Shown here: piece after piece, positions 1-64,000 of the stretch
Layout of the letters: every line of letters begins with the position of its first letter
How positions within the stretch are numbered: the stretch's first letter is position 1
Source: an uncultured Alphaproteobacteria bacterium
GTDB lineage: Bacteria; Pseudomonadota; Alphaproteobacteria; Rs-D84
Reading direction: 5' to 3'
Assembly (NCBI GenBank): GCA_944389385.1
Contig: CALXMC010000001.1
Location: 1 to 64,000, forward strand
Length of the DNA stretch: 64,000 nucleotides
Notes under the pieces: model-generated
Databases searched by the model: none
Told to the model about the DNA's origin: nothing
The model's input: only the letters and a program-made list of their open reading frames with translations
Translations under genes and position numbers: made by a program

Positions 1-579
1 GGCCCTTTTCTCCAATAGAGAGGAACTTAGACCGCGACGGGAACGTAACAAGTTCCCCTCTGCGGAGGGGTGGCACGATACCGGGCCCCGCGCGACGTGT
101 CGCGTGGGTGGTTGTGCCGGGGTGGTCTATCACCCGAAGCCTTGGCGAAGGGTGGTATATCACGAGTAACAAGTCACGAATAACTAGTAACCAATAATGC
201 CCACCGCCCCCGGTCCCTTTTCTCCAATAGAGAGGAACTTAGACCGCGACGGGAACGTAACAAGTTCCCCTCTGCGGAGGGGTGGCACGCGCCAGCGTGC
301 CGGGGTGGTTTAATCCCCACCGCCCATATTGTGGGCAACATACCCCCGTGACGAGAACGCGCCAATACCCACCGCCCCCGGGCCCCGCGCGACGTGTCGC
401 GTGGGTGGAACCTGGGCGGGGGGTGTCGTGCAAAGCACGACGGGGGGTGGGATAATACGAGTAACAAGTCACGAGTAATTAAAACAGGGCATTCGCCCGC
501 AGTGCTTTTTTATTTACTGGATCGCCACGCTCCGCTCGCGATGACAAAGGGGACTAAGCGGCTAATCATATACTCTCTT

Positions 580-687
580 ACCACCCCGCCCTGCGGGCCC
601 TCCCCTCCAATGGAGGGGAACTTAGACCGTACCGTCGCAGAATAAAGTTCCCCTCTGCGGAGGGGTGGCACGAAGTGCCGGGGTGGT
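580..687. repeat. Full-length 108-bp palindromic element, copy A
   Basis: The ends are the inverted repeat ACCACCCCG / CGGGGTGGT. Inside are nested stems: CCCCTCC-aat-GGAGGGG, a long stem GAGGGGAACTT / AAGTTCCCCTC, CCCCTC-tgc-GGAGGGG and GGCAC-gaa-GTGCC. The whole unit could fold into a branched hairpin on either strand. It looks like a non-autonomous palindromic repeat of the REP/MITE kind; its family is not recognised. Confidence 0.75.
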
Positions 688-724
688 ATATCACGAGTAA
701 CGAGTAACCAGTAACTCTACCCTT

Positions 725-872
725 GTCATTGCGAAGGGGTACGATCAACGTTGAAAACGTTGTCGTACGACTGTGGCAATCCAGTCATAATATGTCTGCG
801 GGCATTCGCCCGCAGTGCTTTTTTATTTACTGGATCGCCACGGTCGTTTCACTCCCTCGCGATGACAAAGGG
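725..872. repeat. Inverted pair of the CATTGCGA...CAATCCAG type
   Basis: The left half reads GTCATTGCGA...GGCAATCCAG and the right half ACTGGATCGCCAC...TCGCGATGAC, so the two halves are near inverted copies. The left half encloses a strong hairpin at 739-768 (GTACGA, CAACGTT, loop, AACGTTG, TCGTAC). A further copy of the right half lies at 517-547. Similar short repeats are known from many bacterial genomes; no function is assigned. Confidence 0.6.
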
Positions 873-900
873 GACTAAGTGGATAATTCCGTACTCTCTA

Positions 901-1008
901 ACCACCCCGTCCCGTTGGGACACCCCTCCAATGGAGGGGAACTTAGACCGCGACGGGAACGTAACAAGTTCCCCCCTGTGGAGGGGTGGCACGAAGTGCC
1001 GGGGTGGT
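901..1008. repeat. Full-length 108-bp palindromic element, copy B
   Basis: It has the same length and ends (ACCACCCCG / CGGGGTGGT) as the copy at 580-687, with several internal substitutions that largely keep the pairing. The identical length in both copies supports a defined mobile or replicating unit rather than random GC-rich sequence. Confidence 0.75.
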
Positions 1009-1253
1009 TTATCACCCGAAGCCTTGGCGAAGGGTGGTATATCACGAGTAACGAGTTACGAGTAACTAGTAACCAATAATACCCACCGCCCCCGGTCCCC
1101 ACACAAACAGTGATTAGCGACAAGATGGCCGCTCCCGAATGCCCACCGCCCCCGGGCCCCGCGCGACGTGTCGCGTGGGTGGAACCTGGGGGGGTGGCGC
1201 GCTTTGCACGACGGGGGGTGGGGTAATACGAGTAACAAGTCACGAGTAATTAA

Positions 1254-1282
1254 AAAATCCCGCCGGATTGGCGGGGATTTTT
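1254..1282 (-). terminator. Rho-independent terminator
   Basis: Stem ATCCCCGCC / GGCGGGAT with a short loop, followed on the minus strand by a T run. It lies directly after the stop codon of the fibre gene ending at 1281. Confidence 0.75.
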
Positions 1283-2162
1283 ATTCTATCCAAATTGTCG
1301 CATACGACGTTGCATTTTCACCACCAACAGGAATCTTAACATTTCCTTTGGTTACGGATACTTTACCGGCTGATTGTGATACACCCGTCACCACGGCCCC
1401 GTCGCCGGTCGAACTGCTGTTCAAACCCGTTATTTCCGACTTGGCCGCATAAGTAGTTGTAATCACATTTCCGGACGCATCCTGTGTCGCCTTGGTGGCA
1501 CTTGCGGCGGTTGTTGCACTGTCTGCCTTGGCTGCGTGGCTCACGGTCACAGCGCCACTGGTCGCCACAGTAATATCACCACCAGATTTCACACCACCCA
1601 ACGCATTGTCGGTTGCAACCGGCAACTTATATCCATCGGGCAATTCTTCGGCAGTAATAAACCCGCTGTCGTTTGTTAAATCACTGGTTTTTGTCGGAAC
1701 AGTAATATTCGCTGTTGCCGCTGTTGCAGAATTTGCTGTAAATGTTGCAACCGCCGTTCCATTTTTCTGTATTGTCAATGTTGCATCATTAACAGTTGGA
1801 ATATCATCTGCATCAGCCTTGGCATTTAATTCCGTTTTTGTGGCATAAGTCGTTGTAATAACATTACCAGACGCATCCTGGGTTGCCTTGGTCGCAGATG
1901 TTGCGCTGGTTGCCGTATCTGCTGTTGCGGCGGCAGCAACTTTATCTATTTTTGTTGCAACACCACTGGCATTAACATAGACCGGATGCGTCGCATCCCC
2001 CACCGCGGTCCCGGCGGTGGCAACCTTTACAGCTGTACTATCTGGCGCACGTGTGCCAATCTGCTGATCGACATAGCCCTGTGACGCAATATTTGCATAC
2101 GCGCCACCCGCCACCATCATAGCTATAAATGAAACTGCGAAAATGCCTTTTGACTTTATCAT
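1281..2162 (-). CDS. Secreted fibre-like repeat protein (293 aa)
   Basis: A signal peptide of about 23 residues is followed by the motif IASQGYVDQQIG, which the neighbouring fibre proteins also carry (IASKGYVDEKVG, IASKQYVDNRET). The rest is Ala/Thr/Asp-rich with two related segments (KATQDASGNVITTTYA) and no cysteine-rich domain. The C-terminus ends in WIE. By composition it resembles the stalks of trimeric fibres or phage tail fibres; this is inference. It is the last of four same-strand genes of this kind, 114 bp after the previous one, with its own terminator. A TAGAAT box sits 6 bp before the ATG, so the message may be leaderless. The exact family is not recognised. Confidence 0.7.
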   Translation of the reverse strand: MIKSKGIFAVSFIAMMVAGGAYANIASQGYVDQQIGTRAPDSTAVKVATAGTAVGDATHPVYVNASGVATKIDKVAAAATADTATSATSATKATQDASGNVITTTYATKTELNAKADADDIPTVNDATLTIQKNGTAVATFTANSATAATANITVPTKTSDLTNDSGFITAEELPDGYKLPVATDNALGGVKSGGDITVATSGAVTVSHAAKADSATTAASATKATQDASGNVITTTYAAKSEITGLNSSSTGDGAVVTGVSQSAGKVSVTKGNVKIPVGGENATSYATIWIE

Positions 2163-2230
2163 ATCCGTATTCTACCCAAAGTATCTGTTTCGTTCCACTG
2201 TTCGTTTATCGCAATCTGTTTTTTTTACCT

Positions 2231-2259
2231 GTGTGCGGTGCACATTTAACACCGCACAC
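2231..2259. other. Perfect 10-bp stem-loop between fibre genes
   Basis: GTGTGCGGTG and CACCGCACAC flank a 9-nt loop. There is no T run on the minus strand, so it is not a typical terminator. It could attenuate or stabilise the message between two fibre genes. Confidence 0.5.
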
Positions 2260-2276
2260 ATATTGTTACGCCGTTA

Positions 2277-3887
2277 TTATTCGGCACTGCCACGGGCAAT
2301 AACTTCCCAAGAATAGTTACCTGCACCAGACGATACCAGAACACACTTGTTCGCGGAATCCGCACACGCATCACTTGGTGCCGGGATTGCAGCGCTTGCT
2401 GTTTGCTGTGCCTGGCTTGCTGTGTTCTGTGCCTGGGTTGCAGTTTGCTGCGCCTGGGTTGCAGTTGATTGTGCGGTCGACGCTTCACCTGCTACTTCCT
2501 TGATAGCGGTCACAACCGTTGATGCCGATGTTCCCATATTACCGGCGGTCACAGTACCAACCTGGCTGTTATATGTGGCGGTCGGCAATTTTAAATCAGC
2601 CGCATCTTGTGCTGCTTCTGCTGCAGACTGTGCGGTGGCGGCAGCAGATTTTGCAGCGATTGCAGTGCTGCTTGCAGTATTCGCAGTTCCACGAACTTCA
2701 TTGATGGCCCCAACAACTGTCTTGCTTGTTGTTTCCAAAGTATTATCTGTTTTATCCTGTTTCAGTGCCAGATTTTCATCAGTCGCCAAATCTGCAATTT
2801 CTGCCTTGGTTGCGTATGTTTTAGTTATTTCGTTTCCGGACGCATCGGCCGTTGCACGTGAGGCTGTACCGGTTTTATCCAATTTACCGGATTCCAACGC
2901 ATCAATTGCGGTGTGCGCGGCGGCCAAACCAGTTGTTTCATTGTTCACAACCTTTTCTAATGCATCAACTTCGCCCTGGGCGGTTGTGGCGGCTGTTTGC
3001 GCCTGGTCGGCCTTGGTATCTGCTGCGGACGCTGCACTGGCGGCGGCGGCGGCCTCGCTTGCAACTTCATTGATTGCAGCGACAGTATTCGTCTTGGCTT
3101 CTGTTGTCAGGTTTGTCAATGTACCAATGTTTTCCAATGCAGTTTGTGCATTTGTGCTGGCGGTACTTGCAACGCCCTCGGTTGATTTAGCGGCATATTT
3201 TCCATCTGCTGTTGCAGCGTCTAACTTGCCAGAAATCTGTGCGGCATAACCATCATATGCCTCTACCTTGTCCGCGGTAATTCCTGAATTCAATGCCTCT
3301 AACTGTGCACCAGCAATTGTATTTTGCTTTCCAGCCAATTCCGTTTTGGTTGCATACGTTGTTGCCGCGGTTGCAGTATCCAATTTTTCGGCCAGACCAT
3401 CTGTTAATTCTGTCTTTGTCGCATGTGTCGCAGACGTTTTTTCCAATGTACCGACACGCGTTGTCAACGCACTCAAATCACCACTGGACGCAATGTCAGA
3501 TGTTTCAGCCTGAACAACGTCCCAAACCGCTTTTGCCGTTGGATAATGTGTATCATCAGAAGCATCAGAAACCGTTGTCACACGATTCGCAATCTTTTCT
3601 GCCTCACTAGACAAGCTAGACACTTCTGACTTAGTAGCATACGTCTCTGAAGCATTCGATTTTGTTTCCATATCTGCAATGGATTCTTTTGTCGCATAGG
3701 TTGTGCCAGCTTCTGTCTTTGTCAACATATCTGCAATTGCTGTTTTATCAGCTTTATTTCCAAGTGCAGTTGTAACTGTTCCAACCTTTTCATCAACATA
3801 GCCCTTGGATGCGATTGCGGCATATGCCCCATCGGCCGAAACAACGGCCAATAATGTTGCAAAAATGCCTGCTGTTAATTTTTTCAT
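2277..3887 (-). CDS. Secreted coiled-coil fibre-like protein (536 aa)
   Basis: The start was set at the ATG at 3887 because AAGGAAAGG lies just upstream and a clean signal peptide follows (MKKLTAGIFATLLAVVSADG). After the signal come IASKGYVDEKVG and then long Ala/Thr/Lys/Glu-rich heptad-like sequence, predicted to be coiled coil. It has one copy of the recurring motif HYPTAKAVWDVV. The tail has two cysteines and a tryptophan (CADSANKCVL...YSWEVIA), a pattern also seen at the end of the 661-aa neighbour. It is probably exported and fibrous, as part of a four-gene surface-fibre locus. Anchoring and ligand are unknown. Confidence 0.72.
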   Translation of the reverse strand: MKKLTAGIFATLLAVVSADGAYAAIASKGYVDEKVGTVTTALGNKADKTAIADMLTKTEAGTTYATKESIADMETKSNASETYATKSEVSSLSSEAEKIANRVTTVSDASDDTHYPTAKAVWDVVQAETSDIASSGDLSALTTRVGTLEKTSATHATKTELTDGLAEKLDTATAATTYATKTELAGKQNTIAGAQLEALNSGITADKVEAYDGYAAQISGKLDAATADGKYAAKSTEGVASTASTNAQTALENIGTLTNLTTEAKTNTVAAINEVASEAAAAASAASAADTKADQAQTAATTAQGEVDALEKVVNNETTGLAAAHTAIDALESGKLDKTGTASRATADASGNEITKTYATKAEIADLATDENLALKQDKTDNTLETTSKTVVGAINEVRGTANTASSTAIAAKSAAATAQSAAEAAQDAADLKLPTATYNSQVGTVTAGNMGTSASTVVTAIKEVAGEASTAQSTATQAQQTATQAQNTASQAQQTASAAIPAPSDACADSANKCVLVSSGAGNYSWEVIARGSAE

Positions 3888-3983
3888 TTTTCCTTTCCTT
3901 TCTTTCTTTTGTTTTTTGTTTTGTTTGTTCTTTTGTTTGTTTTTTTGTTTAATCAAATTGTCTGGGTTGGGTCGCGGGACTGA

Positions 3984-5969
3984 TTAATCCACCGTTGTGT
4001 CAGTATTTTTCGAGCCCATAACCGGCCCAGCATCAACCGGCGCCGTTGCAGGTTCAGTTACAGGCACCCACGCCAGTTTATTATCCTTGGTCAATGTCAG
4101 CACACACAAATCCGATTCAGTCGTACATGTATTCGACGGCTGCTGGATAGCAATTTCAACGATTTTGTCGTTTGTTTGCTGTCTGGTATAAACGTCTGCC
4201 AAATCCGCCTTGCCATCGATTTCGGCAACAACATCGTCAGACAATTTATCCGATGTCACGGCGTTATCCGCAATCTTTTCCGTGGTCACCGCACCCGCTG
4301 CAATTTTTTCACTGGTTATCGCACCGTTTTGCAATTTAGACCCCGCCAATGTACCTTCTTTGATCAAATCAGGATTAACAGGCAATTCGCTTAATCCGGA
4401 AATCTCTGACGATACCCATGATGTCATTGCGCCAATCGTCGGGAAATATGTATCAGATGATTCAATGTCAGGCGTAATAGAATTTTTCTTGTTGGCGGAA
4501 TCTTCCTTTTTCGCCAACAAACCACTATCAGGGGCGGTGATGTTGGTGACGTTTTGTTCAATCCGTTCAATTGTTTGGTTGATTGTGGTCAATTCGGAAT
4601 CATCAACCTTGTCAGCCAGGGCGTCTGTTAATCCATCAACCCTTGCCTGGGCAATTGTGGCAGATGTAGTGATATTCCCGTCCACACCCACGGTCAGGAT
4701 TTTACCGTTATTTTCCGCACCAACATTTTTGTCCTGTTTGCCATTAATCTTGCTGGCCAGGTCGGTGTTCAAATCGGCCTCGGTCACGGTGCCGTCGGCA
4801 ATTGCCGCGGAATCAACCGCACCGTCTGCGATTTTATCGCCCGTCACTGCGCCATTTTGAATTTGGCCGGTTCCAACCGCGTTATCCGCAATCGCATCGG
4901 AATCAATCGCGTCATTGGCAATTTTATCACCGGTGATTGTGCCATCGGTAATTTTATCGCCGGATACAGAACCAGAGCCCAAATCGGTCGATGGATCAAA
5001 TTCAACATTTGCAATCTGTTGCGTAGTCCAATCGTATACGGCCTTGACAGACGGATATGCGTCTGTGGATGCCTGGTTGGATGAATCAATGACGGTGGCT
5101 TTGTTTGATTTATCTTCCTTGCCGTCAATTTCTGCATTCAACGCAGTATCCAACTTACCCGCGGAAATGGTACCATTGGCAATATCTGTGCCGGTCACAC
5201 TGCCGTCAGCAATCGCGTCGGAATTAACCGCGCCATCTTTGATATGCTCGGCACCAACGGCATCATCGGCAATTTTGTCAGATGTCACCGCATCATCGGC
5301 GATTTTATCAGTTGTGACCGCGCCATTTTCCAATTTACTGCCAGCAATAGTTCCGTCATTGATATTACCGGGGTTGACGGGCAATCCAGTATCTGACAAG
5401 TCCGCAATCTTTTTATTAGTCCATTGAACGATTGCGCCCACTGACGGATATGCTGTTGGCGATGTTTGATTACCTTCGTTGATTTCAGCCGCCTTGTTTG
5501 TTAAAACCTCGTACGTTGTCTTGGCGGTCGCGCTGTCCAACTTGGAATCCATTTCTGAATCCAGCGTGCCAACCTGACCCTTTAAATCCGTCACATCTTT
5601 GACCAGGCCAGATTCAGCATTACCAACGGTTGCCCCCAATGCCTCTACCGCGCTTTGTGCGCCGGTTGCAGTTGATTGGGCGGTATCAGCCGTTTGTTTC
5701 GCTTCGGTCGCGGCAGCGACAGCATCGTCAACCTTGGCCGCCAGACCAGTATCTTCGTTATTGATTGTATCGCCCAACTGGGTAACCTGTTCAGTCAGGT
5801 TTGTAACATTTTCCTTGGTTTCATACGTATTGCTGACCGTTTGCAAGATTGACGTTTCACGATTATCAACGTACTGCTTGCTGGCAATTTGGGTTGCAGC
5901 GTTGGCCGCACCGGCACTGAACAGTATCGCCGCCATAAATCCAGAAAATACAATATTTTGTTTTTTCAT
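3984..5969 (-). CDS. Secreted fibre-like protein with tail-fibre repeats (661 aa)
   Basis: A signal peptide of about 24 residues is followed by IASKQYVDNRET and a coiled-coil stretch. Two blocks of short repeats of the type GAVTTDKIADDAVTSDKI follow; such repeats are common in phage tail fibres and bacterial surface fibres. Three copies of the AYPSVGAIVQW-type motif are present. A module NGKILTVG.DGNITTSATIA is shared with the 1023-aa neighbour. The C-terminus has CTTESDLCVL...LAWVPV. The gene starts 14 bp after the 1023-aa gene, so the two are probably cotranscribed. No phage assembly gene is nearby, so a cellular surface role is more likely than a prophage tail. Confidence 0.74.
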   Translation of the reverse strand: MKKQNIVFSGFMAAILFSAGAANAATQIASKQYVDNRETSILQTVSNTYETKENVTNLTEQVTQLGDTINNEDTGLAAKVDDAVAAATEAKQTADTAQSTATGAQSAVEALGATVGNAESGLVKDVTDLKGQVGTLDSEMDSKLDSATAKTTYEVLTNKAAEINEGNQTSPTAYPSVGAIVQWTNKKIADLSDTGLPVNPGNINDGTIAGSKLENGAVTTDKIADDAVTSDKIADDAVGAEHIKDGAVNSDAIADGSVTGTDIANGTISAGKLDTALNAEIDGKEDKSNKATVIDSSNQASTDAYPSVKAVYDWTTQQIANVEFDPSTDLGSGSVSGDKITDGTITGDKIANDAIDSDAIADNAVGTGQIQNGAVTGDKIADGAVDSAAIADGTVTEADLNTDLASKINGKQDKNVGAENNGKILTVGVDGNITTSATIAQARVDGLTDALADKVDDSELTTINQTIERIEQNVTNITAPDSGLLAKKEDSANKKNSITPDIESSDTYFPTIGAMTSWVSSEISGLSELPVNPDLIKEGTLAGSKLQNGAITSEKIAAGAVTTEKIADNAVTSDKLSDDVVAEIDGKADLADVYTRQQTNDKIVEIAIQQPSNTCTTESDLCVLTLTKDNKLAWVPVTEPATAPVDAGPVMGSKNTDTTVD

Positions 5970-5983
5970 TTTTCAAATTCCCC

Positions 5984-8900
5984 TTACATTGCTATTTCAT
6001 ACCAAACCGGATTACCTTCGCCATCCGTTCCCAGTACGCTGTTTGACGTTTTTTCACCCGCCGGTGCGGCCACCGCATTCGCCGCATTATCCAACGCCGA
6101 TTGAACATCCAACGCCAATTTAGATTTCGAAATTGCCGCATCGGCCGCAACATCGGCATCTTTGATTTGCTCTTTGTACGCCAATGCTTTCAGATTCGCC
6201 TTGTCTTCTTTACCCTCGATTTCGTCCTGCAAATCCTGGTGCAATTTCGGTTTAGTCACCGCACCATCATCGATTTGATCGGTGTTAATATCCACACCCT
6301 CGGCCACAGTGTTGGTAACGTATGCCTCGACTGCGTGAACCGTTGGGTATTTGGTTGTAGATCCGGCATCCGCCGTCATATCATCTGTCTTGTTCGCGGC
6401 ATTTTCGGCGGTGTACCCCAACGCATCTTGTTTGCCCGCCAAATCCTCATCCGTGGCATATCCATCCAATTTTTCAGCCAAATTTTCATCCGTCACAACG
6501 CCGGCCGCATCCAACACGCCATCAACCGCCGTTGCCAGACCATCGTTCGTAACATAGTCATCCAACGCAGTCTTGTCCGCTTTGGCATCCAGTGCATCGG
6601 TTAAACCATCAACCGCACTTTGGGCAATTGTGGCAGACGTCGTGATATTTCCATCCGCACCCACGGTCAGGATTTTACCACTGTTATCCTCGCCAACATT
6701 TTTATCTTGCTTGGCATTCAACGCATCCGTTGTCGCATAACCGGACAAATCTGATTTAGTCGCATAATCAGCCAACTTTTCAGACATATTCGCATCGGTC
6801 ACAACGCCGGCTGTATCCAACGCGCCATCAACCGCCGTTGCCAGACCATCGTTCGTAACATAGTCATCCAACGCAGACACATCCGCCTTGCCCGCCAATG
6901 CCGCAGTCACCGCCGCAGACGATGGATATTTTGTTTCGTCATTGGTAATTGTTGTCGCCTCGCGCGCGGAAACGTCCTGCTTTAACGCCAGACTGGCTTG
7001 CACGCTTTCCGCGGTTTGCGCCGCTTCTTCGGCCGCGGTTTGTGCCGCCGACGCCGCATCATTCGCCGCATCTACCCTGTCCGCCAAACCCGTACCCTCG
7101 GCGTTAATGGTTGAATCCAATTGTCCAACAGTCTGTTCCAGTGTATCCAGTTCGGACGCATTGGCCTTGGTTTCCAATTCTTTGTATACGGCCGCCCCAG
7201 ACGGATATTTTGTTGCATCAGCCTCGGACACAATCTGAACCAGGTTCGCAACATCTTGCTTGCCATCCAGTTTGCCTTCCATTTCGGTAATTTTTTCATT
7301 CATTTCTTCAAAATTACCATCCGTTGCCATCCCGTCCGTCTTAGATTTCAATTCGTTAATTGCACCCAAAACTGTTTTATCCGATGTGGTCAACTCGCCC
7401 GAACCCATTGTGGCATTTAATTCAGATATACCCGCCTCGTTCGCAGAAACACGCCCAGTCAAATTATCCAACGCGCTTTGATCCGCCTTGCCCGCCAAAT
7501 CCGCATTGGTTACAAAATCTTTTTCCGCAATTGCACTGTCAATCGCGCTGTCCAATCCGGTCGTTGTTACATAATTCGACGCGTCTGTCAATTCTGCAAC
7601 AGTTGTGGGAATATCATCAACGTTCGCCTTGTCCGCCAACGCAGTTGTTACCGCGGACGTAGACGGATAATCTGTATCACTGTTGGTCAGTGTTGTTTTC
7701 TTATTGGATTTATCTTCTTTGTCCGCCAAACCCGCCAACGCCTGGGCCGCACTTTCCGCCGCCCCAGTCGCCGCGGATGCGGCACTGCCCGCCAATTGGG
7801 AAACAGTATCCATTTCGCCATCCAACGCGGTCACAGCACCCGACAAATCATCAACATCTTTGACCAATCCGGAATTTTCATCGCCAACGGTTGCCTTTAA
7901 CCCCGCAACATCGTCTTTGAATTGTTCGATTTCTTCGCTGCCAACAATATCACTGGTCGCATCGGCAATCGCCTGACTTACCGCCGCGGCCGTCGGATAC
8001 ATGGTATCGCTGTTTTTATTATTTTCCCACATAGCGACCGTGGCCTTGTATTTGACATTTTCATAATTGTCCGCATCCCCGGCCAATTCAGCAATCGCAC
8101 CAGTAACCGTGTTGGCGGTCGTCCCCATCGCCGTATTACCAATTTTGCCAGACAACGCATCAACCGCACTGGATACATTTGTTAATTCAGTCTTGGTTGC
8201 GTATGTACCGGCCAATCCATCAACAGCCGCTCTTATGGCCTGGTTCATTTCCTCGGTCGTGGAATACGCTTCTAAATTCGCAGCCTCGCCCGGTTCACCC
8301 TTTTCACCTTTTTCACCCTGGGGCCCCTGGGGACCAGTAATATCAGCAATCGCAATCAAATCACGCCAACCACTTTCACCGACATAACGCCACAACAAAT
8401 GCGTATCATTGGAACCCAATTCAACTTCACGCCCATCTTTGCCCGCGACAGTTTCCAACGCACCTTCTAATGCGTCAACATCAACAAAGATTTCGTTCGT
8501 AGCATCATCTATAATGATATAACCATCATCGCCAGGAATTAAAGCATCCTGCTTGCCCAACAACGCATCGCTGAAATTATCATCCGTCGTCCGCAGACCT
8601 TCTATATCACGTTCCAACTGATCAACCTGGCCACGCAACGCATTCAAATCATCCGAACCGACACCCCCAGAACCACCAGACGACGAACCACCACCAGACG
8701 TTGATCCACCCGGCGTAATTGGACGTATCGAACTGCCCCCACTGACGGACGTACCACCACCCAAATAATGCCCAATGGACAAACGTGGCAACGTAGCCAC
8801 ACGACCACCCGTCGTATTACCCGCACTGATATTTGTTGTCGTTCCCGAAACACCCGACGATGGCGTCACACGCAACGATCCACCACGCACAGATGCCGCC

Positions 8901-9055
8901 CCACCAGAGTTACCATCCTCCGCCGCAGCCGCCGCACTGGTGTACGTACCACTGCCACCCAACGAACGCACCGACGAAGCGCCGTACGCGCCAGAAACCG
9001 CGGCACACAGCACACAAACCACCGCCAATCTTGAAATTTTTAATTCGTGTTTCAT
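5984..9055 (-). CDS. Giant secreted fibre-like protein with collagen-like segment (1023 aa)
   Basis: An N-terminal signal peptide of about 26 residues precedes a Gly/Ser-rich low-complexity region (residues about 27-135). Short collagen-like triplets follow near residue 245 (GPQGPQGEKGEKGEPGEA, six G-X-Y units). Long Ala-rich coiled-coil sequence then carries five YPSxxAV motifs and repeated segments such as DDYVTNDGLATAVDG (twice). The module SGKILTVGADGNITTSATIA matches the 661-aa neighbour. The tail ends in GNPVWYEIAM. It is the first gene of the fibre locus. The internal repeats point to growth by duplication. Trimeric assembly is inferred from the sequence style; no membrane-anchor domain was found. 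Confidence 0.74.
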   Translation of the reverse strand: MKHELKISRLAVVCVLCAAVSGAYGASSVRSLGGSGTYTSAAAAAEDGNSGGAASVRGGSLRVTPSSGVSGTTTNISAGNTTGGRVATLPRLSIGHYLGGGTSVSGGSSIRPITPGGSTSGGGSSSGGSGGVGSDDLNALRGQVDQLERDIEGLRTTDDNFSDALLGKQDALIPGDDGYIIIDDATNEIFVDVDALEGALETVAGKDGREVELGSNDTHLLWRYVGESGWRDLIAIADITGPQGPQGEKGEKGEPGEAANLEAYSTTEEMNQAIRAAVDGLAGTYATKTELTNVSSAVDALSGKIGNTAMGTTANTVTGAIAELAGDADNYENVKYKATVAMWENNKNSDTMYPTAAAVSQAIADATSDIVGSEEIEQFKDDVAGLKATVGDENSGLVKDVDDLSGAVTALDGEMDTVSQLAGSAASAATGAAESAAQALAGLADKEDKSNKKTTLTNSDTDYPSTSAVTTALADKANVDDIPTTVAELTDASNYVTTTGLDSAIDSAIAEKDFVTNADLAGKADQSALDNLTGRVSANEAGISELNATMGSGELTTSDKTVLGAINELKSKTDGMATDGNFEEMNEKITEMEGKLDGKQDVANLVQIVSEADATKYPSGAAVYKELETKANASELDTLEQTVGQLDSTINAEGTGLADRVDAANDAASAAQTAAEEAAQTAESVQASLALKQDVSAREATTITNDETKYPSSAAVTAALAGKADVSALDDYVTNDGLATAVDGALDTAGVVTDANMSEKLADYATKSDLSGYATTDALNAKQDKNVGEDNSGKILTVGADGNITTSATIAQSAVDGLTDALDAKADKTALDDYVTNDGLATAVDGVLDAAGVVTDENLAEKLDGYATDEDLAGKQDALGYTAENAANKTDDMTADAGSTTKYPTVHAVEAYVTNTVAEGVDINTDQIDDGAVTKPKLHQDLQDEIEGKEDKANLKALAYKEQIKDADVAADAAISKSKLALDVQSALDNAANAVAAPAGEKTSNSVLGTDGEGNPVWYEIAM

Positions 9056-9117
9056 GAATTCTCTCTACTGTAATAATGATATCATATTTCAGCGAATCGG
9101 GTCAACAACATTTTGTA

Positions 9118-9843
9118 TTAAAATTCATATCTCAGACCAATCGATATCGAGTTATCCAACACAAAATTAACCTCGTTTTCGAACCAGAACCGATTGTCAT
9201 CCATGTCAACCAAACCATCTATGCGATGATGCCAACCTGTCAGCCCTGACAAACGATACCGCACATCCAACACCAGGTTATAATCCAATTCATACGAATA
9301 CCCCAACATCACCCCAATCATGGGCGCAAACCCATAACGCGTACGATCAGAACCATCGGCATAACCAAGCATATCGATTGTTTCAATCGGCATCGCCACA
9401 CCGGCACCAACACCCAAATACAAACCATTTGTAAAATCATAGTACAAATTCGCCATGGCATACGGAATTTGCAAATTATATTCAGCCATGTGATCTGCAT
9501 CTTCAAAATATCCCAGATAACCGGCTTCTAACTCGGCACGCCAAAAATATGCAAAACGGAAACCTGCGAATGCGCTGCCGCCAAAGACAGGTTCGAATGA
9601 AAATTCGTCACGATTATATTCTTCAACCGCACCCAAGAAATTTTCACCGCTGCTGTAATTATTTGTCCAATTCCAGAAATTCAAATCAGCACGTGCGCCA
9701 ACATACCATCCGGTCTTTGCCTTGTCCGTATAATCGTATGTAACAACATACCCCCCCATTCCATCACGTGTTAAATAACTGGGGGCGGCAAATGCCGGCG
9801 TGCTGAACGCCAACAAAACAGCCAAAGAAACATATTTTTTCAT
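9118..9843 (-). CDS. Outer-membrane beta-barrel protein (241 aa)
   Basis: It has a signal peptide (MKKYVSLAVLLAFSTPAFAA) and then alternating aromatic and polar strands (GWYVGARADLNFWNW, FAGFRFAYFW). The C-terminal strand SIGLRYEF ends in Phe, the usual signal for the BAM insertion machinery. Size fits an eight-strand OmpA/OmpW-like barrel. The ATG follows AAGGAAGGATT. It lies just behind the fibre locus on the same strand. The exact subfamily and ligand are not recognisable. Confidence 0.8.
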   Translation of the reverse strand: MKKYVSLAVLLAFSTPAFAAPSYLTRDGMGGYVVTYDYTDKAKTGWYVGARADLNFWNWTNNYSSGENFLGAVEEYNRDEFSFEPVFGGSAFAGFRFAYFWRAELEAGYLGYFEDADHMAEYNLQIPYAMANLYYDFTNGLYLGVGAGVAMPIETIDMLGYADGSDRTRYGFAPMIGVMLGYSYELDYNLVLDVRYRLSGLTGWHHRIDGLVDMDDNRFWFENEVNFVLDNSISIGLRYEF

Positions 9844-9914
9844 AATCCTTCCTTTTATTATTTGTCGTGATTATATCACAAAACGCCACATCAAAAAAAG
9901 AGGAAAATCATATA

Positions 9915-9944
9915 TTGACAACTTTTTATAAATTTTGCTAAAAT
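9915..9944 (+). promoter_or_regulatory. Sigma70-like promoter of pal
   Basis: TTGACA at 9915-9920 and TAAAAT at 9939-9944, 18 bp apart. The pal ribosome binding site (AAAAGGAAACG) and ATG at 9983 follow. Confidence 0.6.
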
Positions 9945-9982
9945 TTATGCGTAATATGAAAGAACAGAAAAGGAAACGAAAA

Positions 9983-10384
9983 ATGAAAAAATATTTATTC
10001 GGCATCATTGTTGGATTAACTCTGGCCGCATGTGGCGGACCGGGCAACATAAACGATGACAAGGTTTTCTTTGCATTTGATTCCGCAGTTATAACCGATG
10101 AATCACGCGAAGAATTGGAACGCCAATCGTTATATATGAAACGCAACCCGGACGTTAACGTCGTACTTGAAGGTCACTGTGACGAACGCGGTTCAACTGA
10201 ATACAACTTGGCATTGGGCGCACTGCGTGCGGGCAACGCGGCACACGTTTTAATTTCCGAAGATATCGAACCAGAACGCATTAAAACAATTTCTTATGGC
10301 AAAGAACGCCCGCAATATCCCGGCACTGGCGAAGAAGTTTGGGCGTTAAACCGCAATTCTACGACCAAGATTGTAACGGAATAA
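9983..10384 (+). CDS. pal: Peptidoglycan-associated lipoprotein Pal
   Basis: A 133-aa OmpA-family lipoprotein. It tethers the outer membrane to peptidoglycan and works with TolB in the Tol-Pal system during division. A lipoprotein signal with lipobox LAAC is present, and the OmpA-like domain has the peptidoglycan-binding motif GHCDERGSTEYNLALG. The start was placed at 9983 because the lipobox then falls at about residue 18 and AAAAGGAAACG lies just upstream. It sits alone, with its own promoter and a strong terminator, instead of next to tolB, which is 5 kb away on the other strand. No tolQRA is in the window. Confidence 0.95.
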   Translation: MKKYLFGIIVGLTLAACGGPGNINDDKVFFAFDSAVITDESREELERQSLYMKRNPDVNVVLEGHCDERGSTEYNLALGALRAGNAAHVLISEDIEPERIKTISYGKERPQYPGTGEEVWALNRNSTTKIVTE

Positions 10385-10409
10385 AAAATGCGCTTCGGCG
10401 CATTTTTTT
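10383..10409 (+). terminator. Rho-independent terminator of pal
   Basis: TGCGC-TTCG-GCGCA hairpin with a UUCG-type tetraloop, A run before and T run after. It begins at the pal stop codon. Confidence 0.85.
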
Positions 10410-10423
10410 ATTTCTATGCGCGC

Positions 10424-10452
10424 TTGACCGATGGGGCTTTTTTTTATACTAT
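10424..10452 (+). promoter_or_regulatory. Promoter of the ftsE operon, possibly leaderless
   Basis: TTGACC at 10424-10429 and TACTAT at 10447-10452 are 17 bp apart. A start point 7 bp downstream would fall at about 10459, immediately before the ftsE ATG at 10460, and no Shine-Dalgarno sequence is visible. Confidence 0.5.
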
Positions 10453-10459
10453 TTTCTTT

Positions 10460-11260
10460 ATGGAGAATAATACAGCAATATCTTTTGCGAACGTGGGTGC
10501 AAGATACGACAATGGACGCGAAGTCTTGTCTGACGTGTCGTTTAATATCAGTGCCGGCGGATTTTACTTTTTATCGGGCGCATCTGGGGCGGGCAAAACA
10601 ACTTTGCTGCGTTTAATATACCAGTTGCACAAACCATGCCGTGGCCAGATTAAATTATTCGGCCGTGTAACGAATGATATGACACGTGATGAAATCGCTT
10701 CATTGCGTCACAGAATGGCGATTGTATTCCAAGAATATTCGCTTTTGTCACACATGTCTGTGTTTGATAATGTCGCGTTACCATTACGCGTACGTGGTCT
10801 GCCTGAATCCAAGATAAAAAAATTGGTAATCAAGGTATTGGAATGGGTCGGATTGGCAAAATACGCAGACGCAAATCCAAAAACTTTGTCGGGCGGCCAG
10901 CAACAACGTGTATCGGTTGCGCGCGCGATTATCATTCAACCTGCGATTTTACTGGCCGACGAACCGACCGGCAATTTGGACGATGAAAACGCATCGCGTT
11001 TAATGGAATTATTTGTCCAAATGAACAAAACGTTTGGCACAACAATAATTTTGGCAACACACAGTACTAAATTGATGGACACGTATAAGTTTCCGATAAT
11101 TCACGTGGAAAATCATCGTGTCAATTTTTCTGGCGCACGCGCCGAAAAAAACACCCCAATGCCCACGCCCCAACACACTCAAAAGGTATGGCGTGGCCCC
11201 AAACCCCAAAATTATTTTTCAGAACTGTCGAAACAATTTGACGATATTGGAAACGCATAA
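10460..11260 (+). CDS. ftsE: Cell division ATP-binding protein FtsE
   Basis: The 266-aa ABC ATPase partner of FtsX, which couples division to activation of peptidoglycan hydrolases in the periplasm. Walker A is GASGAGKTT (Lys46), the signature is LSGGQQQRVS and Walker B is ILLADEPTG. A C-terminal tail of about 40 residues (about 227-266, Pro/Gln-rich) extends beyond the usual length of about 222. The ATG at 10460 was chosen because an upstream in-frame GTG/ATG region overlaps the pal terminator. It overlaps ftsX by one base (TAATG). No Shine-Dalgarno is seen. Confidence 0.93.
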   Translation: MENNTAISFANVGARYDNGREVLSDVSFNISAGGFYFLSGASGAGKTTLLRLIYQLHKPCRGQIKLFGRVTNDMTRDEIASLRHRMAIVFQEYSLLSHMSVFDNVALPLRVRGLPESKIKKLVIKVLEWVGLAKYADANPKTLSGGQQQRVSVARAIIIQPAILLADEPTGNLDDENASRLMELFVQMNKTFGTTIILATHSTKLMDTYKFPIIHVENHRVNFSGARAEKNTPMPTPQHTQKVWRGPKPQNYFSELSKQFDDIGNA

Positions 11261-12102
11261 TGGCAAAAAAACCAACTGTATTTTTATTGGTACGCGAACA
11301 ATCCGTGTTTATGACGGCAATCATGTCATTATTGACATTTTTGGCGGTGGTGGCGTTTGGAATTGCACTGGCGATTGGCACAGGTGTAATTCGTTGGAAC
11401 ACCCAGTGGGATTTGACTGCAACGGTTCAGGTAATGGATTCATCAAAATATGAATCTGTAAAAAAGATATTGGATGATAATTCTGATAAAATCAAAACAA
11501 CAACCGAAATTTCGACCGAACAAATGCACGATTTATTGCGGCCTTGGATGTCTGGCGGTGGGGACGCGTTGGAAAATTATTTACCCAAAATGTACGAATT
11601 ACAGTTTGATTCTTCGGATGATTTGGAATCAGTTGAAAAACAAATTGGCGATAACGCGCGATTTTTAACACACGCATCCGCGCTGCACAGTTCCACATCG
11701 GCCGGATGGAAAATGATTGGCATCGCATCATTTGTATTGTTGTTGACATTGGGGGCGATTGGCGTATGTATTTCGTATATTGCACGCAACACAGCATTAC
11801 TGCATCGCCGTGAATTGGAAATATTAAATCAAATTGGCGCAACCGATTCGTATGTTGCCCGCCAGATGCAGGTAATAATCGCCAAAATATGCACAATTGC
11901 AGGCTTGGCGGGATTTATGGTTGCGGCCCCTGTATTATTGTTAATAATCGCCACAGCACACAGTGCGCGCGTGGGTCTGATGGCTATGTTGGGTATATCG
12001 GGTTGGGGATGGTTTGCATTATTTATGTTACCGATTGCGATAATTATTTTTGCGATATGGATAACACGCCGCACAACTGTTGAAATTCTAGAAGCGAACT
12101 GA
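11260..12102 (+). CDS. ftsX: Cell division protein FtsX
   Basis: A 280-aa inner-membrane partner of FtsE. It has one N-terminal membrane segment (about 20-43), a periplasmic loop (about 45-150) and three C-terminal segments, the FtsX topology. In family members the loop recruits EnvC/NlpD-type hydrolase activators; an NlpD-like protein is encoded at 61.5-62.8 kb. It is translationally coupled to ftsE and to the DUF218 gene, whose ATG overlaps its stop. Confidence 0.9.
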   Translation: MAKKPTVFLLVREQSVFMTAIMSLLTFLAVVAFGIALAIGTGVIRWNTQWDLTATVQVMDSSKYESVKKILDDNSDKIKTTTEISTEQMHDLLRPWMSGGGDALENYLPKMYELQFDSSDDLESVEKQIGDNARFLTHASALHSSTSAGWKMIGIASFVLLLTLGAIGVCISYIARNTALLHRRELEILNQIGATDSYVARQMQVIIAKICTIAGLAGFMVAAPVLLLIIATAHSARVGLMAMLGISGWGWFALFMLPIAIIIFAIWITRRTTVEILEAN

Positions 12103-12617
12103 TGAAATTTTTAACCCCATCTTTATTGGTATTAACGTGCTTTGTAATTGGCGGTGCGGTTTTCAAATCTATGGCACCGCGCACATGCGGCACTATATTA
12201 TCTGATGACACAATATTTGTTTTAACGGGTGACATGCGCAGAATTCCTTTTGCCATGCGTCAACTGCGGAAATACCCAAACGCAGATTTATACATCATCG
12301 GCGCGGGCGAAAACACAACATTTGATTTTTCAAAACGTGTAACAATCGAATCGGATTCAAAATCTACATATCAAAATGCACTGGCGATACGCGAAATTGC
12401 AAATCGTACCGGATTGGACAGAATAGTTTTAATCACAACCGAAGATCACATGAATCGCGCAAAATATCTGATTCAGCGCGAAATGCCACAATCTGAAATC
12501 GTGACATGTCCGGTGCCGTTATCTGATATGCCCGTTACAAAAAGACTTGAACGTTGGACGGTTGAATATATAAAATATATCGCCACAATGTTTGGTATAA
12601 ACGAAGGGTATAAATAA
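12102..12617 (+). CDS. DUF218 / YdcF-ElyC-SanA family membrane protein
   Basis: 171 aa. An N-terminal membrane anchor (about 5-23) is followed by a DUF218 fold with IFVLTGDMRRIPFA, YIIGAGE, STYQNA and IVLITTEDHMNRA. Members of this family act in envelope biogenesis in several bacteria, but the biochemical reaction is not settled. It overlaps the ftsX stop and precedes plsC, an arrangement I associate with alphaproteobacteria. Confidence 0.8.
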   Translation: MKFLTPSLLVLTCFVIGGAVFKSMAPRTCGTILSDDTIFVLTGDMRRIPFAMRQLRKYPNADLYIIGAGENTTFDFSKRVTIESDSKSTYQNALAIREIANRTGLDRIVLITTEDHMNRAKYLIQREMPQSEIVTCPVPLSDMPVTKRLERWTVEYIKYIATMFGINEGYK

Positions 12618-12639
12618 AAAATAAAGGAAAATTAGCAAA

Positions 12640-13347
12640 ATGTTCAGAACAATTATATTCAAACTGATATTGGCATTACACTTTATTCTGTGGTCACCGA
12701 TATTGTTGATTGGCTTGATATCCGACGGATTGAACAGATTTTTTGTACTGTCGTGCGCACGTGGCGTTTTATTTTGGGCGCGCGTTATCGCCGGAATAAA
12801 ATACAAAATTCATTATCCCCCACACGAAGAAAACGGCGTCCCAGTTACCCCAAACGGCAACATCCGATTGGATGGCAAATCGATAATTGCATCAAAACAC
12901 ATGTCTATTTTGGAAGTTGCGATACTTTCCACCCACGTCAAAAATTCATTTTTCATAATTAAGCGCGAATTATTATGGATACCGATTTACGGTTGGGCAT
13001 TTTGGCGTATGGGTTTGCAACCTGTTAATCGCGCACGTGGTGCAACAAACATGCAAAAATTAACACATGCAGTCGCAAAAAAAATTATGGACGGCAAAGT
13101 TCTGATAATCTTTCCCGAAGGTACACGCACCAAACCCGGTCATCCCGTCAAATTAAAACGTGGATTGCTGTTTTTGGCACACGAATTAAAATTGCCAATC
13201 TTGCCGGTGGGCACTGATTCAGGAAAATTTTGGCCAAAACACGGCCGCATGCACAGCGGAACTGCAAACGTATGGTTTGAACCAGTATTGCCATCCAGCG
13301 CATCATTGGACGAAATATACGATGCAATTAACCGCCACAGTGCATAA
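12640..13347 (+). CDS. plsC: 1-acyl-sn-glycerol-3-phosphate acyltransferase PlsC
   Basis: 235 aa. It transfers a second acyl chain to lysophosphatidic acid to give phosphatidic acid at the inner membrane. An N-terminal hydrophobic segment (5-30) is followed by the acyltransferase motif KHMSILEVA, an HX4E variant of the usual HX4D (His87, Glu92), then FPEGTRTKPG and LPILPVGTDSG. It is the last gene of the ftsEX operon, 22 bp after the DUF218 gene. HX4E variants occur in the family, so activity is still likely. pgsA and plsY, the other phospholipid genes in the window, lie elsewhere. Confidence 0.9.
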   Translation: MFRTIIFKLILALHFILWSPILLIGLISDGLNRFFVLSCARGVLFWARVIAGIKYKIHYPPHEENGVPVTPNGNIRLDGKSIIASKHMSILEVAILSTHVKNSFFIIKRELLWIPIYGWAFWRMGLQPVNRARGATNMQKLTHAVAKKIMDGKVLIIFPEGTRTKPGHPVKLKRGLLFLAHELKLPILPVGTDSGKFWPKHGRMHSGTANVWFEPVLPSSASLDEIYDAINRHSA

Positions 13348-13364
13348 AGTTAATCAAAAAAAAT

Positions 13365-14660
13365 TTATCGTTCATTCACATCGCGCGCAATCACCATTTT
13401 GCGCGCGTTATACATTTTACGCAAACGCGCAATAAATTTATCATATCCCTGCTTTACCCGCAGTCCATCACGCCATTTATTATATTCGCCGCAAATTCGC
13501 GTTATCCATTTGTCTGTTGTCGCGGCGATATTTTTATTATATTCACCGACTGATTTGAAAACACCTTCTGGATTACGGTTATTACATGCGATAATACCAT
13601 CTGCATTTTTATGCAAATTTGAATCCAGCGACGATACACCGATTAAATCCCGAACGAACACATCAACATCCGCCCCATTGTCATAGCCTGATTTTATAAA
13701 ATCGTACAAAGTATCAAAATCCGCCGATTTTGACATCAGTCCCCCGGGCCGAAACCAAGCACCATCATGTAATAAATCATCCACACTCAACAAAGCCTTT
13801 TCCAGATAATAAGACGGCGACAAAGAATGGCCTTTGTTTGAATCTATACCAACGCCCCCCATATTCACAGCCGCACTTGCGGCACTGTGCGCAACACTTG
13901 ACGCATCTGCGACATATTCTATATAACGATATCCCATATTCTTGCAAGTTTCGCGCGTTGCGACATCACGCACCACGTTGGATAAAAACGCGTTTTGCGC
14001 GTCGATGCACATACCACGAATAACCGCATTTTTATCACGCGCAGAATCATACACCCCCCTGGCACTTTTTCCCGCCACATCCAACATCATTTGAATTTCA
14101 TCATCGGTAAAATCGTCGCGCCACCCAAGATTATCATATTCGCGCCGCTGATATTTATCCATATATGTTTCATAAATAAATTGCTTTTGTTGGGGCGTAA
14201 AACCATCCATTTTATACAAAGTTTCATTACCCTTTATCTCATATAATTCGCCCCAAGATACATCCCCAGGCCGCACCAACCGCGTCCCTATTGGCAAAAC
14301 CAAACCGGTCTTTATATCCGGGGCAAAGAAAGTATCGAACACAGACAACTGCAATGGATTACCATTTTGTTTCACAACGTCTTTATAAGGTGCCAAAATA
14401 ACATACGGCGTATCCGTCCAACTGCCAAACCCCACAGTTCCAACAACAATATGATTCAAAGTGGTATGCACTGTTGCGCGCGGTATTTCAAAATCAGTCG
14501 CCATTGCTGTGGTTTTTATCGCCATCTGGCCATTTTTTAATTTTTCTGGCATATATTTGGTGGTATGCACAATCAACCAATTATCAGGATTTGACATATA
14601 TTCAATTTCAGAATTTTCATCAGACAATTTTTTTACAGCATTTTCAAAATCACTTGTCAT
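13365..14660 (-). CDS. Uncharacterised protein (431 aa)
   Basis: Not recognised. It has no signal peptide or membrane segment; the sequence is mixed, with Asp/Lys/Tyr-rich helices toward the C-terminus and a small Ala/Ser stretch (VAHSAASAAVNMGG) near residue 270. The region around residues 55-140 (TTAMATDFEIPRATVHTTLN, TDTPYVILAPYKD, LPIGTRLVRPG) looks like a compact beta domain. A TTG at 14672 could add four residues, but the ATG at 14660 fits the upstream TTGTTA-17-TATAAT promoter better. It is convergent with plsC and separate from the tolB operon. Confidence 0.65.
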   Translation of the reverse strand: MTSDFENAVKKLSDENSEIEYMSNPDNWLIVHTTKYMPEKLKNGQMAIKTTAMATDFEIPRATVHTTLNHIVVGTVGFGSWTDTPYVILAPYKDVVKQNGNPLQLSVFDTFFAPDIKTGLVLPIGTRLVRPGDVSWGELYEIKGNETLYKMDGFTPQQKQFIYETYMDKYQRREYDNLGWRDDFTDDEIQMMLDVAGKSARGVYDSARDKNAVIRGMCIDAQNAFLSNVVRDVATRETCKNMGYRYIEYVADASSVAHSAASAAVNMGGVGIDSNKGHSLSPSYYLEKALLSVDDLLHDGAWFRPGGLMSKSADFDTLYDFIKSGYDNGADVDVFVRDLIGVSSLDSNLHKNADGIIACNNRNPEGVFKSVGEYNKNIAATTDKWITRICGEYNKWRDGLRVKQGYDKFIARLRKMYNARKMVIARDVNER

Positions 14661-14683
14661 ACCACACCCCAAAATTCCAAGTA

Positions 14684-14712
14684 ATTATATCAGAAAATAC
14701 AATAAATAACAA
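14684..14712 (-). promoter_or_regulatory. Promoter of the 431-aa gene
   Basis: On the minus strand, TTGTTA (14712-14707), 17-bp spacer and a perfect TATAAT (14689-14684). The ATG is at 14660, with GGGGTG close upstream. Confidence 0.6.
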
Positions 14713-14713
14713 T

Positions 14714-15133
14714 TTATTCACACCACGATGCGCGACGCCCGCCATCGTATGGACGCCCCAATTTTTCATCCAATAAAATTTTTGATAAATTGCGCCCATC
14801 AGATAAATAAACATCCGCGTCAATTCGCCCCAGATATTTATCATCTTTAATATTTCGCAGTTCAACCACACAACCTTTGGGCAACAAATACAACATTCTG
14901 TCACGTGCGCGCACCGCCATTTGAATCTCGCGCTCGCACGCCCCATGAATTTCAGGCGTATCAACATCACTTAACCGCACACGCGCATCCACACCGACAC
15001 CATCTGCGACCAAGACATGTGCGGCAAACGTATCTCCGTCCAAAACATAGTCAACCACGGCCGGCACAGCATACGCCCGACCGCATACCAATACAGCGAC
15101 CCCAACCAATATTACGGCAATCTTGGCGACCAT
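14714..15133 (-). CDS. Secreted thermonuclease-family (SNase) protein
   Basis: 139 aa with an N-terminal signal peptide (about 1-22) and a staphylococcal-nuclease fold: DYVLDGDTFAAH, VRLSDVDTPEIHGACE and YLGRIDADVYLSDGRNLS. The residues matching the catalytic Arg, Glu and Arg of the family (RLSDVDTPE and LGR) are present, so activity as a secreted calcium-dependent nuclease is plausible. The start overlaps the end of tolB by 22 bp, so the two are probably cotranscribed and coupled. Role (nutrient or DNA scavenging, or biofilm DNA) is inference. Confidence 0.85.
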   Translation of the reverse strand: MVAKIAVILVGVAVLVCGRAYAVPAVVDYVLDGDTFAAHVLVADGVGVDARVRLSDVDTPEIHGACEREIQMAVRARDRMLYLLPKGCVVELRNIKDDKYLGRIDADVYLSDGRNLSKILLDEKLGRPYDGGRRASWCE

Positions 15134-16428
15134 GTTGGCTCGACCCCATAAACCCCATCTGGCAAAGAAATATCATACAAATTTTGCCCGGTAATATCGA
15201 CACTGCGAATATGGCTCATACGTTCCATACCATCGACAGTTTTCTCAGTTTCATAATACACCAACCGACGGGATCCGGGTGCCCAGGATGGGGCCTCCAT
15301 ATACCAACCACCGGCCAAGATTTTTTCATTACGCCCACGCGTATCCATAATCCCGATATAGAATGTATCATCGGCCATCTTGGTAAATGCAATAAATTGT
15401 CCATCGGGCGACCAAGCGGGCGTAGCATATCGCCCTGCCCCATACGTAATACGTTCAACTTCGCCTGATTCCAGATCCAAGATATAGATTTGTTGATTAC
15501 CACTGCGATCGGAATTAAACGCCATTTTTTTACCATCGGGCGAATAAGACGGACTGACATTCAAAGAATTCCCGAACGTCAATTGTCGTAATTTTTTGGA
15601 TTCTATATCATATTCATATATATGCGTTATACCATTTTTAACCAAAGACAAAGCAACCTTTGTGCCATCAGGCGAAAATCGTGGTGCGAAATTCATTCCA
15701 CCAAATTGCCCCAAACGACGTTGTTCGCCTGTATTCAAATCCAACGTCCAAACCATTGGATCGTTATCACGATACGATAAAAAGACAATTGTTTGCATAT
15801 TGGGCGAAAAATGCGGTGACATAACAAAAGTATCTTCATCAGACAGATACCGCAACCCATATCCATCTTGATCCATAATGGCCATACGTTTTACCCGTTC
15901 TGTAACCGGCCCCGTTTCAGCAATAAAAACAATTTGAGTATCAAAATATCCGATTTCGCCGGTCAATCGTTCATAAATTCCATCAGCCATAATATGCGCC
16001 AAACGCCGCACAGATTTTTTTGATGCCACCAAACTTTGCGCCTCGATTTGTTCGCGTCCGGCCACATCCCAAACATAAAATTCCAGATTATACCGCCCAC
16101 CGGATTCAGCGGATAATTTCGCCTGGACCAACACTTGCGCGCGCACCGCCGACCACAATTTGAAATCAGGCATTTTTCCCATTTCAACAAACTCGGGCAA
16201 GGCGTCACGCGATACAATTCGAAAAAGTCCCGTCGATTTCAAATCCGCGTCCACCACATCGCGTATCATTTCTGCATCTTTGGCGGACACATTACCAAAC
16301 GTTTCGATTTTTTGCACTGCGACCGCAACGGGGTCCAGCGCATTTGCCACAATATCAACACGCAACTCGGCCATGGCGGGTCCGGCCAAGAACACAAACA
16401 AAGCGATAAATAAAAATCTTTTCAACAT
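15112..16428 (-). CDS. tolB: Tol-Pal system protein TolB
   Basis: 438 aa, a periplasmic beta-propeller that binds Pal. A signal peptide (MLKRFLFIALFVFLAGPAMA) and an N-terminal domain (about 21-160) precede six WD40-like blades, each with SPDG-type turns (RFSPDGTKVA, SYSPDGKKMAFNSD, AWSPDGQFIAF, WAPGSRRLVYYE). The start at 16428 was chosen over an upstream in-frame start because it opens directly on the signal peptide and GGAAAGGA lies upstream. The partner pal is 5 kb away on the other strand. Confidence 0.93.
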   Translation of the reverse strand: MLKRFLFIALFVFLAGPAMAELRVDIVANALDPVAVAVQKIETFGNVSAKDAEMIRDVVDADLKSTGLFRIVSRDALPEFVEMGKMPDFKLWSAVRAQVLVQAKLSAESGGRYNLEFYVWDVAGREQIEAQSLVASKKSVRRLAHIMADGIYERLTGEIGYFDTQIVFIAETGPVTERVKRMAIMDQDGYGLRYLSDEDTFVMSPHFSPNMQTIVFLSYRDNDPMVWTLDLNTGEQRRLGQFGGMNFAPRFSPDGTKVALSLVKNGITHIYEYDIESKKLRQLTFGNSLNVSPSYSPDGKKMAFNSDRSGNQQIYILDLESGEVERITYGAGRYATPAWSPDGQFIAFTKMADDTFYIGIMDTRGRNEKILAGGWYMEAPSWAPGSRRLVYYETEKTVDGMERMSHIRSVDITGQNLYDISLPDGVYGVEPTWSPRLP

Positions 16429-16540
16429 ATCAAAAAATCCTTTCCGATTTTGGTTCAAATCCATTCTATATACAACCAATTAAAAAAGCAAGAAATCACA
16501 CCCAAATACAAACGTAATCACAATCGCCCCCACAACAGTA

Positions 16541-16581
16541 ATTACAACCGTGTTGACGGTCGCGATTACAAATGTATTGAC
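16541..16581 (+). repeat. Two direct repeats upstream of the RHH operon
   Basis: ATTACAACCGTGTTGAC (16541-16557) and ATTACAAATGTATTGAC (16565-16581) match at 14 of 17 positions with a 24-bp period. The second runs into the palindrome over the -35 box. They may be extra operator half-sites. Confidence 0.5.
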
Positions 16582-16604
16582 AAATGTCAATACGATGATA
16601 TAGT
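16574..16604 (+). promoter_or_regulatory. Promoter with overlapping palindromic operator
   Basis: A perfect inverted repeat GTATTGACA / TGTCAATAC (16574-16582 and 16585-16593, 2-bp centre) contains the -35 box TTGACA (16577-16582). TATAGT at 16599-16604 follows after 16 bp. A repressor bound here would block RNA polymerase. The downstream ribbon-helix-helix-like protein is the obvious candidate for autoregulation; that link is inference. Confidence 0.65.
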
Positions 16605-16649
16605 CAGTTGTAAACACTGTGGTATTGCTATTGGTATAGGAGGTTGTGT

Positions 16650-16901
16650 ATGCCAAACGTAATGCAGCAATTATTTATAATGAATATCGAGGCGTTATTA
16701 AAAGAATACGCCGCATATCGTGCGTTTAATAAATCAGACAGCGTTATAAACATGCGTATTCCGCACCAGATTCTGGAACGCATAAAAACCCTGGCCGAGC
16801 AGCAGCATGTACCCTATCAGTTGCTGATTTCATCTGTACTTTATTCTTTGGTCAGTGCCGACGCTGCCCCTGCCCCTCAACAACAAACAATGGGATATTA
16901 A
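16650..16901 (+). CDS. CopG-like ribbon-helix-helix protein (83 aa)
   Basis: Its core INMRIPHQILERIKTLAEQQ and then VPYQLLISSVLYSLV matches the style of CopG/RHH antitoxins: a short beta strand (MRIP) and two helices. Such proteins form dimers that bind palindromic operators. The start at 16650 follows a full AGGAGG (16638-16643) with a 6-nt spacer; an upstream TTG is less likely. One base separates it from the next gene, as in toxin-antitoxin pairs. The short Pro/Gln tail (APAPQQQTMGY) is odd. Confidence 0.65.
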   Translation: MPNVMQQLFIMNIEALLKEYAAYRAFNKSDSVINMRIPHQILERIKTLAEQQHVPYQLLISSVLYSLVSADAAPAPQQQTMGY

Positions 16902-16902
16902 A

Positions 16903-17817
16903 ATGCTGTCACAATCGAAACAAAACATATTTTCAGCACTGGAACAAGCCAAACATCGTGTAAATGAAAATGCTACGCCGTCTTTGTTTCCAACTGATAC
17001 CGAATTAAACGACACCGAATACTGGTTGTTTTCAGACCTGCACAATATATTCGGTTCATCATACACCGGCACAGCGCGCGAATTACCAATAAACATAACG
17101 GAACAAACATCTATGTTTAACGATTTTGAAAAAATGCCGCACACTCTGGAACGCCCAAAAAATTTTTTTGAATTTTGCAACAATCATATTGTATGTATAA
17201 AAAACGATTACAGTCTGGACAGCGATAAAAAACTCAACGCCCCCGATGCACGCATAACACGATACGCATGCTGGGCGTTAATGAAGCAGCATCCTAACCG
17301 CATTTTTTCACAATTATATTTCATGATGCCGGACATATCATTCAAAAATCTGTACAACGCCAGTTATAAATTCTCGCGCATATATCAGCGCAGTGAAATG
17401 GGGATTGTGGACATGATTGCGAATGGAATCGCATACCGCAACCACGCAGACATGCGTGCATTTAATCGCGCATTACACCGTGCGTTTTTCTACTCTGCGT
17501 CGGCGGACAAGATTCGTGATTTTTATAAAATCTCGGGGTCTGTTTTCAATTACATGGGCACACAATCTTTACTGGCGCGTCGTTTGGCATTACGCCGTGC
17601 CATAGACAGATACGACGCGAATCCCCAAATGTCTTTTGACACATTTTTGAATACCGCATGCGTTGAATTGGGCAACGAACGCACCAAGATGATAAGTCGC
17701 ACCAATCGCGCGCCCGAGCATGATATTTCACGCACATCCATTTCGAATTTGACCACAGAATTAAAAAAGCTGGAACACGCGTTCAAGCAAAAATTCATGC
17801 CACAAAAATTAAGATAA
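16903..17817 (+). CDS. DinD-like protein, partner of the RHH protein (304 aa)
   Basis: Part of the sequence resembles DinD (DNA-damage-inducible) proteins: EYWLFSDLHNIFG near the N-terminus and ITRYACWALMKQHPN followed by QLYFMM. In DinD the matching motif is close to SRYACYLI...AQTYFA. The remainder (about 140-304) is helical and basic (FNRALHRAFFYSASADKIR, RRLALRRAIDRY) and not recognised. The gene begins one base after the RHH gene, has no strong ribosome binding site of its own, and ends at a terminator, so it is cotranscribed and coupled. Function could be toxin, antirepressor or damage response; none is shown. Confidence 0.5.
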   Translation: MLSQSKQNIFSALEQAKHRVNENATPSLFPTDTELNDTEYWLFSDLHNIFGSSYTGTARELPINITEQTSMFNDFEKMPHTLERPKNFFEFCNNHIVCIKNDYSLDSDKKLNAPDARITRYACWALMKQHPNRIFSQLYFMMPDISFKNLYNASYKFSRIYQRSEMGIVDMIANGIAYRNHADMRAFNRALHRAFFYSASADKIRDFYKISGSVFNYMGTQSLLARRLALRRAIDRYDANPQMSFDTFLNTACVELGNERTKMISRTNRAPEHDISRTSISNLTTELKKLEHAFKQKFMPQKLR

Positions 17818-17822
17818 AAGAA

Positions 17823-17856
17823 TAAAAAAAAGCGGCCATTCGGCCGCATTTTTTAT
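17823..17856. terminator. Bidirectional terminator
   Basis: GCGGCC-ATTC-GGCCGC hairpin flanked by an A run and a T run. It serves the DinD-like gene on the plus strand and the pilin-like gene on the minus strand. Confidence 0.85.
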
Positions 17857-18248
17857 AAACTGTTCCAACCGCCCAACAATTGTTCTTTGCATCCGATTGC
17901 CTCCATCCCTGTGGACGACAAAACGAACGATAACACAGCACCAATTGCGAACAATAAAATAAATCCGACCAGTAACCCAGTACCCTTGTCTTTCAACTCA
18001 TCCATTTTCACGTCACCGGCCTTGATATACGACCACGCCCATTGTGCAACCAAGAACGCAGCCCCAACGAACGCCAACGTACGCAAAATTTTGAACACAT
18101 TCTGCATTTGAATAATCAAATCACACAATCCACTGTTATTAACAGTTACATTTGCCAAATTGGCCGCATTCTGGCCCGCCCCAGCCACCGCCGTGCACAC
18201 CAACACGAACGCACCTGCAAAGATAACTTTCTTTAACAAATTCTTCAT
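17853..18248 (-). CDS. VirB2/TrbC-like pilin protein (131 aa)
   Basis: It has an N-terminal signal peptide (about 1-24) and two further membrane helices (about 54-75 and 90-112) joined by a short polar loop (YIKAGDVKMDELKDKGTG). This is the layout of type IV secretion VirB2/TrbC pilins. Two cysteines flank the helical region (GLCDLI, AIGCKEQ). AAGGGGA precedes the ATG. No other type IV secretion gene is in the window, so it is an orphan here. The assignment rests on topology and size. Confidence 0.5.
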   Translation of the reverse strand: MKNLLKKVIFAGAFVLVCTAVAGAGQNAANLANVTVNNSGLCDLIIQMQNVFKILRTLAFVGAAFLVAQWAWSYIKAGDVKMDELKDKGTGLLVGFILLFAIGAVLSFVLSSTGMEAIGCKEQLLGGWNSL

Positions 18249-18314
18249 ATAAATCCCCTTTCTTTCCAGGTAATTGTACCATAAATTTTACATTGTTTCA
18301 AGCACCATAAACAC

Positions 18315-18350
18315 AAAAAAGCGGCGCAAAATTTACGCCGCTTTTTTTCA
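18315..18350 (-). terminator. Terminator of the small lipoprotein gene
   Basis: GCGGCG / CGCCGC hairpin with A/T-rich flanks, just after the stop of the gene at 18360. Confidence 0.75.
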
Positions 18351-18359
18351 TATCCGCGA

Positions 18360-18728
18360 TTAAAACGCAGGCGAAATAATATATCTGCGCACCAACATTG
18401 GTTGTGTACATTTATCACATTTTGCATTGCAAGATTTACACTGTGCTTTTTCCGCAGCCGGCGCCAAAACCTGGCGTGGTTCACGTGGCGCGGCGCCAAA
18501 AGTATCGCGCGCATACAAATCTTCACAGCGCGTATTGCGGTAAACGATTTTTTTACGACTGTCAACACCATCGACAGCATCAGAAAAATCACGACCACGT
18601 TCACCGACATAATAAACGCAATCGCGCCCATCTTGGGTATATCTCACACCACCCTTGTAATAATCATAGTAAGCGCCACACCCGACCAGCGACGTCAGCG
18701 CAATCACAGAAACCAGAATTTTTTTCAT
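18360..18728 (-). CDS. Small Cys-rich lipoprotein (122 aa)
   Basis: A lipoprotein signal peptide with lipobox SLVGC is followed by a Tyr-rich segment (GAYYDYYKGGVRYTQ) and a central RGRDFSDAVDGVDSRKK region. A cluster CKSCNAKCDKC near the C-terminus could bind metal or form disulfides. The start was chosen at 18728 (MKKIL) with AAAGG upstream. No family is recognised. Confidence 0.7.
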   Translation of the reverse strand: MKKILVSVIALTSLVGCGAYYDYYKGGVRYTQDGRDCVYYVGERGRDFSDAVDGVDSRKKIVYRNTRCEDLYARDTFGAAPREPRQVLAPAAEKAQCKSCNAKCDKCTQPMLVRRYIISPAF

Positions 18729-18779
18729 TTCACGCACCTTTGGCTTTTAATCTGTTGCTCTCTGACCCGCTCCCGGTTT

Positions 18780-19051
18780 ACAGCAATTGTTGCACAACGA
18801 CATCCATTGTCAAGCCTAATTCCCCCCCAACAACACGAAAACTCTGCCCACACTGGGAACTTGGTGCGTTCCCGCCGCGGTCCGGGTTCCCCTTTACGAC
18901 GGATGAGGCTACTACCCCCGTCCCGTCGCGGTCTAAGTTCCTCATCTAGCGGAGGGGTGGCGGCTTGCCGCCGGGGTGGTTCATCACCCGAAGCCCCAGC
19001 GAAGGGGAAAACACGAGTCACGAGCAACAAGTTACAAATCACGCTTCTGGA
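18780..19051. repeat. Dispersed repeat copy
   Basis: About 270 bp without a gene. It contains GAACTT..., GTCCCGTCGCGGTCTAAGTTCC, GGAGGGGTGGCGGCTTGCCGCCGGGGTGGT and the tail CACCCGAAGCC...CACGAGTCACGAG, i.e. the same units as 1-1250 in rearranged order. It lies downstream of the gene at 19052 and upstream of the lipoprotein at 18728. Confidence 0.7.
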
Positions 19052-20353
19052 CTAATACAGAACTTTTTCATCATCCGGCAAAGTAAAACAGCCTTTTTCA
19101 TCACAGAATTTTACCCCATTTTCACCCCCGCCCATATAACAATCGGTAATACTGCTTGATTCAATATCAGACGTAGTACCCGGCGGGCATCGTTGCTGGA
19201 CACCCGCATTGCAATAATATCCAGCGGGACAATCCGAAAATACGGGCGTTAACTTCATAAACGCCGACATTGCAGGAACCATATCCCTTACCATCAAATT
19301 ACCGCAATCATCCACTTTGCCGCTGCCCCCCATAATCAGATATTCGCAACTGTAATACGCAAAGTCCTGACCTTCTGGGACGGTATAATCCCCATAATCC
19401 CCATAATCTCGAACCAGACACTCCTTATCTGTGGGTATACATTCATTCATACTGGACGACGATGACGTACATTCCATCCATTTACCGGTGACATCATCTT
19501 GCGTACACCACACAGAAAATCCATCGCTGTCGGTTATGGCATAAAACACAGCCATATTGGTATTTTCCCAACACGCATGCAAAGTCGTATCACTTGTAAA
19601 CGCCGGTTCACCCGATTCACCCACAAACGAAGAAAAATCGCCGGCCTTATTAAACATAAGTTTTGTAGGTTCGCCACAGTCGTCTGCATCGGTTGAATAT
19701 CCGAAAAATTCTTTCATCGCGTACGACGGCTGTAACAAAGTGCTGTCCAATCCGTTTTCATTCCATTCCGCATTTTCATCCGGCGAGTTGGAAAACCCAA
19801 AACCTTCTTTATAATAAGCGATTCGTGTTTCATACCCCGATGGCATCCCAGGCCAGCGATTCCCCGCAAATCCTGTATTTGGTTCCAATCTTAATTTTAT
19901 GGCAAGTGGATCACATACCATTTTTTTTGAATGACGATTAACCTCATGTGCAAATTCATCAAGCCCCACGCCATCAACTTGATAAGTTATTGTATACCCG
20001 GTTTCTAACCTGGAATTATATCCCGGACCACAGGATTTACACCCTTGGAAAATATCAGCGGAATCCACATATTCATCTTTTTTACAATTTAACTCCCACG
20101 GGCAAGTGTTTTCCCCCGTCCGCCCCGTATACCCGTCCAGGAAATCGGCACCAATGGGGATTTTACATTCGGCGCACGCATCATACCCACCCGCACTGTA
20201 TGTACCAACGGGACATTCATAACAAACACCTGCTTCATTATTCCATCCGCACCCGACAGGACATCCGGTTTTATCATCAATAATCTCGCACTCTAATGCA
20301 AATGCGTTTTGGGTTAATATTATAAAAATTGGAAAAACAAACGCACGTTTCAT
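19052..20353 (-). CDS. Secreted Cys-rich protein with GCC2/EGF-like motifs (433 aa)
   Basis: A signal peptide (MKRAFVFPIFIILTQNAFA) is followed by short cysteine motifs: CYECPVGTYSAGGYDACAEC near residues 42-61, CKSCGPGYNS, and DCPAGYYCNAGVQQRCPPGT near the C-terminus. These resemble the tandem Cys-rich modules (ephrin-receptor/GCC2_GCC3 type) of eukaryotic extracellular proteins. The centre has LRLEPNTGFAGNRWPGMP. The upstream frame is an extension through a neighbouring gene; the ATG at 20353 is preceded by GGGGGATG. It is probably extracellular or surface located and disulfide-rich. Function unknown. Confidence 0.68.
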   Translation of the reverse strand: MKRAFVFPIFIILTQNAFALECEIIDDKTGCPVGCGWNNEAGVCYECPVGTYSAGGYDACAECKIPIGADFLDGYTGRTGENTCPWELNCKKDEYVDSADIFQGCKSCGPGYNSRLETGYTITYQVDGVGLDEFAHEVNRHSKKMVCDPLAIKLRLEPNTGFAGNRWPGMPSGYETRIAYYKEGFGFSNSPDENAEWNENGLDSTLLQPSYAMKEFFGYSTDADDCGEPTKLMFNKAGDFSSFVGESGEPAFTSDTTLHACWENTNMAVFYAITDSDGFSVWCTQDDVTGKWMECTSSSSSMNECIPTDKECLVRDYGDYGDYTVPEGQDFAYYSCEYLIMGGSGKVDDCGNLMVRDMVPAMSAFMKLTPVFSDCPAGYYCNAGVQQRCPPGTTSDIESSSITDCYMGGGENGVKFCDEKGCFTLPDDEKVLY

Positions 20354-20404
20354 TTTACATCCCCCGTCATGGTACAGCATAAAAAAATTAATATATCCGG
20401 GCAA

Positions 20405-20434
20405 CAAAAAAATCCGGCAATGCCGGATTTTTTT
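20405..20434 (-). terminator. Terminator of the second tandem lipoprotein
   Basis: ATCCGGCA / TGCCGGAT hairpin with A and T runs on both sides. It ends exactly at the gene stop at 20433. Confidence 0.8.
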
Positions 20435-20903
20435 AACGTTGTTGCCGATTATAATATTCGTTGATTGTCCAGCCATGTTTAACGTACCATAAACTGTCCT
20501 CGGGTACTTTGGATGCTTCGCCCAATTTGAAATTAAAATCACCCCTGCCACGAACCTTTGGTGAATAATCAATTGCATAGGATAAAACATTGTTACGTAT
20601 GGCTGTAACACCCTGTGATTGAAACCCTCTCCAATCATAATATGGAACCAAATAAATCGTGCGAACATCAGGTTGGGCATCCAGGTATTTTATTATATCG
20701 CTGACCTCTCGCGAAAGACGCAAGGGGGTTTCATCTGGATGGATAAGTATAACATTTGAACAATCGCCCTCTGAAAATCTTAATTCAATATCACGGGTTG
20801 GTTGTTCTTTTTGACATCCGCCCATCATCAGCGACGCACCCGCAATCCCAATCATTGGCAATATTTTTCTGATATTATACGGTACTGTTTTTTTAATTTT
20901 CAC
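20433..20903 (-). CDS. Lipoprotein, tandem paralogue B (156 aa)
   Basis: A lipoprotein with lipobox MGGC near residue 29 and an unusually long, basic N-region. It begins with GTG, preceded by AAAGGGG. The mature part includes REVSDIIKYLDAQPDVRTIY, SYAIDYSPKVRGRGDF and EDSLWYVKHGWTINEYYN. It is about 78 percent identical by hand count to the gene at 20949 and has exactly the same length. Differences cluster in residues 34-65 and 90-110; the C-terminal third is almost invariant. No family is recognised. Confidence 0.7.
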   Translation of the reverse strand: MKIKKTVPYNIRKILPMIGIAGASLMMGGCQKEQPTRDIELRFSEGDCSNVILIHPDETPLRLSREVSDIIKYLDAQPDVRTIYLVPYYDWRGFQSQGVTAIRNNVLSYAIDYSPKVRGRGDFNFKLGEASKVPEDSLWYVKHGWTINEYYNRQQR

Positions 20904-20948
20904 GTCAAACCCCTTTGGTTTTATTTGTTAATGTCAAAGACCAAATTT

Positions 20949-21419
20949 TTAATGCTGTTGCCGATTGTAATATTCGTTGATCGTCCAACCGTGTTTAACG
21001 TACCATAAACTGTCTTCGGGCACATTGGATGCCTGACCCAACCTGAAATTAAAATCACCCCGGCCACGAACCTTTGGTGAATAATCAATTGCATAGGATA
21101 AAACATTATTCCGCAGGTCTGTAATATCCTGTGCCGAGACATTTTTCCAATCATCATGAGGGATCAAATAAATTGTACGAATATCGGGTTTGGCATCCAG
21201 GTATTTTATTATATCGCTGACCTCTCGCGAAATGACGGTTCCTTGTTCTTTTGGATGAATTAACACAATGTTTGAAACATCATCCTTGGTAAAAGTCAAT
21301 TCAATATCACGGGGTGGTTTTTCTTTCTGGCATCCGCCCATCATCAGCGACGCCCCAGCAATACCGATCATTGGCAATATTTTCCTGATATTATACGGTA
21401 TCGTTTTTTTTATTTTCAT
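20949..21419 (-). CDS. Lipoprotein, tandem paralogue A (156 aa)
   Basis: A sister of the downstream gene, with the same signal sequence and lipobox MGGC. The start ATG at 21419 follows AAAGGGG with a 6-nt spacer; an upstream TTG is less likely. The gap to the next copy is only 45 bp and both have near-identical upstream sequences, so the pair arose by a recent local duplication. The two genes probably form one operon. Function is unknown. Confidence 0.7.
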   Translation of the reverse strand: MKIKKTIPYNIRKILPMIGIAGASLMMGGCQKEKPPRDIELTFTKDDVSNIVLIHPKEQGTVISREVSDIIKYLDAKPDIRTIYLIPHDDWKNVSAQDITDLRNNVLSYAIDYSPKVRGRGDFNFRLGQASNVPEDSLWYVKHGWTINEYYNRQQH

Positions 21420-21439
21420 ATCCAACCCCTTTGGCTGTT

Positions 21440-21478
21440 TTATTAAACAAAAAAGCCCGGAAAAATCCCGGACTTTTA
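21440..21478 (-). terminator. Weak terminator-like hairpin
   Basis: An imperfect stem around AGCCCGG / CCGGACT with A and T flanks, just after the small open frame ending at 21485 and before the lipoprotein pair. Confidence 0.35.
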
Positions 21479-21484
21479 TCCCAT

Positions 21485-21634
21485 TTACGACACAAAATCA
21501 TCACCATCGTTTTCGGTAATCGGTGAAAATTCATCCCCCGTTTTCCCCCCATCACGACCCGCGTCGCATGGCGGCCAATTGGGCGCATCACCCGAATAAA
21601 AACAGTAAAGATTTTTCACCAAATTTTGCATCAT
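21485..21634 (-). CDS. Possible small protein (49 aa)
   Basis: Begins at ATGATG, downstream of a near-consensus promoter (TTGACA-17-TATATT at 21682-21654), and ends before a hairpin. The N-terminal half is hydrophobic (MQNLVKNLYCFYSG) and the rest is Asp/Gly-rich with two cysteines. There is no clear Shine-Dalgarno, only AAGA. It may be a small translated ORF, or the promoter may only serve the lipoproteins downstream. Confidence 0.35.
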   Translation of the reverse strand: MMQNLVKNLYCFYSGDAPNWPPCDAGRDGGKTGDEFSPITENDGDDFVS

Positions 21635-21653
21635 TCTTATAAATTCATTTGTT

Positions 21654-21682
21654 AATATAGTACAAAACGAACAAATTGTCAA
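21654..21682 (-). promoter_or_regulatory. Strong sigma70-like promoter
   Basis: On the minus strand, TTGACA (21682-21677), 17 bp, then TATATT (21659-21654). The spacer ends in TTTTGTAC, as does that of the promoter at 34432-34459. Confidence 0.7.
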
Positions 21683-21770
21683 ATAATAATTACAGGAAAA
21701 CATTCCCGCAAAATATTCGGGCAACGTGCTGCGCTTTGTGTTATAATCGTAAAAACAAAGGAAACACATC

Positions 21771-22709
21771 ATGGATTACAAAGATTTCGGATTGGTAAAC
21801 ACAAAACAAATATTCGCAGACGCATTGGTAAATCATTATGCTGTGCCTGCATTTAATTTTTATAATATGGAAACTTTGTCCGCAATTATAAACGCCGCCC
21901 GCGACACACACAGTCCCGTTATTTTGGCTGTATCTGAATCGGCATTGAAATATATGGGCGATGATTTAATGCGCGGCATGATATGGGGATTAAACTTAAA
22001 ATCGAACGAAAATGTCGCCCTGCACTTGGATCACGGCACATCATTTGAATCATGTGTACATGCGATTAAATTGGGATTTTCATCCGTTATGATTGACGGT
22101 TCAAAATTGCCGTTTGACGAAAATGTAAATCTGGTGCGAACGGTTACAGATTACGCACATAAATACGATGTATCTGTCGAAGCAGAACTGGGGGCTTTAT
22201 CAGGCATCGAAGATGAAAATACCCGCGGCGATACATCGTCTTATACCGACCCAAACGATGTTGTCAATTTTGTAAATCAAACAAACGCCGATTCGCTTGC
22301 CATCGCCATCGGCACCAGCCACGGCGCATATAAACGCAAATCAGACGACGAAGAATTACGTTTTGATATATTGGATAAAATCGCAGAACAATTGCCTGAA
22401 TTTCCGTTGGTTCTGCATGGCGCATCGACTGTGCCGGCACGATTTGTAAGCGCGATAAACGACAACGGTGGGAAAATGCCAAACGCACGCGGAATCGCAC
22501 CCGAACAGTTGCGCCGCGCGGTGGAAAAAAATATTTGCAAAATAAATATAGACAGCGACCTGCGACTGGGATTTACGGCGGGCGTGCGCGAAACATTGTC
22601 TAAAAAACCAGAAAACTTTAACCCACGCGAATATTTAAGCGCTGCATACGAAAATATGTACGCCACATGCGTGGATGAAATAAAAAATATAATGCACAGC
22701 GCAAAATAA
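21771..22709 (+). CDS. fba: Class II fructose-bisphosphate aldolase
   Basis: 312 aa. It splits fructose 1,6-bisphosphate into dihydroxyacetone phosphate and glyceraldehyde 3-phosphate using zinc. Expected motifs are present: AFNFYNMETL, LHLDHGTSFE (Asp and His of the active site), SVEAELGALSG, IAIGTSHGAY, LHGASTVP and INIDSDLRLGF. Length and gap pattern fit the shorter class IIB type. The ATG is preceded by AAAGGAAACACATC and a TATAAT box at 21742-21747. Confidence 0.93.
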   Translation: MDYKDFGLVNTKQIFADALVNHYAVPAFNFYNMETLSAIINAARDTHSPVILAVSESALKYMGDDLMRGMIWGLNLKSNENVALHLDHGTSFESCVHAIKLGFSSVMIDGSKLPFDENVNLVRTVTDYAHKYDVSVEAELGALSGIEDENTRGDTSSYTDPNDVVNFVNQTNADSLAIAIGTSHGAYKRKSDDEELRFDILDKIAEQLPEFPLVLHGASTVPARFVSAINDNGGKMPNARGIAPEQLRRAVEKNICKINIDSDLRLGFTAGVRETLSKKPENFNPREYLSAAYENMYATCVDEIKNIMHSAK

Positions 22710-22871
22710 ATTAGAATGATGCAGATGGCGACGAAAAGAATTGCGAAACATGCCACCCAAAAAATAAATTAGAATGGTATAGATGCGACGATTGGCGGGT
22801 GTGAAATGTACCACTGTAAAAAAATAAATTAGAATGGTATAGATGCGACGATTGGCGGGTGTGAAATGTAC
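22703..22871. repeat. Tandem direct repeats behind fba
   Basis: Two identical 53-bp copies (22759-22811 and 22819-22871) have an exact 60-bp period. They begin AAAAAATAAATTAGAATGG and contain CGATTGGCGGGTGTGAAATG. A degenerate third copy starts near 22703 at the fba stop codon. Spacing is too irregular and copies too few for a CRISPR array. Confidence 0.85.
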
Positions 22872-22898
22872 AGAAGTTACATGAACGCCCGCCAATCG
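22849..22898. terminator. Long hairpin between fba and efp
   Basis: CGATTGGCGGG / CCCGCCAATCG (11 bp, perfect) plus an inner ATGTA / TACAT stem. It starts in the last copy of the 60-bp repeat. It is convergent between two genes, so it may end both transcripts, although no T run follows. Confidence 0.5.
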
Positions 22899-22919
22899 CC
22901 GCAGATATGCCGTTATAAT

Positions 22920-23489
22920 TTATTTTGCGCGTTCGACGTATTCAAGAGTCTCAGTATTTACAACTATCTTCTCGCCTTGTTCAATGAACAGAGGCACTTG
23001 AACGCGTACGCCATTGTCCAGGATGGCTGGTTTGCCGCCACTGTTGGAAACAGTTTGACCTTTCAAGGCCGGTTCGGTTTCTTCGACAATGGCAATTACG
23101 GTTTTGGGTAAAGATACGGATACAGGTTGACCTTCGACAAAATTGACTTTGACGTTCATCTCGGGTGCCAAAAATTTCATTTGTTCACCCAGTGATTCAA
23201 CCGGAACTGTGAATTGTTCGTAATTGGTTAAATTCATGAAATAAGCATCCGTGCCATCAGAATACAAGAATTGGCATTCGGTATCTTCCACCATCAGTTT
23301 TTCAACTTTATCTTCGGCACGCCAACGATTGTTGTCTTTGTTGCCGGAATCTATATCACGCAGGTCAGCCTGGACAAATGCACCGCCCTTGCCCGGTTTA
23401 ACCTTGGTAATAGATAAAACAGAATAACGTTTGCCATTGTGGGAAATAACCCAACCCACACGCATATCATTTGCAATATATGACGCCAT
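22920..23489 (-). CDS. efp: Translation elongation factor P
   Basis: 189 aa. EF-P relieves ribosome stalling at polyproline. Three beta domains are present; the loop KPGKGGAF carries Lys34, the residue modified in EF-P proteins. Other motifs: FLYSDGTDAYFMNLTNYEQ and VPLFIEQGEKIVVNTETLEY. AAGGGG precedes the ATG. It is preceded by ppa on the same strand. Confidence 0.95.
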   Translation of the reverse strand: MASYIANDMRVGWVISHNGKRYSVLSITKVKPGKGGAFVQADLRDIDSGNKDNNRWRAEDKVEKLMVEDTECQFLYSDGTDAYFMNLTNYEQFTVPVESLGEQMKFLAPEMNVKVNFVEGQPVSVSLPKTVIAIVEETEPALKGQTVSNSGGKPAILDNGVRVQVPLFIEQGEKIVVNTETLEYVERAK

Positions 23490-23555
23490 AATAAAACCCC
23501 TTGGTTACAAAATTTACGTGAATATTATAATTACGGATTGCCACGGTGCAAGCGT

Positions 23556-24092
23556 TTATTGCACAAACCGATTGTTGTATCGTTCAATACTGGCCAAAAT
23601 GATTTCATCGGCCGCCGCACGATCGACCCAACCACGCACCTGGGACCAGGCGTTCGGCTGTAAATCTTTATAGTGACGGAAAAAATACTCGATTTTATCG
23701 CGCAAAATTTCCGGCAATTGTTCAATGTATTCGATTTTATTGTAATATGGATCGATGTTGTTACGTGGCACACAAATAATCTTCTCGTCCCCACCGGCCT
23801 GATCCTGCATAACCAGCGCGCCAATCGGACGCACTTGAATCATAACACCCGGATGCAGCGGCGCATTACACACCACAACGCAATCCAACGGGTCGCCATC
23901 ATCGCCCAATGTCCCCGGAAAATACCCATAGTTCGCAGGATACGCCATCGGCGTGTGTAAAATACGATCCACGCGCAACAAACCCGTTGATTTATCTATC
24001 TCGTACTTCACATTGCCGTTTTCAGGAACTTCGATAATTGCATTCATATTTTTTGGCGGATTTACGCCCGGGGTTATATTTTGTATATCCAT
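23556..24092 (-). CDS. ppa: Inorganic pyrophosphatase
   Basis: 178 aa, soluble class I pyrophosphatase, which hydrolyses pyrophosphate to phosphate. Motifs YEIDKSTGLLRVDRILHTP, YPANYGYFPGTLGDDGDPLDCVVV and KWx-type end residues are present; the acidic DDGDPLD loop binds magnesium. The start at 24092 was chosen because GGAAAT lies upstream and the upstream frame is open only through the dnaN terminator region. Confidence 0.95.
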   Translation of the reverse strand: MDIQNITPGVNPPKNMNAIIEVPENGNVKYEIDKSTGLLRVDRILHTPMAYPANYGYFPGTLGDDGDPLDCVVVCNAPLHPGVMIQVRPIGALVMQDQAGGDEKIICVPRNNIDPYYNKIEYIEQLPEILRDKIEYFFRHYKDLQPNAWSQVRGWVDRAAADEIILASIERYNNRFVQ

Positions 24093-24149
24093 GATTATAT
24101 TTCCTTTTGCCGAACGCGATTTTATCATAAAAAAACAAAATTTCAACGC

Positions 24150-24181
24150 CAACAAAAACGCCCCCGCGTAACCCAGGGGCG
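24150..24181 (-). terminator. Terminator of dnaN
   Basis: CGCCCC / GGGGCG stem followed on the minus strand by TTTTTGTT. It lies directly behind the dnaN stop, before ppa. Confidence 0.75.
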
Positions 24182-24203
24182 AATTCAGAACCAATAACAA
24201 AAA

Positions 24204-25322
24204 CTACATACGCATTGGCATCAAAACGAACAAAGCATCTGTATTTTTGTCGGTGGATTTAATGATGGTCGGGGACAAAGGATCCTGCATTTCCATCTGG
24301 AATTTTTCACCTTCGACCTGACCTGCGACATCCATCAAGAATTTAACATTAAATACAACGGTAAACGAACTGTCGCCATTGTATTCGACATCCAATTCCT
24401 GGGTCGCAGTACCGGCATCCGGACTGGACGCATTAACCACCAATTTATTCATAGAAAACGTTAATTGCACGGATTTAGTTTTATCCACACTGGCAACCGA
24501 TACCAAATCAACCGCGTTCAAGAATTGCTTTCTGTCCAAAATGGCGATTTTATCGTTGCCCTTTGGAATAACAACGCGATAGTTCGGATATTGTGCATCC
24601 ACCAGTTTGCTGGTAAGCGTGGCGGCACCAACCGTGAAACGCGCCTTGGTATCAGACAATTCGACGGTAACATCATCGACGGTGGCATCTTCCAATAATT
24701 TGGACAATTCGCCAATCACGCGACGCGGCAAAATAACGGCCGGCATTTCTGCACTGCCTGCGGGGGCCGGCATAGCACACAATGCCATACGTTGCGCATC
24801 GGTCGCAACCGCAGTCAGCATTTTTTCTTTGCCTTCGTCCGAGATATGGAAATAAATCCCGCCCAGGTGATAACGAACGTCATCAGTCGGAATTGCAAAC
24901 TTTGTTTGATTTATCAGATGTGCCAAATCGCCGGTTGTCATCTGGAATTTAGTGGTTAAATTGCTGCCCGCCATGGCCGGGAAATTTTCCGCCGGCAAAG
25001 TTGGCAAATGGAACACTGCGCGCCCACTGGACACAACCAACTGATCCCCAGATTGTTTGAACGAAATTTCCGCATCATCCGGCAATTTACGAACAATATC
25101 ATACAACATCTGAACCGGCACAGTCGTTTTCCCGCCCAACGTAATATCGGCCGCAACATGTTCAACCAATTCCAAATCAACATTTGTCGCAGATAAAATT
25201 AAATCATCTGTAACTTCTATCTTAACATTCATCAAAATCGGCAAAGTCGCGCGTTTTTCAACAATAGACTGCATGTGTCCCAGCGCACGAATTAACACCT
25301 GACGAAACACTGAAAATTCCAT
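24204..25322 (-). CDS. dnaN: DNA polymerase III beta subunit (sliding clamp)
   Basis: 372 aa, full length. The ring-forming clamp tethers replicative polymerase. The beginning MEFSVFRQVLIRALGHMQSI and later LPAENFPAM and RRVIGELSKLL are family sequences. It is about 13 kb from dnaA instead of next to it, as is usual in alphaproteobacteria. The ribosome binding site is CAGGAG. Confidence 0.95.
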   Translation of the reverse strand: MEFSVFRQVLIRALGHMQSIVEKRATLPILMNVKIEVTDDLILSATNVDLELVEHVAADITLGGKTTVPVQMLYDIVRKLPDDAEISFKQSGDQLVVSSGRAVFHLPTLPAENFPAMAGSNLTTKFQMTTGDLAHLINQTKFAIPTDDVRYHLGGIYFHISDEGKEKMLTAVATDAQRMALCAMPAPAGSAEMPAVILPRRVIGELSKLLEDATVDDVTVELSDTKARFTVGAATLTSKLVDAQYPNYRVVIPKGNDKIAILDRKQFLNAVDLVSVASVDKTKSVQLTFSMNKLVVNASSPDAGTATQELDVEYNGDSSFTVVFNVKFLMDVAGQVEGEKFQMEMQDPLSPTIIKSTDKNTDALFVLMPMRM

Positions 25323-25374
25323 AATACGCTCCTGTTAAATCTTTTTCGTCCTACATTCCGTTATGACGATTTTA

Positions 25375-25400
25375 GCAAAAAAGCCCGATTCGGTGCAAGG
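25375..25400 (-). terminator. Terminator of the AsmA gene
   Basis: AAAGCCC / GGGCTTT stem with an 11-nt loop, followed by a T run on the minus strand. Confidence 0.65.
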
Positions 25401-25412
25401 GCTTTAATGCCA

Positions 25413-27524
25413 TCAGTCACCAGTTTGTGGAATCGGCGTATTATTTAATATTGAATTTACCAAATCCGCCACAGGCACACCCATCCAAGCCACATCACCA
25501 CGCTGTAACGGCGCACCACGTGTCATTGCCGTTTCGCACGGATTGTCATCAGCCAACCAATTTTCCAACAAATCGCCCGCCAATAACCCAACACCTGCCC
25601 CAGCCACCAAACCAATACCGCCGGTAAAAGGCGCCAACAATAATCCCAAACCGGTCGCAGACGCAACCTTGCCCGCGACGGCGGCACCACTGATACGTAC
25701 GGTTGGCTCGGCCAGATTATCTGTGATTTCAATTGAATTAACCACATTGCCCGTCAGTGATAATTTCAACCCGCGCACCGGCACAGTCGTCAATGCCAAA
25801 TGAATCGTTTCGTCACCCAAATCCAAATCACCCGCCAACCGCACATTTATCGCATTGGTTTCCAACGCAACGCCATTACTGGTTTCTATGTGGCCTTCGC
25901 GTAATTTTGTGTTAACAGACACACACGATATATTTATCTGGTTATATTTTTTCTGGGATGAAAACAAATCGGTAATGCTGTGCCGCAAAGTCGTCAAAAA
26001 GTCAGTCCCATATACATTTGATACCAACGCCGAATGCGCATATCCAACACCCGACGAATAAATCTGAACCGGCCCAGTAATCGTTTGCATCCACTCGGAC
26101 ATAGTCGAACCTGTCGCCTCGACATACATATCAAAACTGACCGGCAATTCAGAAATTAAATTATCTATATTTATCTGGTGCAATAAATTCCCAATAACTA
26201 TATTTCGCCCCACGCCCCCCATGCGCACATACATACGGCCGTCTGGTTCAATATTCACATTCGCAGCCGCTTGGACATTTCCATCTGCGATAACAGTTTT
26301 TGCATCCACACGCGCACGTCCATTTTCCAGATCGACACGCACATCCATATCGCGCAGATTCAATTCACGATACACGACAAAATTATCCAACATAAAATGT
26401 ACATCTGCATTAAATTTCAAAAATTCAGCCCCATACAACGGAATATCATGAAACACATTCAATTCTCGGTTTGGGCGAACCCACCCCCCATCATAGGCAC
26501 TTGGGAATAATTCGGTCAAATCAACCCATTCAGATTCGATGGTTGCAGTTAATTTTGGCACCGCCCCCGACCAATCAACAACACCCGAAAATTCAACCGT
26601 GTTTCCACGAACTGTAAACGACGAATTACGTAAAGTTAATTTTTGCCAATCAAACCCGCCCGCAATATTAACACTGATTGTTGGCATGGGTTCCACATTC
26701 AAATTGAAAACATCCCCCAACAAAGTAACATCTGGGATATCACCTTTGATAATAAAATCGATTGGCGCTTTACTTGTACCCTCTAATGCAACATTGGCGA
26801 TTAACGCTTCTCCACCTGTGGCGAACGCGATGCGCATTGGATATACTTTTCGTTCTGCATTATATTGCGAAAACACCAATATGAATGGGAAAACGGAATT
26901 ATCGTTACGAATCCATCCGCTGTATTCGCGCGTATCAGTGTGTGGAATATAACGAATTCGAAATCCGTCCACAGAATAAACATTGTCCAGAATTTGTGCA
27001 TTCAAGTTTTTAATTTCCAAACTGCCCAATCCTGTGGCAACGAACGGAAATTCATCAGGTGTATTATCCGCTTTCTGAACCGCATCATCTGCTTTATTGT
27101 CGCTTTTTATGACAGGCATAACAGAAAAATCACCATCTGTATTTTTTTCTATAAATACATTGGCATCATGAATTGTTATACTTTGAATTGTTGGTCGATC
27201 ACGAAACAAAGACACCAAATCCAGTGTGACATCAACCCGTTCAGCGTTAAAAGCATCCTTGTGATGTGCCCAATCGGCATTCGGCACACGCACACCATTT
27301 AATTCAATTTGCGGTCGCAAAGACAATTTCCATGAAACAACGCCGTCAATTTCTACTGGTAATCCAGTCGCTTCGCGCAATACGGTCAAAACACTGCCGC
27401 GCAAAGATTCCAAATTTATCTGCGACAAAGCGATTAAAACCGCCACCACCAGTCCCATTACAAACAGAACCAGTACCCGCATTATCTTAAAAAAAGTCCC
27501 ACTTTTTTTCTTTTTTTTTACCAT
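25413..27524 (-). CDS. AsmA family protein
   Basis: 703 aa. An N-terminal membrane helix (about 14-34) is preceded by a lysine-rich start (MVKKKKKSG). The long periplasmic part has the AsmA signatures ATGLPVEIDGVVSWKLSLRPQ and PIQ-type repeats, and a C-terminal domain with VKLAGDLDLGDETIHLALTT-like sequence. AsmA proteins form groove-like bridges thought to move lipids between the membranes. The gene starts 10 bp after the pseudouridine synthase gene. A Gly/Ala-rich end (GLGLLLAPFTGGIGLVAGAG) precedes the C-terminus. Confidence 0.88.
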   Translation of the reverse strand: MVKKKKKSGTFFKIMRVLVLFVMGLVVAVLIALSQINLESLRGSVLTVLREATGLPVEIDGVVSWKLSLRPQIELNGVRVPNADWAHHKDAFNAERVDVTLDLVSLFRDRPTIQSITIHDANVFIEKNTDGDFSVMPVIKSDNKADDAVQKADNTPDEFPFVATGLGSLEIKNLNAQILDNVYSVDGFRIRYIPHTDTREYSGWIRNDNSVFPFILVFSQYNAERKVYPMRIAFATGGEALIANVALEGTSKAPIDFIIKGDIPDVTLLGDVFNLNVEPMPTISVNIAGGFDWQKLTLRNSSFTVRGNTVEFSGVVDWSGAVPKLTATIESEWVDLTELFPSAYDGGWVRPNRELNVFHDIPLYGAEFLKFNADVHFMLDNFVVYRELNLRDMDVRVDLENGRARVDAKTVIADGNVQAAANVNIEPDGRMYVRMGGVGRNIVIGNLLHQINIDNLISELPVSFDMYVEATGSTMSEWMQTITGPVQIYSSGVGYAHSALVSNVYGTDFLTTLRHSITDLFSSQKKYNQINISCVSVNTKLREGHIETSNGVALETNAINVRLAGDLDLGDETIHLALTTVPVRGLKLSLTGNVVNSIEITDNLAEPTVRISGAAVAGKVASATGLGLLLAPFTGGIGLVAGAGVGLLAGDLLENWLADDNPCETAMTRGAPLQRGDVAWMGVPVADLVNSILNNTPIPQTGD

Positions 27525-27533
27525 TTTGCTCTA

Positions 27534-28499
27534 TCAACCTTGTGGCAACCCAAATTCCAAAAATTTCAACACAGGCTGCATAAAATCCGGTATATCGGCG
27601 CAAAGCGTCATCATTTTTCCACTGCTGGGGTGACGAAATGTTAACTTATACGCCAACAAAAACAAGTTATTTGTCACAACCAAAGACTGTAATGCGCCGT
27701 CCATTTTTTTATCACGCCCATATAAGTCATCGCCAACAATTGGCGCATTCAAACTTAACGCACTGTGCACACGCAATTGGTGGGTACGCCCTGTTTTCGG
27801 CGAAAACAAAACCCAAGACAAATGTCCTGCACGCGACAACACGCGAAATTCTGTGATTGCACGTTGTGGACGCTGACCTGTACCATTGTTTAACCGTTCT
27901 GGGCTGTCAGATATTTGACCTTTTACCATATAATTGTCAATAACACCAAAATCATCCCGCACATTGCCGTTTAACAACGCCAAATATTCTTTATGCGCAG
28001 TTTTATTTTGAAATTCATCCGCCAATACTTGTGCGGCACGCTGATTTTTTGCGACAACCAAGACCCCGCTGGTTTCCCGATCCAAACGATGAACCAATGA
28101 AATTTTATCGTATGGGAACAAAGCCGCCGCCATTTTATCAACAGATTTTCGAATACCTGTTCCACCCTGCACCGCCAACCCCGCAGGTTTATTAAACACA
28201 ACAACATCGTCGTCATCATGAATGATACATTTGCGCAAAATTTCTAAATCAGACAATGAAAAATTTGCACCACTTTCAGTCCGTTTTGCGGGCAACACAG
28301 CATAACTGGCCACGGTTGGTGGAATGCGCACAACATCGCCTGCGCGCAAAATTTCTTGTCCACGTGCACGCGACGAATTCACACGAATTTGCCCACCACG
28401 ACATAACTTGTAAAATTCACGTTGTGGCATGGCCGGAAAGCGCCGCATAAACCACCGCAGCAATCGTGTTCCTTCTTCACTTTTTGGAATTTCAACCAT
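27534..28499 (-). CDS. RluC/RluD-type 23S rRNA pseudouridine synthase
   Basis: 321 aa. An N-terminal S4 domain (EGTRLLRWFMRRF to VRIPPTV) precedes the catalytic domain with LVHRLDRETSGVLVVAKN, whose Asp is the catalytic residue. It converts uridines in 23S rRNA to pseudouridine; whether RluC or RluD is not clear. The ATG at 28499 is preferred; an in-frame GTG at 28532 overlaps the pilin stop and has no Shine-Dalgarno. It follows the pilin gene closely. Confidence 0.88.
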   Translation of the reverse strand: MVEIPKSEEGTRLLRWFMRRFPAMPQREFYKLCRGGQIRVNSSRARGQEILRAGDVVRIPPTVASYAVLPAKRTESGANFSLSDLEILRKCIIHDDDDVVVFNKPAGLAVQGGTGIRKSVDKMAAALFPYDKISLVHRLDRETSGVLVVAKNQRAAQVLADEFQNKTAHKEYLALLNGNVRDDFGVIDNYMVKGQISDSPERLNNGTGQRPQRAITEFRVLSRAGHLSWVLFSPKTGRTHQLRVHSALSLNAPIVGDDLYGRDKKMDGALQSLVVTNNLFLLAYKLTFRHPSSGKMMTLCADIPDFMQPVLKFLEFGLPQG

Positions 28500-28524
28500 T
28501 TGCGCCACAACAACACCCCGCGAT

Positions 28525-28989
28525 TTATTCACCGTATGTTATCTGGACGGTATTTTCGCCGTTTTCATTATCGCACTCGCCACTGGCGCCGCTTTGCGTA
28601 CGTCCAGACATTTCGTACCCCACAGAACCAGACCAAACCTTGGTTACCAAAGATTCGCAATCAGACTGCGTCAACCCATTCACAGAAATCACAAACTGGC
28701 GTGGATTCGACGGGTTTGCAAATATTTCATACGTACCGCCGTATGGATTTTGATTCGACATACCAATCGCGCTGAAAATATTTGCACTGTTGATATTTGA
28801 AAAATCATCATATCCCGCAAATATCTGGCGCACTTGGGCAACCATTTGCAGAACTTCATCATTAACTTCATTTCGTTTTTGTAAATTCATAGCACTGGAA
28901 ATGGCAACGACCGCCCCCACTGTAATAACACCCATAATGGCCAACACGCCCATCATTTCAATCATAGAACGCCCAGATTCGTATCTCAT
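28525..28989 (-). CDS. Type IV prepilin-like protein (154 aa)
   Basis: The N-terminal segment ESGRSMIEMMGVLAIMGVITVG is a class III signal: cleavage after Gly6, then a long hydrophobic helix with Glu at mature position 5. It is typical of pilins and pseudopilins that are processed by prepilin peptidase. The mature part has two cysteines near the end (CESLVTK and GECDNENGEN), which may form a disulfide. The gene is alone; the secretin and TcpQ-like genes of a type IVb pilus are at 45-48 kb. Confidence 0.8.
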   Translation of the reverse strand: MRYESGRSMIEMMGVLAIMGVITVGAVVAISSAMNLQKRNEVNDEVLQMVAQVRQIFAGYDDFSNINSANIFSAIGMSNQNPYGGTYEIFANPSNPRQFVISVNGLTQSDCESLVTKVWSGSVGYEMSGRTQSGASGECDNENGENTVQITYGE

Positions 28990-29004
28990 TTTTTCAACCT
29001 TTGT

Positions 29005-29033
29005 TTGATATTTATTTTTTTATATTCTATCAT
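29005..29033 (+). promoter_or_regulatory. Promoter of uvrC, likely leaderless
   Basis: TTGATA (29005-29010), 17 bp, TATCAT (29028-29033). A start 7-8 bp downstream coincides with the ATG at 29041. No Shine-Dalgarno is present. Confidence 0.5.
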
Positions 29034-29040
29034 AAATAAC

Positions 29041-30465
29041 ATGAATATTCAATTTTCTGATTTAATTGAAAACAGTCCTAATGCACCCGGCGTCTATAAA
29101 ATGTATGACGCAGATGGTACATTGCTGTACGTTGGCAAAGCCAAAAATTTATCAAACCGATTAAAACAATATGTGGACATATCCAAACTGGAATTACACA
29201 AACAAGTCATGCGCACACTGGTCGCGCGGGTTGATTGGGAAATAACCCCGACTGAATCAGACGCGCTGATTTTGGAACAAAAACTGATAAAAACATTAAA
29301 ACCCAAATATAACATAATGCTGACCGATGGGAAAATGTATCCAATGATTGCATTAACCCAATCAGAATATCCACGTCTGTTAAAATTCCGTGGCAAAATA
29401 TCCCAACGTCGCGATGTTTACGGTCCGTATCCATCGGTTACCGCACTAAACGAAACAATAAAAACGATTCAAAAAGTATGCCGTCTGCGAACATGCACAG
29501 ATACATTCATGCGCAACCGGACGCGCCCATGTTTACTGTACCAAATTGGCCGATGCAGCGCGCCATGCACAATTCCACAAACAGACTATGCCGAAAACGT
29601 CGCATTGGCTCGTCGAATTCTTACTGGCGACAGCCAACCCATAATCGCAGATTTGACCAAACAAATGCAAAAATTTTCAGATTCTATGGATTATGAATCT
29701 GCCGCGGCGACGCGCGATAAAATCGCCGCGTTAACCCAAACATCAAATCGCGGTATACGGCGGAATCGTGCATACAGCGCGAATTTTGATTGGACGGAAT
29801 CTGTCAATGATTTGGAAAAATGGTTGGGCATAAAAATTGAATGCGCTGGCGTGTTTGATAACTCGCACTTGTTTGGGCGCAATCCCGTTGGCGCAATGAT
29901 AACGTTTGGCCACAATGGATTTATTAAATCGGGTTACAGACATTTCAAATTACGCGACTCACACGCAGCCGGCAACGATATCGCGATGATGGCGGAATTT
30001 GTATCCCGCGCAACAGCACGCGGTCCAAAACTGGATTTGATTATTGTCGATGGTGGTCCCGCCCAGTGGAATATTGCACATAAAACCGCACCAAACATCC
30101 CAATTCTTGGCGTTACCAAGGGCGAAGTACGCAATGGTGACGAACACTTTATCATGCCGAACGGCGAAATTTGTCGCGATATTCCAAAAGATTCACGATT
30201 GTTCTTATTACTGCGTGCGGTACGTGATGAAGCACACCGTTTTGTAATCACATTCCATCGCACAGTCCGCGCAAAACAAATGACATCGTCTGTATTGGAT
30301 GAAATAGAAGGCATCGGCCCAACACGCAAACGCGCACTGTTAAACCACTTTGGTTCTGTACGTGCAATAACAGATGCGTCGTTGGACGCATTAAAACGCG
30401 TCCCCGGTTTGGGCAAATCCGCGGCTGAAAAAATCTATGCCCATTTTCATTCAGAAGTGATATAA
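29041..30465 (+). CDS. uvrC: Excinuclease ABC subunit C, shortened
   Basis: 474 aa; most UvrC proteins are about 600. The GIY-YIG domain (GVYKMYDADGTLLYVGKAKN), the Cys cluster region (CLLYQIGRCSAPC), the UVR motif (MQKFSDSMDYESAAATRDKI), the RNase H-like nuclease (FDNSHLFG, IVDGGPAQ, HRFVITFHR) and the C-terminal helix-hairpin-helix pair are all present. What is missing is about 100-120 residues between UVR and the nuclease domain. Function in nucleotide excision repair is likely; UvrA and UvrB are not in the window. Confidence 0.92.
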   Translation: MNIQFSDLIENSPNAPGVYKMYDADGTLLYVGKAKNLSNRLKQYVDISKLELHKQVMRTLVARVDWEITPTESDALILEQKLIKTLKPKYNIMLTDGKMYPMIALTQSEYPRLLKFRGKISQRRDVYGPYPSVTALNETIKTIQKVCRLRTCTDTFMRNRTRPCLLYQIGRCSAPCTIPQTDYAENVALARRILTGDSQPIIADLTKQMQKFSDSMDYESAAATRDKIAALTQTSNRGIRRNRAYSANFDWTESVNDLEKWLGIKIECAGVFDNSHLFGRNPVGAMITFGHNGFIKSGYRHFKLRDSHAAGNDIAMMAEFVSRATARGPKLDLIIVDGGPAQWNIAHKTAPNIPILGVTKGEVRNGDEHFIMPNGEICRDIPKDSRLFLLLRAVRDEAHRFVITFHRTVRAKQMTSSVLDEIEGIGPTRKRALLNHFGSVRAITDASLDALKRVPGLGKSAAEKIYAHFHSEVI

Positions 30466-30492
30466 TGCGACGTATACAGAAAGGAGTTTAAT

Positions 30493-31089
30493 ATGAAATT
30501 TTTTGTAAATTTTTTATCAGCGTTCCGCATCGCGTCATCATTCGCGATTATTTTCACCATGATGTTTGGAATGTATTGGACAACATTTGTTTTATTTTTA
30601 CTGGCGGCCATATCAGATTGGTTTGATGGATTTTTGGCGCGCAAATATAACGTATGCACAAAACTGGGCGGCGTGATGGATCACATTGGCGACAAATTAT
30701 TGGTTGTGAATACATTTATATTATTGGCCGCAATGATGCCTGTTTGGTTTATCGTTGTACCAATTATCATAATGATTGCGCGTGAATTGTACATCAGCGG
30801 CCTGCGCGAATTTCTTGGCACACAAAAGGTGGAAATGCCTGTTCCCAAAGCGCGTTTTTCCATGGGAAAAATTAAAACAACATTACAAATGATTGCAATT
30901 GTTGTATTTTTGTTATTGTTCGCAATCGCGGCCACGATTCCCCAAACCGACAGCCGCACAATGGTATGGTTAATCAACGCACTGCCGTACGTTGGCATAC
31001 TGTGTACATGGTTGGCATTGGTTGCGTCTGTATGGTCGGCAACACAATATACATTTACATTTGCCGAAAAATTAAAACAAATAAAATAA
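30493..31089 (+). CDS. pgsA: Phosphatidylglycerophosphate synthase
   Basis: 198 aa, inner membrane. It joins glycerol 3-phosphate to CDP-diacylglycerol. The CDP-alcohol phosphotransferase motif DWFDGFLARKYNVCTKLGG...D...D is complete, and four to five membrane helices are visible. AAAGGAG precedes the ATG. It lies 27 bp after uvrC, the same order as in many proteobacteria. Confidence 0.93.
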   Translation: MKFFVNFLSAFRIASSFAIIFTMMFGMYWTTFVLFLLAAISDWFDGFLARKYNVCTKLGGVMDHIGDKLLVVNTFILLAAMMPVWFIVVPIIIMIARELYISGLREFLGTQKVEMPVPKARFSMGKIKTTLQMIAIVVFLLLFAIAATIPQTDSRTMVWLINALPYVGILCTWLALVASVWSATQYTFTFAEKLKQIK

Positions 31090-31090
31090 C

Positions 31091-31122
31091 AAAAAATCCC
31101 GTCAACCTGGCGGGATTTTTAT
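31091..31122 (+). terminator. Terminator of pgsA
   Basis: ATCCCG / CGGGAT hairpin with flanking A and T runs. Confidence 0.8.
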
Positions 31123-31127
31123 TGTAT

Positions 31128-31176
31128 AAAAAAAACGCGCTATGTACATAAAACCATGCACACAGCGCGATTTTTA
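31128..31176 (-). terminator. Terminator of dnaJ
   Basis: CGCGCT / AGCGCG stem, with ATGT / ACAC-type inner pairing, A/T-rich flanks. It lies just behind the dnaJ stop. Confidence 0.6.
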
Positions 31177-31183
31177 ATTTGTA

Positions 31184-32314
31184 TTAAAACCAACTTTTTT
31201 TCGCGCTTTTTGTACTGGCAAATTCAGTCAAAATTTTCTTTTGCTTTTCGGTTAATTTTGTCGGCACAGGCATATTTATTTCAATATACAAATCACCAAA
31301 AGTGCCTGCACGACGTCCCGGCATACCATGCCCACGCACACGTAACTTTTCACCAATTTGTGTACCGGCCGGAACTTTGACAGACAGTTTTTTATCGTCG
31401 ATGGTATCGACTTCAATCTCGCCCCCCAGTGCCAATGTTGTAAACGGTATATCAACACGCGTTATCAAATCCGCGCCATTGCGTACGAAACGCTTGTCCG
31501 GACGAATATGTACATCCAGATAAAAATCCCCAGCCGCCGCACCATTTTGTCCGGCCTCGCCCTGGCCTGCCAAACGCAGCCGCGCGCCATCTTCGACACC
31601 CGCAGGTATTTTCACATCCAACGTACGTGTTTTACGTAACACACCCGCGCCATCACACTGGCTGCATTTTTTATCGATCTTGTGCCCCAAACCATTACAG
31701 TCAGGACAAGGTGTCTCCATTGCAAAAAATCCACGCGCCGTACGAACATATCCCGTCCCCCCACATCGCGAACAAACGGGTGCCTCTTTCCCATCGGCGG
31801 TACCGAAACCGTGGCACTTATCACATTCAACATTTGTTGTAAATTTAACGGTATGCGTTGTTCCAAAATAAGCATCCCGCAGATCAATTACAACCTCGTC
31901 CAATAAATCGCGCCCCCGACGTTGGGAATCACGACGCGACGCGCCGCCACCCATATCGAAACCGAACCCGCGCATAGCCTCGCGTAATATATCATCCATC
32001 CCGGCACCGCCACCCATATTAAAGTGGAACGCACCGTTACCAAACGGATTGCCGCCTGCGCCAAACGGATTTGCGCCCGACGCGTTACCCCCCGCGAACG
32101 CAGCATCACCAAAGCGATCATAAGCCGCGCGTTTTTGCGGATCTTTCAAAACATCAAAGGCATTATTAACTTCTTTGAATTTTTCTTCGGCATCTTTATC
32201 ACCCGGATTTCTGTCGGGATGATATTTCATAACCAGTTTATGATACGCCTTTTTAATTTCGTCATCGTTTGCATTACGCGCGACGCCCAAAACTTCATAC
32301 GGATTTTTATTCAT
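31184..32314 (-). CDS. dnaJ: Chaperone protein DnaJ
   Basis: 376 aa, co-chaperone of DnaK. J domain with the HPD motif ([10 protein letters not shown]), a Gly/Phe-rich linker, four zinc-binding repeats ([32 protein letters not shown]) and the C-terminal substrate-binding domain are all present. dnaK and grpE are not adjacent in the window. It is divergent from parE. Confidence 0.96.
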
Positions 32315-32391
32315 TTTTCATATTCCCAAAAATTATCTTGTCCAAAAGTATATAGTTATAACATAAAAAAAATCAAGATGATTGAAAGCAC

Positions 32392-32420
32392 TTGCAAGAA
32401 AAAGCAAAATGTACTAATAA
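32392..32420 (+). promoter_or_regulatory. Promoter of parE, likely leaderless
   Basis: TTGCAA (32392-32397), 17 bp, TAATAA (32415-32420), followed after 9 bp by the parE ATG. There is no Shine-Dalgarno in ATAATACGCT. Confidence 0.45.
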
Positions 32421-32429
32421 TAATACGCT

Positions 32430-34409
32430 ATGAATGAACAGAACACACACACATACGACGCATCTGACATCCAGGTACTTGAAGGCCTGGAACCGGTTCG
32501 CCTGCGGCCTGGGATGTACATTGGCGGCACAGATGAAAAGGCCTGGCATCATTTACCGGTCGAGATTTTAGACAACTCGATTGACGAGGCTGTTGCCGGA
32601 TTCGCAAAAAAAATCACAGTAAATTTAATCGACGCCAAAACAATCGAGATTACGGACGACGGCCGCGGAATTCCCGTTGATGAACATCCAAAATTCCCCG
32701 GCAAATCGGCATTGGAAGTGATTTTAACCACGCTGCATTCAGGCGGAAAATTTAATAACAACGTGTATAAAACCAGTGGCGGTCTGCACGGCGTCGGCAG
32801 TTCTGTTGTAAATGCGCTGTCGTCTGAAATGATTGTAACAATTTCGCGCGATGGATACGAATGGCGTCAAACATTTTCACGCGGCAAACCAACCAGTTCA
32901 ATGACCCGCGGGAACGCCACAAAAAACCACGGCACAAAAATCAGATTCACACTTGATGACGAAATATTCGGTGCAAACGCGGTTTTCAAACCCGTCAAGA
33001 TTTATCGTATGGCGCGCGCAAAATCATTCTTGTCGCGCGGCGTGCGTGTTAATTGGATTTGCAACCCGGAATTATTAACCGAAGACATGAATATCCCCGC
33101 CCAAACGGAATTTTATTATCCCAACGGCGTGGCAGATTTCTTGGACGAAAAAACACGCGATAAACCGCGCATTTTGCCAAAGATTTTCAGTGGCACCGTT
33201 GATTTTCCTGATGATTCGGGTCGCGTGGAATGGGCATTAACTTTTTTAACGGATGAAAACGGCGCGGCATCTGACGATGGTTTTTTCGCATCATATTGCA
33301 ACACAATTGCAACAATTGACGGCGGCACACATGAATCAGGATTCAAATCTGCCATCACCCGCGGTATAAAATCATACGGGGACAAGGTTAATAATAAATC
33401 CGCCGCATCGATTATCAGCGACGACGTATTCGATTCGGTTGCGGCGATTGTATCTGTATTTTATAAAACCCCACAATTTTTGGGTCAAACCAAGGAAAAA
33501 CTGTCGAACCCGGAAATCGCACGCTTTACCGAAAACGCACTGCGTGACCCGTGGGAGATTTTTTTGGCATCCGATCCCAAAACCGCAAACGCAGTACTGG
33601 ATTTTGTGGTAAATTTGGCGAACGCCCGTATTAAAACGAAACAAGTCAAAGAAATCGCCCGCAAAACGCCGACCAAACGTATTCGTATGCCGGCCAAATT
33701 AGCTGATTGTTCGAAACACGGCGTGGATGGGACTGAATTATTTATAGTCGAAGGTGAATCCGCCGGTGGCACCGCGAAACAGGCACGTGACCGCGCGACC
33801 CAGGCAATCATGCCTCTGCGGGGCAAGGTATTAAACGTTATATCCAATTCTGACGAACGATTCAGCGCAAACAAAGAATTGAACGAGTTAATTGACATCA
33901 TCGGCGCGGGCACCGCCAAGGATTGGGACGAGAGTAAACTGCGATACGAAAAAATCATCGTCATGACCGATGCCGACGTTGATGGCAGCCACATTGCATC
34001 GCTGTTAATGGCATTTTTTTACCAGGTTATGCCCCAGTTGATTTATGGTGGCCACCTGTATTTATCGTGTCCCCCGCTGTATAAATTAACATGCGGAACC
34101 GAATCGATATATGTTGATACAGACGAAGAATTGGAAAATCTGAAAAACACGAAATATAAAAATAAAAAAATCGAAATTTCGCGGTTCAAGGGCTTGGGCG
34201 AAATGATGCCGAACCAGTTAAAGGAAACAACCATGTCGCCCAAAACGCGCCGCTTGATACGCGTTGATTTACCCCCACGCACGGACGATGGCGCCGAAGA
34301 TACGGAAAAAACGCGTACAATTGTATCGGAACTGATGGGTAAAAAACCGGAATTTCGATTCAAATTTATTACTGAACACGCACAATTCGTCAAAGATTTA
34401 TTCGTATAA
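32430..34409 (+). CDS. parE: DNA topoisomerase IV subunit B
   Basis: 659 aa. The ATPase domain (ILDNSIDEAVAG, DDGRGIPVD, GGLHGVGSSVVNALS), the TOPRIM domain (VEGESAGGTAKQARDR, MTDADVDGSHI) and the C-terminal FKGLGEMMPNQL are in order. The beginning YDASDIQVLEGLEPVR with GTDEKAWHH is the ParE type seen in alphaproteobacteria, not GyrB. parC is not in the window. It decatenates chromosomes. No ribosome binding site is visible. Confidence 0.93.
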   Translation: MNEQNTHTYDASDIQVLEGLEPVRLRPGMYIGGTDEKAWHHLPVEILDNSIDEAVAGFAKKITVNLIDAKTIEITDDGRGIPVDEHPKFPGKSALEVILTTLHSGGKFNNNVYKTSGGLHGVGSSVVNALSSEMIVTISRDGYEWRQTFSRGKPTSSMTRGNATKNHGTKIRFTLDDEIFGANAVFKPVKIYRMARAKSFLSRGVRVNWICNPELLTEDMNIPAQTEFYYPNGVADFLDEKTRDKPRILPKIFSGTVDFPDDSGRVEWALTFLTDENGAASDDGFFASYCNTIATIDGGTHESGFKSAITRGIKSYGDKVNNKSAASIISDDVFDSVAAIVSVFYKTPQFLGQTKEKLSNPEIARFTENALRDPWEIFLASDPKTANAVLDFVVNLANARIKTKQVKEIARKTPTKRIRMPAKLADCSKHGVDGTELFIVEGESAGGTAKQARDRATQAIMPLRGKVLNVISNSDERFSANKELNELIDIIGAGTAKDWDESKLRYEKIIVMTDADVDGSHIASLLMAFFYQVMPQLIYGGHLYLSCPPLYKLTCGTESIYVDTDEELENLKNTKYKNKKIEISRFKGLGEMMPNQLKETTMSPKTRRLIRVDLPPRTDDGAEDTEKTRTIVSELMGKKPEFRFKFITEHAQFVKDLFV

Positions 34410-34431
34410 ACAAAATAACGTATTAAAAAAC

Positions 34432-34459
34432 TTGACAACTTGATATTTTGTACTATATT
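34432..34459 (+). promoter_or_regulatory. Strong sigma70-like promoter
   Basis: TTGACA (34432-34437), 16 bp, TATATT (34454-34459). The segment TTTTGTACTATATTA matches the promoter at 21654-21682. The message would begin near 34466, 18 bp before the ATG at 34484, which is preceded by AAAGGAAATGAT. Confidence 0.7.
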
Positions 34460-34483
34460 ACACTCCGGCATAAAGGAAATGAT

Positions 34484-34963
34484 ATGAATCAAAAACAAAA
34501 TCAGCCTGTGGCATCACGCCCCAGCAAAAAACGTAAAAATACTTATGTAATCAGATATTCTGCCTTTGCAGATCCGCATTGGTTTGCAGATTGTGCAATA
34601 ACCCCATTATGTATAACCGAAAAGAATGGCGAAAAAATCGCATCAAATGGCGGATGGGAAAAATGCGGTGCATTTCCAAATCCTGGTCCAACAACAATGT
34701 TCGCGCAATACAACCAATTTTCGCATATAATGACTGCGGACGAACTGAAATTGGCATCAACAATCGTCGAATATTTGGACAAGGAAACGGGCGAACCGAT
34801 TGCATATTTATATCCAAATTGCGATATAGTATCCGAACAATATGATACATTACCCAAACTGATGGCACGTTTGAATCATGCGACCCGCCAAGATTTGATG
34901 CGCCAACACAGCAAACGTTCCAACATGTGGAATATTATCAAGGTTCGCGGCCGCACAAAATAA
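34484..34963 (+). CDS. Uncharacterised protein (159 aa)
   Basis: Not recognised. It starts with a basic, Gln-rich tail (MNQKQNQPVASRPSKKRKN) followed by a mixed domain with ADPHWFADCAITPLCITEKN and YLDKETGEPIAYLYPNCDI, and ends in basic residues. There is no signal peptide. It has its own strong promoter and terminator, so it is a separate gene. The basic ends suggest nucleic-acid or membrane binding, which is only a guess. Confidence 0.6.
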   Translation: MNQKQNQPVASRPSKKRKNTYVIRYSAFADPHWFADCAITPLCITEKNGEKIASNGGWEKCGAFPNPGPTTMFAQYNQFSHIMTADELKLASTIVEYLDKETGEPIAYLYPNCDIVSEQYDTLPKLMARLNHATRQDLMRQHSKRSNMWNIIKVRGRTK

Positions 34964-34981
34964 TATTGTACAAACAAAAAA

Positions 34982-35006
34982 ACACGCCGATAACGGCGTG
35001 TTTTTT
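34982..35006. terminator. Terminator, outer flank of left inverted arm
   Basis: CACGCCG-ATAA-CGGCGTG hairpin with an A run and a T run. It serves the 159-aa gene on plus and the Cys-rich gene on minus. It ends where the 211-bp inverted repeat begins. Confidence 0.85.
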
Positions 35007-35213
35007 GTTTTCCCCATCTGATTATTGGATACCGACGCGGAACTGGTCGCCCCATCCGGCAACAACTTGGCCACCGATGGTACATTGCATATCTTCAAAT
35101 CCATCCGATACTTGGCTTTTCTTGACTACACTGCTGGTAATTAAACCACCGGCTGTACCCAATACCACGCCCGCAATGGAATCTGATAATAAACGGGATG
35201 TGTTAAATTTTCC
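35003..35213. repeat. 211-bp inverted repeat, left arm
   Basis: The reverse complement of 36567-36777, identical by eye over the full 211 bp. It holds the last 63 codons of the gene at 35022 and its 3' end. The outer boundary lies at a terminator, the inner one inside the gene after the codons for EEGKF. Confidence 0.9.
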
Positions 35214-36401
35214 TTCTTCATTACGCCACTTGTTCACACGCAGCCCGTCACGTATGGTATTCAGCGTCGCAACTGCCTGATCTATCCTTTGATTTGCTTG
35301 ATTTTGTTCCGCCTGGGTATTAACACCACTGATGGCAATATTTATCTGGTTTATCATGCTGTTAAACACAATTTCACTGGGATCTCCATCGCAGTATTCA
35401 ATGACCTGGTTTATTTGGGCGACAATCGATGTGTTGGTCGCATATTGCACCTGTAAAGTTAACAGATTGTTTATCTGGGTCTGGTCACATTCATAGTCTG
35501 GATCGGATGATTGAACCTGTGTAACAGACGGCTCAATCGGCTCGCACTGTAATGTAGACGGGTTGAACACATGTGTACTGGTGTTTGGACATTCGCACAC
35601 AAGGGTAGCTTTATTCCAAGTCGCAACACTGGACGGTACATAACAACATGTAACACACTGGCTTTTTGTACTTCCACTTAATCCGCCACAACGATTACGA
35701 ATACATCTTTCTGTATTGCTTAATTCAGGGCTTGACACAGTTTCATCAACGGTTTCGGTGGGTGCCTCAACGGGTTTCTCGGGCTCTTCAACAGGTTCCG
35801 GCGTCGGTTGAGTTGGTTGAGGTTGAGTTGGTTGCGTTGGTTGAGTTGGTTGCGATACACTTACACAATATTTACCATTAACTGCACGGTATCCATCCAA
35901 ACATCTTCTGTATCTGCATAAATAATCATACCTACCTGTCTGAGTTATACTAACCGATGTCGCCCCTTTGGCTGTTTGACCCTGTCTGATTTCAGATAAC
36001 AGAGAATTTTCTATATAACCGTCCATCTGGTTCAGAGGTGAATCACCACATACACCCAATTTTGAATCCTGCATTTGTGTCCAAGTATCATTTGGTCCAA
36101 AAGTATCTGTACATTGGAATGCAATGTGCTGTCCACCATCATTAGCAATCACAACCGTATCATTATAATTACATTGGCTGTTTGCACCACCTGTGTCACA
36201 CATATAACATAATTGACTTGTAAAACGTCCATCATCATTATTATTTGGACCACCTGTCACACCATCCTGACTCAACATTTCACGCGTATTAAATTTAGAA
36301 GCATCACATATAATCGGCGTACAACTTCCTGCTGCCGATGCAAAACTCGGCATAACGACCATTCCGAAACAACAAATCACAAAAGCCAAAATTTTTCTCA
36401 T
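35022..36401 (-). CDS. Secreted Cys-rich protein with Pro/Gln/Thr linker (459 aa)
   Basis: A signal peptide (about 1-23) precedes a Cys-rich N-terminal part (CTPIICDASKF, YMCDTGG, CRYRRCLDGYRAVNGKYC). A linker of PTQPTQPTQPQP and Glu/Pro repeats (about 185-220), a second Cys-rich region (CIRNRCGGLSGSTKSQCVTCC) and a helical region follow. The C-terminal 63 residues have a glycine-zipper-like helix (AGVVLGTAGGLITSS) and end QFRVGIQ. That end is duplicated in inverted orientation at 36567. It is probably secreted or surface bound; the family is not recognised. GGGGGGAAT precedes the ATG. Confidence 0.7.
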   Translation of the reverse strand: MRKILAFVICCFGMVVMPSFASAAGSCTPIICDASKFNTREMLSQDGVTGGPNNNDDGRFTSQLCYMCDTGGANSQCNYNDTVVIANDGGQHIAFQCTDTFGPNDTWTQMQDSKLGVCGDSPLNQMDGYIENSLLSEIRQGQTAKGATSVSITQTGRYDYLCRYRRCLDGYRAVNGKYCVSVSQPTQPTQPTQPQPTQPTPEPVEEPEKPVEAPTETVDETVSSPELSNTERCIRNRCGGLSGSTKSQCVTCCYVPSSVATWNKATLVCECPNTSTHVFNPSTLQCEPIEPSVTQVQSSDPDYECDQTQINNLLTLQVQYATNTSIVAQINQVIEYCDGDPSEIVFNSMINQINIAISGVNTQAEQNQANQRIDQAVATLNTIRDGLRVNKWRNEEGKFNTSRLLSDSIAGVVLGTAGGLITSSVVKKSQVSDGFEDMQCTIGGQVVAGWGDQFRVGIQ

Positions 36402-36418
36402 ATTCCCCCCAAAAATTA

Positions 36419-36548
36419 TGCCGAATTAAAAGATTGGTTTTATTCCGACGCTATAAAACATACTCTTTATACTGCATTTTATCACATTTTCGCACCAAAT
36501 CCAACAGCAAATTATGCCGAGAATTAAAACCAACTTTTTAATTCGGCA
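36419..36548. repeat. Short inverted repeat pair inside the cassette
   Basis: ATGCCGAATTAAAA at 36419-36432 recurs as its reverse complement TTTTAATTCGGCAT at 36535-36548; adjacent TTGGTTTTA / TAAAACCAA extends the match to about 25 of 28 bp. The right copy is itself a 36-nt hairpin (36513-36548). The pair encloses about 80 bp without a gene. It could be MITE ends or recombination sites. Confidence 0.6.
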
Positions 36549-36563
36549 TGAACGGGGGATGAT

Positions 36564-36758
36564 ATGGGAAAATTTAACACATCCCGTTTATTATCAGATT
36601 CCATTGCGGGCGTGGTATTGGGTACAGCCGGTGGTTTAATTACCAGCAGTGTAGTCAAGAAAAGCCAAGTATCGGATGGATTTGAAGATATGCAATGTAC
36701 CATCGGTGGCCAAGTTGTTGCCGGATGGGGCGACCAGTTCCGCGTCGGTATCCAATAA
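36564..36758 (+). CDS. Duplicated C-terminal domain as a 64-aa open frame
   Basis: Encodes MGKFNTSRLLSDSIAG... to QFRVGIQ, identical to the last 63 residues of the gene at 35022 but on the opposite strand. ATG at 36564 is preceded by GGGGGATGAT, a fair ribosome binding site, and a terminator follows at 36779. Without a signal peptide it is either a cytoplasmic fragment, a silent tail, or what remains after a cassette inversion. Confidence 0.45.
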   Translation: MGKFNTSRLLSDSIAGVVLGTAGGLITSSVVKKSQVSDGFEDMQCTIGGQVVAGWGDQFRVGIQ

Positions 36759-36777
36759 TCAGATGGGGAAAACAAAA
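36567..36777. repeat. 211-bp inverted repeat, right arm
   Basis: Identical to the reverse complement of 35003-35213. The distance between the arms is 1353 bp, holding the rest of the Cys-rich gene and its upstream region. Identity over the whole length including non-coding edge means the duplication is recent or kept uniform by recombination. Confidence 0.9.
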
Positions 36778-36778
36778 G

Positions 36779-36803
36779 TGCCGCGATTTTGCGGCATATT
36801 TTT
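36779..36803 (+). terminator. Terminator, outer flank of right inverted arm
   Basis: TGCCGC-GATTTT-GCGGCA hairpin followed by a T run. It is placed at the mirror position of the one at 34982, so a gene reading out of either arm would be terminated. Confidence 0.75.
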
Positions 36804-38099
36804 TTATTTATATTCTGCAACCAACTGGCTTATTTGTGCGGCCAAAACCAAATCTGTTTTTTTCAATTTTTCGATCTGTGAAATCGCATAAACAACTGTT
36901 GCATGATCGCGATCACCACAAACGCAACCAATTTCTGACAAAGACATATTCGTTACGCTTTTTAACACAGCCATCATAATCTGACGCGCCATTACCAACG
37001 CACGGCTGCGCCCACGACCACACACAGAATCATACGACACACCCAATTTTTCACACATAGATTTTACCATCGCAATTGGTGTTTTGGATTTCTGCAAAGT
37101 ATCAGACAACAAACGTGTCGCGACATCCATATTTACAGATTCACCCATCAGTTCGGCATAGGCTTTGATTTTTGTTGCGACACCGCCAACCAAATGACCA
37201 TCACCCGCAATACGCGCCGCAATCGAATCTGCCACATCCGCAGACACACCCGCACGCATTAACAAAGTACGTTTTACATTCGTATTCGGTGCCACCATAT
37301 CAGCAACCAACCCAGATGCAAAAACAGATTGAGTACGTCTGTCAAATCCGCTTAAATTACCCGGCGCAACATTTGAAACCAAAACAATATTTTTTCCATT
37401 TGCACGCAAATCCATAACCAATTCTACAAATTCATTGCATGTTGCACGTTTGCCCGACAAAGATTGCACATCATCCAAAATAAATGTATCACAATTACGG
37501 CAATAATCTTTGAACGCGAATACAGTTCTGTCATGCAAACTGCGTGTAAATTCAGAAACAAACTGCCCGCCTGTCATTTTTATCACACGCCCAACCGATG
37601 CTTTTTCAATTGCGTCTGCCAACAAAGATTTTCCGCACCCCGCCGGACCATAAATAAATAACGGCGAGAAAGAAACTGAACCCGCCGCTATTTTTTTACA
37701 TGCCGATAACACTAACGCATTTTCTTCACAGCATACGAACGCATCAAACGCATCAGATACCGTCATACGCGTCGTTTGTGTGCACGCCGCAGCCGGCGCA
37801 AAAGATTGAACATTATTGTCATTTGCAATCGGTGCGGCAACGGTTGCACCACGCACTGCGATTTTAACATTCAAACCAAAAGATTGTGCAACTTCGGATA
37901 AAACATTTGAATAAACCGCGCCAACATAATCAGCCGAGAATTGGTTCTGGGCATTCAGCACCAAAACACCATCACAAATTTCACATTGCAACGGGCGAAT
38001 CCAGGATGTAAATGCAGCAGAATCTATTTTCGCGGCGACCGCCCCCAGGATTTGTTCCACATCGGCTGTTGTTTTTGTCATCGCCACTGTCTGCATCAT
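36804..38099 (-). CDS. dnaA: Chromosomal replication initiator protein DnaA
   Basis: 431 aa. N-terminal domain I (IRPLQCEICDGVLVLNAQNQF), Walker A GPAGCGKS, Walker B FILDDVQSL, and the C-terminal DNA-binding helix-turn-helix with the signature GDRDHATVVYAI (DHTTV in most DnaA). It binds oriC and melts it using ATP. The ATG is preceded by AAGGAAAGGAG. Slightly shorter than the usual 450-480 residues; the linker domain II (about 85-115) is short. Confidence 0.94.
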   Translation of the reverse strand: MMQTVAMTKTTADVEQILGAVAAKIDSAAFTSWIRPLQCEICDGVLVLNAQNQFSADYVGAVYSNVLSEVAQSFGLNVKIAVRGATVAAPIANDNNVQSFAPAAACTQTTRMTVSDAFDAFVCCEENALVLSACKKIAAGSVSFSPLFIYGPAGCGKSLLADAIEKASVGRVIKMTGGQFVSEFTRSLHDRTVFAFKDYCRNCDTFILDDVQSLSGKRATCNEFVELVMDLRANGKNIVLVSNVAPGNLSGFDRRTQSVFASGLVADMVAPNTNVKRTLLMRAGVSADVADSIAARIAGDGHLVGGVATKIKAYAELMGESVNMDVATRLLSDTLQKSKTPIAMVKSMCEKLGVSYDSVCGRGRSRALVMARQIMMAVLKSVTNMSLSEIGCVCGDRDHATVVYAISQIEKLKKTDLVLAAQISQLVAEYK

Positions 38100-38466
38100 G
38101 TTTTTCTCCTTTCCTTCCCTTCAAAGAATCCATGCGTCAGAGTATAAAAGCCACCTGCGCATAAACACCAAATTTTACCGCGATTGTATTTATCTATGTT
38201 CGCAATATAAATCCAGTATTTATGTTATGCCCTCGGTTTTAACCCTCTCTCGCTTTTCTGGTGATGAATAACTGTTGTTACCCACCGTTTTGTTTTTTGA
38301 TTGGGATTTACTCTCAATCGTTTTGGATACGTCAGTTAAGTTAAATGATATATCGTCATTTGCAACGAATTCTTAAACAAAATTTGAACATTTATTTTTT
38401 GACAACGATTCGTTTTTTTGGCGGTTTTCTGCGCTTTGTATATACAATGTATAGACAAGTATTTTT
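38100..38466. other. AT-rich intergenic region between dnaA and dprA
   Basis: 367 bp without a gene. It contains a 12-bp palindrome TTGTATATACAA (38436-38447) and probably the dnaA promoter. Only one match to the DnaA-box consensus TTWTNCACA is seen, TTTTTCACA at 38463-38471, so there is no convincing oriC here. Confidence 0.5.
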
Positions 38467-39495
38467 TCACACACGTACATACCCGCCATCGACTTTGCGC
38501 ACCAAACCCTGCAATTCCAACGTAACCAATTCTGCTTTTATTTCCGAAATTGTTTTTTTGACAATTTCTGACAATACAGATTCAGACACAGGAATTATTC
38601 CAATTGCGTCCAGAATCGGATTTTCCGAATCGGAATTTTTTTCATTTTTTATTTTTTCACTATCATTTTTTTTCGTGTCGAAAAAATCAGACGCACCGCT
38701 GCATAATTTTGCCATGCCTGATTTTATCAAAGAATTCGGCCCTGCCGCCCGCGAATCAGACGGATGCGACGGAATCGCCCAAATTTCACACCCCGATTCG
38801 ATTGCGAATTGCGCGGTTGTCATACTGCCAGATTTCAGGTCAGCCTCGCCCAAAATCAGTTTTGATGACACACCTGCAATCCAACGATTCCGCACGACAA
38901 AATGATTCGCCAACGGCACCGCACCGATTGGCATTTCGCTGATAACCACGCCACGCGCCACAATGTCCCAATATAACGCTTCGTTTTCAATCGGCCAAAT
39001 ATAATCAACCCCACCGGCCAAAACAGCAATTGTTTGCGCATCGCCATCTGCACGCAACGCGCCACGATGCGCTGCGGTATCTGTACCGATTGCCATGCCC
39101 GACGCAACGGCATACCCGCGCGATGCAAACACATCTGCGATATCGGCAACCAATCGCATACCTGCGGCGGTGGCGTGACGCGTACCAACAATCCCAACAA
39201 TTGGTCGTAATAAAGTATCCAGATTTCCACGCGCAGTAATTACCGGTGGATGATTTTTAACCGCACGCAAATTGGATGGATACGCCGGCATATCATCACA
39301 TATATAATGTATACCCAATTTTTGTGCGGTATCCATTTCGCGCAAAACCGAATCGCGCACATCGGCCGACACAACCGCCCCCGCCGCCGCGGCCACAGAC
39401 CCAAATTGCTGCACCAACGCGTTATATTTCACAGTGCCGATTTTTGGCGTGCGCAGAATTAACAATCTGTTAAACAAATCATTATAATCAACCAT
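38467..39495 (-). CDS. dprA: DNA processing protein DprA
   Basis: 342 aa. The Rossmann-like domain has VGIVGTRHATAAG, ASGMAIGTDTAAHRGAL and IAVLAGGVDYIWPIEN, plus SEMPIGAVPLANHFVVRNRW. A Lys/Glu/Asp-rich linker is followed by a C-terminal winged-helix domain (about 300-342). DprA loads RecA on incoming single-stranded DNA during transformation. No com genes are in the window, but pilus parts are. Not linked to topA. Confidence 0.93.
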   Translation of the reverse strand: MVDYNDLFNRLLILRTPKIGTVKYNALVQQFGSVAAAAGAVVSADVRDSVLREMDTAQKLGIHYICDDMPAYPSNLRAVKNHPPVITARGNLDTLLRPIVGIVGTRHATAAGMRLVADIADVFASRGYAVASGMAIGTDTAAHRGALRADGDAQTIAVLAGGVDYIWPIENEALYWDIVARGVVISEMPIGAVPLANHFVVRNRWIAGVSSKLILGEADLKSGSMTTAQFAIESGCEIWAIPSHPSDSRAAGPNSLIKSGMAKLCSGASDFFDTKKNDSEKIKNEKNSDSENPILDAIGIIPVSESVLSEIVKKTISEIKAELVTLELQGLVRKVDGGYVRV

Positions 39496-39542
39496 AACTT
39501 CACTATAAAAATTAAGCCCACTTAATAAAAGTACTTTTTAAC

Positions 39543-39570
39543 AAAAAACGCGCCGTGTTCGGCGCGTAAA
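39543..39570 (-). terminator. Terminator of the gene at 39588
   Basis: CGCGCCG / CGGCGCG hairpin with a T run on the minus strand. Confidence 0.8.
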
Positions 39571-39587
39571 TTTGTAAATAACGCACA

Positions 39588-40478
39588 TTATTTTTTGGCC
39601 TGTTCCAGATTGGCCTGTTCCAAATACACAAAATTATACTCGTTGCACGCAGCGGGTTTTTCCTGACCCGCGGGATAAGATTCACATGCGCTTTTTAATT
39701 CAGCCAACGCAGTCATAAAACGATTAAATTCTGTGGGTTCTTGGATTTTCAGCGCGCGCAACTGAGCCAACAACTGCCGATCGCCCGACAAACCGGCCTG
39801 TCCTTCTACTTTCCCACCGATTAACTCGTTACCAAACCACTCCATAATACCAACGCCCAGTCCCGCGCCACCAACCGCGCCGCCAACAGTTGCCCATGTA
39901 CGGCCTGATTTTTTGGCATCCAAAATACGTTGACGCAACATATCTTCATCAACCCAATTGCCACATGTAATATTTTGCCCCATCGGGAAATACTTGGCCT
40001 GGACATCAGATGTATTTACGCGCGAATCGCTGGAACTGACCTCGACCAATACAAAGCAGACATTATTTTCAGGATTATTAACATCTTCAACCATGGACGT
40101 ATAATCAGATGTATTACTGTACCGCGACGCCCAAACAAAAGTATTACCAAATCCGATATTGTTATTCAAACAAGCCTGCTTTTGATGTTCAATTTGTTCC
40201 AGAAATTCATCACGATCATCATCCGGCGCATCTTCATCATCATCCACAGTGTCCCCAACCTGTTCCGCAGGGATTCGCACACTGGATTTATCTATTACTT
40301 CATCGTCTGATTGTGCATTGGCATTTGCCATGGCTGTAATTTGATTTGTCGACGCAGTCGCCCTGGGCGCATATCCAGCCCGACTGACCGTCCCAGGCCG
40401 CACGCCCCCCGTTTGGGTCGCGGCAACACCCGGCGCACACAACATAACAATCGCGATAAAAAACAGTAATTTTTTCAT
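39588..40478 (-). CDS. Secreted protein with glycine-zipper segment (296 aa)
   Basis: A signal peptide (MKKLLFFIAIVMLCAPGVAA) precedes a low-complexity region, an acidic stretch (TVDDDEDAPDDDRDEF) and a central part with cysteines (KQACLNN, NNVCFVLVEV, NITCGNW). A Gly/Ala-rich helix TVGGAVGGAGLGVGIMEWFG near residue 200 resembles the glycine helix in the Cys-rich protein at 35022. The C-terminus is Gln/Ala-rich with two cysteines. The ATG at 40478 is favoured by GGG six bases upstream. Not recognised. Confidence 0.65.
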   Translation of the reverse strand: MKKLLFFIAIVMLCAPGVAATQTGGVRPGTVSRAGYAPRATASTNQITAMANANAQSDDEVIDKSSVRIPAEQVGDTVDDDEDAPDDDRDEFLEQIEHQKQACLNNNIGFGNTFVWASRYSNTSDYTSMVEDVNNPENNVCFVLVEVSSSDSRVNTSDVQAKYFPMGQNITCGNWVDEDMLRQRILDAKKSGRTWATVGGAVGGAGLGVGIMEWFGNELIGGKVEGQAGLSGDRQLLAQLRALKIQEPTEFNRFMTALAELKSACESYPAGQEKPAACNEYNFVYLEQANLEQAKK

Positions 40479-40545
40479 TCTCATCCCTTGCCTTGATTAC
40501 GTTCAATTATATCACAAATTGCATAAAAAATAAAGAATAAATAAC

Positions 40546-40567
40546 AAAAAACCGCCATACGGCGGCA
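40546..40567 (-). terminator. Terminator of plsY
   Basis: CCGCC-ATAC-GGCGG hairpin, T run on the minus strand. Confidence 0.75.
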
Positions 40568-40570
40568 AAA

Positions 40571-41179
40571 CTATTTTTTCCATTTCCATTCTATTTTGGA
40601 CTCGTCCCCCTTAATCAGGCGCATTATATTTCCCCTGTGCCGCCACAAACACAACACAGAAATCGCCAAGAACGGCCACCCCAAATTTACATCATACACA
40701 AACATTAACACGGGTGCCAAAACCATCGCGCAAATTGCCCCCAGTGACGAATACCCCGACGAAATCGCAACAATTAACCATTCAACACCACAGATAATAA
40801 ATGCAAACGGATTTATCACCAACAACACCCCAAACAAAGACGAAATACCCTTGCCCCCACGAAAACGCAACCAAAGCGGATAACAATGCCCCACAATCGC
40901 AGCAAACGCACACCATGCACCAAACGCCACATCAAGCATCACCCAACCGATAATCACAGCCGCAATAACCTTGGCCATATCCAAAATCCACGCCAATATT
41001 GCGGCACGCAATCCAGCCGCCCGCAAGACATTTGTTGCGCCGATATTACCACTGCCGATTTTGCGTAAATCCCCCCGCCCCATTAACTTGACCAAAATCA
41101 ACCCCATTGGAATCGAGCCCAACAAATAAGCCCCCAACAAAGCCAACGCAGTAATTAAAACAAAAGATGCGCTTATCAT
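40571..41179 (-). CDS. plsY: Glycerol-3-phosphate acyltransferase PlsY
   Basis: 202 aa, multi-pass inner-membrane enzyme that uses acyl-phosphate to make lysophosphatidic acid, the first step of phospholipid synthesis and the substrate of PlsC (12.6 kb). Motifs GSIPMGLIL, GSGNIGATNVLR and GHCYPLWLRFRGGKG are all present. It is divergent from rpsT. Confidence 0.94.
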   Translation of the reverse strand: MISASFVLITALALLGAYLLGSIPMGLILVKLMGRGDLRKIGSGNIGATNVLRAAGLRAAILAWILDMAKVIAAVIIGWVMLDVAFGAWCAFAAIVGHCYPLWLRFRGGKGISSLFGVLLVINPFAFIICGVEWLIVAISSGYSSLGAICAMVLAPVLMFVYDVNLGWPFLAISVLCLWRHRGNIMRLIKGDESKIEWKWKK

Positions 41180-41190
41180 TTTATTTTTCC

Positions 41191-41218
41191 TTGATTTTAT
41201 GTTTGTTTTCTATAAAAT
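41191..41218 (+). promoter_or_regulatory. Promoter of rpsT
   Basis: TTGATT (41191-41196), 16 bp, TAAAAT (41213-41218); the GTG start is at 41253 with AAAGGAAA upstream. Confidence 0.5.
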
Positions 41219-41252
41219 AACAAAAACTGTGAGCAAATAAAAGGAAAATAAA

Positions 41253-41513
41253 GTGGCAAATCACAAGTCATCTAAAAAAAGAATTCTGGTCACGGCCAAG
41301 AAAAACGCCGTGAATAATTCACGTCGCAGCACGGTTAAAACCGCCGCGAAAAAGGTTTTGGTTGCTGTTGAATCTGGCGACAAAGCCGCGGCCACAACCG
41401 CTTTGCGTAACGCGGAAAGCCGTATTATGAAATCCGCGGGCAAAGTTATGCCAAAGAAACGCGCTGCACGCAAAATTTCACGTTTGACAAAACGCGTTGC
41501 GAAAATGGCGTAA
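41253..41513 (+). CDS. rpsT: 30S ribosomal protein S20
   Basis: 86 aa, basic helical protein of the small subunit. The start codon is GTG (AAAGGAAAATAAAGTG), giving MANHKSSKKRILVTAKKNAV; GTG/TTG starts are common for rpsT and contribute to its low initiation and autocontrol in E. coli. The end ARKISRLTKRVAKMA is the normal C-terminus. Confidence 0.95.
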   Translation: MANHKSSKKRILVTAKKNAVNNSRRSTVKTAAKKVLVAVESGDKAAATTALRNAESRIMKSAGKVMPKKRAARKISRLTKRVAKMA

Positions 41514-41538
41514 TTTGAATTCAAGATATTGAACAGAC

Positions 41539-41563
41539 GCCACCCGAATCGGGTGGTGTTTTT
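41539..41563 (+). terminator. Terminator of rpsT
   Basis: CCACCCG-AAT-CGGGTGG hairpin followed by T run. Confidence 0.85.
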
Positions 41564-41589
41564 TGCACATATACTCCGTGGCTATCTAC

Positions 41590-41800
41590 TCAGCCCGTAA
41601 CGGGAACGCACCAATGCCCACCGCCCCCGGGCCCCGCGCAAACATAGTTTGCGTGGGTGGATCCCGGGCCCCTCGCAAACATAGTTTGCGTGGGTGGATT
41701 CCGGGCGGGGGGGGTGTCGCGCAAAGCGCGACGGGGGGTGGGGAATTGTCACCCGAAGCCCAGGCAAAGGGGAAAACACAAGTAACAAGTAACTAAAAAC
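41590..41800. repeat. Dispersed repeat copy
   Basis: Gene-free. The unit GCAAACATAGTTTGCGTGGGTGG occurs twice (about 41638-41660 and 41675-41697), each next to a CCCGGGCC block, and the tail CACCCGAAGCCC...AAGTAACAAGTAACT matches copies at 1-1250 and 45.0 kb. Inner palindromes AAACATAGTTT and TCGCGCAAAGCGCGA occupy the place of GCGACGTGTCGC in the other copies. Confidence 0.75.
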
Positions 41801-41825
41801 CCCGCCATTCGGCGGGATTTTTCAG
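41797..41825 (-). terminator. Terminator of the autotransporter gene
   Basis: CCCGCC-ATTC-GGCGGG hairpin with A and T runs, just after the stop codon. Confidence 0.85.
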
Positions 41826-41847
41826 GGTTTTATACAACAACTAAAAA

Positions 41848-44538
41848 TCAGAAGTTGTATCTTGCGCGAACCATACCAGTCTGGGATGTATAATATTCGC
41901 GAACTTCGATATCGTAATTCAGCGAAACATCAACACCCGCATACGTCATGGTTACACCCAATCCGAATTCACCGCCCAAACGGTTCAAGCGTTCCCCGCT
42001 GATGACATAGGCATTTACCCCCGGCATAGTTACCGTTGATACTGCATTATCAGACAAGAAATCATACTTTACCGCTGCGCGGACTTCTGGACGGATACGG
42101 ACTGATTCAGACGGGTTATAATCGAACGCATATTTCGCGCCCAATACACCGGTCAGATAGTCAGAATCCGCGATTTCACTCGCCACACCCAGGCTGTTTG
42201 TATAATCAGCCCCGCCGATATGCAGGTAACGCACGGCAATCTGGGGTGTGATACCCGATGCGAAATCATATCCAGTCGCGATTTGCCCACCGAACGAATC
42301 GATGTCATATTCAGAATCGATTAACACGCCCAGCGCATCGCCAGATTCCGTATAACTGGACATAGTATAATTCAACATCGCGTTTGCATACCATTGTGAC
42401 GGCTTGTATTGGCCATACACGAACACAGTATGACTGTCGATATCGGTATTACGCGCGGACGCATCTATATCAGACGCAGCGAACGAATACCCTGCCCCGA
42501 TTGAAAAATCGCGTCCAATTGTGCCGTCGATACCGGCCGCGACACCCATGGTTTCGCCATCGAACAAATCATTTGATTTAGATTTGTTAAACAATCCCTG
42601 GGCCCAAACACCGCCGGCCGTCAAAGACGCATCGCCACCGGCACGTCCAGTCATACCAACCGGCGCGATGGACGCCATACGACCTGCGACCAAGTTCGCC
42701 ACAGTATTTTGCACAGACGTTGTAACCGATTGTGCCACAGATGCAGTTTCAGGATTTATCGCGCGTGTGGCATGCTCAACCGCGGCAGAATCTTTGACTG
42801 CCAAAGCCTCTTGGGCACGCACACCCAAATCATTCAACGCATCAGATGAAGATTTTGTCAAATTAACAACCGATTGCGCCGCATCCACAGTCAGGTTACT
42901 GTCCGCCGCAACCTGGGCCACAGATTTTTCAGTTGCGGTAAATGTCTTGCCATCTTCTGCCAATTCAATACCATACAACACACTGTCTATCTCGACATTA
43001 TCAAACGTCGCATTGCCAAAGATGTTGTATTCACCAGCCTTGTCCAGAATCAAAGACAAATTACCATCACCTGTAAATGTATCCGCTGTGATTTTTGCAG
43101 TGTCTGAACCCTCTGTCAGATTTGCAATCATCGTACCATCCAGTGTAATGGACGACAAATTAACAATCGCATCACCGATGTTCATTACTGCGCCACTGGC
43201 AACATTCAAAGCACCATCGCCCAAAATATCGCCGGCGAACAAGTTTTCACCACCTGTGATATCCAATTTGGTACCGATGTTCAACGGGCCACCGTTAAAT
43301 GTTGCATCCGCAACGGTCGCATTATCAACCGTAATACCGCGTTCAGTATCTTGGATATTTACAACGCCATTGTTGATGTTCAGATTATTCAGCGCAACAT
43401 AATAACTGCCCGAGTCTTTTCCTTTGTTATCAACAATCGCGGTTGCATTCCACTTGGCACCATCTTGGATGTTCAAAGTCATGCTATCGACCTGCATAAA
43501 CGATTCATCATCTGGGGTACCGGTGTATGATGCAATGGTATTGCCTGTCCAATAAGAATCCGCACCGGCCAAAGTAACATTAACATCTGCGTTGATTTTT
43601 GTTCCAGATGTTGGAGCATTATAGTCAAAATTAACATTCCCCTCCATCTGCGTTGTGTGTGCGCCATCAACATTTATATTGGTGATTGCATCACCACGTG
43701 TAACCAACACATTTTCGCCCTTCAAAAACGCATTGCCGTTAATGTTCAAAATACCTTGACTCATGGCCGCCAACGCATCATCAACATCAGATACGATACG
43801 AATATTATCCGCATTTATGTCAATACGCGCAATGGCATCTTGGTCTTGGGCATTTGTTGTGCTGTTTTGCACATGCACCACCGCGGTTTCCAAGACACCC
43901 GTTGAATGTAAATTTACATCTTTTGCATTTACATCAATTTGCCCAAATTCTATCGCCAACAACGCAGCAGATGCGTTTGCATTTTCTGTTGCGCTTGTGG
44001 CTATATCTATCTTATCGGCATTTAATGACACTTTTGATGAATATTTCGCACCATCCGATGCTTCATTCATAGTACCAGCCGCACCGACACCGCGCCAATT
44101 ACTGCTGATGTTAATTTCTTTTGCCTGGACATCAACGTTTGCATTGTCATACGCATACAGTGCGCGTACCTGTTGCTCACTCTCTTCCGTGGCAGTAATA
44201 TTTGTGACGGAAATATTTACAGATTCTGTATTTTCACCACCCAACTGTAACGAAACCGGACCTGTCGATCCATTATTAACAGTAATGCCATGGGCATTTG
44301 CGGACTCGACTGCAATTTTTGAACCTGTCATCTCGACCGCCAGGTTATCAACCCCAGAATTCTGTATGTTCAACGTGCCAATGCCAGTAACGTCACCAGT
44401 AATTGTTGTATTTTCTATAATGGAATGCCCATCTTCAAAGGCCAGTCCATCATCCGCCGCCATTGCGGGCATGACCAGCAACGCCGGCAATACAGATACA
44501 CCAAACATCAATCCGCGGAATTTTGTGGAATTTGACAT
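41848..44538 (-). CDS. Autotransporter protein (896 aa)
   Basis: A signal peptide (about 1-29) leads a passenger of repeated beta-strand sequence rich in Asn, Asp, Thr and Val (about 30-560; for example NITATEESEQQV, NADKIDIATS, INADNIRIVSD), typical of a beta-helix. A linker and a C-terminal autotransporter barrel (about 630-896) follow, ending GMVRARYNF with terminal Phe. The barrel has GVWAQGLFNKSKSN, IGAGYSFAASD and GGQIATGYDF. The ATG at 44538 follows AAAGGAG. The long leader RNA upstream suggests regulated expression. Passenger function is unknown. Confidence 0.88.
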   Translation of the reverse strand: MSNSTKFRGLMFGVSVLPALLVMPAMAADDGLAFEDGHSIIENTTITGDVTGIGTLNIQNSGVDNLAVEMTGSKIAVESANAHGITVNNGSTGPVSLQLGGENTESVNISVTNITATEESEQQVRALYAYDNANVDVQAKEINISSNWRGVGAAGTMNEASDGAKYSSKVSLNADKIDIATSATENANASAALLAIEFGQIDVNAKDVNLHSTGVLETAVVHVQNSTTNAQDQDAIARIDINADNIRIVSDVDDALAAMSQGILNINGNAFLKGENVLVTRGDAITNINVDGAHTTQMEGNVNFDYNAPTSGTKINADVNVTLAGADSYWTGNTIASYTGTPDDESFMQVDSMTLNIQDGAKWNATAIVDNKGKDSGSYYVALNNLNINNGVVNIQDTERGITVDNATVADATFNGGPLNIGTKLDITGGENLFAGDILGDGALNVASGAVMNIGDAIVNLSSITLDGTMIANLTEGSDTAKITADTFTGDGNLSLILDKAGEYNIFGNATFDNVEIDSVLYGIELAEDGKTFTATEKSVAQVAADSNLTVDAAQSVVNLTKSSSDALNDLGVRAQEALAVKDSAAVEHATRAINPETASVAQSVTTSVQNTVANLVAGRMASIAPVGMTGRAGGDASLTAGGVWAQGLFNKSKSNDLFDGETMGVAAGIDGTIGRDFSIGAGYSFAASDIDASARNTDIDSHTVFVYGQYKPSQWYANAMLNYTMSSYTESGDALGVLIDSEYDIDSFGGQIATGYDFASGITPQIAVRYLHIGGADYTNSLGVASEIADSDYLTGVLGAKYAFDYNPSESVRIRPEVRAAVKYDFLSDNAVSTVTMPGVNAYVISGERLNRLGGEFGLGVTMTYAGVDVSLNYDIEVREYYTSQTGMVRARYNF

Positions 44539-44803
44539 ATTTTCTCCTTTCGTTTTTTGACCAGTTACAAAACCCAAAAGGGAAAGATGTCAGGGGGTTC
44601 ACAAATCTACAACAGAAGACTCCGATGGTTTTCCGGTTGCCCGTCTTTTATATACCACCAGCCCCCCGACCATAATCAGGGATTTTTTTCATCAGGTGCG
44701 AAAACACCACTCAGATTTTCTTCACGATGCCCTCGCACCGCTGTTGCAGGAATTGTGACATTCCTGAATCACCACAGTTCCCCATGGGATTCACATTTGA
44801 TAC
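44539..44803 (-). promoter_or_regulatory. Structured leader RNA of the autotransporter
   Basis: About 265 nt between a TTGATT-17-TAGTAT promoter (44828-44800) and the ATG. Perfect stems include CAGGAAT/ATTCCTG (44747-44766), GGTGCGA/TCGCACC (44695-44739) and a long-range GTCGGGGGG/CCCCCTGAC pair (44589-44670). The order GGGGAAC, GGTGA, GCAAC and ACCTG resembles pieces of a cobalamin riboswitch, but spacing and the core do not match well, so no ligand is claimed. Confidence 0.45.
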
Positions 44804-44860
44804 TAATATGCGATATGTGAAAAATCAAGTGTAAATAAAATGTTTTTTATCATAAAACGA

Positions 44861-44986
44861 CTATCCGAATCGGTAAATACGCACAAAACTGACATCGCTT
44901 GTGCCTGTTGTGCCACTGCCACCGGCGCCACCATCCATATTAACGGGCAATGTAAATTTGGCCTGAAACGCGCCACCCCCACCGCC
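44861..44986 (-). pseudogene. Remnant 3' end of a gene
   Basis: An open frame of about 40 codons without start reads GGAFQAKFTLPVNMDGGAGG and SGTTGTSDVSFVRIYRFG, then a TAG stop. It is cut off upstream by the dispersed repeat at 44970-45045. The Gly-rich protein-like composition suggests a surface protein C-terminus. Confidence 0.35.
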
Positions 44987-45048
44987 GGGGGGGGGTATCA
45001 CCCGAAGCCTTGGCGAAGGGTGACACAAGTTACGAGTAACCAGTAACT
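44970..45048. repeat. Dispersed repeat, short copy
   Basis: CCACCCCCACCGCCGGGGGGGG followed by CACCCGAAGCCTTGGCGAAGGGTG and ACACAAGTTACGAGTAACCAG, the same order of parts as in 1-1250 and at 41.6 kb. It truncates the remnant reading frame at 44861. Confidence 0.7.
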
Positions 45049-45049
45049 A

Positions 45050-45076
45050 AAAAACCCCGCCAATCGGCGGGATTTT
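45050..45076 (-). terminator. Terminator of the secretin gene
   Basis: CCCGCC-AATC-GGCGGG hairpin with A and T runs. Confidence 0.85.
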
Positions 45077-45078
45077 TC

Positions 45079-46707
45079 TTAATTCAACGGTGCACCCCAA
45101 TGCTGCTGTATGGTGCGTTCCGCATCCATCGGGCTTACCAATACCTGGGGCGTTAATATAACAACCAACACATCACGCGTGGCCGATGTTTCACGCGAAC
45201 CAGACAGTGCCATAAAGTCTGGATCACCCAAACCATAACGCGTATCGTTATTTTCTTGCTTTTCGAACCCTGACACAACCAACATCTGGCCGGATTCCAT
45301 TATAACCTCTTGCATGAAACTGCGTTCTTCAACCTCGGGCAATTGCAGTGTAACTTCGCCAATTGTTTGGGTCGACATACGCAACAATTCACGCACAGAC
45401 ATTCTGAACAACAATAATATTTTGCCATTCTCCAAAACGTTCGGCAATAACTGCATTGAAAATCCTGTTTCCAAATCGTCTTGGTCGACGGTACTGGATT
45501 CAACGGTTGTAAAGTTACGCGATTCAAACCGCTTGATATATCCCATTGTACGGGTGTTATTAACCGGCGCGACCCGATTATTACGCGTTGTTACACCGAC
45601 GTTCGTAACCAAAGATACCTTGCCCTGCTTTGCCAAAGCCTGAACCAAAGCATTTGTACCCGCCAACCCAGACAAAGAACCATTTTGAATTTGATCCTGG
45701 GTATATGCACCTGAAACTATATCACCGCCCTCTTCATGCGTCGCCCCCGTCATGGCGGACACAGCATTCGACAACACGGCGATATTCATGGATCCTGCCT
45801 CGGTACTGGTCAGGTTATTTTTCGGATTTGCAACAATGTTCAATCCGGATGCAGAATTTATCGCAGCCGCCAAATTCAACCCAAACGCAGAATCATTCGA
45901 CACAGATACCTGTAATACTTTGACATCGATTGTAATCAGTTGTGACAAACGTCTGTTCTGGCGTTCAATATAATCACCCACACGTGCCAAAACCGACGGC
46001 GGCGCAGTAACTGTAATCGTGCCCAAACTGCGCGATACAGTAAATGACGCATTATCAACCTGGCCGATTATCGTATCCAACGCGCTTTCAATTTCATCCC
46101 ACTCTTTTAACGTAGATTCCAACGAAACGGCATTTCCATCATCTGTTTCAACCGCGGTCTGATACGAAACATCTGTCCCCAGCGCATATAATGTAAATGT
46201 GCGCGTTTCTGTTTCATAAAACACAATTGAATTTTTATCATAATACCACAACAAATCCAAATCAGTCGCGACCTGAGACAACAATCCAGACAAACTGCCG
46301 GTATATGCGATATTTATTGTCTTTTTTAATTTTTCAGAATCTATCTGACTGTCGATTTTAACGGGTATACGCGTAATCGAAGTAATATTATTAGCCAACG
46401 ATTGTAATGTCACAGGCTCATTTAATAAAATCGTAATCCCTGTACTGGATTCAAATTGCGATGGCAAATTATTACGATGCTCCAACAAAGTCGACGACGC
46501 ACCCAACCAAACACCTTCGGACATAGAAACCGTATCGCCACTTGCAACCTTGGCCGGCGGATTTTTCGACATTTCGAACGCATCATACGCATTTATAAAA
46601 TCCTGATCCACAGATGCCGCGACCTTGGCCGATTCCTTGGTGGTACATCCTGTAACCAAAGCACTTAACACGCCGCATATAAACAAATATTTAATCGGTT
46701 TGGTCAT
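45079..46707 (-). CDS. PilN-type secretin, type IVb pilus (542 aa)
   Basis: An outer-membrane lipoprotein (lipobox LVTGC). N-terminal domains (about 60-260) with LQSLANNITSITRIPVK and FTVSRSLGTITVTAPPSVL precede the secretin ring domain (about 270-530) with LITIDVKVLQV, ESRNFTTVESST, FSMQLLPNVLENGKILL and RDVLVVILTPQVL. It forms the pore through which a type IVb pilus is extruded (PilN/BfpB family). The TcpQ-like gene directly upstream encodes a likely partner. Inner-membrane and ATPase parts are not in the window. Confidence 0.88.
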   Translation of the reverse strand: MTKPIKYLFICGVLSALVTGCTTKESAKVAASVDQDFINAYDAFEMSKNPPAKVASGDTVSMSEGVWLGASSTLLEHRNNLPSQFESSTGITILLNEPVTLQSLANNITSITRIPVKIDSQIDSEKLKKTINIAYTGSLSGLLSQVATDLDLLWYYDKNSIVFYETETRTFTLYALGTDVSYQTAVETDDGNAVSLESTLKEWDEIESALDTIIGQVDNASFTVSRSLGTITVTAPPSVLARVGDYIERQNRRLSQLITIDVKVLQVSVSNDSAFGLNLAAAINSASGLNIVANPKNNLTSTEAGSMNIAVLSNAVSAMTGATHEEGGDIVSGAYTQDQIQNGSLSGLAGTNALVQALAKQGKVSLVTNVGVTTRNNRVAPVNNTRTMGYIKRFESRNFTTVESSTVDQDDLETGFSMQLLPNVLENGKILLLFRMSVRELLRMSTQTIGEVTLQLPEVEERSFMQEVIMESGQMLVVSGFEKQENNDTRYGLGDPDFMALSGSRETSATRDVLVVILTPQVLVSPMDAERTIQQHWGAPLN

Positions 46708-46737
46708 TTTTCTTTTCTCCTGCCCCTGTGCGATAAA

Positions 46738-47835
46738 TTATTCTTCTGTTGTTGACACAACCAACACACGGTTACCCTTGTAAAACTTTGCATACGGCAC
46801 TGGTGTTGCCCGTGCAAAATTGCGAACCAACGCAGACGCAACATCAACAAAGCGTCCTTTGAACACAGCACTGGCCTCAATCGGATATTCGCGCGACGTG
46901 GCCCATACTAAATCCCAACCTTCTTTATTGCACCAATCCTGCAAAACCTCACGCAAAGTCTGGCCACTGGCAACAACCCAGGAACGAACCTGATCAATCA
47001 AGTTAATGGGCGATTCTGCATCGGCAGATTCATCAACATCAACCGCCAATTCGATATTTGCAACAGTTCTGTCAACGATATTTCCAGTATTTCTGTCAAC
47101 CACATTTCCATCTGTATCAACATATAAAGCCAACTCGACCTGGCCCGTTTCTTTGTTTACAACATCGCCATCATCATTGACATAGTAAAATTCACTGACC
47201 AAATCAGGCACATTGCCATCCGCATCAACAAACAACCCGTAATCTTCGGCATTGGCGGCCGCAATCTCGGCCTTACTCAGACCAATTTTTGCAACAAACG
47301 CTTCATATCCATCACGATATTTATTGCAATCCTGACGACTGCTGCGCGCAACGGATAAAATCGTTCCACCGTCATCTTCCAACATTTCGCGTCCCAACAA
47401 AGGCATTTCCGCCCCAGTATTACACGGATTATCAAAACCCGCCGGAACCTGGGAACCATGCAACATATTGGCACCACCAGACCATCCGTTAAAATCGCCA
47501 TCGGTCGCACGCCCCAAATTAAAATTATTTTCCACAACCAAATCTGCGCCTATTTTTGAAACGATACGAATATTGTCACCATCGGTCGAGCCAGCCGCCG
47601 TTCCAGAATCAAATCCGATTGTAACGTCTGCATCAGACCCAGCCAATGGCCAAACCGGCACCTGCTGCTGAGCATTTTGATTTTGCGCTTGATCCTGGGG
47701 TGCCACATTTTGCTCCTGGGGCACTTGGTCATAATAAACCTCACTCGTAACGACCTGGGTCAATGGGGTTTCTGCGGCAAAACAATACCCTGCTGCGGTT
47801 GCAAACATTGCTATTATCAAGAGCTTGCGGAACAT
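46738..47835 (-). CDS. TcpQ-like pilus assembly protein (365 aa)
   Basis: A signal peptide (MFRKLLIIAMFATAAGYCFA) is followed by a Gln/Asn/Asp-rich middle region. The C-terminal domain (about 285-365: WVVASGQTLREVLQDWCNKE to KGNRVLVVSTTEE) matches the TcpQ/PilL C-terminal fold, which helps secretin assembly. It is 30 bp upstream of the secretin gene and in the same operon. The middle part contains a run of NVVDRNTGNIVDRTVANIE, a short internal repeat. GGAAAGGA precedes the ATG. Confidence 0.75.
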   Translation of the reverse strand: MFRKLLIIAMFATAAGYCFAAETPLTQVVTSEVYYDQVPQEQNVAPQDQAQNQNAQQQVPVWPLAGSDADVTIGFDSGTAAGSTDGDNIRIVSKIGADLVVENNFNLGRATDGDFNGWSGGANMLHGSQVPAGFDNPCNTGAEMPLLGREMLEDDGGTILSVARSSRQDCNKYRDGYEAFVAKIGLSKAEIAAANAEDYGLFVDADGNVPDLVSEFYYVNDDGDVVNKETGQVELALYVDTDGNVVDRNTGNIVDRTVANIELAVDVDESADAESPINLIDQVRSWVVASGQTLREVLQDWCNKEGWDLVWATSREYPIEASAVFKGRFVDVASALVRNFARATPVPYAKFYKGNRVLVVSTTEE

Positions 47836-48001
47836 AAAAACATCCTTTCCTGAATATGTTACCATACTTATCATACGTCATTATAACAACTTGACCGAAT
47901 CTGTGCAAGACTAAAACGCACCATTAAAAAAGATAAAATCGCGCGAATCGGTAAAAGATGATATACTTACCAAGATAACAAAAAAATTATTGGGGTTACT
48001 T

Positions 48002-48568
48002 ATGCAGAACATACTTATTATCTCTGGGGTTATACTGATTTTATTACTTCAATTTGCCGTTATATATTTCATTCGTTTGTCAAACATGCGCATGCGCGAT
48101 ATATCCAAGACACTTACACACCAACATAATTTGATTATCAAAATTCAATCTGTCTTGAAAAACAAATCTGCGACGAATGCGGTTGCCGAACACGCAGAAA
48201 TGATATACCAAGATTTATTACAAAACTTAATACCAATTATGGCGGCCATTGACGTAATGCCACGCACGACATCAGAACACCCATTGTGGCGCGCACTGGG
48301 CGGGATTATGGACGAATACGCAAAAAATCCATTTGTATTGGAAAAATTACGCAGATGTATAAAACTGGATACCGAGGTATCACGCAGCATCGACAATTAC
48401 ATGAACCGTGCAGACGCATTTTTACAACACTTGACGACAACAGACCCTGATGGCATACTGGCCGCAACATTTACAGACGGCCTGTTGGGGCAATCATTGA
48501 CATTCTTTGCCCAGGCAAAACAACTGGCCGCACAAACAACAGAAAACGGCGATGCCAAAATTATCTGA
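48002..48568 (+). CDS. Membrane-anchored helical protein, operon with sufBC (188 aa)
   Basis: One N-terminal membrane helix (about 5-26) is followed by about 160 residues of helix-forming sequence with no cysteine motif. It overlaps sufB by 17 bp and probably shares the operon. TTGGGGTT lies just upstream of the ATG. Not recognised. The role in iron-sulfur assembly is only suggested by position. Confidence 0.6.
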   Translation: MQNILIISGVILILLLQFAVIYFIRLSNMRMRDISKTLTHQHNLIIKIQSVLKNKSATNAVAEHAEMIYQDLLQNLIPIMAAIDVMPRTTSEHPLWRALGGIMDEYAKNPFVLEKLRRCIKLDTEVSRSIDNYMNRADAFLQHLTTTDPDGILAATFTDGLLGQSLTFFAQAKQLAAQTTENGDAKII

Positions 48569-49871
48569 AAATCTTGTTCGTGAAATATCGCACATTCGTG
48601 ACGAACCCGAATGGCTGACCGAATGGCGTCTGGCGGCATTTCGCGCCTGGAAAAAAATGTCAGAACCACATTGGGCGGAATTGGACTATGCGCCGATTGA
48701 CTATGACGCACTGAATTATTACAACGAACAAAAACAAATTGATAATTCGGACCTGCGGGCAACCTATGAAAGAATGGGGCTGCCTGAAAACGAGCAACGC
48801 GCCCTGTTGGGTATGGCAACAGACACTGTTATCGACAGCCGATCTGTGCATACATCATATACAGACGAATTAAATAAACTTGGGATAATATTTTTACCGT
48901 TTTCAGACGCAGTTGAACAATATCCAGATTTGGTAAAAAAATACCTGGGGACGGTTGTGCCTGCAACTGATAATTTTTTTGCGGCCTTAAACGCGGCGGT
49001 GTTTTCAGACGGCACATTTGTATATATTCCCCCAAACACAAAATGCCCCATAGATTTGGCCAGTTATTTCAGAATCGAAACCGCAAAAATCGGTCAGTTT
49101 GAACGAACCCTGATTATTGCAGACCGTGGCGCTCAATTAAGTTATATGGAGGGTTGCAGTGCCCCCCGCCGCCCCAACCACCAATTACACAGCGGTGTTG
49201 TGGAAATCATCGCGCATGATGACGCAACTGTCAAATACGCAACCGTACAAAATTGGTACCCAGGCGACAAAAAACAATCAGGCGGGATATTAAATTTTGT
49301 AACAAAACGCGGCCGATGCGATAAAAATGCGCGCTTGGATTGGACCCAGGTTGAAATTGGTGCGGCACTGACATGGAAATACCCATCGACGATTTTGGCG
49401 GGCGACGGCGCTGCTTCGGATTTTTATTCATTGGCAATCACCCGCAACTATCAGCAGGCCGACACAGGCACCAAAATGATTCATATCGGCAACAACACAG
49501 TATCAAACATTGTCTCATACGGGGTTGCGCTGGACGCGTCGCGCCAAACATTTCGAAGTCTGGTATCTTTTACAGGACACGGTGGGAAAAACGCATCTAA
49601 ATGTGACACACGCATAATTGGCAACGACGCCACTGCGAACACAATCCCAACCATAATTCACGCAAACGCAGACAACGCCCAAAGTCACGAGGCCACCACC
49701 GGAGCAATCGACGCCCAACAATTACAATTTTTAATGCAGGCCGGGATAGACATGGATACAGCAACTGCGCTGATAATTGGCGCAACCGCTGCACCGGTTA
49801 TATCACGGTTACCCATGGAATTTTTGGTTGAATCAAAACAGTTAATTCAAATGGCATTGGAAAGAAAATGA
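48552..49871 (+). CDS. sufB: Fe-S cluster assembly scaffold protein SufB
   Basis: 439 aa, beta-helical scaffold of the SUF system. SufB features: the N-terminal part with EPEWLTEWRLAAFRAWKKM and EPHW, IPPNTKCPIDLASYFRI, LIIADRGAQLSYMEGCSAP and HANADNAQSHEATTG. It overlaps the previous gene and is coupled to sufC by an ATGA. SufB-type sequence, and SufD is not seen in the window. Confidence 0.92.
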   Translation: MPKLSENLVREISHIRDEPEWLTEWRLAAFRAWKKMSEPHWAELDYAPIDYDALNYYNEQKQIDNSDLRATYERMGLPENEQRALLGMATDTVIDSRSVHTSYTDELNKLGIIFLPFSDAVEQYPDLVKKYLGTVVPATDNFFAALNAAVFSDGTFVYIPPNTKCPIDLASYFRIETAKIGQFERTLIIADRGAQLSYMEGCSAPRRPNHQLHSGVVEIIAHDDATVKYATVQNWYPGDKKQSGGILNFVTKRGRCDKNARLDWTQVEIGAALTWKYPSTILAGDGAASDFYSLAITRNYQQADTGTKMIHIGNNTVSNIVSYGVALDASRQTFRSLVSFTGHGGKNASKCDTRIIGNDATANTIPTIIHANADNAQSHEATTGAIDAQQLQFLMQAGIDMDTATALIIGATAAPVISRLPMEFLVESKQLIQMALERK

Positions 49872-50563
49872 AAAAAATAAATAACATATTGGAAATAAAA
49901 AACTTATCGGTCGCACTTGGCGAAAAAACTTTGTTGCACGACATAAGTATGTCGGTCAAATGCGGTGCGCGTCACTTGTTGGCGGGAAAAAACGGGTCTG
50001 GGAAATCGACGTTGGTATCAACGATTATGGGCACCGAAGAATACAAAATAACATCAGGCAATATTATATTTGATGGACGCGACATAACGAACGAAAACAT
50101 AACCACACGCGCATTACTGGGGATATTCGTTGGCGCACAAAATGTGCCCGAAATACCCGGTTTGACCGTTTTATCTTTTTTGAAACATAGCGCGGCCGCA
50201 CACCATCATTTTAATACAGGCCGTGATTTATCCATGGGCGAATTTTTGGCAAATTTGGAATCTGCGCGCAACACATTGAACATACCCAAAGAATGGCTGA
50301 ATCGCAGTATCAACGTCGGTTTTTCAGGTGGCGAACGCAAACGTTTAATGTTATTGCGACTGATTTTAACAAAACCGAAATTCGCCATATTGGACGAACC
50401 TGATTCAGGGGCGGACGCCACAACACAGAAACAGATTGCAAATACAATTCGCGAAATGAATGACACAACATTTTTATTCATCAGCCATCAAAAAAATTTT
50501 ACAGAACAAATCGAACCAACAGATATAACCACTTTGTCCGACGGTAAAATTATGATAGAATAA
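49868..50563 (+). CDS. sufC: Fe-S cluster assembly ATPase SufC
   Basis: 231 aa. ABC ATPase with Walker A GKNGSGKST, signature FSGGERKRL and Walker B FAILDEPDSGAD. It drives the SufB scaffold. ATGA overlap with sufB. Next to it come two membrane-protein genes and no sufD or sufS, a truncated SUF locus as known from some archaea and bacteria. The complete set may lie elsewhere. Confidence 0.92.
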   Translation: MKKINNILEIKNLSVALGEKTLLHDISMSVKCGARHLLAGKNGSGKSTLVSTIMGTEEYKITSGNIIFDGRDITNENITTRALLGIFVGAQNVPEIPGLTVLSFLKHSAAAHHHFNTGRDLSMGEFLANLESARNTLNIPKEWLNRSINVGFSGGERKRLMLLRLILTKPKFAILDEPDSGADATTQKQIANTIREMNDTTFLFISHQKNFTEQIEPTDITTLSDGKIMIE

Positions 50564-50597
50564 CCACATACAGTTTGTAACCAAGGAGAAAATCAAC

Positions 50598-51482
50598 ATG
50601 GCGTATAAAAAATCTCAATCATTATTAACGTGGCTGTTATGGCACCCGTTGAAATTTGCACTGATTGCATTTGGGTTGATTGTTTTGACGACGGCCATAT
50701 TAAACGTCATGGGCGTTTCTTCAAACGAACCTGTATCATGCGCGGTATTATTATCTATCATAATTGCCGCCGCGATAACATTTTGGTATATGCCACGTGG
50801 CAATATGGACAGACGCGGATTTATTGCATTAAATAACGCCCAAACATTTATTGCGACGACGGTATTTTGGTTATCTGCGTTGATTATTGCAACATATCAA
50901 ACACAAATTACGCATAAACTGTTATGGATGTCCACAATGTATAGCGGGCTGTTTTTTACTTTATTCATACTGGCGGGCATATTCTATATGTACCTGTTTG
51001 GCATATCGCTGACGAATCTTTACACCAAATATCAACGTTGTCGTGAAATGGGTATATCACCGTGGAAAATAATACTGTCAATGCCGTTTGGTTTTGGTCT
51101 GCTTTGGACGCCAGGATACTTGTTGGATGATACAAATAAAAATAATTCATCAGTCACAATTTCTGCACGTTGGTATGAAAGATTAACAAATTGGATTATA
51201 TCTAAACCAATATACACAACATCGGCATTTGCTTTAATCGTAATTTATTCGGGATTTTTTGCAGGATTTAACGCAGCGTTATTAACATTGGCATCTGCGG
51301 TTATATTTGCGATATGGTTACGTATTGCGGGACTGTCTGGATTTCGCGGGGCACAAAATCGTACGTATTCCTATGTTGCGATTACAGCAAACATTATAAT
51401 CATCATTTGTGTAATTTTGATGTTTTCAAACAGTCTGGTTACAACAATAAACATAACCGATGTTGCACCTGTAAACATTTAA
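50598..51482 (+). CDS. Polytopic membrane protein (294 aa)
   Basis: About seven membrane segments (near 15-33, 40-60, 80-97, 110-130, 160-178, 200-225, 250-275). The N-terminus is basic (MAYKKSQS). There is a polar loop with RGNMDRRGFIALNN and one with DDTNKNNSS. No family is recognised. AAGGAG precedes the ATG. It lies 34 bp behind sufC. Confidence 0.6.
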   Translation: MAYKKSQSLLTWLLWHPLKFALIAFGLIVLTTAILNVMGVSSNEPVSCAVLLSIIIAAAITFWYMPRGNMDRRGFIALNNAQTFIATTVFWLSALIIATYQTQITHKLLWMSTMYSGLFFTLFILAGIFYMYLFGISLTNLYTKYQRCREMGISPWKIILSMPFGFGLLWTPGYLLDDTNKNNSSVTISARWYERLTNWIISKPIYTTSAFALIVIYSGFFAGFNAALLTLASAVIFAIWLRIAGLSGFRGAQNRTYSYVAITANIIIIICVILMFSNSLVTTINITDVAPVNI

Positions 51483-51530
51483 CAAAAAACGCGCTGGATA
51501 CACGTCAGCACGGCATTGGGGGATTTAACA

Positions 51531-52577
51531 ATGAATGGTTTGATACTTTTTGTTGCGATAATAATGTTCCTGTGGTTGGGTCGATCGATACTGATTCCGC
51601 TGCTTGTGGCGACGTTTTTGTGGTATTTAATAAACGCAACCGCAACATACGTACGAAAATTATTTCCATTCAACAGCGATGCCGCACGCGTTGCGCGTCC
51701 AATTGCTGCGCGCACATTTGATTGGACATCGAATATTTTATCGGTTTTGGCCATGTGCGGATTACTGTATTTCTTTGCAACACAAATCCAACCTATGTTC
51801 CGTGAATTGGCGGCGGCACTGCCTGAATTGCAACACAAATTTGTTCAATTTGGCAATTATTTATCGCAATCATTGGGATTGCATTTCGACGCAGGTATGA
51901 TTCCAAACATAGCAAACATCGCAGCGGGCATTGGCGCATCCGTTGCCGGTATAGTCACATCAACGGGCATGATATTGGTTTATATGATATTCTTGTTTGT
52001 GGAACAAAGCACATTTAACAAAAAATTTTCTGCACTGATTCCAAACAAACGCGAATATAAAAAGGCGCGCTTTATCGTGGACAGCATCGACGACAATATG
52101 AAAAAATATTTGTTTATGAAAACATTACTGTCGGGCATCACGGGCGTACTGTCATATTTTTGGCTGCAAATGATCGGTGTGGAATTTGCAGGCATCTGGG
52201 CGTTCATAGTATTTATTACCAGTTATATTCCAACAATCGGCGCAATCGTTGCATGTGCATTACCAATATTATACTCGTTGGTAACTGCGCCATCATTACA
52301 ACAACCGATATTAACCGCAGTCGGCCTGATTGCATTACAGGTTATATTCGGAAATATATTGGAGCCAAAATTAACCGGCAAAACGTTGAATTTATCAACA
52401 TTGGCGATACTGATAAACTTGGTGTTTTGGGGAATGATTTGGGGCATTGCCGGCATGTTTTTCAGCGTGCCATTATTGGTGGCAATATTTATCATCACCG
52501 CCCAGTTTGATTCCACACGTTGGATTGCAATACTGCTGTCCGCGGATGGAAAAATACCGGATAAAAGTGAAGAATAA
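51531..52577 (+). CDS. AI-2E family transporter
   Basis: 348 aa with about eight membrane helices and the typical central loop SALIPNKREYKKARFIVDSID and C-terminal FGNILEPKLTGKTLNLS. The family includes TqsA and PerM-like proteins; substrates differ and are often unknown, so autoinducer export cannot be assumed. The start at 51531 has GGGGA upstream; a TTG at 51516 is possible. It follows the previous gene with 48 bp. Confidence 0.82.
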   Translation: MNGLILFVAIIMFLWLGRSILIPLLVATFLWYLINATATYVRKLFPFNSDAARVARPIAARTFDWTSNILSVLAMCGLLYFFATQIQPMFRELAAALPELQHKFVQFGNYLSQSLGLHFDAGMIPNIANIAAGIGASVAGIVTSTGMILVYMIFLFVEQSTFNKKFSALIPNKREYKKARFIVDSIDDNMKKYLFMKTLLSGITGVLSYFWLQMIGVEFAGIWAFIVFITSYIPTIGAIVACALPILYSLVTAPSLQQPILTAVGLIALQVIFGNILEPKLTGKTLNLSTLAILINLVFWGMIWGIAGMFFSVPLLVAIFIITAQFDSTRWIAILLSADGKIPDKSEE

Positions 52578-52614
52578 AAACGCCGCTATGTGCATTGTTT
52601 CCGCCGTTTTTTGA

Positions 52615-53067
52615 TTATTTCAAACGGCGAATAACTGCAATTGCGTTTTCCAAAATAACGCGTGCAGATTCTGAATCCAACCCGCGTTTTATATCAGCAA
52701 CACGCACACGCCCCATATCATCTTGAGCGGCACGACTGGTTAAACTTTCATCTATGAACGCAATCGGTAAATCGGTGTATGTGGCCAATTCAGCCACACA
52801 CGCGCGAACAGCATCAGTTGTATCAGACGGCGTACCATCGGCATGCAACGGCAATCCAAACACAATTCCAACAACGTTTTCAGCAGATGCCAAATCTGCA
52901 ATTTGTCGCGCAATAGATTCCCCGCCCCGTCCCGATAAAATCGCCGGCCGCACAAATACAAATTCACGCGACGCATCAGACACAGAAACCCCTGTGCGAC
53001 GCGCGCCCCAATCAACACCCAATATGCGCCCCACGCGCGGAAAATCGTTGAAATTTGGCAAAATCAT
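52615..53067 (-). CDS. ruvX: Holliday junction resolvase RuvX (YqgF)
   Basis: 150 aa. RNase H-like fold with ILGVDWGARRTGVSVSD, VGIVFGLPLHADG and AFIDESLTSRAA, and a C-terminal DSESARVILENAI. Thought to help process recombination intermediates or 16S rRNA. AGGGGA precedes the ATG. Divergent from gatC. Confidence 0.9.
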   Translation of the reverse strand: MILPNFNDFPRVGRILGVDWGARRTGVSVSDASREFVFVRPAILSGRGGESIARQIADLASAENVVGIVFGLPLHADGTPSDTTDAVRACVAELATYTDLPIAFIDESLTSRAAQDDMGRVRVADIKRGLDSESARVILENAIAVIRRLK

Positions 53068-53118
53068 TGTATAATTTCCCCTGATGCTTTACAGATTATA
53101 AACAGAATAGGATACGAT

Positions 53119-53412
53119 ATGGCATTTAGCAAGCAACAATTACAAAAATTTGCAGATTTAATACACATTGAAATAACTGATGAAAAACTGGAACAAATGA
53201 ACATAGATTCAGTTATTGAATGGTTGGACAAATTGCAAAAAATCGATACAACCGGTGTTGAACCGATGTTAAACCCGGCCGAGCATAAATTACCCCGCCG
53301 CGCGGATGTGGTAACCGACGGCAACATTCGTGATGCAGTTTTGGCAAACGACCCAGACACCGCCGGTGTATCCCGTGGATATTTTGCAGTACCAAAAGTA
53401 ATGGATGAATAA
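53119..53412 (+). CDS. gatC: Asp-tRNA(Asn)/Glu-tRNA(Gln) amidotransferase subunit C
   Basis: 97 aa, small subunit that helps fold and hold GatA. The N-terminal half KQQLQKFADLIHIEI and the C-terminal LPRRADVVTDGN are family-like. AGGATACGAT precedes the ATG. gatA starts directly behind its stop. Confidence 0.92.
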   Translation: MAFSKQQLQKFADLIHIEITDEKLEQMNIDSVIEWLDKLQKIDTTGVEPMLNPAEHKLPRRADVVTDGNIRDAVLANDPDTAGVSRGYFAVPKVMDE

Positions 53413-53413
53413 G

Positions 53414-54880
53414 ATGATCGATTTAACAATAACAGAAGCATTAAAGAAATTAAACTCACGCGAAATCAGCGCAACTGAACTGACGCGCGCGCATTTGGAT
53501 CGTATTGAAAAATATGGTGCGGAATTAAATTGCTATATCACAACAACCCCCGAACGCGCATTATCGGATGCGGCTGCGGCCGATGCGCGTTATGCGGCGG
53601 GAAATCCCCTGCCCTTGGACGGTATTCCAATCGGGATGAAGGATTTATTTGCAACGCGTAACATTCGCACAACTGCGGCGTCACACATGTTGGAAAACTT
53701 TATCCCGCAATATGAATCAACCGTCTCGCAAAAATTCATAGACGCCGGCACGGTATTATTGGGAAAAACCAACCTGGACGAATTCGCCATGGGAACATTC
53801 AGCAAAACCAGTTACTTTGGCGCACCGATTAACCCGTGGCAATTGGAACGCAAATTAACCGCGGGCGGTTCATCCGGCGGCACAACCAGTGCGGTTGCAT
53901 CCGGATTGGCCATGGGTGGCACGGGAACGGACACGGGCGGTTCGATTCGTTTTCCTGCATCCATAACGGGGTTGGTTGGCATGAAACCAACATACGGCCT
54001 GTGCAGCCGTTGGGGATGCGTTGCATTCGCGTCCAGTCTGGATACACCGGGTCCTGTGGCACGCACGGTTGATGATGCGGCATTGTTATTAAGCGCAATG
54101 GCGGGTCATGACCCAAAGGATTCAACCAGTGCGGATGCCGGATTTCATGCACATACACCGCTGTCACCAATTTTGGGCGACGGCAAAAAATTACGTATCG
54201 GCGTGATAAAAGAATTTTCAAATGTTGAAATTTCGCCCGATATGAAACGCATATTTGACGCGCGCATCGCAGACCTGAAATCATTGGGCGCAGATATTAT
54301 CGAAGTATCCATCCCAAATATTTTGGACGCTTTGGCGGCATATTATATCATTGCCCCGGCCGAGGCTTCATCCAACCTGGCGCGCTATGACGGCATGCGT
54401 TATGGATTGCGTGTGGATGGCGCCGATTTAATCGACACATATAAAAAGACGCGCGCCGCGGGATTTGGAACCGAAGTCCAACGCCGTATCATTATCGGCA
54501 CGGCCGTTTTGTCCAGCGAATCGTACGAGGTGTATTTTATGCAGGCTGCACGCGTCCGCAGATTGATTGCCGACGCATTTGACCGCGCATTTGAACAATG
54601 CGATTTAATCGTATGCCCGGCCGGTGCAGGCACAGCATTACCGTTGGATTCTGATTTATCGCCCCTGGAATATTATGCGTTGGATTTATTCACGGTGGCA
54701 ATGAACTTGGCCGGCATTCCTGCATGCAGCGTACCCGCGGGGTTGGCCGAAAACGGTCTGCCACTGGGCGTGCAAACGGTTGGCCGCAAATTCGATGATA
54801 TGCGCGTAATGCAATTGGCAAAGCATATCGAGCAATTCGCCGGCGTTGATAATCGTCCAACAAAAATAATGGGGAAATAA
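53414..54880 (+). CDS. gatA: Asp-tRNA(Asn)/Glu-tRNA(Gln) amidotransferase subunit A
   Basis: 488 aa, amidase that supplies ammonia to correct mischarged tRNAs. Ser-cisSer-Lys triad: GMKDLFATRN (Lys), GGSSGGTTSAVASG and GTDTGGSIRFPAS. A start at 53405 overlapping gatC is possible; 53414 follows GGATGAATAAG. The genome thus probably lacks GlnRS or AsnRS. Confidence 0.95.
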   Translation: MIDLTITEALKKLNSREISATELTRAHLDRIEKYGAELNCYITTTPERALSDAAAADARYAAGNPLPLDGIPIGMKDLFATRNIRTTAASHMLENFIPQYESTVSQKFIDAGTVLLGKTNLDEFAMGTFSKTSYFGAPINPWQLERKLTAGGSSGGTTSAVASGLAMGGTGTDTGGSIRFPASITGLVGMKPTYGLCSRWGCVAFASSLDTPGPVARTVDDAALLLSAMAGHDPKDSTSADAGFHAHTPLSPILGDGKKLRIGVIKEFSNVEISPDMKRIFDARIADLKSLGADIIEVSIPNILDALAAYYIIAPAEASSNLARYDGMRYGLRVDGADLIDTYKKTRAAGFGTEVQRRIIIGTAVLSSESYEVYFMQAARVRRLIADAFDRAFEQCDLIVCPAGAGTALPLDSDLSPLEYYALDLFTVAMNLAGIPACSVPAGLAENGLPLGVQTVGRKFDDMRVMQLAKHIEQFAGVDNRPTKIMGK

Positions 54881-54884
54881 AAAA

Positions 54885-54960
54885 TGGTGGCCAGAAGTGG
54901 AATCGAACCACTGACACAGGGATTTTCAGTCCCTTGCTCTACCAACTGAGCTATCTGGCC
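54885..54960 (-). tRNA. tRNA-Phe (GAA)
   Basis: 76 nt cloverleaf with encoded CCA. The acceptor GGCCAGA pairs with TCTGGCC, D-loop AGTTGGTAGA, anticodon loop CTGAAAA (anticodon GAA) and T-arm GGTTCGATTCC. It lies antisense between gatA and gatB. Confidence 0.95.
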
Positions 54961-55013
54961 AACGTGAAACGAATAATAAAGTATCAAATGATAAAAAGCA
55001 AGGAAAAATAAAA

Positions 55014-56537
55014 ATGTTTACGATAAAGGGCAAAACAACAGATTGGGAATTGGTTATCGGACTTGAAACTCATATCGAGGTTCTGTCCAACAGCAAACTG
55101 TTCAGTGGTGCATCCGCGGACTATAACCCGTCGATTTCCCCAAATACCCAGGTTTCAATGGTTGATGTCGCCATGCCGGGCATGTTGCCGGTATTAAATG
55201 AATACTGCGTCGAACAGGCGATAAAAATGGGACTGGGCCTGAATGCGGAAATATCACGCCACAGTAAATTTGCCCGCAAACAATATTTTTACCCTGACCT
55301 GCCCCAGGGATATCAAATATCCCAACCGGTCGAAGAACCACCAATTATTGGCCGCGGCTGGGTTGAAATTATGGGCGATGATGGCAATCAAAAAAAGATT
55401 TTAATCGAACGCGCACACCTGGAACAAGACGCAGCAAAATTAAAACACGATATCCATCCAACAAAATCATTCGTAGATTTTAATCGTACAGGGGTTGCAT
55501 TATTAGAAATTATAACTTACCTGGATACAAAGAACCCAGATAACAGATCTTATATATCGTCTCCAGATGAAATGGAACGCTATCTGCGTGAAATTCGTGA
55601 AATAGCGCGCGCCCTGGGTGTGTCCAAGGCAAATATGGAGGAAGGATCCATGCGTTCTGACGTTAATGTATCAGTACGCCCAGTTGGCAGCAAAGAATTT
55701 CGTACAAAAACTGAAACAAAGAATATGGTTTCCTTCAAGTTTATACGTACAGCTATCGAATACGAAGCCCGCCGTCAAATCGAAATATATGAAAATGGTG
55801 GCACTGTGTCCCAAGATACGATGCACTATAATCAAGAAGACGGAACAACTTCTGTGGCTCGTAAAAAAGAAGACGCACTGGATTACCGCTACTTCCCGGA
55901 CCCGGACCTGTTGCCACTGGAAATAAGCGAAGAAACAATTGAACGTATTCGCAGCAATATGCCCGAATTGCCGGCGGCGACCCGCGCGCGCTATGTGCAT
56001 GATTTCGGGCTGTCTGAATATGATGCCGCGCGTCTGACTGAAACAACCGATATATCAAAATGGTTTGATGCGGCGGTTGGAAACAACCCAAAACGCGCGA
56101 AATCCATCGCGAATTGGATGATTTCTGAATTGTTTGCACACCCAGAAAATTGGGACGCAAAAAACGCGCTGGATACATCTGAGCGCGGCACAGCGCGTAT
56201 TATCACCCCGTCTGATTTGGCCGAATTGGTCGATATGATTGCCGAAAACGCAATCAACGGAAAACAGGCCAAGGAAATATTCATCAAAATGTTGGATGGC
56301 GAAACAGGTACCCCGCGCGCAATTGCCGAAAAATTCGGTATGCAGCAAATTACCGATACCGCCGCAATCGAATCGGTTGTTGACGATGTAATCACCAAAA
56401 ACGCGCCCCAGGTTGAACAATATAAATCCGGCAAAACGGGGCTGCTTGGGTTCTTTGTTGGTGCGGTTATGAAATCAACCGGTGGCAAAGCGAATCCGGC
56501 CGTTGTAAATGAAATACTGCGTAAAAAATTATCATAA
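55014..56537 (+). CDS. gatB: Asp-tRNA(Asn)/Glu-tRNA(Gln) amidotransferase subunit B
   Basis: 507 aa. The kinase-like domain with ELVIGLETHIEVLSNSKLFSG, FARKQYFYPDLPQGYQISQ and MEEGSMRSDVNVS, plus the YqeY-like tail. It binds the tRNA and activates the acid side chain. Separated from gatCA by the antisense tRNA-Phe gene, so likely transcribed from its own promoter. AAGGAAAA precedes the ATG. Confidence 0.95.
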   Translation: MFTIKGKTTDWELVIGLETHIEVLSNSKLFSGASADYNPSISPNTQVSMVDVAMPGMLPVLNEYCVEQAIKMGLGLNAEISRHSKFARKQYFYPDLPQGYQISQPVEEPPIIGRGWVEIMGDDGNQKKILIERAHLEQDAAKLKHDIHPTKSFVDFNRTGVALLEIITYLDTKNPDNRSYISSPDEMERYLREIREIARALGVSKANMEEGSMRSDVNVSVRPVGSKEFRTKTETKNMVSFKFIRTAIEYEARRQIEIYENGGTVSQDTMHYNQEDGTTSVARKKEDALDYRYFPDPDLLPLEISEETIERIRSNMPELPAATRARYVHDFGLSEYDAARLTETTDISKWFDAAVGNNPKRAKSIANWMISELFAHPENWDAKNALDTSERGTARIITPSDLAELVDMIAENAINGKQAKEIFIKMLDGETGTPRAIAEKFGMQQITDTAAIESVVDDVITKNAPQVEQYKSGKTGLLGFFVGAVMKSTGGKANPAVVNEILRKKLS

Positions 56538-56556
56538 AAATAATGGTGAATAAAAA

Positions 56557-56742
56557 ATGTCAGACGAACAAACTTTTTCCATTGTAACAATCGTCAAAGA
56601 CGATCCAATAACCGGTGTTGAATACGGCACAGTTCGCGTTCCATACAGAACGCTGCGCCCCAGTGAAATCGACGTATATCAAAAACACTTACAGGCGATA
56701 AAATCAAAACGCATGCGCGCCGAAAAACAAAAGCAAAAATAA
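56557..56742 (+). CDS. Small hypothetical protein (61 aa)
   Basis: Short, with TIVKDDPITGVEYGTVRVPY and a basic C-terminal helix (KHLQAIKSKRMRAEKQKQK). It lies between gatB and miaB in a tight operon (19 bp after gatB and 2 bp before miaB). Not recognised; ribosome binding site weak. Confidence 0.6.
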   Translation: MSDEQTFSIVTIVKDDPITGVEYGTVRVPYRTLRPSEIDVYQKHLQAIKSKRMRAEKQKQK

Positions 56743-56744
56743 AA

Positions 56745-58046
56745 ATGAAAAAATTTTTCATTCATACATTCGGTTGTCAAATGAACGTATATGACGGGCA
56801 ACGCATTGCATCCATGCTGCGTGGCCGTGGATACACCCAGACCGACGATTACACCGATGCAGACATAATTATATTAAATACATGCGCCGTACGCGCCAAG
56901 GCAACGGACAAGGTATTCAGTGCACTGGGGCGTATGCGCACAGAAAAAAAGCCTGATGCGATTATGGGCATTGTTGGATGCGTTGCGCGCGAATCGGGCG
57001 CGGATGCGTTTCGTCGTGTGCCTGAATTAAATTTTGTTTTGGGGCCGCAAAGTTATCATAAATTACCGGAAATTTTGGAAAATCCGGACGTCCGCCTGTT
57101 TAACATAGACCTGGGCGGATTGGAAAAATTTGATGAAATGCCCCAAATGGATGCGTCCCCAACCGTTGCATATATCCCAATTCAAGAAGGCTGCAATCAT
57201 TGCTGTACATACTGTATCGTGCCATATACACGCGGCCGCGAAATATCACGCCCCTATGACGACGTAGTGCGCGACACCATTCACGCCGCCAACACAGGCG
57301 CGATTGAAATATGCTTTTTGGGTCAAAACGTAAATGGATATAAATACACGGACAAAGACGGCAAAACATATCGCCTGTCGGACTTAATTCATGCGGCCGC
57401 CAAATTGGATGCAATCAAACGCATTCGCTTTACATCCAGTTACCCAACCGAAATGACCGATGATTTAATCGACATGTTCCGCACAGAACCAAAATTATTA
57501 CCCTTCTTGAATATGCCTATACAAAGCGGGTCGCAAAATGTATTGACAAAGATGAACCGTCCATACACACTGGATCTATATATAGATATTGTTGACAAAT
57601 TAAAAACTGCCCGACCGGATGTTCAAATTTCCAGCGATTTTATTGTTGGATTTCCCGGCGAATCAGATGACGATTTTGAACAAACATTGGAAATTGCAAA
57701 ACGCATAAAATACATAAATTCTTTTTCATTCAAATATTCGCCCCGCCCGCATACTGCGGCGGCCGTAATGCCGAACCAGATACCCGAAAAAATCAAATCC
57801 CAGCGGTTATATAAACTGGATGCTTTATTAAATGAAATCCAGCGCGAATTCAATGAATCATGCATCGACCGCGAATTGGAATGCCTGTGCGAAGGTGCCG
57901 ACAAAACGGGTCAACACACAATTTACCGCACACCATATATGCAACAATGCATCGTAAATATCCCCGCGGATACAGCACCACAAATCGCAAAAATAAAAAT
58001 AACTGCGGCGAACAAAGCATCACTGCGCGGCGAAATTGTTGAATAG
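56745..58046 (+). CDS. miaB: tRNA-2-methylthio-N6-isopentenyladenosine synthase MiaB
   Basis: 433 aa, radical SAM methylthiotransferase acting on A37 of tRNA. The UPF0004 domain has FIHTFGCQMNVYDG, NTCAVRAKA and GIVGCVARESG (three cluster cysteines). The radical SAM loop is CNHCCTYCIVPYTRG; the C-terminal TRAM domain (about 370-433) is present. Start two bases after the small gene. Confidence 0.94.
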   Translation: MKKFFIHTFGCQMNVYDGQRIASMLRGRGYTQTDDYTDADIIILNTCAVRAKATDKVFSALGRMRTEKKPDAIMGIVGCVARESGADAFRRVPELNFVLGPQSYHKLPEILENPDVRLFNIDLGGLEKFDEMPQMDASPTVAYIPIQEGCNHCCTYCIVPYTRGREISRPYDDVVRDTIHAANTGAIEICFLGQNVNGYKYTDKDGKTYRLSDLIHAAAKLDAIKRIRFTSSYPTEMTDDLIDMFRTEPKLLPFLNMPIQSGSQNVLTKMNRPYTLDLYIDIVDKLKTARPDVQISSDFIVGFPGESDDDFEQTLEIAKRIKYINSFSFKYSPRPHTAAAVMPNQIPEKIKSQRLYKLDALLNEIQREFNESCIDRELECLCEGADKTGQHTIYRTPYMQQCIVNIPADTAPQIAKIKITAANKASLRGEIVE

Positions 58047-58050
58047 CAAC

Positions 58051-59538
58051 TTAAAATTTTGCGCCCAGATTTAATCCCAACTTGAACCCAAATCCTGTGG
58101 ATTCATCATATATCGCGCCAACACTTAACACAGTCCTGAAATTATCATGTGGCGAAGAAATATACATTTGCGCATCTGCATTAAATATGCCGCGAATGTC
58201 TGCATTTACCCCAACACCATATTGGTATTTCAAATCATACCCAACCGAATCGATTAACAAATTTGCACCAATGGCAGCGATAAATTCGGTATCAGATAAA
58301 TTTGCAATATTTGCATAATCCACCCCGCCCCGCACAAACGGCATCAAATTCACATTACGCGCAACATCAAACGCCACACCAAAATCCGCCGCCCCATACC
58401 CAGAAAATCCCATTGGATTTTCAACAATATCCGCGCCATTAAATACAGCACCGGTATAAAAATTTGCAACCGACACGCCCGCCAACGCGCGCGCAAAAAT
58501 AACATCATCAAAATACGCTATATGCACGTTTCCGCCGTACAGCGCGGATTCATATTCATCAAAATCATCACCATACGACATGGCGTATACGTATCCAGAA
58601 ATACCCAAAGTTATTTTTGAACCAACGCCATAATTTCTGTCAATTGCGCCACCCATGGCACTGGCATTATCTGCAAACATCGCCATCGGGATTAAAGACA
58701 TAGAATCGCCACGCACCCGCACACGCGAGATTTCATTTACATTCATCACACGTACAATATCCATTAACTGCATCGGCGCAACACGCACAGACCGCGACAT
58801 AATGGAATGAATTTCATCAACACTTGCCGCGCCGTCCAACGCAGCCAACAATCTATCATCCGAATTTTTGACACGCAATTCGTCCAAAAATCCGCCCAAC
58901 TTATCACCCAGTATTTTCGAATAATCTGTATCGCGCACAAAATCGACATATAAATTTCCACCCTCTATACGTGTGCCGAATCGATACAGCGGATTTATAT
59001 TTACCCCAGACACATGCACCATACCGTCGACTGAAACACCAGATGCAACAACCATATTTGAAACATCCGCCACATCATCGACATATAAAATCACATTACC
59101 TTGCAACGTAACATTCTTTAACGGTGTTTCGCCATCCAACACCAGACCTGCGCCATTTATCGTTACGCTTTGCACACCATTTGCCAATTCGGCCAAATCA
59201 GAAACAGATAACTTTTCTGCATCATAAACCAGTATTTCAGACGCACCGCCCACCGGGTTCATATTATCATTACCTGTCACCACCTGGGTTACATGTGCCC
59301 CAAGATTCACATCATCCGCCGTGCCAAAATTTTGAATATAAATATCGCATCCATCACAGGAATCCAACGCGCCGTATAAATGCCCATGATTCACTATCAC
59401 GGTTGCATTTTGAATATTCAAATTGGCCACATCAACGATTTCCCCATTGCCAATTTTTATTACATCATACCCATAAGATGCGTTTGCAACAAACACACCG
59501 CATATAAAAACTGTAAAAAACTTTAATCCTATTTGCAT
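58051..59538 (-). CDS. Autotransporter-like outer-membrane protein (495 aa)
   Basis: A signal peptide (MQIGLKFFTVFICGVFVANA) and a short beta-rich passenger (about 25-195; for example VANLNIQNATVIVNHGHLYG, VQSVTINGAGLVLD) precede a linker and a C-terminal barrel (about 270-495) that ends FGFKLGLNLGAKF. The barrel ends in Phe. The passenger is much shorter than that of the 896-aa autotransporter. The ATG at 59538 lies 6 bp after a TATATT box, with no Shine-Dalgarno; an in-frame ATG at 59556 is inside the promoter. Substrate unknown. Confidence 0.8.
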   Translation of the reverse strand: MQIGLKFFTVFICGVFVANASYGYDVIKIGNGEIVDVANLNIQNATVIVNHGHLYGALDSCDGCDIYIQNFGTADDVNLGAHVTQVVTGNDNMNPVGGASEILVYDAEKLSVSDLAELANGVQSVTINGAGLVLDGETPLKNVTLQGNVILYVDDVADVSNMVVASGVSVDGMVHVSGVNINPLYRFGTRIEGGNLYVDFVRDTDYSKILGDKLGGFLDELRVKNSDDRLLAALDGAASVDEIHSIMSRSVRVAPMQLMDIVRVMNVNEISRVRVRGDSMSLIPMAMFADNASAMGGAIDRNYGVGSKITLGISGYVYAMSYGDDFDEYESALYGGNVHIAYFDDVIFARALAGVSVANFYTGAVFNGADIVENPMGFSGYGAADFGVAFDVARNVNLMPFVRGGVDYANIANLSDTEFIAAIGANLLIDSVGYDLKYQYGVGVNADIRGIFNADAQMYISSPHDNFRTVLSVGAIYDESTGFGFKLGLNLGAKF

Positions 59539-59544
59539 ATTACG

Positions 59545-59572
59545 AATATATATCATACAGGAAAAATTTCAA
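59545..59572 (-). promoter_or_regulatory. Promoter of the 495-aa autotransporter, leaderless type
   Basis: On minus: TTGAAA (59572-59567), 16 bp, TATATT (59550-59545), then CGTAAT and the ATG at 59538. Confidence 0.55.
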
Positions 59573-59588
59573 AAACAGTAAAAAAATA

Positions 59589-59614
59589 AAAATCCCGGTG
59601 TCCCGGGATTTTTA
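59589..59614 (-). terminator. Terminator of the lipoprotein at 59629
   Basis: ATCCCGG-TGTC-CCGGGAT hairpin with A run and T run. Confidence 0.85.
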
Positions 59615-59628
59615 TCATGCCGGACAAA

Positions 59629-60171
59629 TTACAACCAATTCTTTTTCAACGTACCCCAACCGGCTTTATAGCCGCCGTCACGTTCCAAGAATATTTTGGC
59701 ATTATTCAACTGTTCCGCGGTCAGCCCACGAATGATAAAGGATTCTTTCAGATGTCCACCGGACTTATTCGAACTTAAAGTCGGGAAATCGATAGACATT
59801 GGTTCTTTATCGCAACACAGGCTGTTGTTGTTGCAACTGCTGCATTGGTGTACACGCACGGTATAAACTTTGCCTGGGCGCAGATCTTTTACATCTATTT
59901 CCATCTTTAATCCAGCGTCAGTTTCGACAAACTTGATATCGCCCATTCTGGATTCACCACCGCGACTGTTGTGTGTGTACATTTTTGCATTAACGTGGCT
60001 GACATCGGAATCTTCATACGTTTGATACACGACAACAGTTTCAGTCGGCTGTGGCGCGGGCTTTGGCTGTGGTTTTGGTTTATTGTGCCCACATCCTGCG
60101 CATCCAGACAAAACAACAACTGCACCCAACACAGACGCCAACATAAACATTTTTGTGATTAAATTTTTCAT
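59629..60171 (-). CDS. Lipoprotein, SodC-like fold possible (180 aa)
   Basis: Lipobox LSGC, then CAGC and a Lys/Pro/Gln linker (HNKPKPQPKPAPQP). The domain GDIKFVETDAGLKMEIDVKD, LRPGKVYTVRVHQCSSC, and HLKESFIIRGL resembles the strand order of Cu/Zn superoxide dismutase (G.v.f.e...Gl, PG.hgfHvHe), but most copper ligands are absent. A pair of CSSC and LCCDK cysteines is unusual. If the fold is right it is not an active dismutase. GGGAGAATATT precedes the ATG. Confidence 0.6.
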   Translation of the reverse strand: MKNLITKMFMLASVLGAVVVLSGCAGCGHNKPKPQPKPAPQPTETVVVYQTYEDSDVSHVNAKMYTHNSRGGESRMGDIKFVETDAGLKMEIDVKDLRPGKVYTVRVHQCSSCNNNSLCCDKEPMSIDFPTLSSNKSGGHLKESFIIRGLTAEQLNNAKIFLERDGGYKAGWGTLKKNWL

Positions 60172-60243
60172 AATATTCTCCCTTTTATTTTTTATATTAT
60201 AATTCGCGCTATATGCACGTTTCTGCCATACAGCGCGTTTTTA

Positions 60244-60855
60244 TTAAAACATAAATCTGATACCAATATCGCCACCGATATTATGTAAACCAGAATTAAC
60301 ATCGACATAGTTATAACGCGCCGCAATATCAACTGCGAATCGTTCCATATCAAATGTTATCCCCAGTGTACCCATGGCGGCAAAACGTGTTTTGCTGTCA
60401 CCGTGTGTACCAACTGATGGTATATTACGTTCAACATCTGAAAACGCGACACCGGCGCCCAACCCAAAGAAAGGACGCACAATGTGATAACCACCGAATT
60501 CCCAATAAGTGTTCCACATCAACGTCTGCATTTTGGACGATATTTCAATATCTTCATCGCCACCAAATTTTGCACTGTCTTTGGATTTGCTGAATATAGA
60601 CCATTCGATTTCACTGCGCACAGTATCGCAAATTTCCAACCCCATTGCGACCCGTCCCTGGAAACTGATGTCAGACATAGTTTCTTTATGGTCATTGTAA
60701 TTATAACGCAACATATTATATCCAACCCCGCCATGCAAACCGATATACGGATCCAATCCGAACAATTGCCAACTGCTGTCGTACGGATTACGTCCGGCCG
60801 CGAATGCAGGACATGCAACCAACACAGCCAGTGTTGATATAATTATTTTTTTCAT
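60244..60855 (-). CDS. Outer-membrane beta-barrel protein (203 aa)
   Basis: A signal peptide (MKKIIISTLAVLVACPAFAA) and about eight beta strands rich in aromatic residues; the C-terminus reads DIGIRFMF with final Phe. DPYIGLHGGVGYNMLRYNYN and FGLGAGVAFSDVE are barrel strands. Shape and size like the OmpA/Opa-like barrels and the protein at 9118. AAAGGAGAGAG precedes the ATG. Confidence 0.8.
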   Translation of the reverse strand: MKKIIISTLAVLVACPAFAAGRNPYDSSWQLFGLDPYIGLHGGVGYNMLRYNYNDHKETMSDISFQGRVAMGLEICDTVRSEIEWSIFSKSKDSAKFGGDEDIEISSKMQTLMWNTYWEFGGYHIVRPFFGLGAGVAFSDVERNIPSVGTHGDSKTRFAAMGTLGITFDMERFAVDIAARYNYVDVNSGLHNIGGDIGIRFMF

Positions 60856-61066
60856 TTTCTCTCTCCTTTTTATTTTGTTGTTAAAAGTTTTCTTTCATGT
60901 CAACACTGTCATTGTATCAAACAAAAACCAAACTTTGCATAGGTATGGATGCCCAATCCGCAACCATTGACCACCCAGGAATAAATACAAAGACCTTGCA
61001 TTTATTGAAAAAAGAACTATAATTGACCCCAGTCAATATGATATTGGCAGTATTTATGATGGACCC
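60856..61066. other. Intergenic region before tRNA-Lys
   Basis: 211 bp with no gene. It holds the tRNA promoter: TTGCAT (60996-61001), 16 bp, TATAAT (61018-61023), giving a leader of about 37 nt. The promoter of the barrel gene on the minus strand is also here, near TTGACA (60903-60898). Confidence 0.6.
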
Positions 61067-61142
61067 GGGTGCATAGCTCAGTTGGTAGAGCAACTGACTC
61101 TTAATCAGTGGGTCCAGGGTTCGAGTCCCTGTGCGCCCACCA
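61067..61142 (+). tRNA. tRNA-Lys (CTT)
   Basis: 76 nt with encoded CCA. Acceptor GGGTGCA / TGCGCCC, D-loop AGTTGGTAGA, anticodon loop CTCTTAA (anticodon CTT, CUU in RNA) and T-arm GGGTTCGAGTCCC. A terminator follows at 61150. Confidence 0.95.
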
Positions 61143-61149
61143 AAAAAAT

Positions 61150-61178
61150 ATAAACCGCAACGCGGTTTTATTTTTTTG
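61150..61178 (+). terminator. Terminator of tRNA-Lys
   Basis: AAACCGC-AAC-GCGGTTT hairpin with T run. Confidence 0.8.
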
Positions 61179-61466
61179 TCTGGGCAAACTGGACGAGAAC
61201 CCTGGGCCACAGGGTTCGACAACGAGTAGATTTGACAAGTGTAACGCAGTCAAATCGTCACGAATGCCCCGCAGCCGGCGTATCGACGCCGTGCGAGGGA
61301 GTCCCTGTGCGCCCACCACAAAATTTCGTTAACGAACGCAGTGAGTTTAAGAAATTTTAGTGCCACACGAAGCCTTGCGCGAAGTGTGGCTTTTTCGTCT
61401 CCGCACGAAAACAAAAAATTCCCACACGAAGCCCGGCGCATCGTATGGCTTTTTTATCACACATAA

Positions 61467-61511
61467 AAATGGCTGTATATGCACAAAACAGTGCACATAC
61501 ATCCATTTTAT
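61467..61511 (-). terminator. Terminator of the NlpD-like gene
   Basis: A long imperfect stem ATGG..GTAT.TGCAC / GTGCA.ATAC..CCAT with A/T flanks, just downstream of the stop at 61513. Confidence 0.7.
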
Positions 61512-61512
61512 A

Positions 61513-62784
61513 TTATTTCAAATAAGACGATGGATTATACGCTTTTGTTCCCTTGCGAATTTCAAAGTGTAACTGCGGTTCATCGACCTTGCCTGTTTCA
61601 CCAACTGTACCAATTTTCTGTCCAACAGACACTTTATTTCCACGCCGAACTGCCATAGAATCCAAATGCGCATACACAGTCATCCACCCACCTGAATGTT
61701 GGATAATTATCAAATTCCCCATACCCTTTACTTCATTACCGGCATAGGCAACAACACCATTTTCAGCAGCCGCCACCGCAGTTCCACGGGCCGCGCCAAT
61801 ATTTATTCCATCATTAAACAGACCTTCATTCTTGGCGCCATACCCCGACAGCACCCGCCCTTTGACCGGCCACGAAAATTTTGATGATGAACGCGCACTG
61901 ATTGTCGGCAATTTCTGTGTTGGATCCGACGATATTTTTTCCTTTGGCTTTGCCACAGGCACAGTCGTTGCGGCATCCGTTTTTGCAGTCGCCACACTGC
62001 GTACAGGCGCATTACTTAAATTCGGCACCTTTAACTTTTGCCCGACCGACAATGTAAACGGCGCACTTAAATTATTCATAACCGCCAAATCATTGACCGG
62101 CACTGAATATTTTCGCGACAAAGAATACAAAGTATCGCCCGCCCCCACAGATATTTCAGATAACTCGACCCGCGTGGTTGTATTCGCGGTTGCCGGCACA
62201 CTGACAGTCTGAACCGCCACAGATTCCTTGGCCACAGGGACTTTTAATTTTTGTCCCACAGACAACGAATACGGTGCAATCAAATCATTTTCACGTGCCA
62301 ATTCATCGACCGTTGTGCCATACATTTGCGCCAAAGAATATAAAGTGTCCCCCGCTGCGACGGTTATTTCCGCCGCATCCATAACCATGGTAACACCGCC
62401 ATACATTGGCACACGCAGATAATCCGCAGTTTCGTCACCTGCATCGGCAACGATTGGCGCACCCGCATCCACACTTGTAACCGGCGCACCACCATATAAA
62501 TTGGTTGCAGATGGCGGCACGATGTAATCATTAACACTGGCGTATTCCACATAATCCGCATCATCAACCGAACCATACAACGTCGGCGACGCATATACAC
62601 CATAGTCAATCGACGCAGCATTATAAATTTCTGGTTGGGTTTCCGGATCAGCCAACAACGCAGGATACCGCGCAGAAATAAATTCGCCAACTGTATCCGG
62701 CAAAGCCAAGATTTTGGGTTGCAAATCGCACGCGGCAAACGCCAACGCAGCGACACCTATAAAACATACGCTGAATTTTTTCAT
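61513..62784 (-). CDS. NlpD-like LysM/M23 lipoprotein
   Basis: 423 aa. Lipobox FAAC; two LysM domains (about 139-183 and 208-253: AAGDTLYSLAQMYG and GAGDTLYSLSRKYS) bind peptidoglycan. The M23 (LytM) domain is at about 305-420 with GLFNDGINIGAARGTAV, GNLIIIQHSGGWMTVYAH and LHFEIRKGTKAYNP. The first zinc His and Asp of active M23 enzymes are replaced (NDGINIG), so it should be a non-catalytic activator of amidases, like NlpD of E. coli. It may be linked to the FtsEX system at 10.5 kb. It lies in the same orientation as tatBC. Confidence 0.85.
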   Translation of the reverse strand: MKKFSVCFIGVAALAFAACDLQPKILALPDTVGEFISARYPALLADPETQPEIYNAASIDYGVYASPTLYGSVDDADYVEYASVNDYIVPPSATNLYGGAPVTSVDAGAPIVADAGDETADYLRVPMYGGVTMVMDAAEITVAAGDTLYSLAQMYGTTVDELARENDLIAPYSLSVGQKLKVPVAKESVAVQTVSVPATANTTTRVELSEISVGAGDTLYSLSRKYSVPVNDLAVMNNLSAPFTLSVGQKLKVPNLSNAPVRSVATAKTDAATTVPVAKPKEKISSDPTQKLPTISARSSSKFSWPVKGRVLSGYGAKNEGLFNDGINIGAARGTAVAAAENGVVAYAGNEVKGMGNLIIIQHSGGWMTVYAHLDSMAVRRGNKVSVGQKIGTVGETGKVDEPQLHFEIRKGTKAYNPSSYLK

Positions 62785-62828
62785 ACGAACATTATACCAT
62801 AAAAACAGTCATAAATCTTGACTTATTT

Positions 62829-63545
62829 TTACGCATCCCGCATGAACAGCAAACTGGCCTCGAACAAAGCCCACATCGGTAAAGCCAACAAAATCTGTGA
62901 TACAACATCAGGCGGTGTTAAAACGGCAGCCACAACAACAATTAACACTATAATATACCGACGCATTTTAACAGCGGTGCCACGGGATAAAATGCCAACC
63001 CGGTTCAACAACACCAACACCAACGGCAATTGGAAGGCCACGCCAAACACTTTCAGCATTCCAATTGCAAACGCCAAATAATCAGTCGCCACCGGCAACA
63101 ACACAGACGGCACAGGCGACGACTGGTTTAATTCTATAAAAAATCCAAAAACGAATGGGAATAAAACATAAAACGCAAACCCTGCCCCCATCACAAACAA
63201 AACGGGCGACGCAATTAAAATCGGCCAAATTATTTTACGTTCCGCCGTCTTTAACCCTGGCGCAACGTATGCCCATATTTGCCACAGCGCAAACGGTGCG
63301 GTTATAAACAATCCGAACAAAACAGACAACGAAAAACGTATCATCAAACCGTCGGCCAATCCAGTATACAACAACGCACCATCCGGCCAAATATTTAACA
63401 GCGGCGCAGTTAACAATTGCTGCAAATATGGCGACAAATACCATCCGCCAATCAACGCCACAACAAACAACAATGCGACCCACAAAATCCGGCGCCGCAA
63501 TTCAGCAAAATGTTGACCCAAAGTCATACGGGGATTCTGCTTCAT
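62829..63545 (-). CDS. tatC: Sec-independent protein translocase TatC
   Basis: 238 aa, six membrane helices. The N-terminus MTLGQHFAELRRRI has the twin-arginine signal-recognition motif and FYVLFPFVFGFF matches the family. It forms the Tat core with TatB. ATGA overlap with tatB. Confidence 0.94.
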   Translation of the reverse strand: MKQNPRMTLGQHFAELRRRILWVALLFVVALIGGWYLSPYLQQLLTAPLLNIWPDGALLYTGLADGLMIRFSLSVLFGLFITAPFALWQIWAYVAPGLKTAERKIIWPILIASPVLFVMGAGFAFYVLFPFVFGFFIELNQSSPVPSVLLPVATDYLAFAIGMLKVFGVAFQLPLVLVLLNRVGILSRGTAVKMRRYIIVLIVVVAAVLTPPDVVSQILLALPMWALFEASLLFMRDA

Positions 63546-63856
63546 TTGCGTTTTACCCCTGTTTTTTTACGTACGACTGATTTTTTCTTTGAAATTTTTT
63601 TAACATTTTTTATTGGTTCGGATATTCCATCCAGCATATCAGCCGTTGTTGTACGAATTAAATCATCGATTGGTTTTTCCAAATCGATTTGTTGCCTGAT
63701 TTGTTCAGACGCATCTGTAATTTTCCAAACCATTTTACGAATAAAAGTCACCGCACTGGCCAAAAAGCGTGCCACATCAGGCCACATTCGTGCGGGTATT
63801 ACCAACACTGCGACCAATAAAATCACCAAAAATTCAGGCCAACTGATTCCAAACAT
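63542..63856 (-). CDS. tatB: Sec-independent protein translocase TatB
   Basis: 104 aa. One N-terminal membrane helix (ISWPEFLVILLVAVLVI), an amphipathic helix (RMWPDVARFLASAVTFIRKM) and a basic tail (KKISKKKSVVRKKTGVKRK). The Gly-Pro of TatB is replaced by PARMWP. The length and overlap with tatC support TatB rather than TatA; no tatA is in the window. It starts 2 bp after the previous gene. Confidence 0.88.
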   Translation of the reverse strand: MFGISWPEFLVILLVAVLVIPARMWPDVARFLASAVTFIRKMVWKITDASEQIRQQIDLEKPIDDLIRTTTADMLDGISEPIKNVKKISKKKSVVRKKTGVKRK

Positions 63857-63858
63857 TT

Positions 63859-64000
63859 TTAATCATAAAAATCGTCACCGCCACTGGTGCTGATTGTTCT
63901 GTGTCTTTGAATTTGGAAATAATCAGATGCAAAATTTGTTTTTATTTTCAAATTATGAAAAACAACATCCGTTACCGCCCCCGTTGCATCTGTGACAGTC
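63859..64000 (-). CDS. C-terminal end of an unknown protein (partial)
   Basis: 46 codons of an open frame that runs off the window, with TVTDATGAVTDVVFHNLKIK and ending TSGGDDFYD. The stop lies 2 bp from the tatB start, so it is in the same operon. Too short to assign. Confidence 0.55.
   Translation of the reverse strand, partial: TVTDATGAVTDVVFHNLKIKTNFASDYFQIQRHRTISTSGGDDFYD

Follow-up and report, generated by a model that had tools for sequence, protein, structure and literature searches.

A candidate invertible promoter between twin secreted-protein genes with a shared tail, and a putative Mpi-type multi-locus switch in small alphaproteobacterial genomes

Invertible promoters of the type considered here are best known from Bacteroides. 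In Bacteroides fragilis, Mpi controls invertible promoters at the capsule and other loci. Mpi inverts 13 regions there (PMC4747536). The candidate system described below resembles it in comprising a serine recombinase of putative Mpi type, several dispersed short promoter segments with inverted sites, and the probable control of surface products. It differs from it in its host, an alphaproteobacterium with a 1-Mb genome, in its targets, which are secreted Cys-rich proteins, in its long quasi-palindromic 13-6-13 sites, and in the use of one promoter for two divergent genes with a shared tail. The Hin/Gin (Din) systems exhibit 26-bp hix-like sites, a Fis-bound enhancer, and an invertase gene within or beside the segment. 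Common to Salmonella Hin, phage Mu Gin and the present case are a small serine invertase, here a candidate one, inverted sites and exchange at a central dinucleotide, and we take the site core AAACC-NN found here to resemble hix/gix. In contrast to Hin and Gin, the candidate recombinase here is nearer to Mpi and no invertase gene lies inside the segment.

In Lactobacillus acidophilus, slpA and slpB are variable genes with conserved ends. According to the passage of PMC7858073 that cites Boot 1996, they are swapped by DNA inversion, one being active and the other silent. Two surface-protein genes would likewise be alternated by DNA inversion in the present case, although the genes move to a fixed promoter in L. 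acidophilus, whereas the promoter would move between fixed genes here. The sap genes of Campylobacter fetus are divergent, with a conserved and a variable part, and their rearrangement is RecA-dependent; the conserved part corresponds to the start of the protein there and to its end here. A single sap promoter transcribes only the adjoining sap gene (PMC3887049), and one promoter would similarly serve the adjoining gene here. With regard to the host, the reported metabolism of Candidatus Enterousia, an uncultured gut genus, suggests dependence on a partner (PMC12306168). No report of phase variation or invertible promoters in this genus, which is only our guess for the window, was found in the literature searched.

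The locus lies between gyrB and dnaA in the window, i.e. the whole stretch of 64,000 nucleotides that was analysed. Its features are the following.

32430..34409, plus strand: gyrB/parE-type topoisomerase gene, fixed left neighbour of the locus
34448..34963, plus strand: gene of a fast-evolving 171-aa protein between gyrB and the locus, a neighbour outside the switch
34977..35006, minus strand: terminator hairpin outside arm 1
35003..35213, minus strand: arm 1 of the 211-bp inverted repeat (100%), comprising the 63-codon conserved tail, the stop and the 3' leader up to the terminator; belongs to the gyrB-facing gene
35022..36401, minus strand: gene R, coding for a 459-aa secreted protein with a signal-peptide-like start, a Cys-rich variable head, a Pro-rich linker, a helical region and the conserved 63-residue tail
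36419..36449, minus strand: R-side recombination-site-like element, core AAAACC-AA-TCTTTT, with the outer half TTTTAATTCGGCA intact and the inner half degenerate
36450..36514, minus strand: putative promoter segment between the sites, facing gene R in this assembly, with TTGGATTTGG at 36495-36504 and TGTGATAAAAT at 36476-36486 on the minus strand
36515..36548, plus strand: L-side recombination-site-like element, inverted with respect to the R-side element, core AAAACC-AA-CTTTTT
36564..36758, plus strand: gene L remnant, a 64-aa ORF with its own ribosome-binding leader and ATG and the tail directly after, without signal peptide or head
36567..36575, plus strand: GGAAAATTT at the putative gene L deletion junction; the same word is found in gene R at 35205-35213
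36567..36777, plus strand: arm 2, the same tail on the opposite strand, on the dnaA side, beginning exactly at the putative deletion junction
36778..36797, both strands: bidirectional terminator hairpin between arm 2 and dnaA
36804..38099, minus strand: dnaA homologue, fixed right neighbour of the locus

The locus was compared with 156 genomes of the same genus, among which G000 is the genome of the window. Homologues of gene R occupy the same dnaA-gyrB spot in most genomes read. Searches of its protein against Pfam, NCBIfam and PDB gave nothing usable, and an AlphaFold model of the 459 residues was uninformative (pLDDT 33.7). The secreted proteins are probably surface-exposed. The 171-aa protein exhibits about 27-76% identity where GyrB keeps 87-99%, and its gene is absent or duplicated in some relatives. 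A tRNA-associated insertion was ruled out, as no tRNA is present at the locus.

A repeat search of the window returned 35003-35213 and 36567-36777 as an inverted repeat of 211 nt, 100% complementary, with a spacing of 1353 nt, in agreement with an earlier note on this DNA that had described the arms as exact reverse complements. ORF translation confirmed that the same 63 C-terminal residues are encoded by both arms, and each arm was correctly said to run outward into its own terminator, namely the hairpins on the minus strand (34977-35006) and on both strands (36778-36797). The 993-kb genome (11 contigs) contains no other copy of the arms, the only resemblance being a 44-bp match of 80% on contig 2. 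Chance is far too weak to give a perfect inverted repeat of 211 bp. The same note had seen no invertase gene nearby, and the window indeed contains none; genes for Mpi-like serine recombinases are located on two other contigs. The note had missed a second, inner inverted repeat (36418-36442 and 36525-36549, 92%), which surrounds the only conserved promoter.

The candidate switch is the 130-bp segment at 36419-36548, where one conserved promoter is flanked by two inverted, quasi-palindromic sites of 31-34 bp, as is usual for invertons. A TATGATAAAAT-like motif was found upstream of the start, on the coding strand, in 56 of the 62 single-gene loci, with a shuffle rate of 2.4%. Based on this conservation, the motif is probably a working promoter; a sigma-70 scan did not flag the promoter of the segment. 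Intergenic DNA was readable for eight gene pairs, seven of which exhibit a single promoter motif flanked by two copies of the site. The eighth, in G100, has two promoter motifs and no site pair. The motif faces R, on the gyrB side, in G000, G003, G140 and G141, and L, on the dnaA side, in G163, G151 and G052.

In these seven pairs, each 5' leader carries a quasi-palindrome of 31-34 bp that is inverted relative to its partner. Both sites are perfect in G141, where they correspond to the ideal form TGCCGAATTAAAA-CCAACC-TTTTAATTCGGCA and its inverse. The central dinucleotide is matched within each pair, being AA in G000, G141 and G151, AC in G003, G163 and G052, and TT in G140. Matched centres that vary between species are expected of a serine recombinase with a 2-bp crossover, and shared ancestry of the two sites is another possible contributor to the match. 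The two contigs of G141 have an overlap of exactly 77 bp, the first of them stopping at the inner edge of the site. Had the sample contained both orientations, a de Bruijn assembler using k = 77 would have branched at this point, and the overlap is therefore suggestive of inversion in G141. At the dnaA locus, the window and G141 have the same promoter orientation. The inner half of the R-side site is degenerate in the window, and a similarly degenerate half-site is present in a second pair, on contig C5, that did invert. The promoter segment of the window probably still flips. About ten single-gene loci exhibit one partnerless site-like palindrome in the 5' leader, and the site element may therefore have another role too.

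A scan of the window genome for the site pattern returned six places, against 0 for the reversed-pattern control. These comprise the pair of the window, another inverted pair at C5:114231-114347, and two places that stand alone. The sites at C5 enclose a promoter-like segment, C5:114263-114315, located before the gene of an 1830-aa secreted Cys-rich protein. This gene (C5:114354-119843, L218) has an HNH-type gene and a serine recombinase gene beside it. When G141 is compared with G000 at C5, the flanks are collinear, and the segment between the sites is a reverse complement of 97% identity. The half-sites are swapped between the two genomes at the central CC-AA-CC, which places the breakpoints at the centre of the site. 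The C5 promoter faces the 1830-aa protein gene in G000 and faces away from it in G141. Both orientations therefore occur in nature, at C5 between G000 and G141 and, between species, at the dnaA locus. A third candidate pair, C2:139962/140047, was dropped because the second element lies inside a coding region and the promoter lies outside the pair.

A degenerate form of the site pattern matches 50 of the 156 genomes, the control giving one match in all. Dispersed segments with the same site comprise two pairs in G000 and six each in G021 and G052. The six segments of G021 are paralogous and share a TTGACA-type promoter; brought into the same orientation, they are 80-90% alike. All are next to secreted Cys-rich genes: two point towards the neighbouring gene and four point away from it, while the readable segments of G052 face away. 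These orientations follow the pattern of a putative phase-variable promoter set.

With regard to the enzyme, a 198-aa serine recombinase is encoded at C5:111518-112111, 2.1 kb from the C5 site pair, in G000 and about 3.3 kb from it in G141. It comprises a Resolvase domain and resembles solved chains of gamma-delta resolvase and DNA invertases. Against NCBIfam NF009949, 'master DNA invertase Mpi', it scores 235.7 bits (E 3.8e-70), below the curated cut-off of 272. A second Mpi-like gene of the window genome, at C2:107020, is 49% identical. Close Mpi-like relatives are present in 117 of the 156 genomes and in 13 of the 13 paired genomes described below (p = 0.02 ignoring kinship), and they are also common in genomes without detected sites. 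The same site scan found no sites beside most other Mpi-like genes, and recombinase and sites are therefore linked by proximity only in G000 and G141; a similar link is suggested in G130 and G011. The Mpi-like protein is probably the acting enzyme. A phage-integrase-type recombinase was rejected as a marker, as it is found in 156 of the 156 genomes and does not discriminate.

The tail is encoded in 147 of the 156 genomes, and most dnaA-gyrB regions read contain a single gene reading away from dnaA. Divergent inverted tails were found at this spot in G000, G003, G140, G151, G163 and G100, with arms that are 93-100% identical, while in G052 such an inverted tail pair lies across gyrB from this spot. 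The nearest relative, G141 (DnaA 90%, GyrB 99%), has its pair divided between two contigs, which were the only matches in a scan of the named genomes. Contigs stop inside the arm in G155, G164, G130, G136 and G011, and their ends are exact inverted copies over 46, 99, 77, 77 and 141 bp, respectively. Such paired contig ends are expected when an assembler meets an inverted repeat; G011 was counted as paired though its second contig has no link to gyrB. A search for the same arms in relatives, which the earlier note had recommended, thus shows or implies the paired layout in 12 other genomes of the genus, or 13 with the window. On a DnaA tree with 11 of these 13 genomes, the paired state needs 7 changes, of which at least 5 are forced by well-supported branches, and pairing was therefore gained or lost several times.

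Other arrangements of tail genes were also observed. In G010 (L038, 1155-1531 and 15037-15412, dnaA-forward), a 377-bp inverted repeat of 99.7% surrounds a 13.5-kb block of dnaA, tail gene and gyrB, which could invert as a whole. Two tail genes at the dnaA-gyrB spot are in tandem direct, not inverted, orientation in L132 (G072) and L137 (G156). G013 (L045), G114 (L156) and G048 (L157) have, at another locus, oppositely oriented tail genes separated by about 17 kb.

The stub aligns over its leader and start with the complete gene L of G141 (GGGGGATGATATGGGAAAATTT); from there the window sequence passes directly to GGAAAATTTAACACATC of the tail, where the tail word is GGAAAGTTT in G141. A deletion between the GGAAAATTT repeats probably removed the signal peptide and head of gene L, and the inner edge of the 211-bp repeat coincides with the deletion junction. 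As the stub is a deletion form of gene L of G141, the gene pair predates the split from G141. At eight positions, both window arms, which are identical to each other, differ from both G141 arms. In a tail tree, the L tail and the R tail fall together in 7 of the 7 genomes with both on one contig. The tails of G000 and G141 form one group of four, and those of most species are clearly distinct. The within-genome grouping and the shared arm differences therefore indicate that the tails evolve in concert, presumably by conversion or repeated exchange between the arms.

The heads, i.e. the region before the tail, are highly variable and form about 17 groups plus singletons at a limit of 38% identity over 100 residues. 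Sister species may carry unrelated heads: the head of the window is like those of G143, G140, G040 and G003 and unlike that of G141. For the full-length L heads, the closest match is the R gene of another genome in 6 of 7 cases. Because R genes far outnumber L genes, these matches show only that L is not a separate old lineage. One head (L127, 2847-3641) exhibits a weak OmpA-like similarity (E 0.013), and another (L174, 2488-4305) comprises collagen-like GXX repeats; both are joined to the same tail.

The earlier note had proposed an invertible expression cassette, in which the whole 1353-bp core inverts via homologous recombination between the 211-bp arms. An invertible element does fit the locus, but it appears to be the inner 130-bp promoter segment and not the core. 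Since the two arms have the same tail, each followed by a terminator of its own, and the promoter is located within the core and moves together with its gene, inversion of the core would be neutral: an identical protein, again followed by a terminator, is encoded in either state, and neither expression nor product would change. Moreover, in many relatives the gene occurs in a single fixed orientation without a second arm. We consider it unlikely that the core is the switch, even though the arms are long, perfect and inverted, the homogenised tails imply that arm recombination does occur on an evolutionary time scale, and a head type located on the dnaA side (L) in G003 sits on the gyrB side (R) in G163, with 58% identity. 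The outer arms are a side effect of having twin genes arranged in this way, but exchange between them preserves the similarity of the tails and may also allow heads to move from one side to the other.

A recent inverted duplication, also suggested in that note, is correct insofar as the two genes are inverted homologues; the pair, however, is older than the split from G141, its tails having been kept alike by conversion. A plain inverted duplication followed by gene conversion and decay of one copy, with the inner palindromes serving as transcription-factor operators or 5'-leader hairpins and nothing flipping, could account for the stub, the homogenised tails and the lone leader palindromes of single-gene loci. 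This is improbable given that the C5 segment of G141 is exactly inverted relative to that of G000, the exchange lying at the centre of the sites, that promoter direction varies between species at the dnaA locus, and that the central dinucleotides are matched in pairs yet species-variable. It also fits poorly with the orientation of close site pairs, which, among the matches listed, comprise 24 inverted and 0 direct pairs, 79-104 bp apart from start to start. As for a misassembled repeat end, which the earlier note had named as a reason to abandon its proposal, contigs in other genomes often end at these arms; the stub side, however, has its own leader and 3' flank that match the dnaA-side gene of G141, and the paired layout is assembled through in at least six other genomes, so that an artefact is scarcely credible.

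We therefore favour, with good confidence, a system in which invertible promoters of the Mpi type control secreted Cys-rich proteins at several loci and which offers an A/B choice in relatives and a full-length/stub choice in the window. Divergent secreted-protein genes with different heads and a shared tail would have one promoter between them, enclosed by two inverted quasi-palindromic sites. A Mpi-like serine recombinase, acting in trans from another contig, would invert the segment of about 130 bp by exchange at the site centre, and transcription of either gene R or gene L would depend on the orientation of the promoter. Since gene L would have lost its signal peptide and head in the window species, through the deletion between GGAAAATTT repeats, the choice there would now be between ON (459-aa protein) and OFF (64-aa stub). 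The 211-bp arms would represent the tail-coding ends that both genes have in common, their identity being maintained by recombination of one arm with the other. A broader reading, which we put forward only tentatively and which may well prove incorrect, is a combinatorial surface-protein system of gut alphaproteobacteria with reduced genomes, in which Mpi-like invertases choose the transcribed head-bearing gene at many loci, and the constant inverted tails serve as recombination anchors that exchange new heads between positions and species.

The locus points to programmed phase variation in alphaproteobacterial genomes of about 1 Mb. With the site consensus, the entire regulon can be searched for, and gut metagenome reads that already exist could reveal which surface proteins switch, and in which hosts.

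Two further observations concern other parts of the window. A 298-aa secreted Gly-rich protein is encoded at 39588-40484, and its relatives are found just downstream of, or overlapping, tail genes elsewhere (L044, L045, L053). Short dispersed direct repeats at 1-1255, 41594-41823 and 44984-45078 are common to distant parts of the window.

Follow-up and report, generated by a model that had tools for sequence, protein, structure and literature searches.

Upstream of an autotransporter gene of an uncultured alphaproteobacterium lies a long, structured leader, which raises the question of what kind of RNA it encodes and whether this RNA belongs to a known regulatory family. In the window (the whole stretch of 64,000 nucleotides analysed here), the leader covers 290 nt of the minus strand at 44539-44828; the element itself runs slightly past these limits, and the start codon of the gene is at 44538-44536. 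The gene product matches the Pfam Autotransporter beta-domain (E = 1.4e-31). The structured 5' leader proposed in a preliminary description was confirmed: the predicted folding energy is -100.1 kcal/mol, compared with -75.7 ± 4.6 kcal/mol for shuffled sequences (z = -5.36), and none of 200 shuffles folded equally well. Taken alone, the core of the leader is not unusual (z = -1.35; 20 of 200 shuffles equally stable); i.e., the excess stability is a property of the whole leader and not of the core.

The leader in the window and its core

Searching Rfam with cmscan matched the core to RF02221 (sRNA-Xcc1) at 44670-44581 of the minus strand, with 48.1 bits and an E value of 5.1e-07. The match spans the full model (positions 1-87), and the P1/P2/P2a/P3 fold of the family is found in the aligned window core. 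The gathering score of RF02221 is 53, which the window core does not reach, and copies above this score were observed in 4 of the 183 genomes of the window's family; the core is therefore homologous to RF02221 without being filed as a member, and is treated here as a separate subfamily. The long-range GGGGG/CCCCC pairing described earlier is P1, the closing helix of this match (44670-44662 with 44597-44589). The hint at a cobalamin riboswitch fell away: RF00174 and its relatives are absent from all 16 Rfam matches of the leader at E <= 10, no riboswitch family of any kind is found there, and the cobalamin-like words (GGGAA, GGTGA, GCAAC, ACCTG) are chance occurrences. Membership of RF01695 (C4) was also rejected, with no match in the leader at E <= 10 although the plan is the same, and the window's own genome contains no RF01695 match at E <= 1e-6. 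A blastn search for phage DNA related to the window leader gave no match. As for the idea that the RNA is new, it does not hold for the core, a sub-threshold relative of RF02221 with the plan of the C4 antisense RNA; the novelty seems to lie in how such RNAs are deployed, in many copies per genome, as leaders of host genes.

In 67 related cores, that of the window included, 92.3% of the cells of the core structure are paired versus 80.7% after shuffling (0 of 500 shuffles reached this value), and pairing falls to 36-49% when the structure is slid by one to three columns. Changes on both sides of a pair are seen in 194 cells versus 55 in the shuffled set. A lineage model, R1, was built from 67 of 77 aligned leaders, with ten divergent ones removed by hand, and consequently matches its source loci by construction. 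In the window, R1 matches 44672-44560 with 63.5 bits and an E value of 1e-14, the window copy having been part of its alignment, and no other match has an E value below 0.5. The parts of the leader are listed in Table 1.

Table 1. Positions of the parts of the leader and of the gene behind it in the window
Feature	Position	Strand	Basis and remarks
Promoter-like element, TTGATT (44828-44823), 17-nt spacer, TAGTAT (44805-44800)	44800..44828	(-)	Read from sequence
P0, 5'-terminal hairpin, GAAUC (44792-44788) with GAUUC (44770-44766)	44766..44792	(-)	Read from sequence
Pa, hairpin AGGAAU/AUUCCU	44748..44765	(-)	Read from sequence
b1, CUGCAACAG, upstream partner of b'	44741..44749	(-)	Nine pairs with b', including one G-U
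Inner hairpin, GGUGCGA ... UUUUCGCACC	44695..44739	(-)	MFE fold; like hairpins seen by eye in several relatives
Anti-P1 hairpin, UCCCUGAU (44682-44675) with the P1 5' strand GUCGGGGG (44670-44663)	44663..44682	(-)	MFE fold
Antisense core (P1, P2, P2a, P3), RF02221 relative	44581..44670	(-)	cmscan; lineage model R1
b' arm, CUGUUGUAG, P3 loop region; pairs with b1	44607..44615	(-)	MFE fold; alignment columns
a' arm, UUGUGA; pairs with a1	44599..44604	(-)	MFE fold
Weak terminator-like CCC-UUUU-GGG plus UUUU	44569..44582	(-)	Read from sequence
Shine-Dalgarno sequence AGGAGA, possible b2	44543..44548	(-)	Read from sequence
Autotransporter gene, 896 aa from the ATG	41848..44538	(-)	Translation; directly behind the leader

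The promoter-like element directly before the 5' hairpin is weak (8 of 12 consensus bases) and was not reported by a sequence scan; a TANNNT box is located at the matching place in 68 of the 77 aligned leaders (fraction in shuffled sequences, 0.40). The P0 columns 102:110 and 100:112 covary in these leaders, and the window row is unpaired there, its MFE fold pairing the stretch otherwise. Pa, with covarying columns 134:153, presents a1 (UCACAA, 44758-44753) in and beside its loop and is an alternative to the a1/b1 helix; a similar hairpin was recognized by eye at canonical RF02221 and C4 loci. The b1:b' helix of the window is formed in the MFE fold, and the energy of the duplex between arm and upstream region, -30.8, is matched by 1% of the arms of other loci (rank 0.01). 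Because the window row is misaligned in the b1:b' columns of the 77-leader alignment, the pairing in the window is based on the 9-nt match, the MFE fold, and the duplex energy. This helix includes no pure Watson-Crick run of 8 and is not counted among the 46 of 60 loci described below; the window copy pairs less perfectly than its relatives. For a1:a', columns 138:413 and 150:411 covary, the first of which corresponds to the window pair C44757:G44600.

The rule that finds a terminator in 62 of the 77 leaders finds none in the window copy, and R1 places its terminator on the weak terminator-like sequence with non-standard pairs. As read from the sequence, AGGAGA is complementary to UCUUCU (44619-44614; six pairs, one of them G-U). 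This b2 pairing over the Shine-Dalgarno sequence may be due to chance, as b' does not generally pair with the start region in the lineage.

The end of a Gly-rich, remnant-like open reading frame (44861-45028 of the minus strand, 55 aa) lies directly upstream of the leader and includes an eight-base G/C run near its start; a close relative (L021) has a similar reading-frame end in the same position. The interval that separates the secretin gene from the leader region contains, at 45056-45071, a perfect hairpin, rich in GC, with a plus-strand T-run; by reading, the other strand is T-rich too.

Covariation and pairing codes in the lineage

The comparison is based on 92 lineage loci, three from the window's own genome and the rest the best-scoring ones among the family matches listed. 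Sufficient upstream sequence was available for 91 of them, and 77 leaders were left after removal of near-identical ones. When all column pairs of these leaders were scored without an assumed structure, covariation among homologous leaders was evident: the top pair joins b' in the P3 loop to b1 upstream of the core, with 91% standard pairs of six types, and neighboring columns covary as well. Other high-scoring pairs belong to a1:a', P0, Pa, P1, P2, P2a, and the terminator, with P3 lower in the list. The top 60 also include couples that do not pair, starting at rank 23, and therefore shared ancestry adds signal; one pairing couple (135:387, rank 15) falls outside the model. These statistics ignore the tree, and swaps of helix halves serve as a stand-in: the seven helix columns are 80.2% paired within their own leaders versus 46.3% with the halves swapped (sd 2.0, maximum 52.5% in 2000 swaps), and the value is 44.5% when the halves are swapped with the most similar core. 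In the aligned columns, six or more of the seven helix pairs are kept in only 40 of 77 loci. Covariation across relatives thus supports the predicted helices P0, Pa, P1, P2, P2a, P3, and a1/b1:a'/b', and a putative terminator in most leaders.

Watson-Crick runs separate own from foreign partners. A run of at least 8 between b' and its own upstream region occurs in 46 of 60 distinct lineage loci, compared with 3.4% of mismatched pairs (the test comprised 60 distinct b' from the 92 lineage loci and 28 of 30 canonical loci), and in the 24 genomes with at least two copies, b' pairs with its own leader in 42 of 53 cases and with another copy in 3 of 68. On these comparisons, each lineage locus bears its own, private b1/b' code, as predicted from complementarity. 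At least 7 Watson-Crick pairs between b' and the start region were found in 7 of 59 lineage loci versus 4.9% of mismatched pairs; the start-codon pairing (a2/b2) would hence be mostly lost in the lineage, with the upstream pairing kept and strong. Exceptions that keep the start-codon pairing include L065, L071, L087, L093, L096, and L098. At L006, which precedes a protein reading as Rha, the arms match both flanks better than any foreign arm does, and this locus is plausibly an intermediate within the same lineage.

Two earlier tests were replaced. With duplex energies, the own arm was in the best 5% of mismatched arms for 64 of 91 lineage loci upstream and 11 of 91 downstream (canonical loci, 14 of 30 and 11 of 30, respectively); with G-U-tolerant runs of at least 8 upstream in the lineage, the fraction was 0.97 for own pairs versus 0.65 for mismatched ones. 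Own and foreign pairings likewise did not separate when ten copies of the own genome were compared all against all (10 x 10) with G-U allowed. These first tests separated less well, since conserved segments rich in GC or AU pair on their own, and the Watson-Crick-only and re-pairing (half-swap) tests were used in place of the energy and G-U tests.

Four copies in the window's own genome (L158, L159, L160, and L161) form a divergent subtype, GGUUGGAGG...CCUCCAACC, and two of them (L158 and L160) have a near-exact second partner of the P1 5' strand just upstream. One of the genes behind this subtype reads as an HTH regulator, and one has a signal-like N-terminus.

Downstream genes, proposed switch, and distribution

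The end of the RF02221 match is followed by the start codon after 30-55 nt in 63 of 75 lineage copies. By a home-made gene caller and hydrophobic N-terminus rule, 56 of 68 downstream proteins of the lineage have a hydrophobic N-terminal segment versus 3 of 26 at canonical loci. Pfam matches of 82 downstream proteins, among the 25 of 34 families listed, include Chlam_PMP (7), PAP2 (7), OMP_b-brl (3), and YadA_anchor (3), and, among non-surface families of the same 25 of 34, HTH_3 (3), Glycos_transf_2 (2), and Phage_pRha (1). The downstream genes would accordingly encode mostly secreted or surface proteins, as judged from their predicted products. The relatives thus support the earlier proposal that a surface protein has a regulatory RNA in its leader, through covariation, a near-constant distance to the start codon, and mostly secreted or surface genes; the cobalamin part of the proposal is not supported. 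The named relatives of the autotransporter itself come from metagenome assemblies of uncultured (Alpha)proteobacteria. Eight loci with such relatives were inspected, and R1 is directly upstream in two (73% and 51% identity), which indicates that the association of leader and gene is not kept over larger divergence. No R1 match lies directly upstream in L126, L127, L128, and L129 (45, 39, 38, and 51% identity, respectively; L128 offers only 188 upstream bases), and L130 and L131 match the autotransporter only in its C-terminal half.

The start-codon distances bear on the possibility that the core is a free-standing trans-acting sRNA with distant mRNA targets, lying upstream by chance of a gene with its own promoter. 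Such a role would suit the terminator found after the core in 62 of 77 leaders and the size of sRNA-Xcc1, for which published excerpts give a Northern band of about 100 nt and 88 nt by end mapping, and it would also suit the L069 group with its start codons 113-118 nt away and promoter-like sequence between. We consider it unlikely for the lineage as a whole, as the arms match their own leader (42 of 53) and rarely that of another copy in the genome (3 of 68), and 30-55 nt to the start codon in 63 of 75 copies leaves little room for a second promoter. The two functions could coexist.

The group in question consists of L069, L070, L083, L084, L085, and L123, in which 113-118 nt separate the element from the start codons of long secreted proteins; a promoter-like sequence is present in this gap in those of the group that were read. 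In copies of this type, the RNA may be a separate sRNA, judging from the spacing.

The terminator distinguishes the lineage from canonical copies. It follows the core in 62 of 77 lineage leaders (4 of 385 in shuffled sequences) versus 1 of 30 canonical copies, and in these 62 it overlaps P1; a terminator before the core is present in 17 of the 30 canonical copies and in 25 of the 77 lineage copies. An anti-P1 stem of at least 7 contiguous pairs is found in 53 of 77 leaders (fraction in shuffled sequences, 0.25). A looser test with at least 5 pairs was discarded as not discriminating (76 of 77 versus 0.91 of shuffles). When the P1 3' strand is shortened by its final four bases, the hairpin region behind it loses a median of 6.4 kcal/mol, and at least 2 kcal/mol in 73 of 77 leaders; the window copy loses only 0.4 kcal/mol.

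The leader is probably a C4/sRNA-Xcc1-type antisense module that has been domesticated as a cis attenuator with locus-private codes. The core would fold as P1-P2-P3 with two arms, b' in the P3 loop and a' on the 3' side of P3, whose partners would be a1/b1, close to the leader's own 5' end. We infer two alternative folds, in which the P1 5' strand is paired either with the P1 3' strand or with an upstream copy. In the off state, a1/b1 would lie on the arms, anti-P1 would hold the P1 5' strand, and the 3' strand would be free, such that the terminator forms. In the on state, a1/b1 would be engaged otherwise, P1 would form and take four bases of the terminator stem, and RNA polymerase would pass. 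A candidate for engaging a1/b1 is the released core RNA of the same locus, and the opposite sign of control is also possible. Pseudoknot-free MFE folds contain the a1/b1 fold in 56 of 77 leaders and P1 in 1 of 77, with a mean gap of 8.4 kcal/mol. Since folding favors a1/b1, the off state looks like the default, and a1/b1 must be engaged for switching on; a P1 state that the RNA may reach is, in such folding, hypothetical. Forming the full a1/b1 helix and P1 together, as a pseudoknot, seems sterically difficult given the linker of only a few nucleotides between them. In the window, where the helix and anti-P1 are present but the terminator-like hairpin is weak, the output step may instead be translational, and b' could also cover the Shine-Dalgarno sequence.

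Alternative pairing with a terminator in 62 of 77 leaders, a multi-domain structure, and the invariant core letters (A4) are also what a new class of metabolite riboswitch would present, with the core (UAUACAACAGG..CCGAAA) as the ligand-binding part and the a1/b1 helix as the expression platform. This is less likely still than an independent sRNA, given that no common pathway is evident among the downstream genes, up to 12 of 26 genes behind the relatives are of phage type or SymE, no riboswitch family was matched at E <= 10, and the helix is a locus-private code. We know of no riboswitch with locus-private helix codes.

The presumed attenuator is widespread in the lineage, i.e., in bacteria with very small genomes that are known here only from metagenome assemblies. 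The window's own genome (993 kb) contains three RF02221 matches at E < 1e-4, which precede the autotransporter gene, a putative glycosyltransferase gene, and a gene for a putative outer-membrane barrel protein, with start codons 34-42 nt past the match. At E <= 0.01, RF02221 is present in 96 of 183 genomes and 12 of 13 genera of the window's family and in 0 of 14 control genomes; at the looser E <= 10, a match occurs in 2 of 14 controls. With R1, the own genome has 11 copies at E < 1e-3, and 176 of the 183 family genomes have a match; many reach the 20 matches scored per genome, and copy numbers are lower bounds, since scoring was limited to some 20 candidates per genome. R1 was also found in 14 of 18 further genomes of the order; in the class at large, 18 of 190 genomes have a match, and three of these belong to the window's genus. 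A pattern scan of IMG/VR gave three contigs, one of which matches R1 (viral contig L189, 4576-4706, 51.2 bits) and has by eye an upstream a1 hairpin and b1; the other two have no R1 match at E <= 0.1, and in one of them the hit is within a long open reading frame. That the leader is mobile or repetitive DNA, with single-stranded hairpins that matter for movement and with only incidental regulation, is very improbable in spite of the many copies per genome and the RF02221 copies in integron cassettes noted in passages of PMC12444791, as the near-constant distance and orientation to start codons, the -10-like box before the 5' end in 68 of 77 leaders, and compensatory changes including G-U pairs speak against it.

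In a wider sense, we suggest tentatively that a phage immunity RNA may have become a lineage-wide regulon, in which ten to twenty or more self-coded leaders per Mb (in many genomes), each with a private code, would set the expression of secreted and surface proteins gene by gene and perhaps sense the level of their own transcripts via the released core RNA. If true, this would explain the orphan RNA family RF02221 and would be a clear case in which an immunity RNA of phages dispersed within a bacterial lineage and came to control surface and secreted genes in cis. In passages of PMC12189769, RF02221 relatives are regarded as sRNAs involved in virulence, and 212 bacterial targets are predicted for them besides targets in plants; the nearest testable targets of these RNAs are their flanking sequences. 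The private codes make the function directly testable by compensatory mutation.

Canonical RF02221 and comparison with known systems

RF02221 occurs at E <= 1e-6 in 45 of 398 genomes of the phylum, the own genome included, and 30 canonical loci were taken from the best matches, one per genome. The 26 canonical downstream proteins include Bro-N (5), Rha (3), SymE (2), P22_AR_N (1), KilA-N (1), HTH_38 (2), and Rap1a (1); i.e., by Pfam at most 12 of 26 loci precede phage antirepressor or SymE genes. At least 7 Watson-Crick pairs link the arms to the upstream region in 24 of 28 loci (9.8% of mismatched pairs) and to the start region in 10 of 28 (2.8%). At one locus (L034), RF02221 precedes a SymE-type gene (Pfam SymE_toxin, E = 1.7e-13), and b' matches the start region, UCUGUGAG with CUCACAGG; this putative RNA control of SymE is unlike the cis-encoded SymR of E. 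coli as outlined in published excerpts.

RF02221 RNA is reportedly trans-acting, as the title of Chen's 2011 report is said to state. In our reading, RF02221 is a C4-type family with a different core. No publication linking it to the C4 plan was found in the open-access literature, and the original report (Chen 2011) may say more; in the same literature, sRNA-Xcc1 and an antirepressor were not found named together. Passages of PMC12189769 name sRNA-Xcc1 next to C4, as two distinct RNAs, and according to passages of PMC12444791, Xanthomonas integron cassettes carry sRNA-Xcc1 upstream of symE.

Twenty C4 loci were inspected by eye and contain an a1 hairpin, b1, a terminator, the core, a2, and b2 over the Shine-Dalgarno sequence. 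A Watson-Crick run of at least 9 is found downstream in 11 of 20 (0.8% of mismatched pairs) and upstream in 5 of 20 (2.9%). In phages, such arms bind a2/b2 at the ribosome-binding site and thereby silence the gene that follows. The c4-a1b1 motif was listed by Weinberg in 2010 (table of PMC2864571), and excerpts of PMC5320573 state that the b' loop of C4 partly covers ribosome-binding sites, that a' gives specificity, and that RNase P cuts at GGW. By sequence letters, 58 of the 77 leaders have a GGW no more than 3 nt away from the 5' end of P1. Single genomes hold 20 (G312), 14 (G328), and 10 (G276) RF01695 copies; at 10-20 copies per genome, the spread of C4-type RNAs is thus not limited to the window's lineage.

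Like transcription attenuators, the leader has a strand that can pair alternatively and that overlaps an intrinsic terminator in most relatives. The differences are that the window copy is without a consensus terminator and that the arm in the lineage is a private antisense code and not a sensor of a peptide, a tRNA, or a ligand. C4 of phages P1 and P7 (RF01695) follows the same plan of a1 hairpin, b1, terminator, and core with a'/b' and flanking targets, and in the window copy the arms are complementary to the upstream a1/b1 (nine pairs, one of them G-U). The core sequence is different, the upstream pairing dominates in the lineage, and the gene controlled in phages, an antirepressor gene, is replaced in the window by that of an autotransporter. 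With sRNA-Xcc1, the leader shares the full-length core, P1/P2/P2a/P3, the AUACAA..GAAA heart, the position before a gene, and arms complementary to the flanks; it differs in that the lineage genes are mostly those of host secreted or surface proteins and not of antirepressors or SymE, that a2/b2 is mostly lost, and that the terminator comes after instead of before the core. The Group 1 sRNAs of Acinetobacter baumannii, described in passages of PMC5320573 as C4-like, are C4-type RNAs spread in a host genome. These carry the C4 motif, and host targets are only proposed for them, whereas the lineage copies are leaders of genes with covarying targets of their own.
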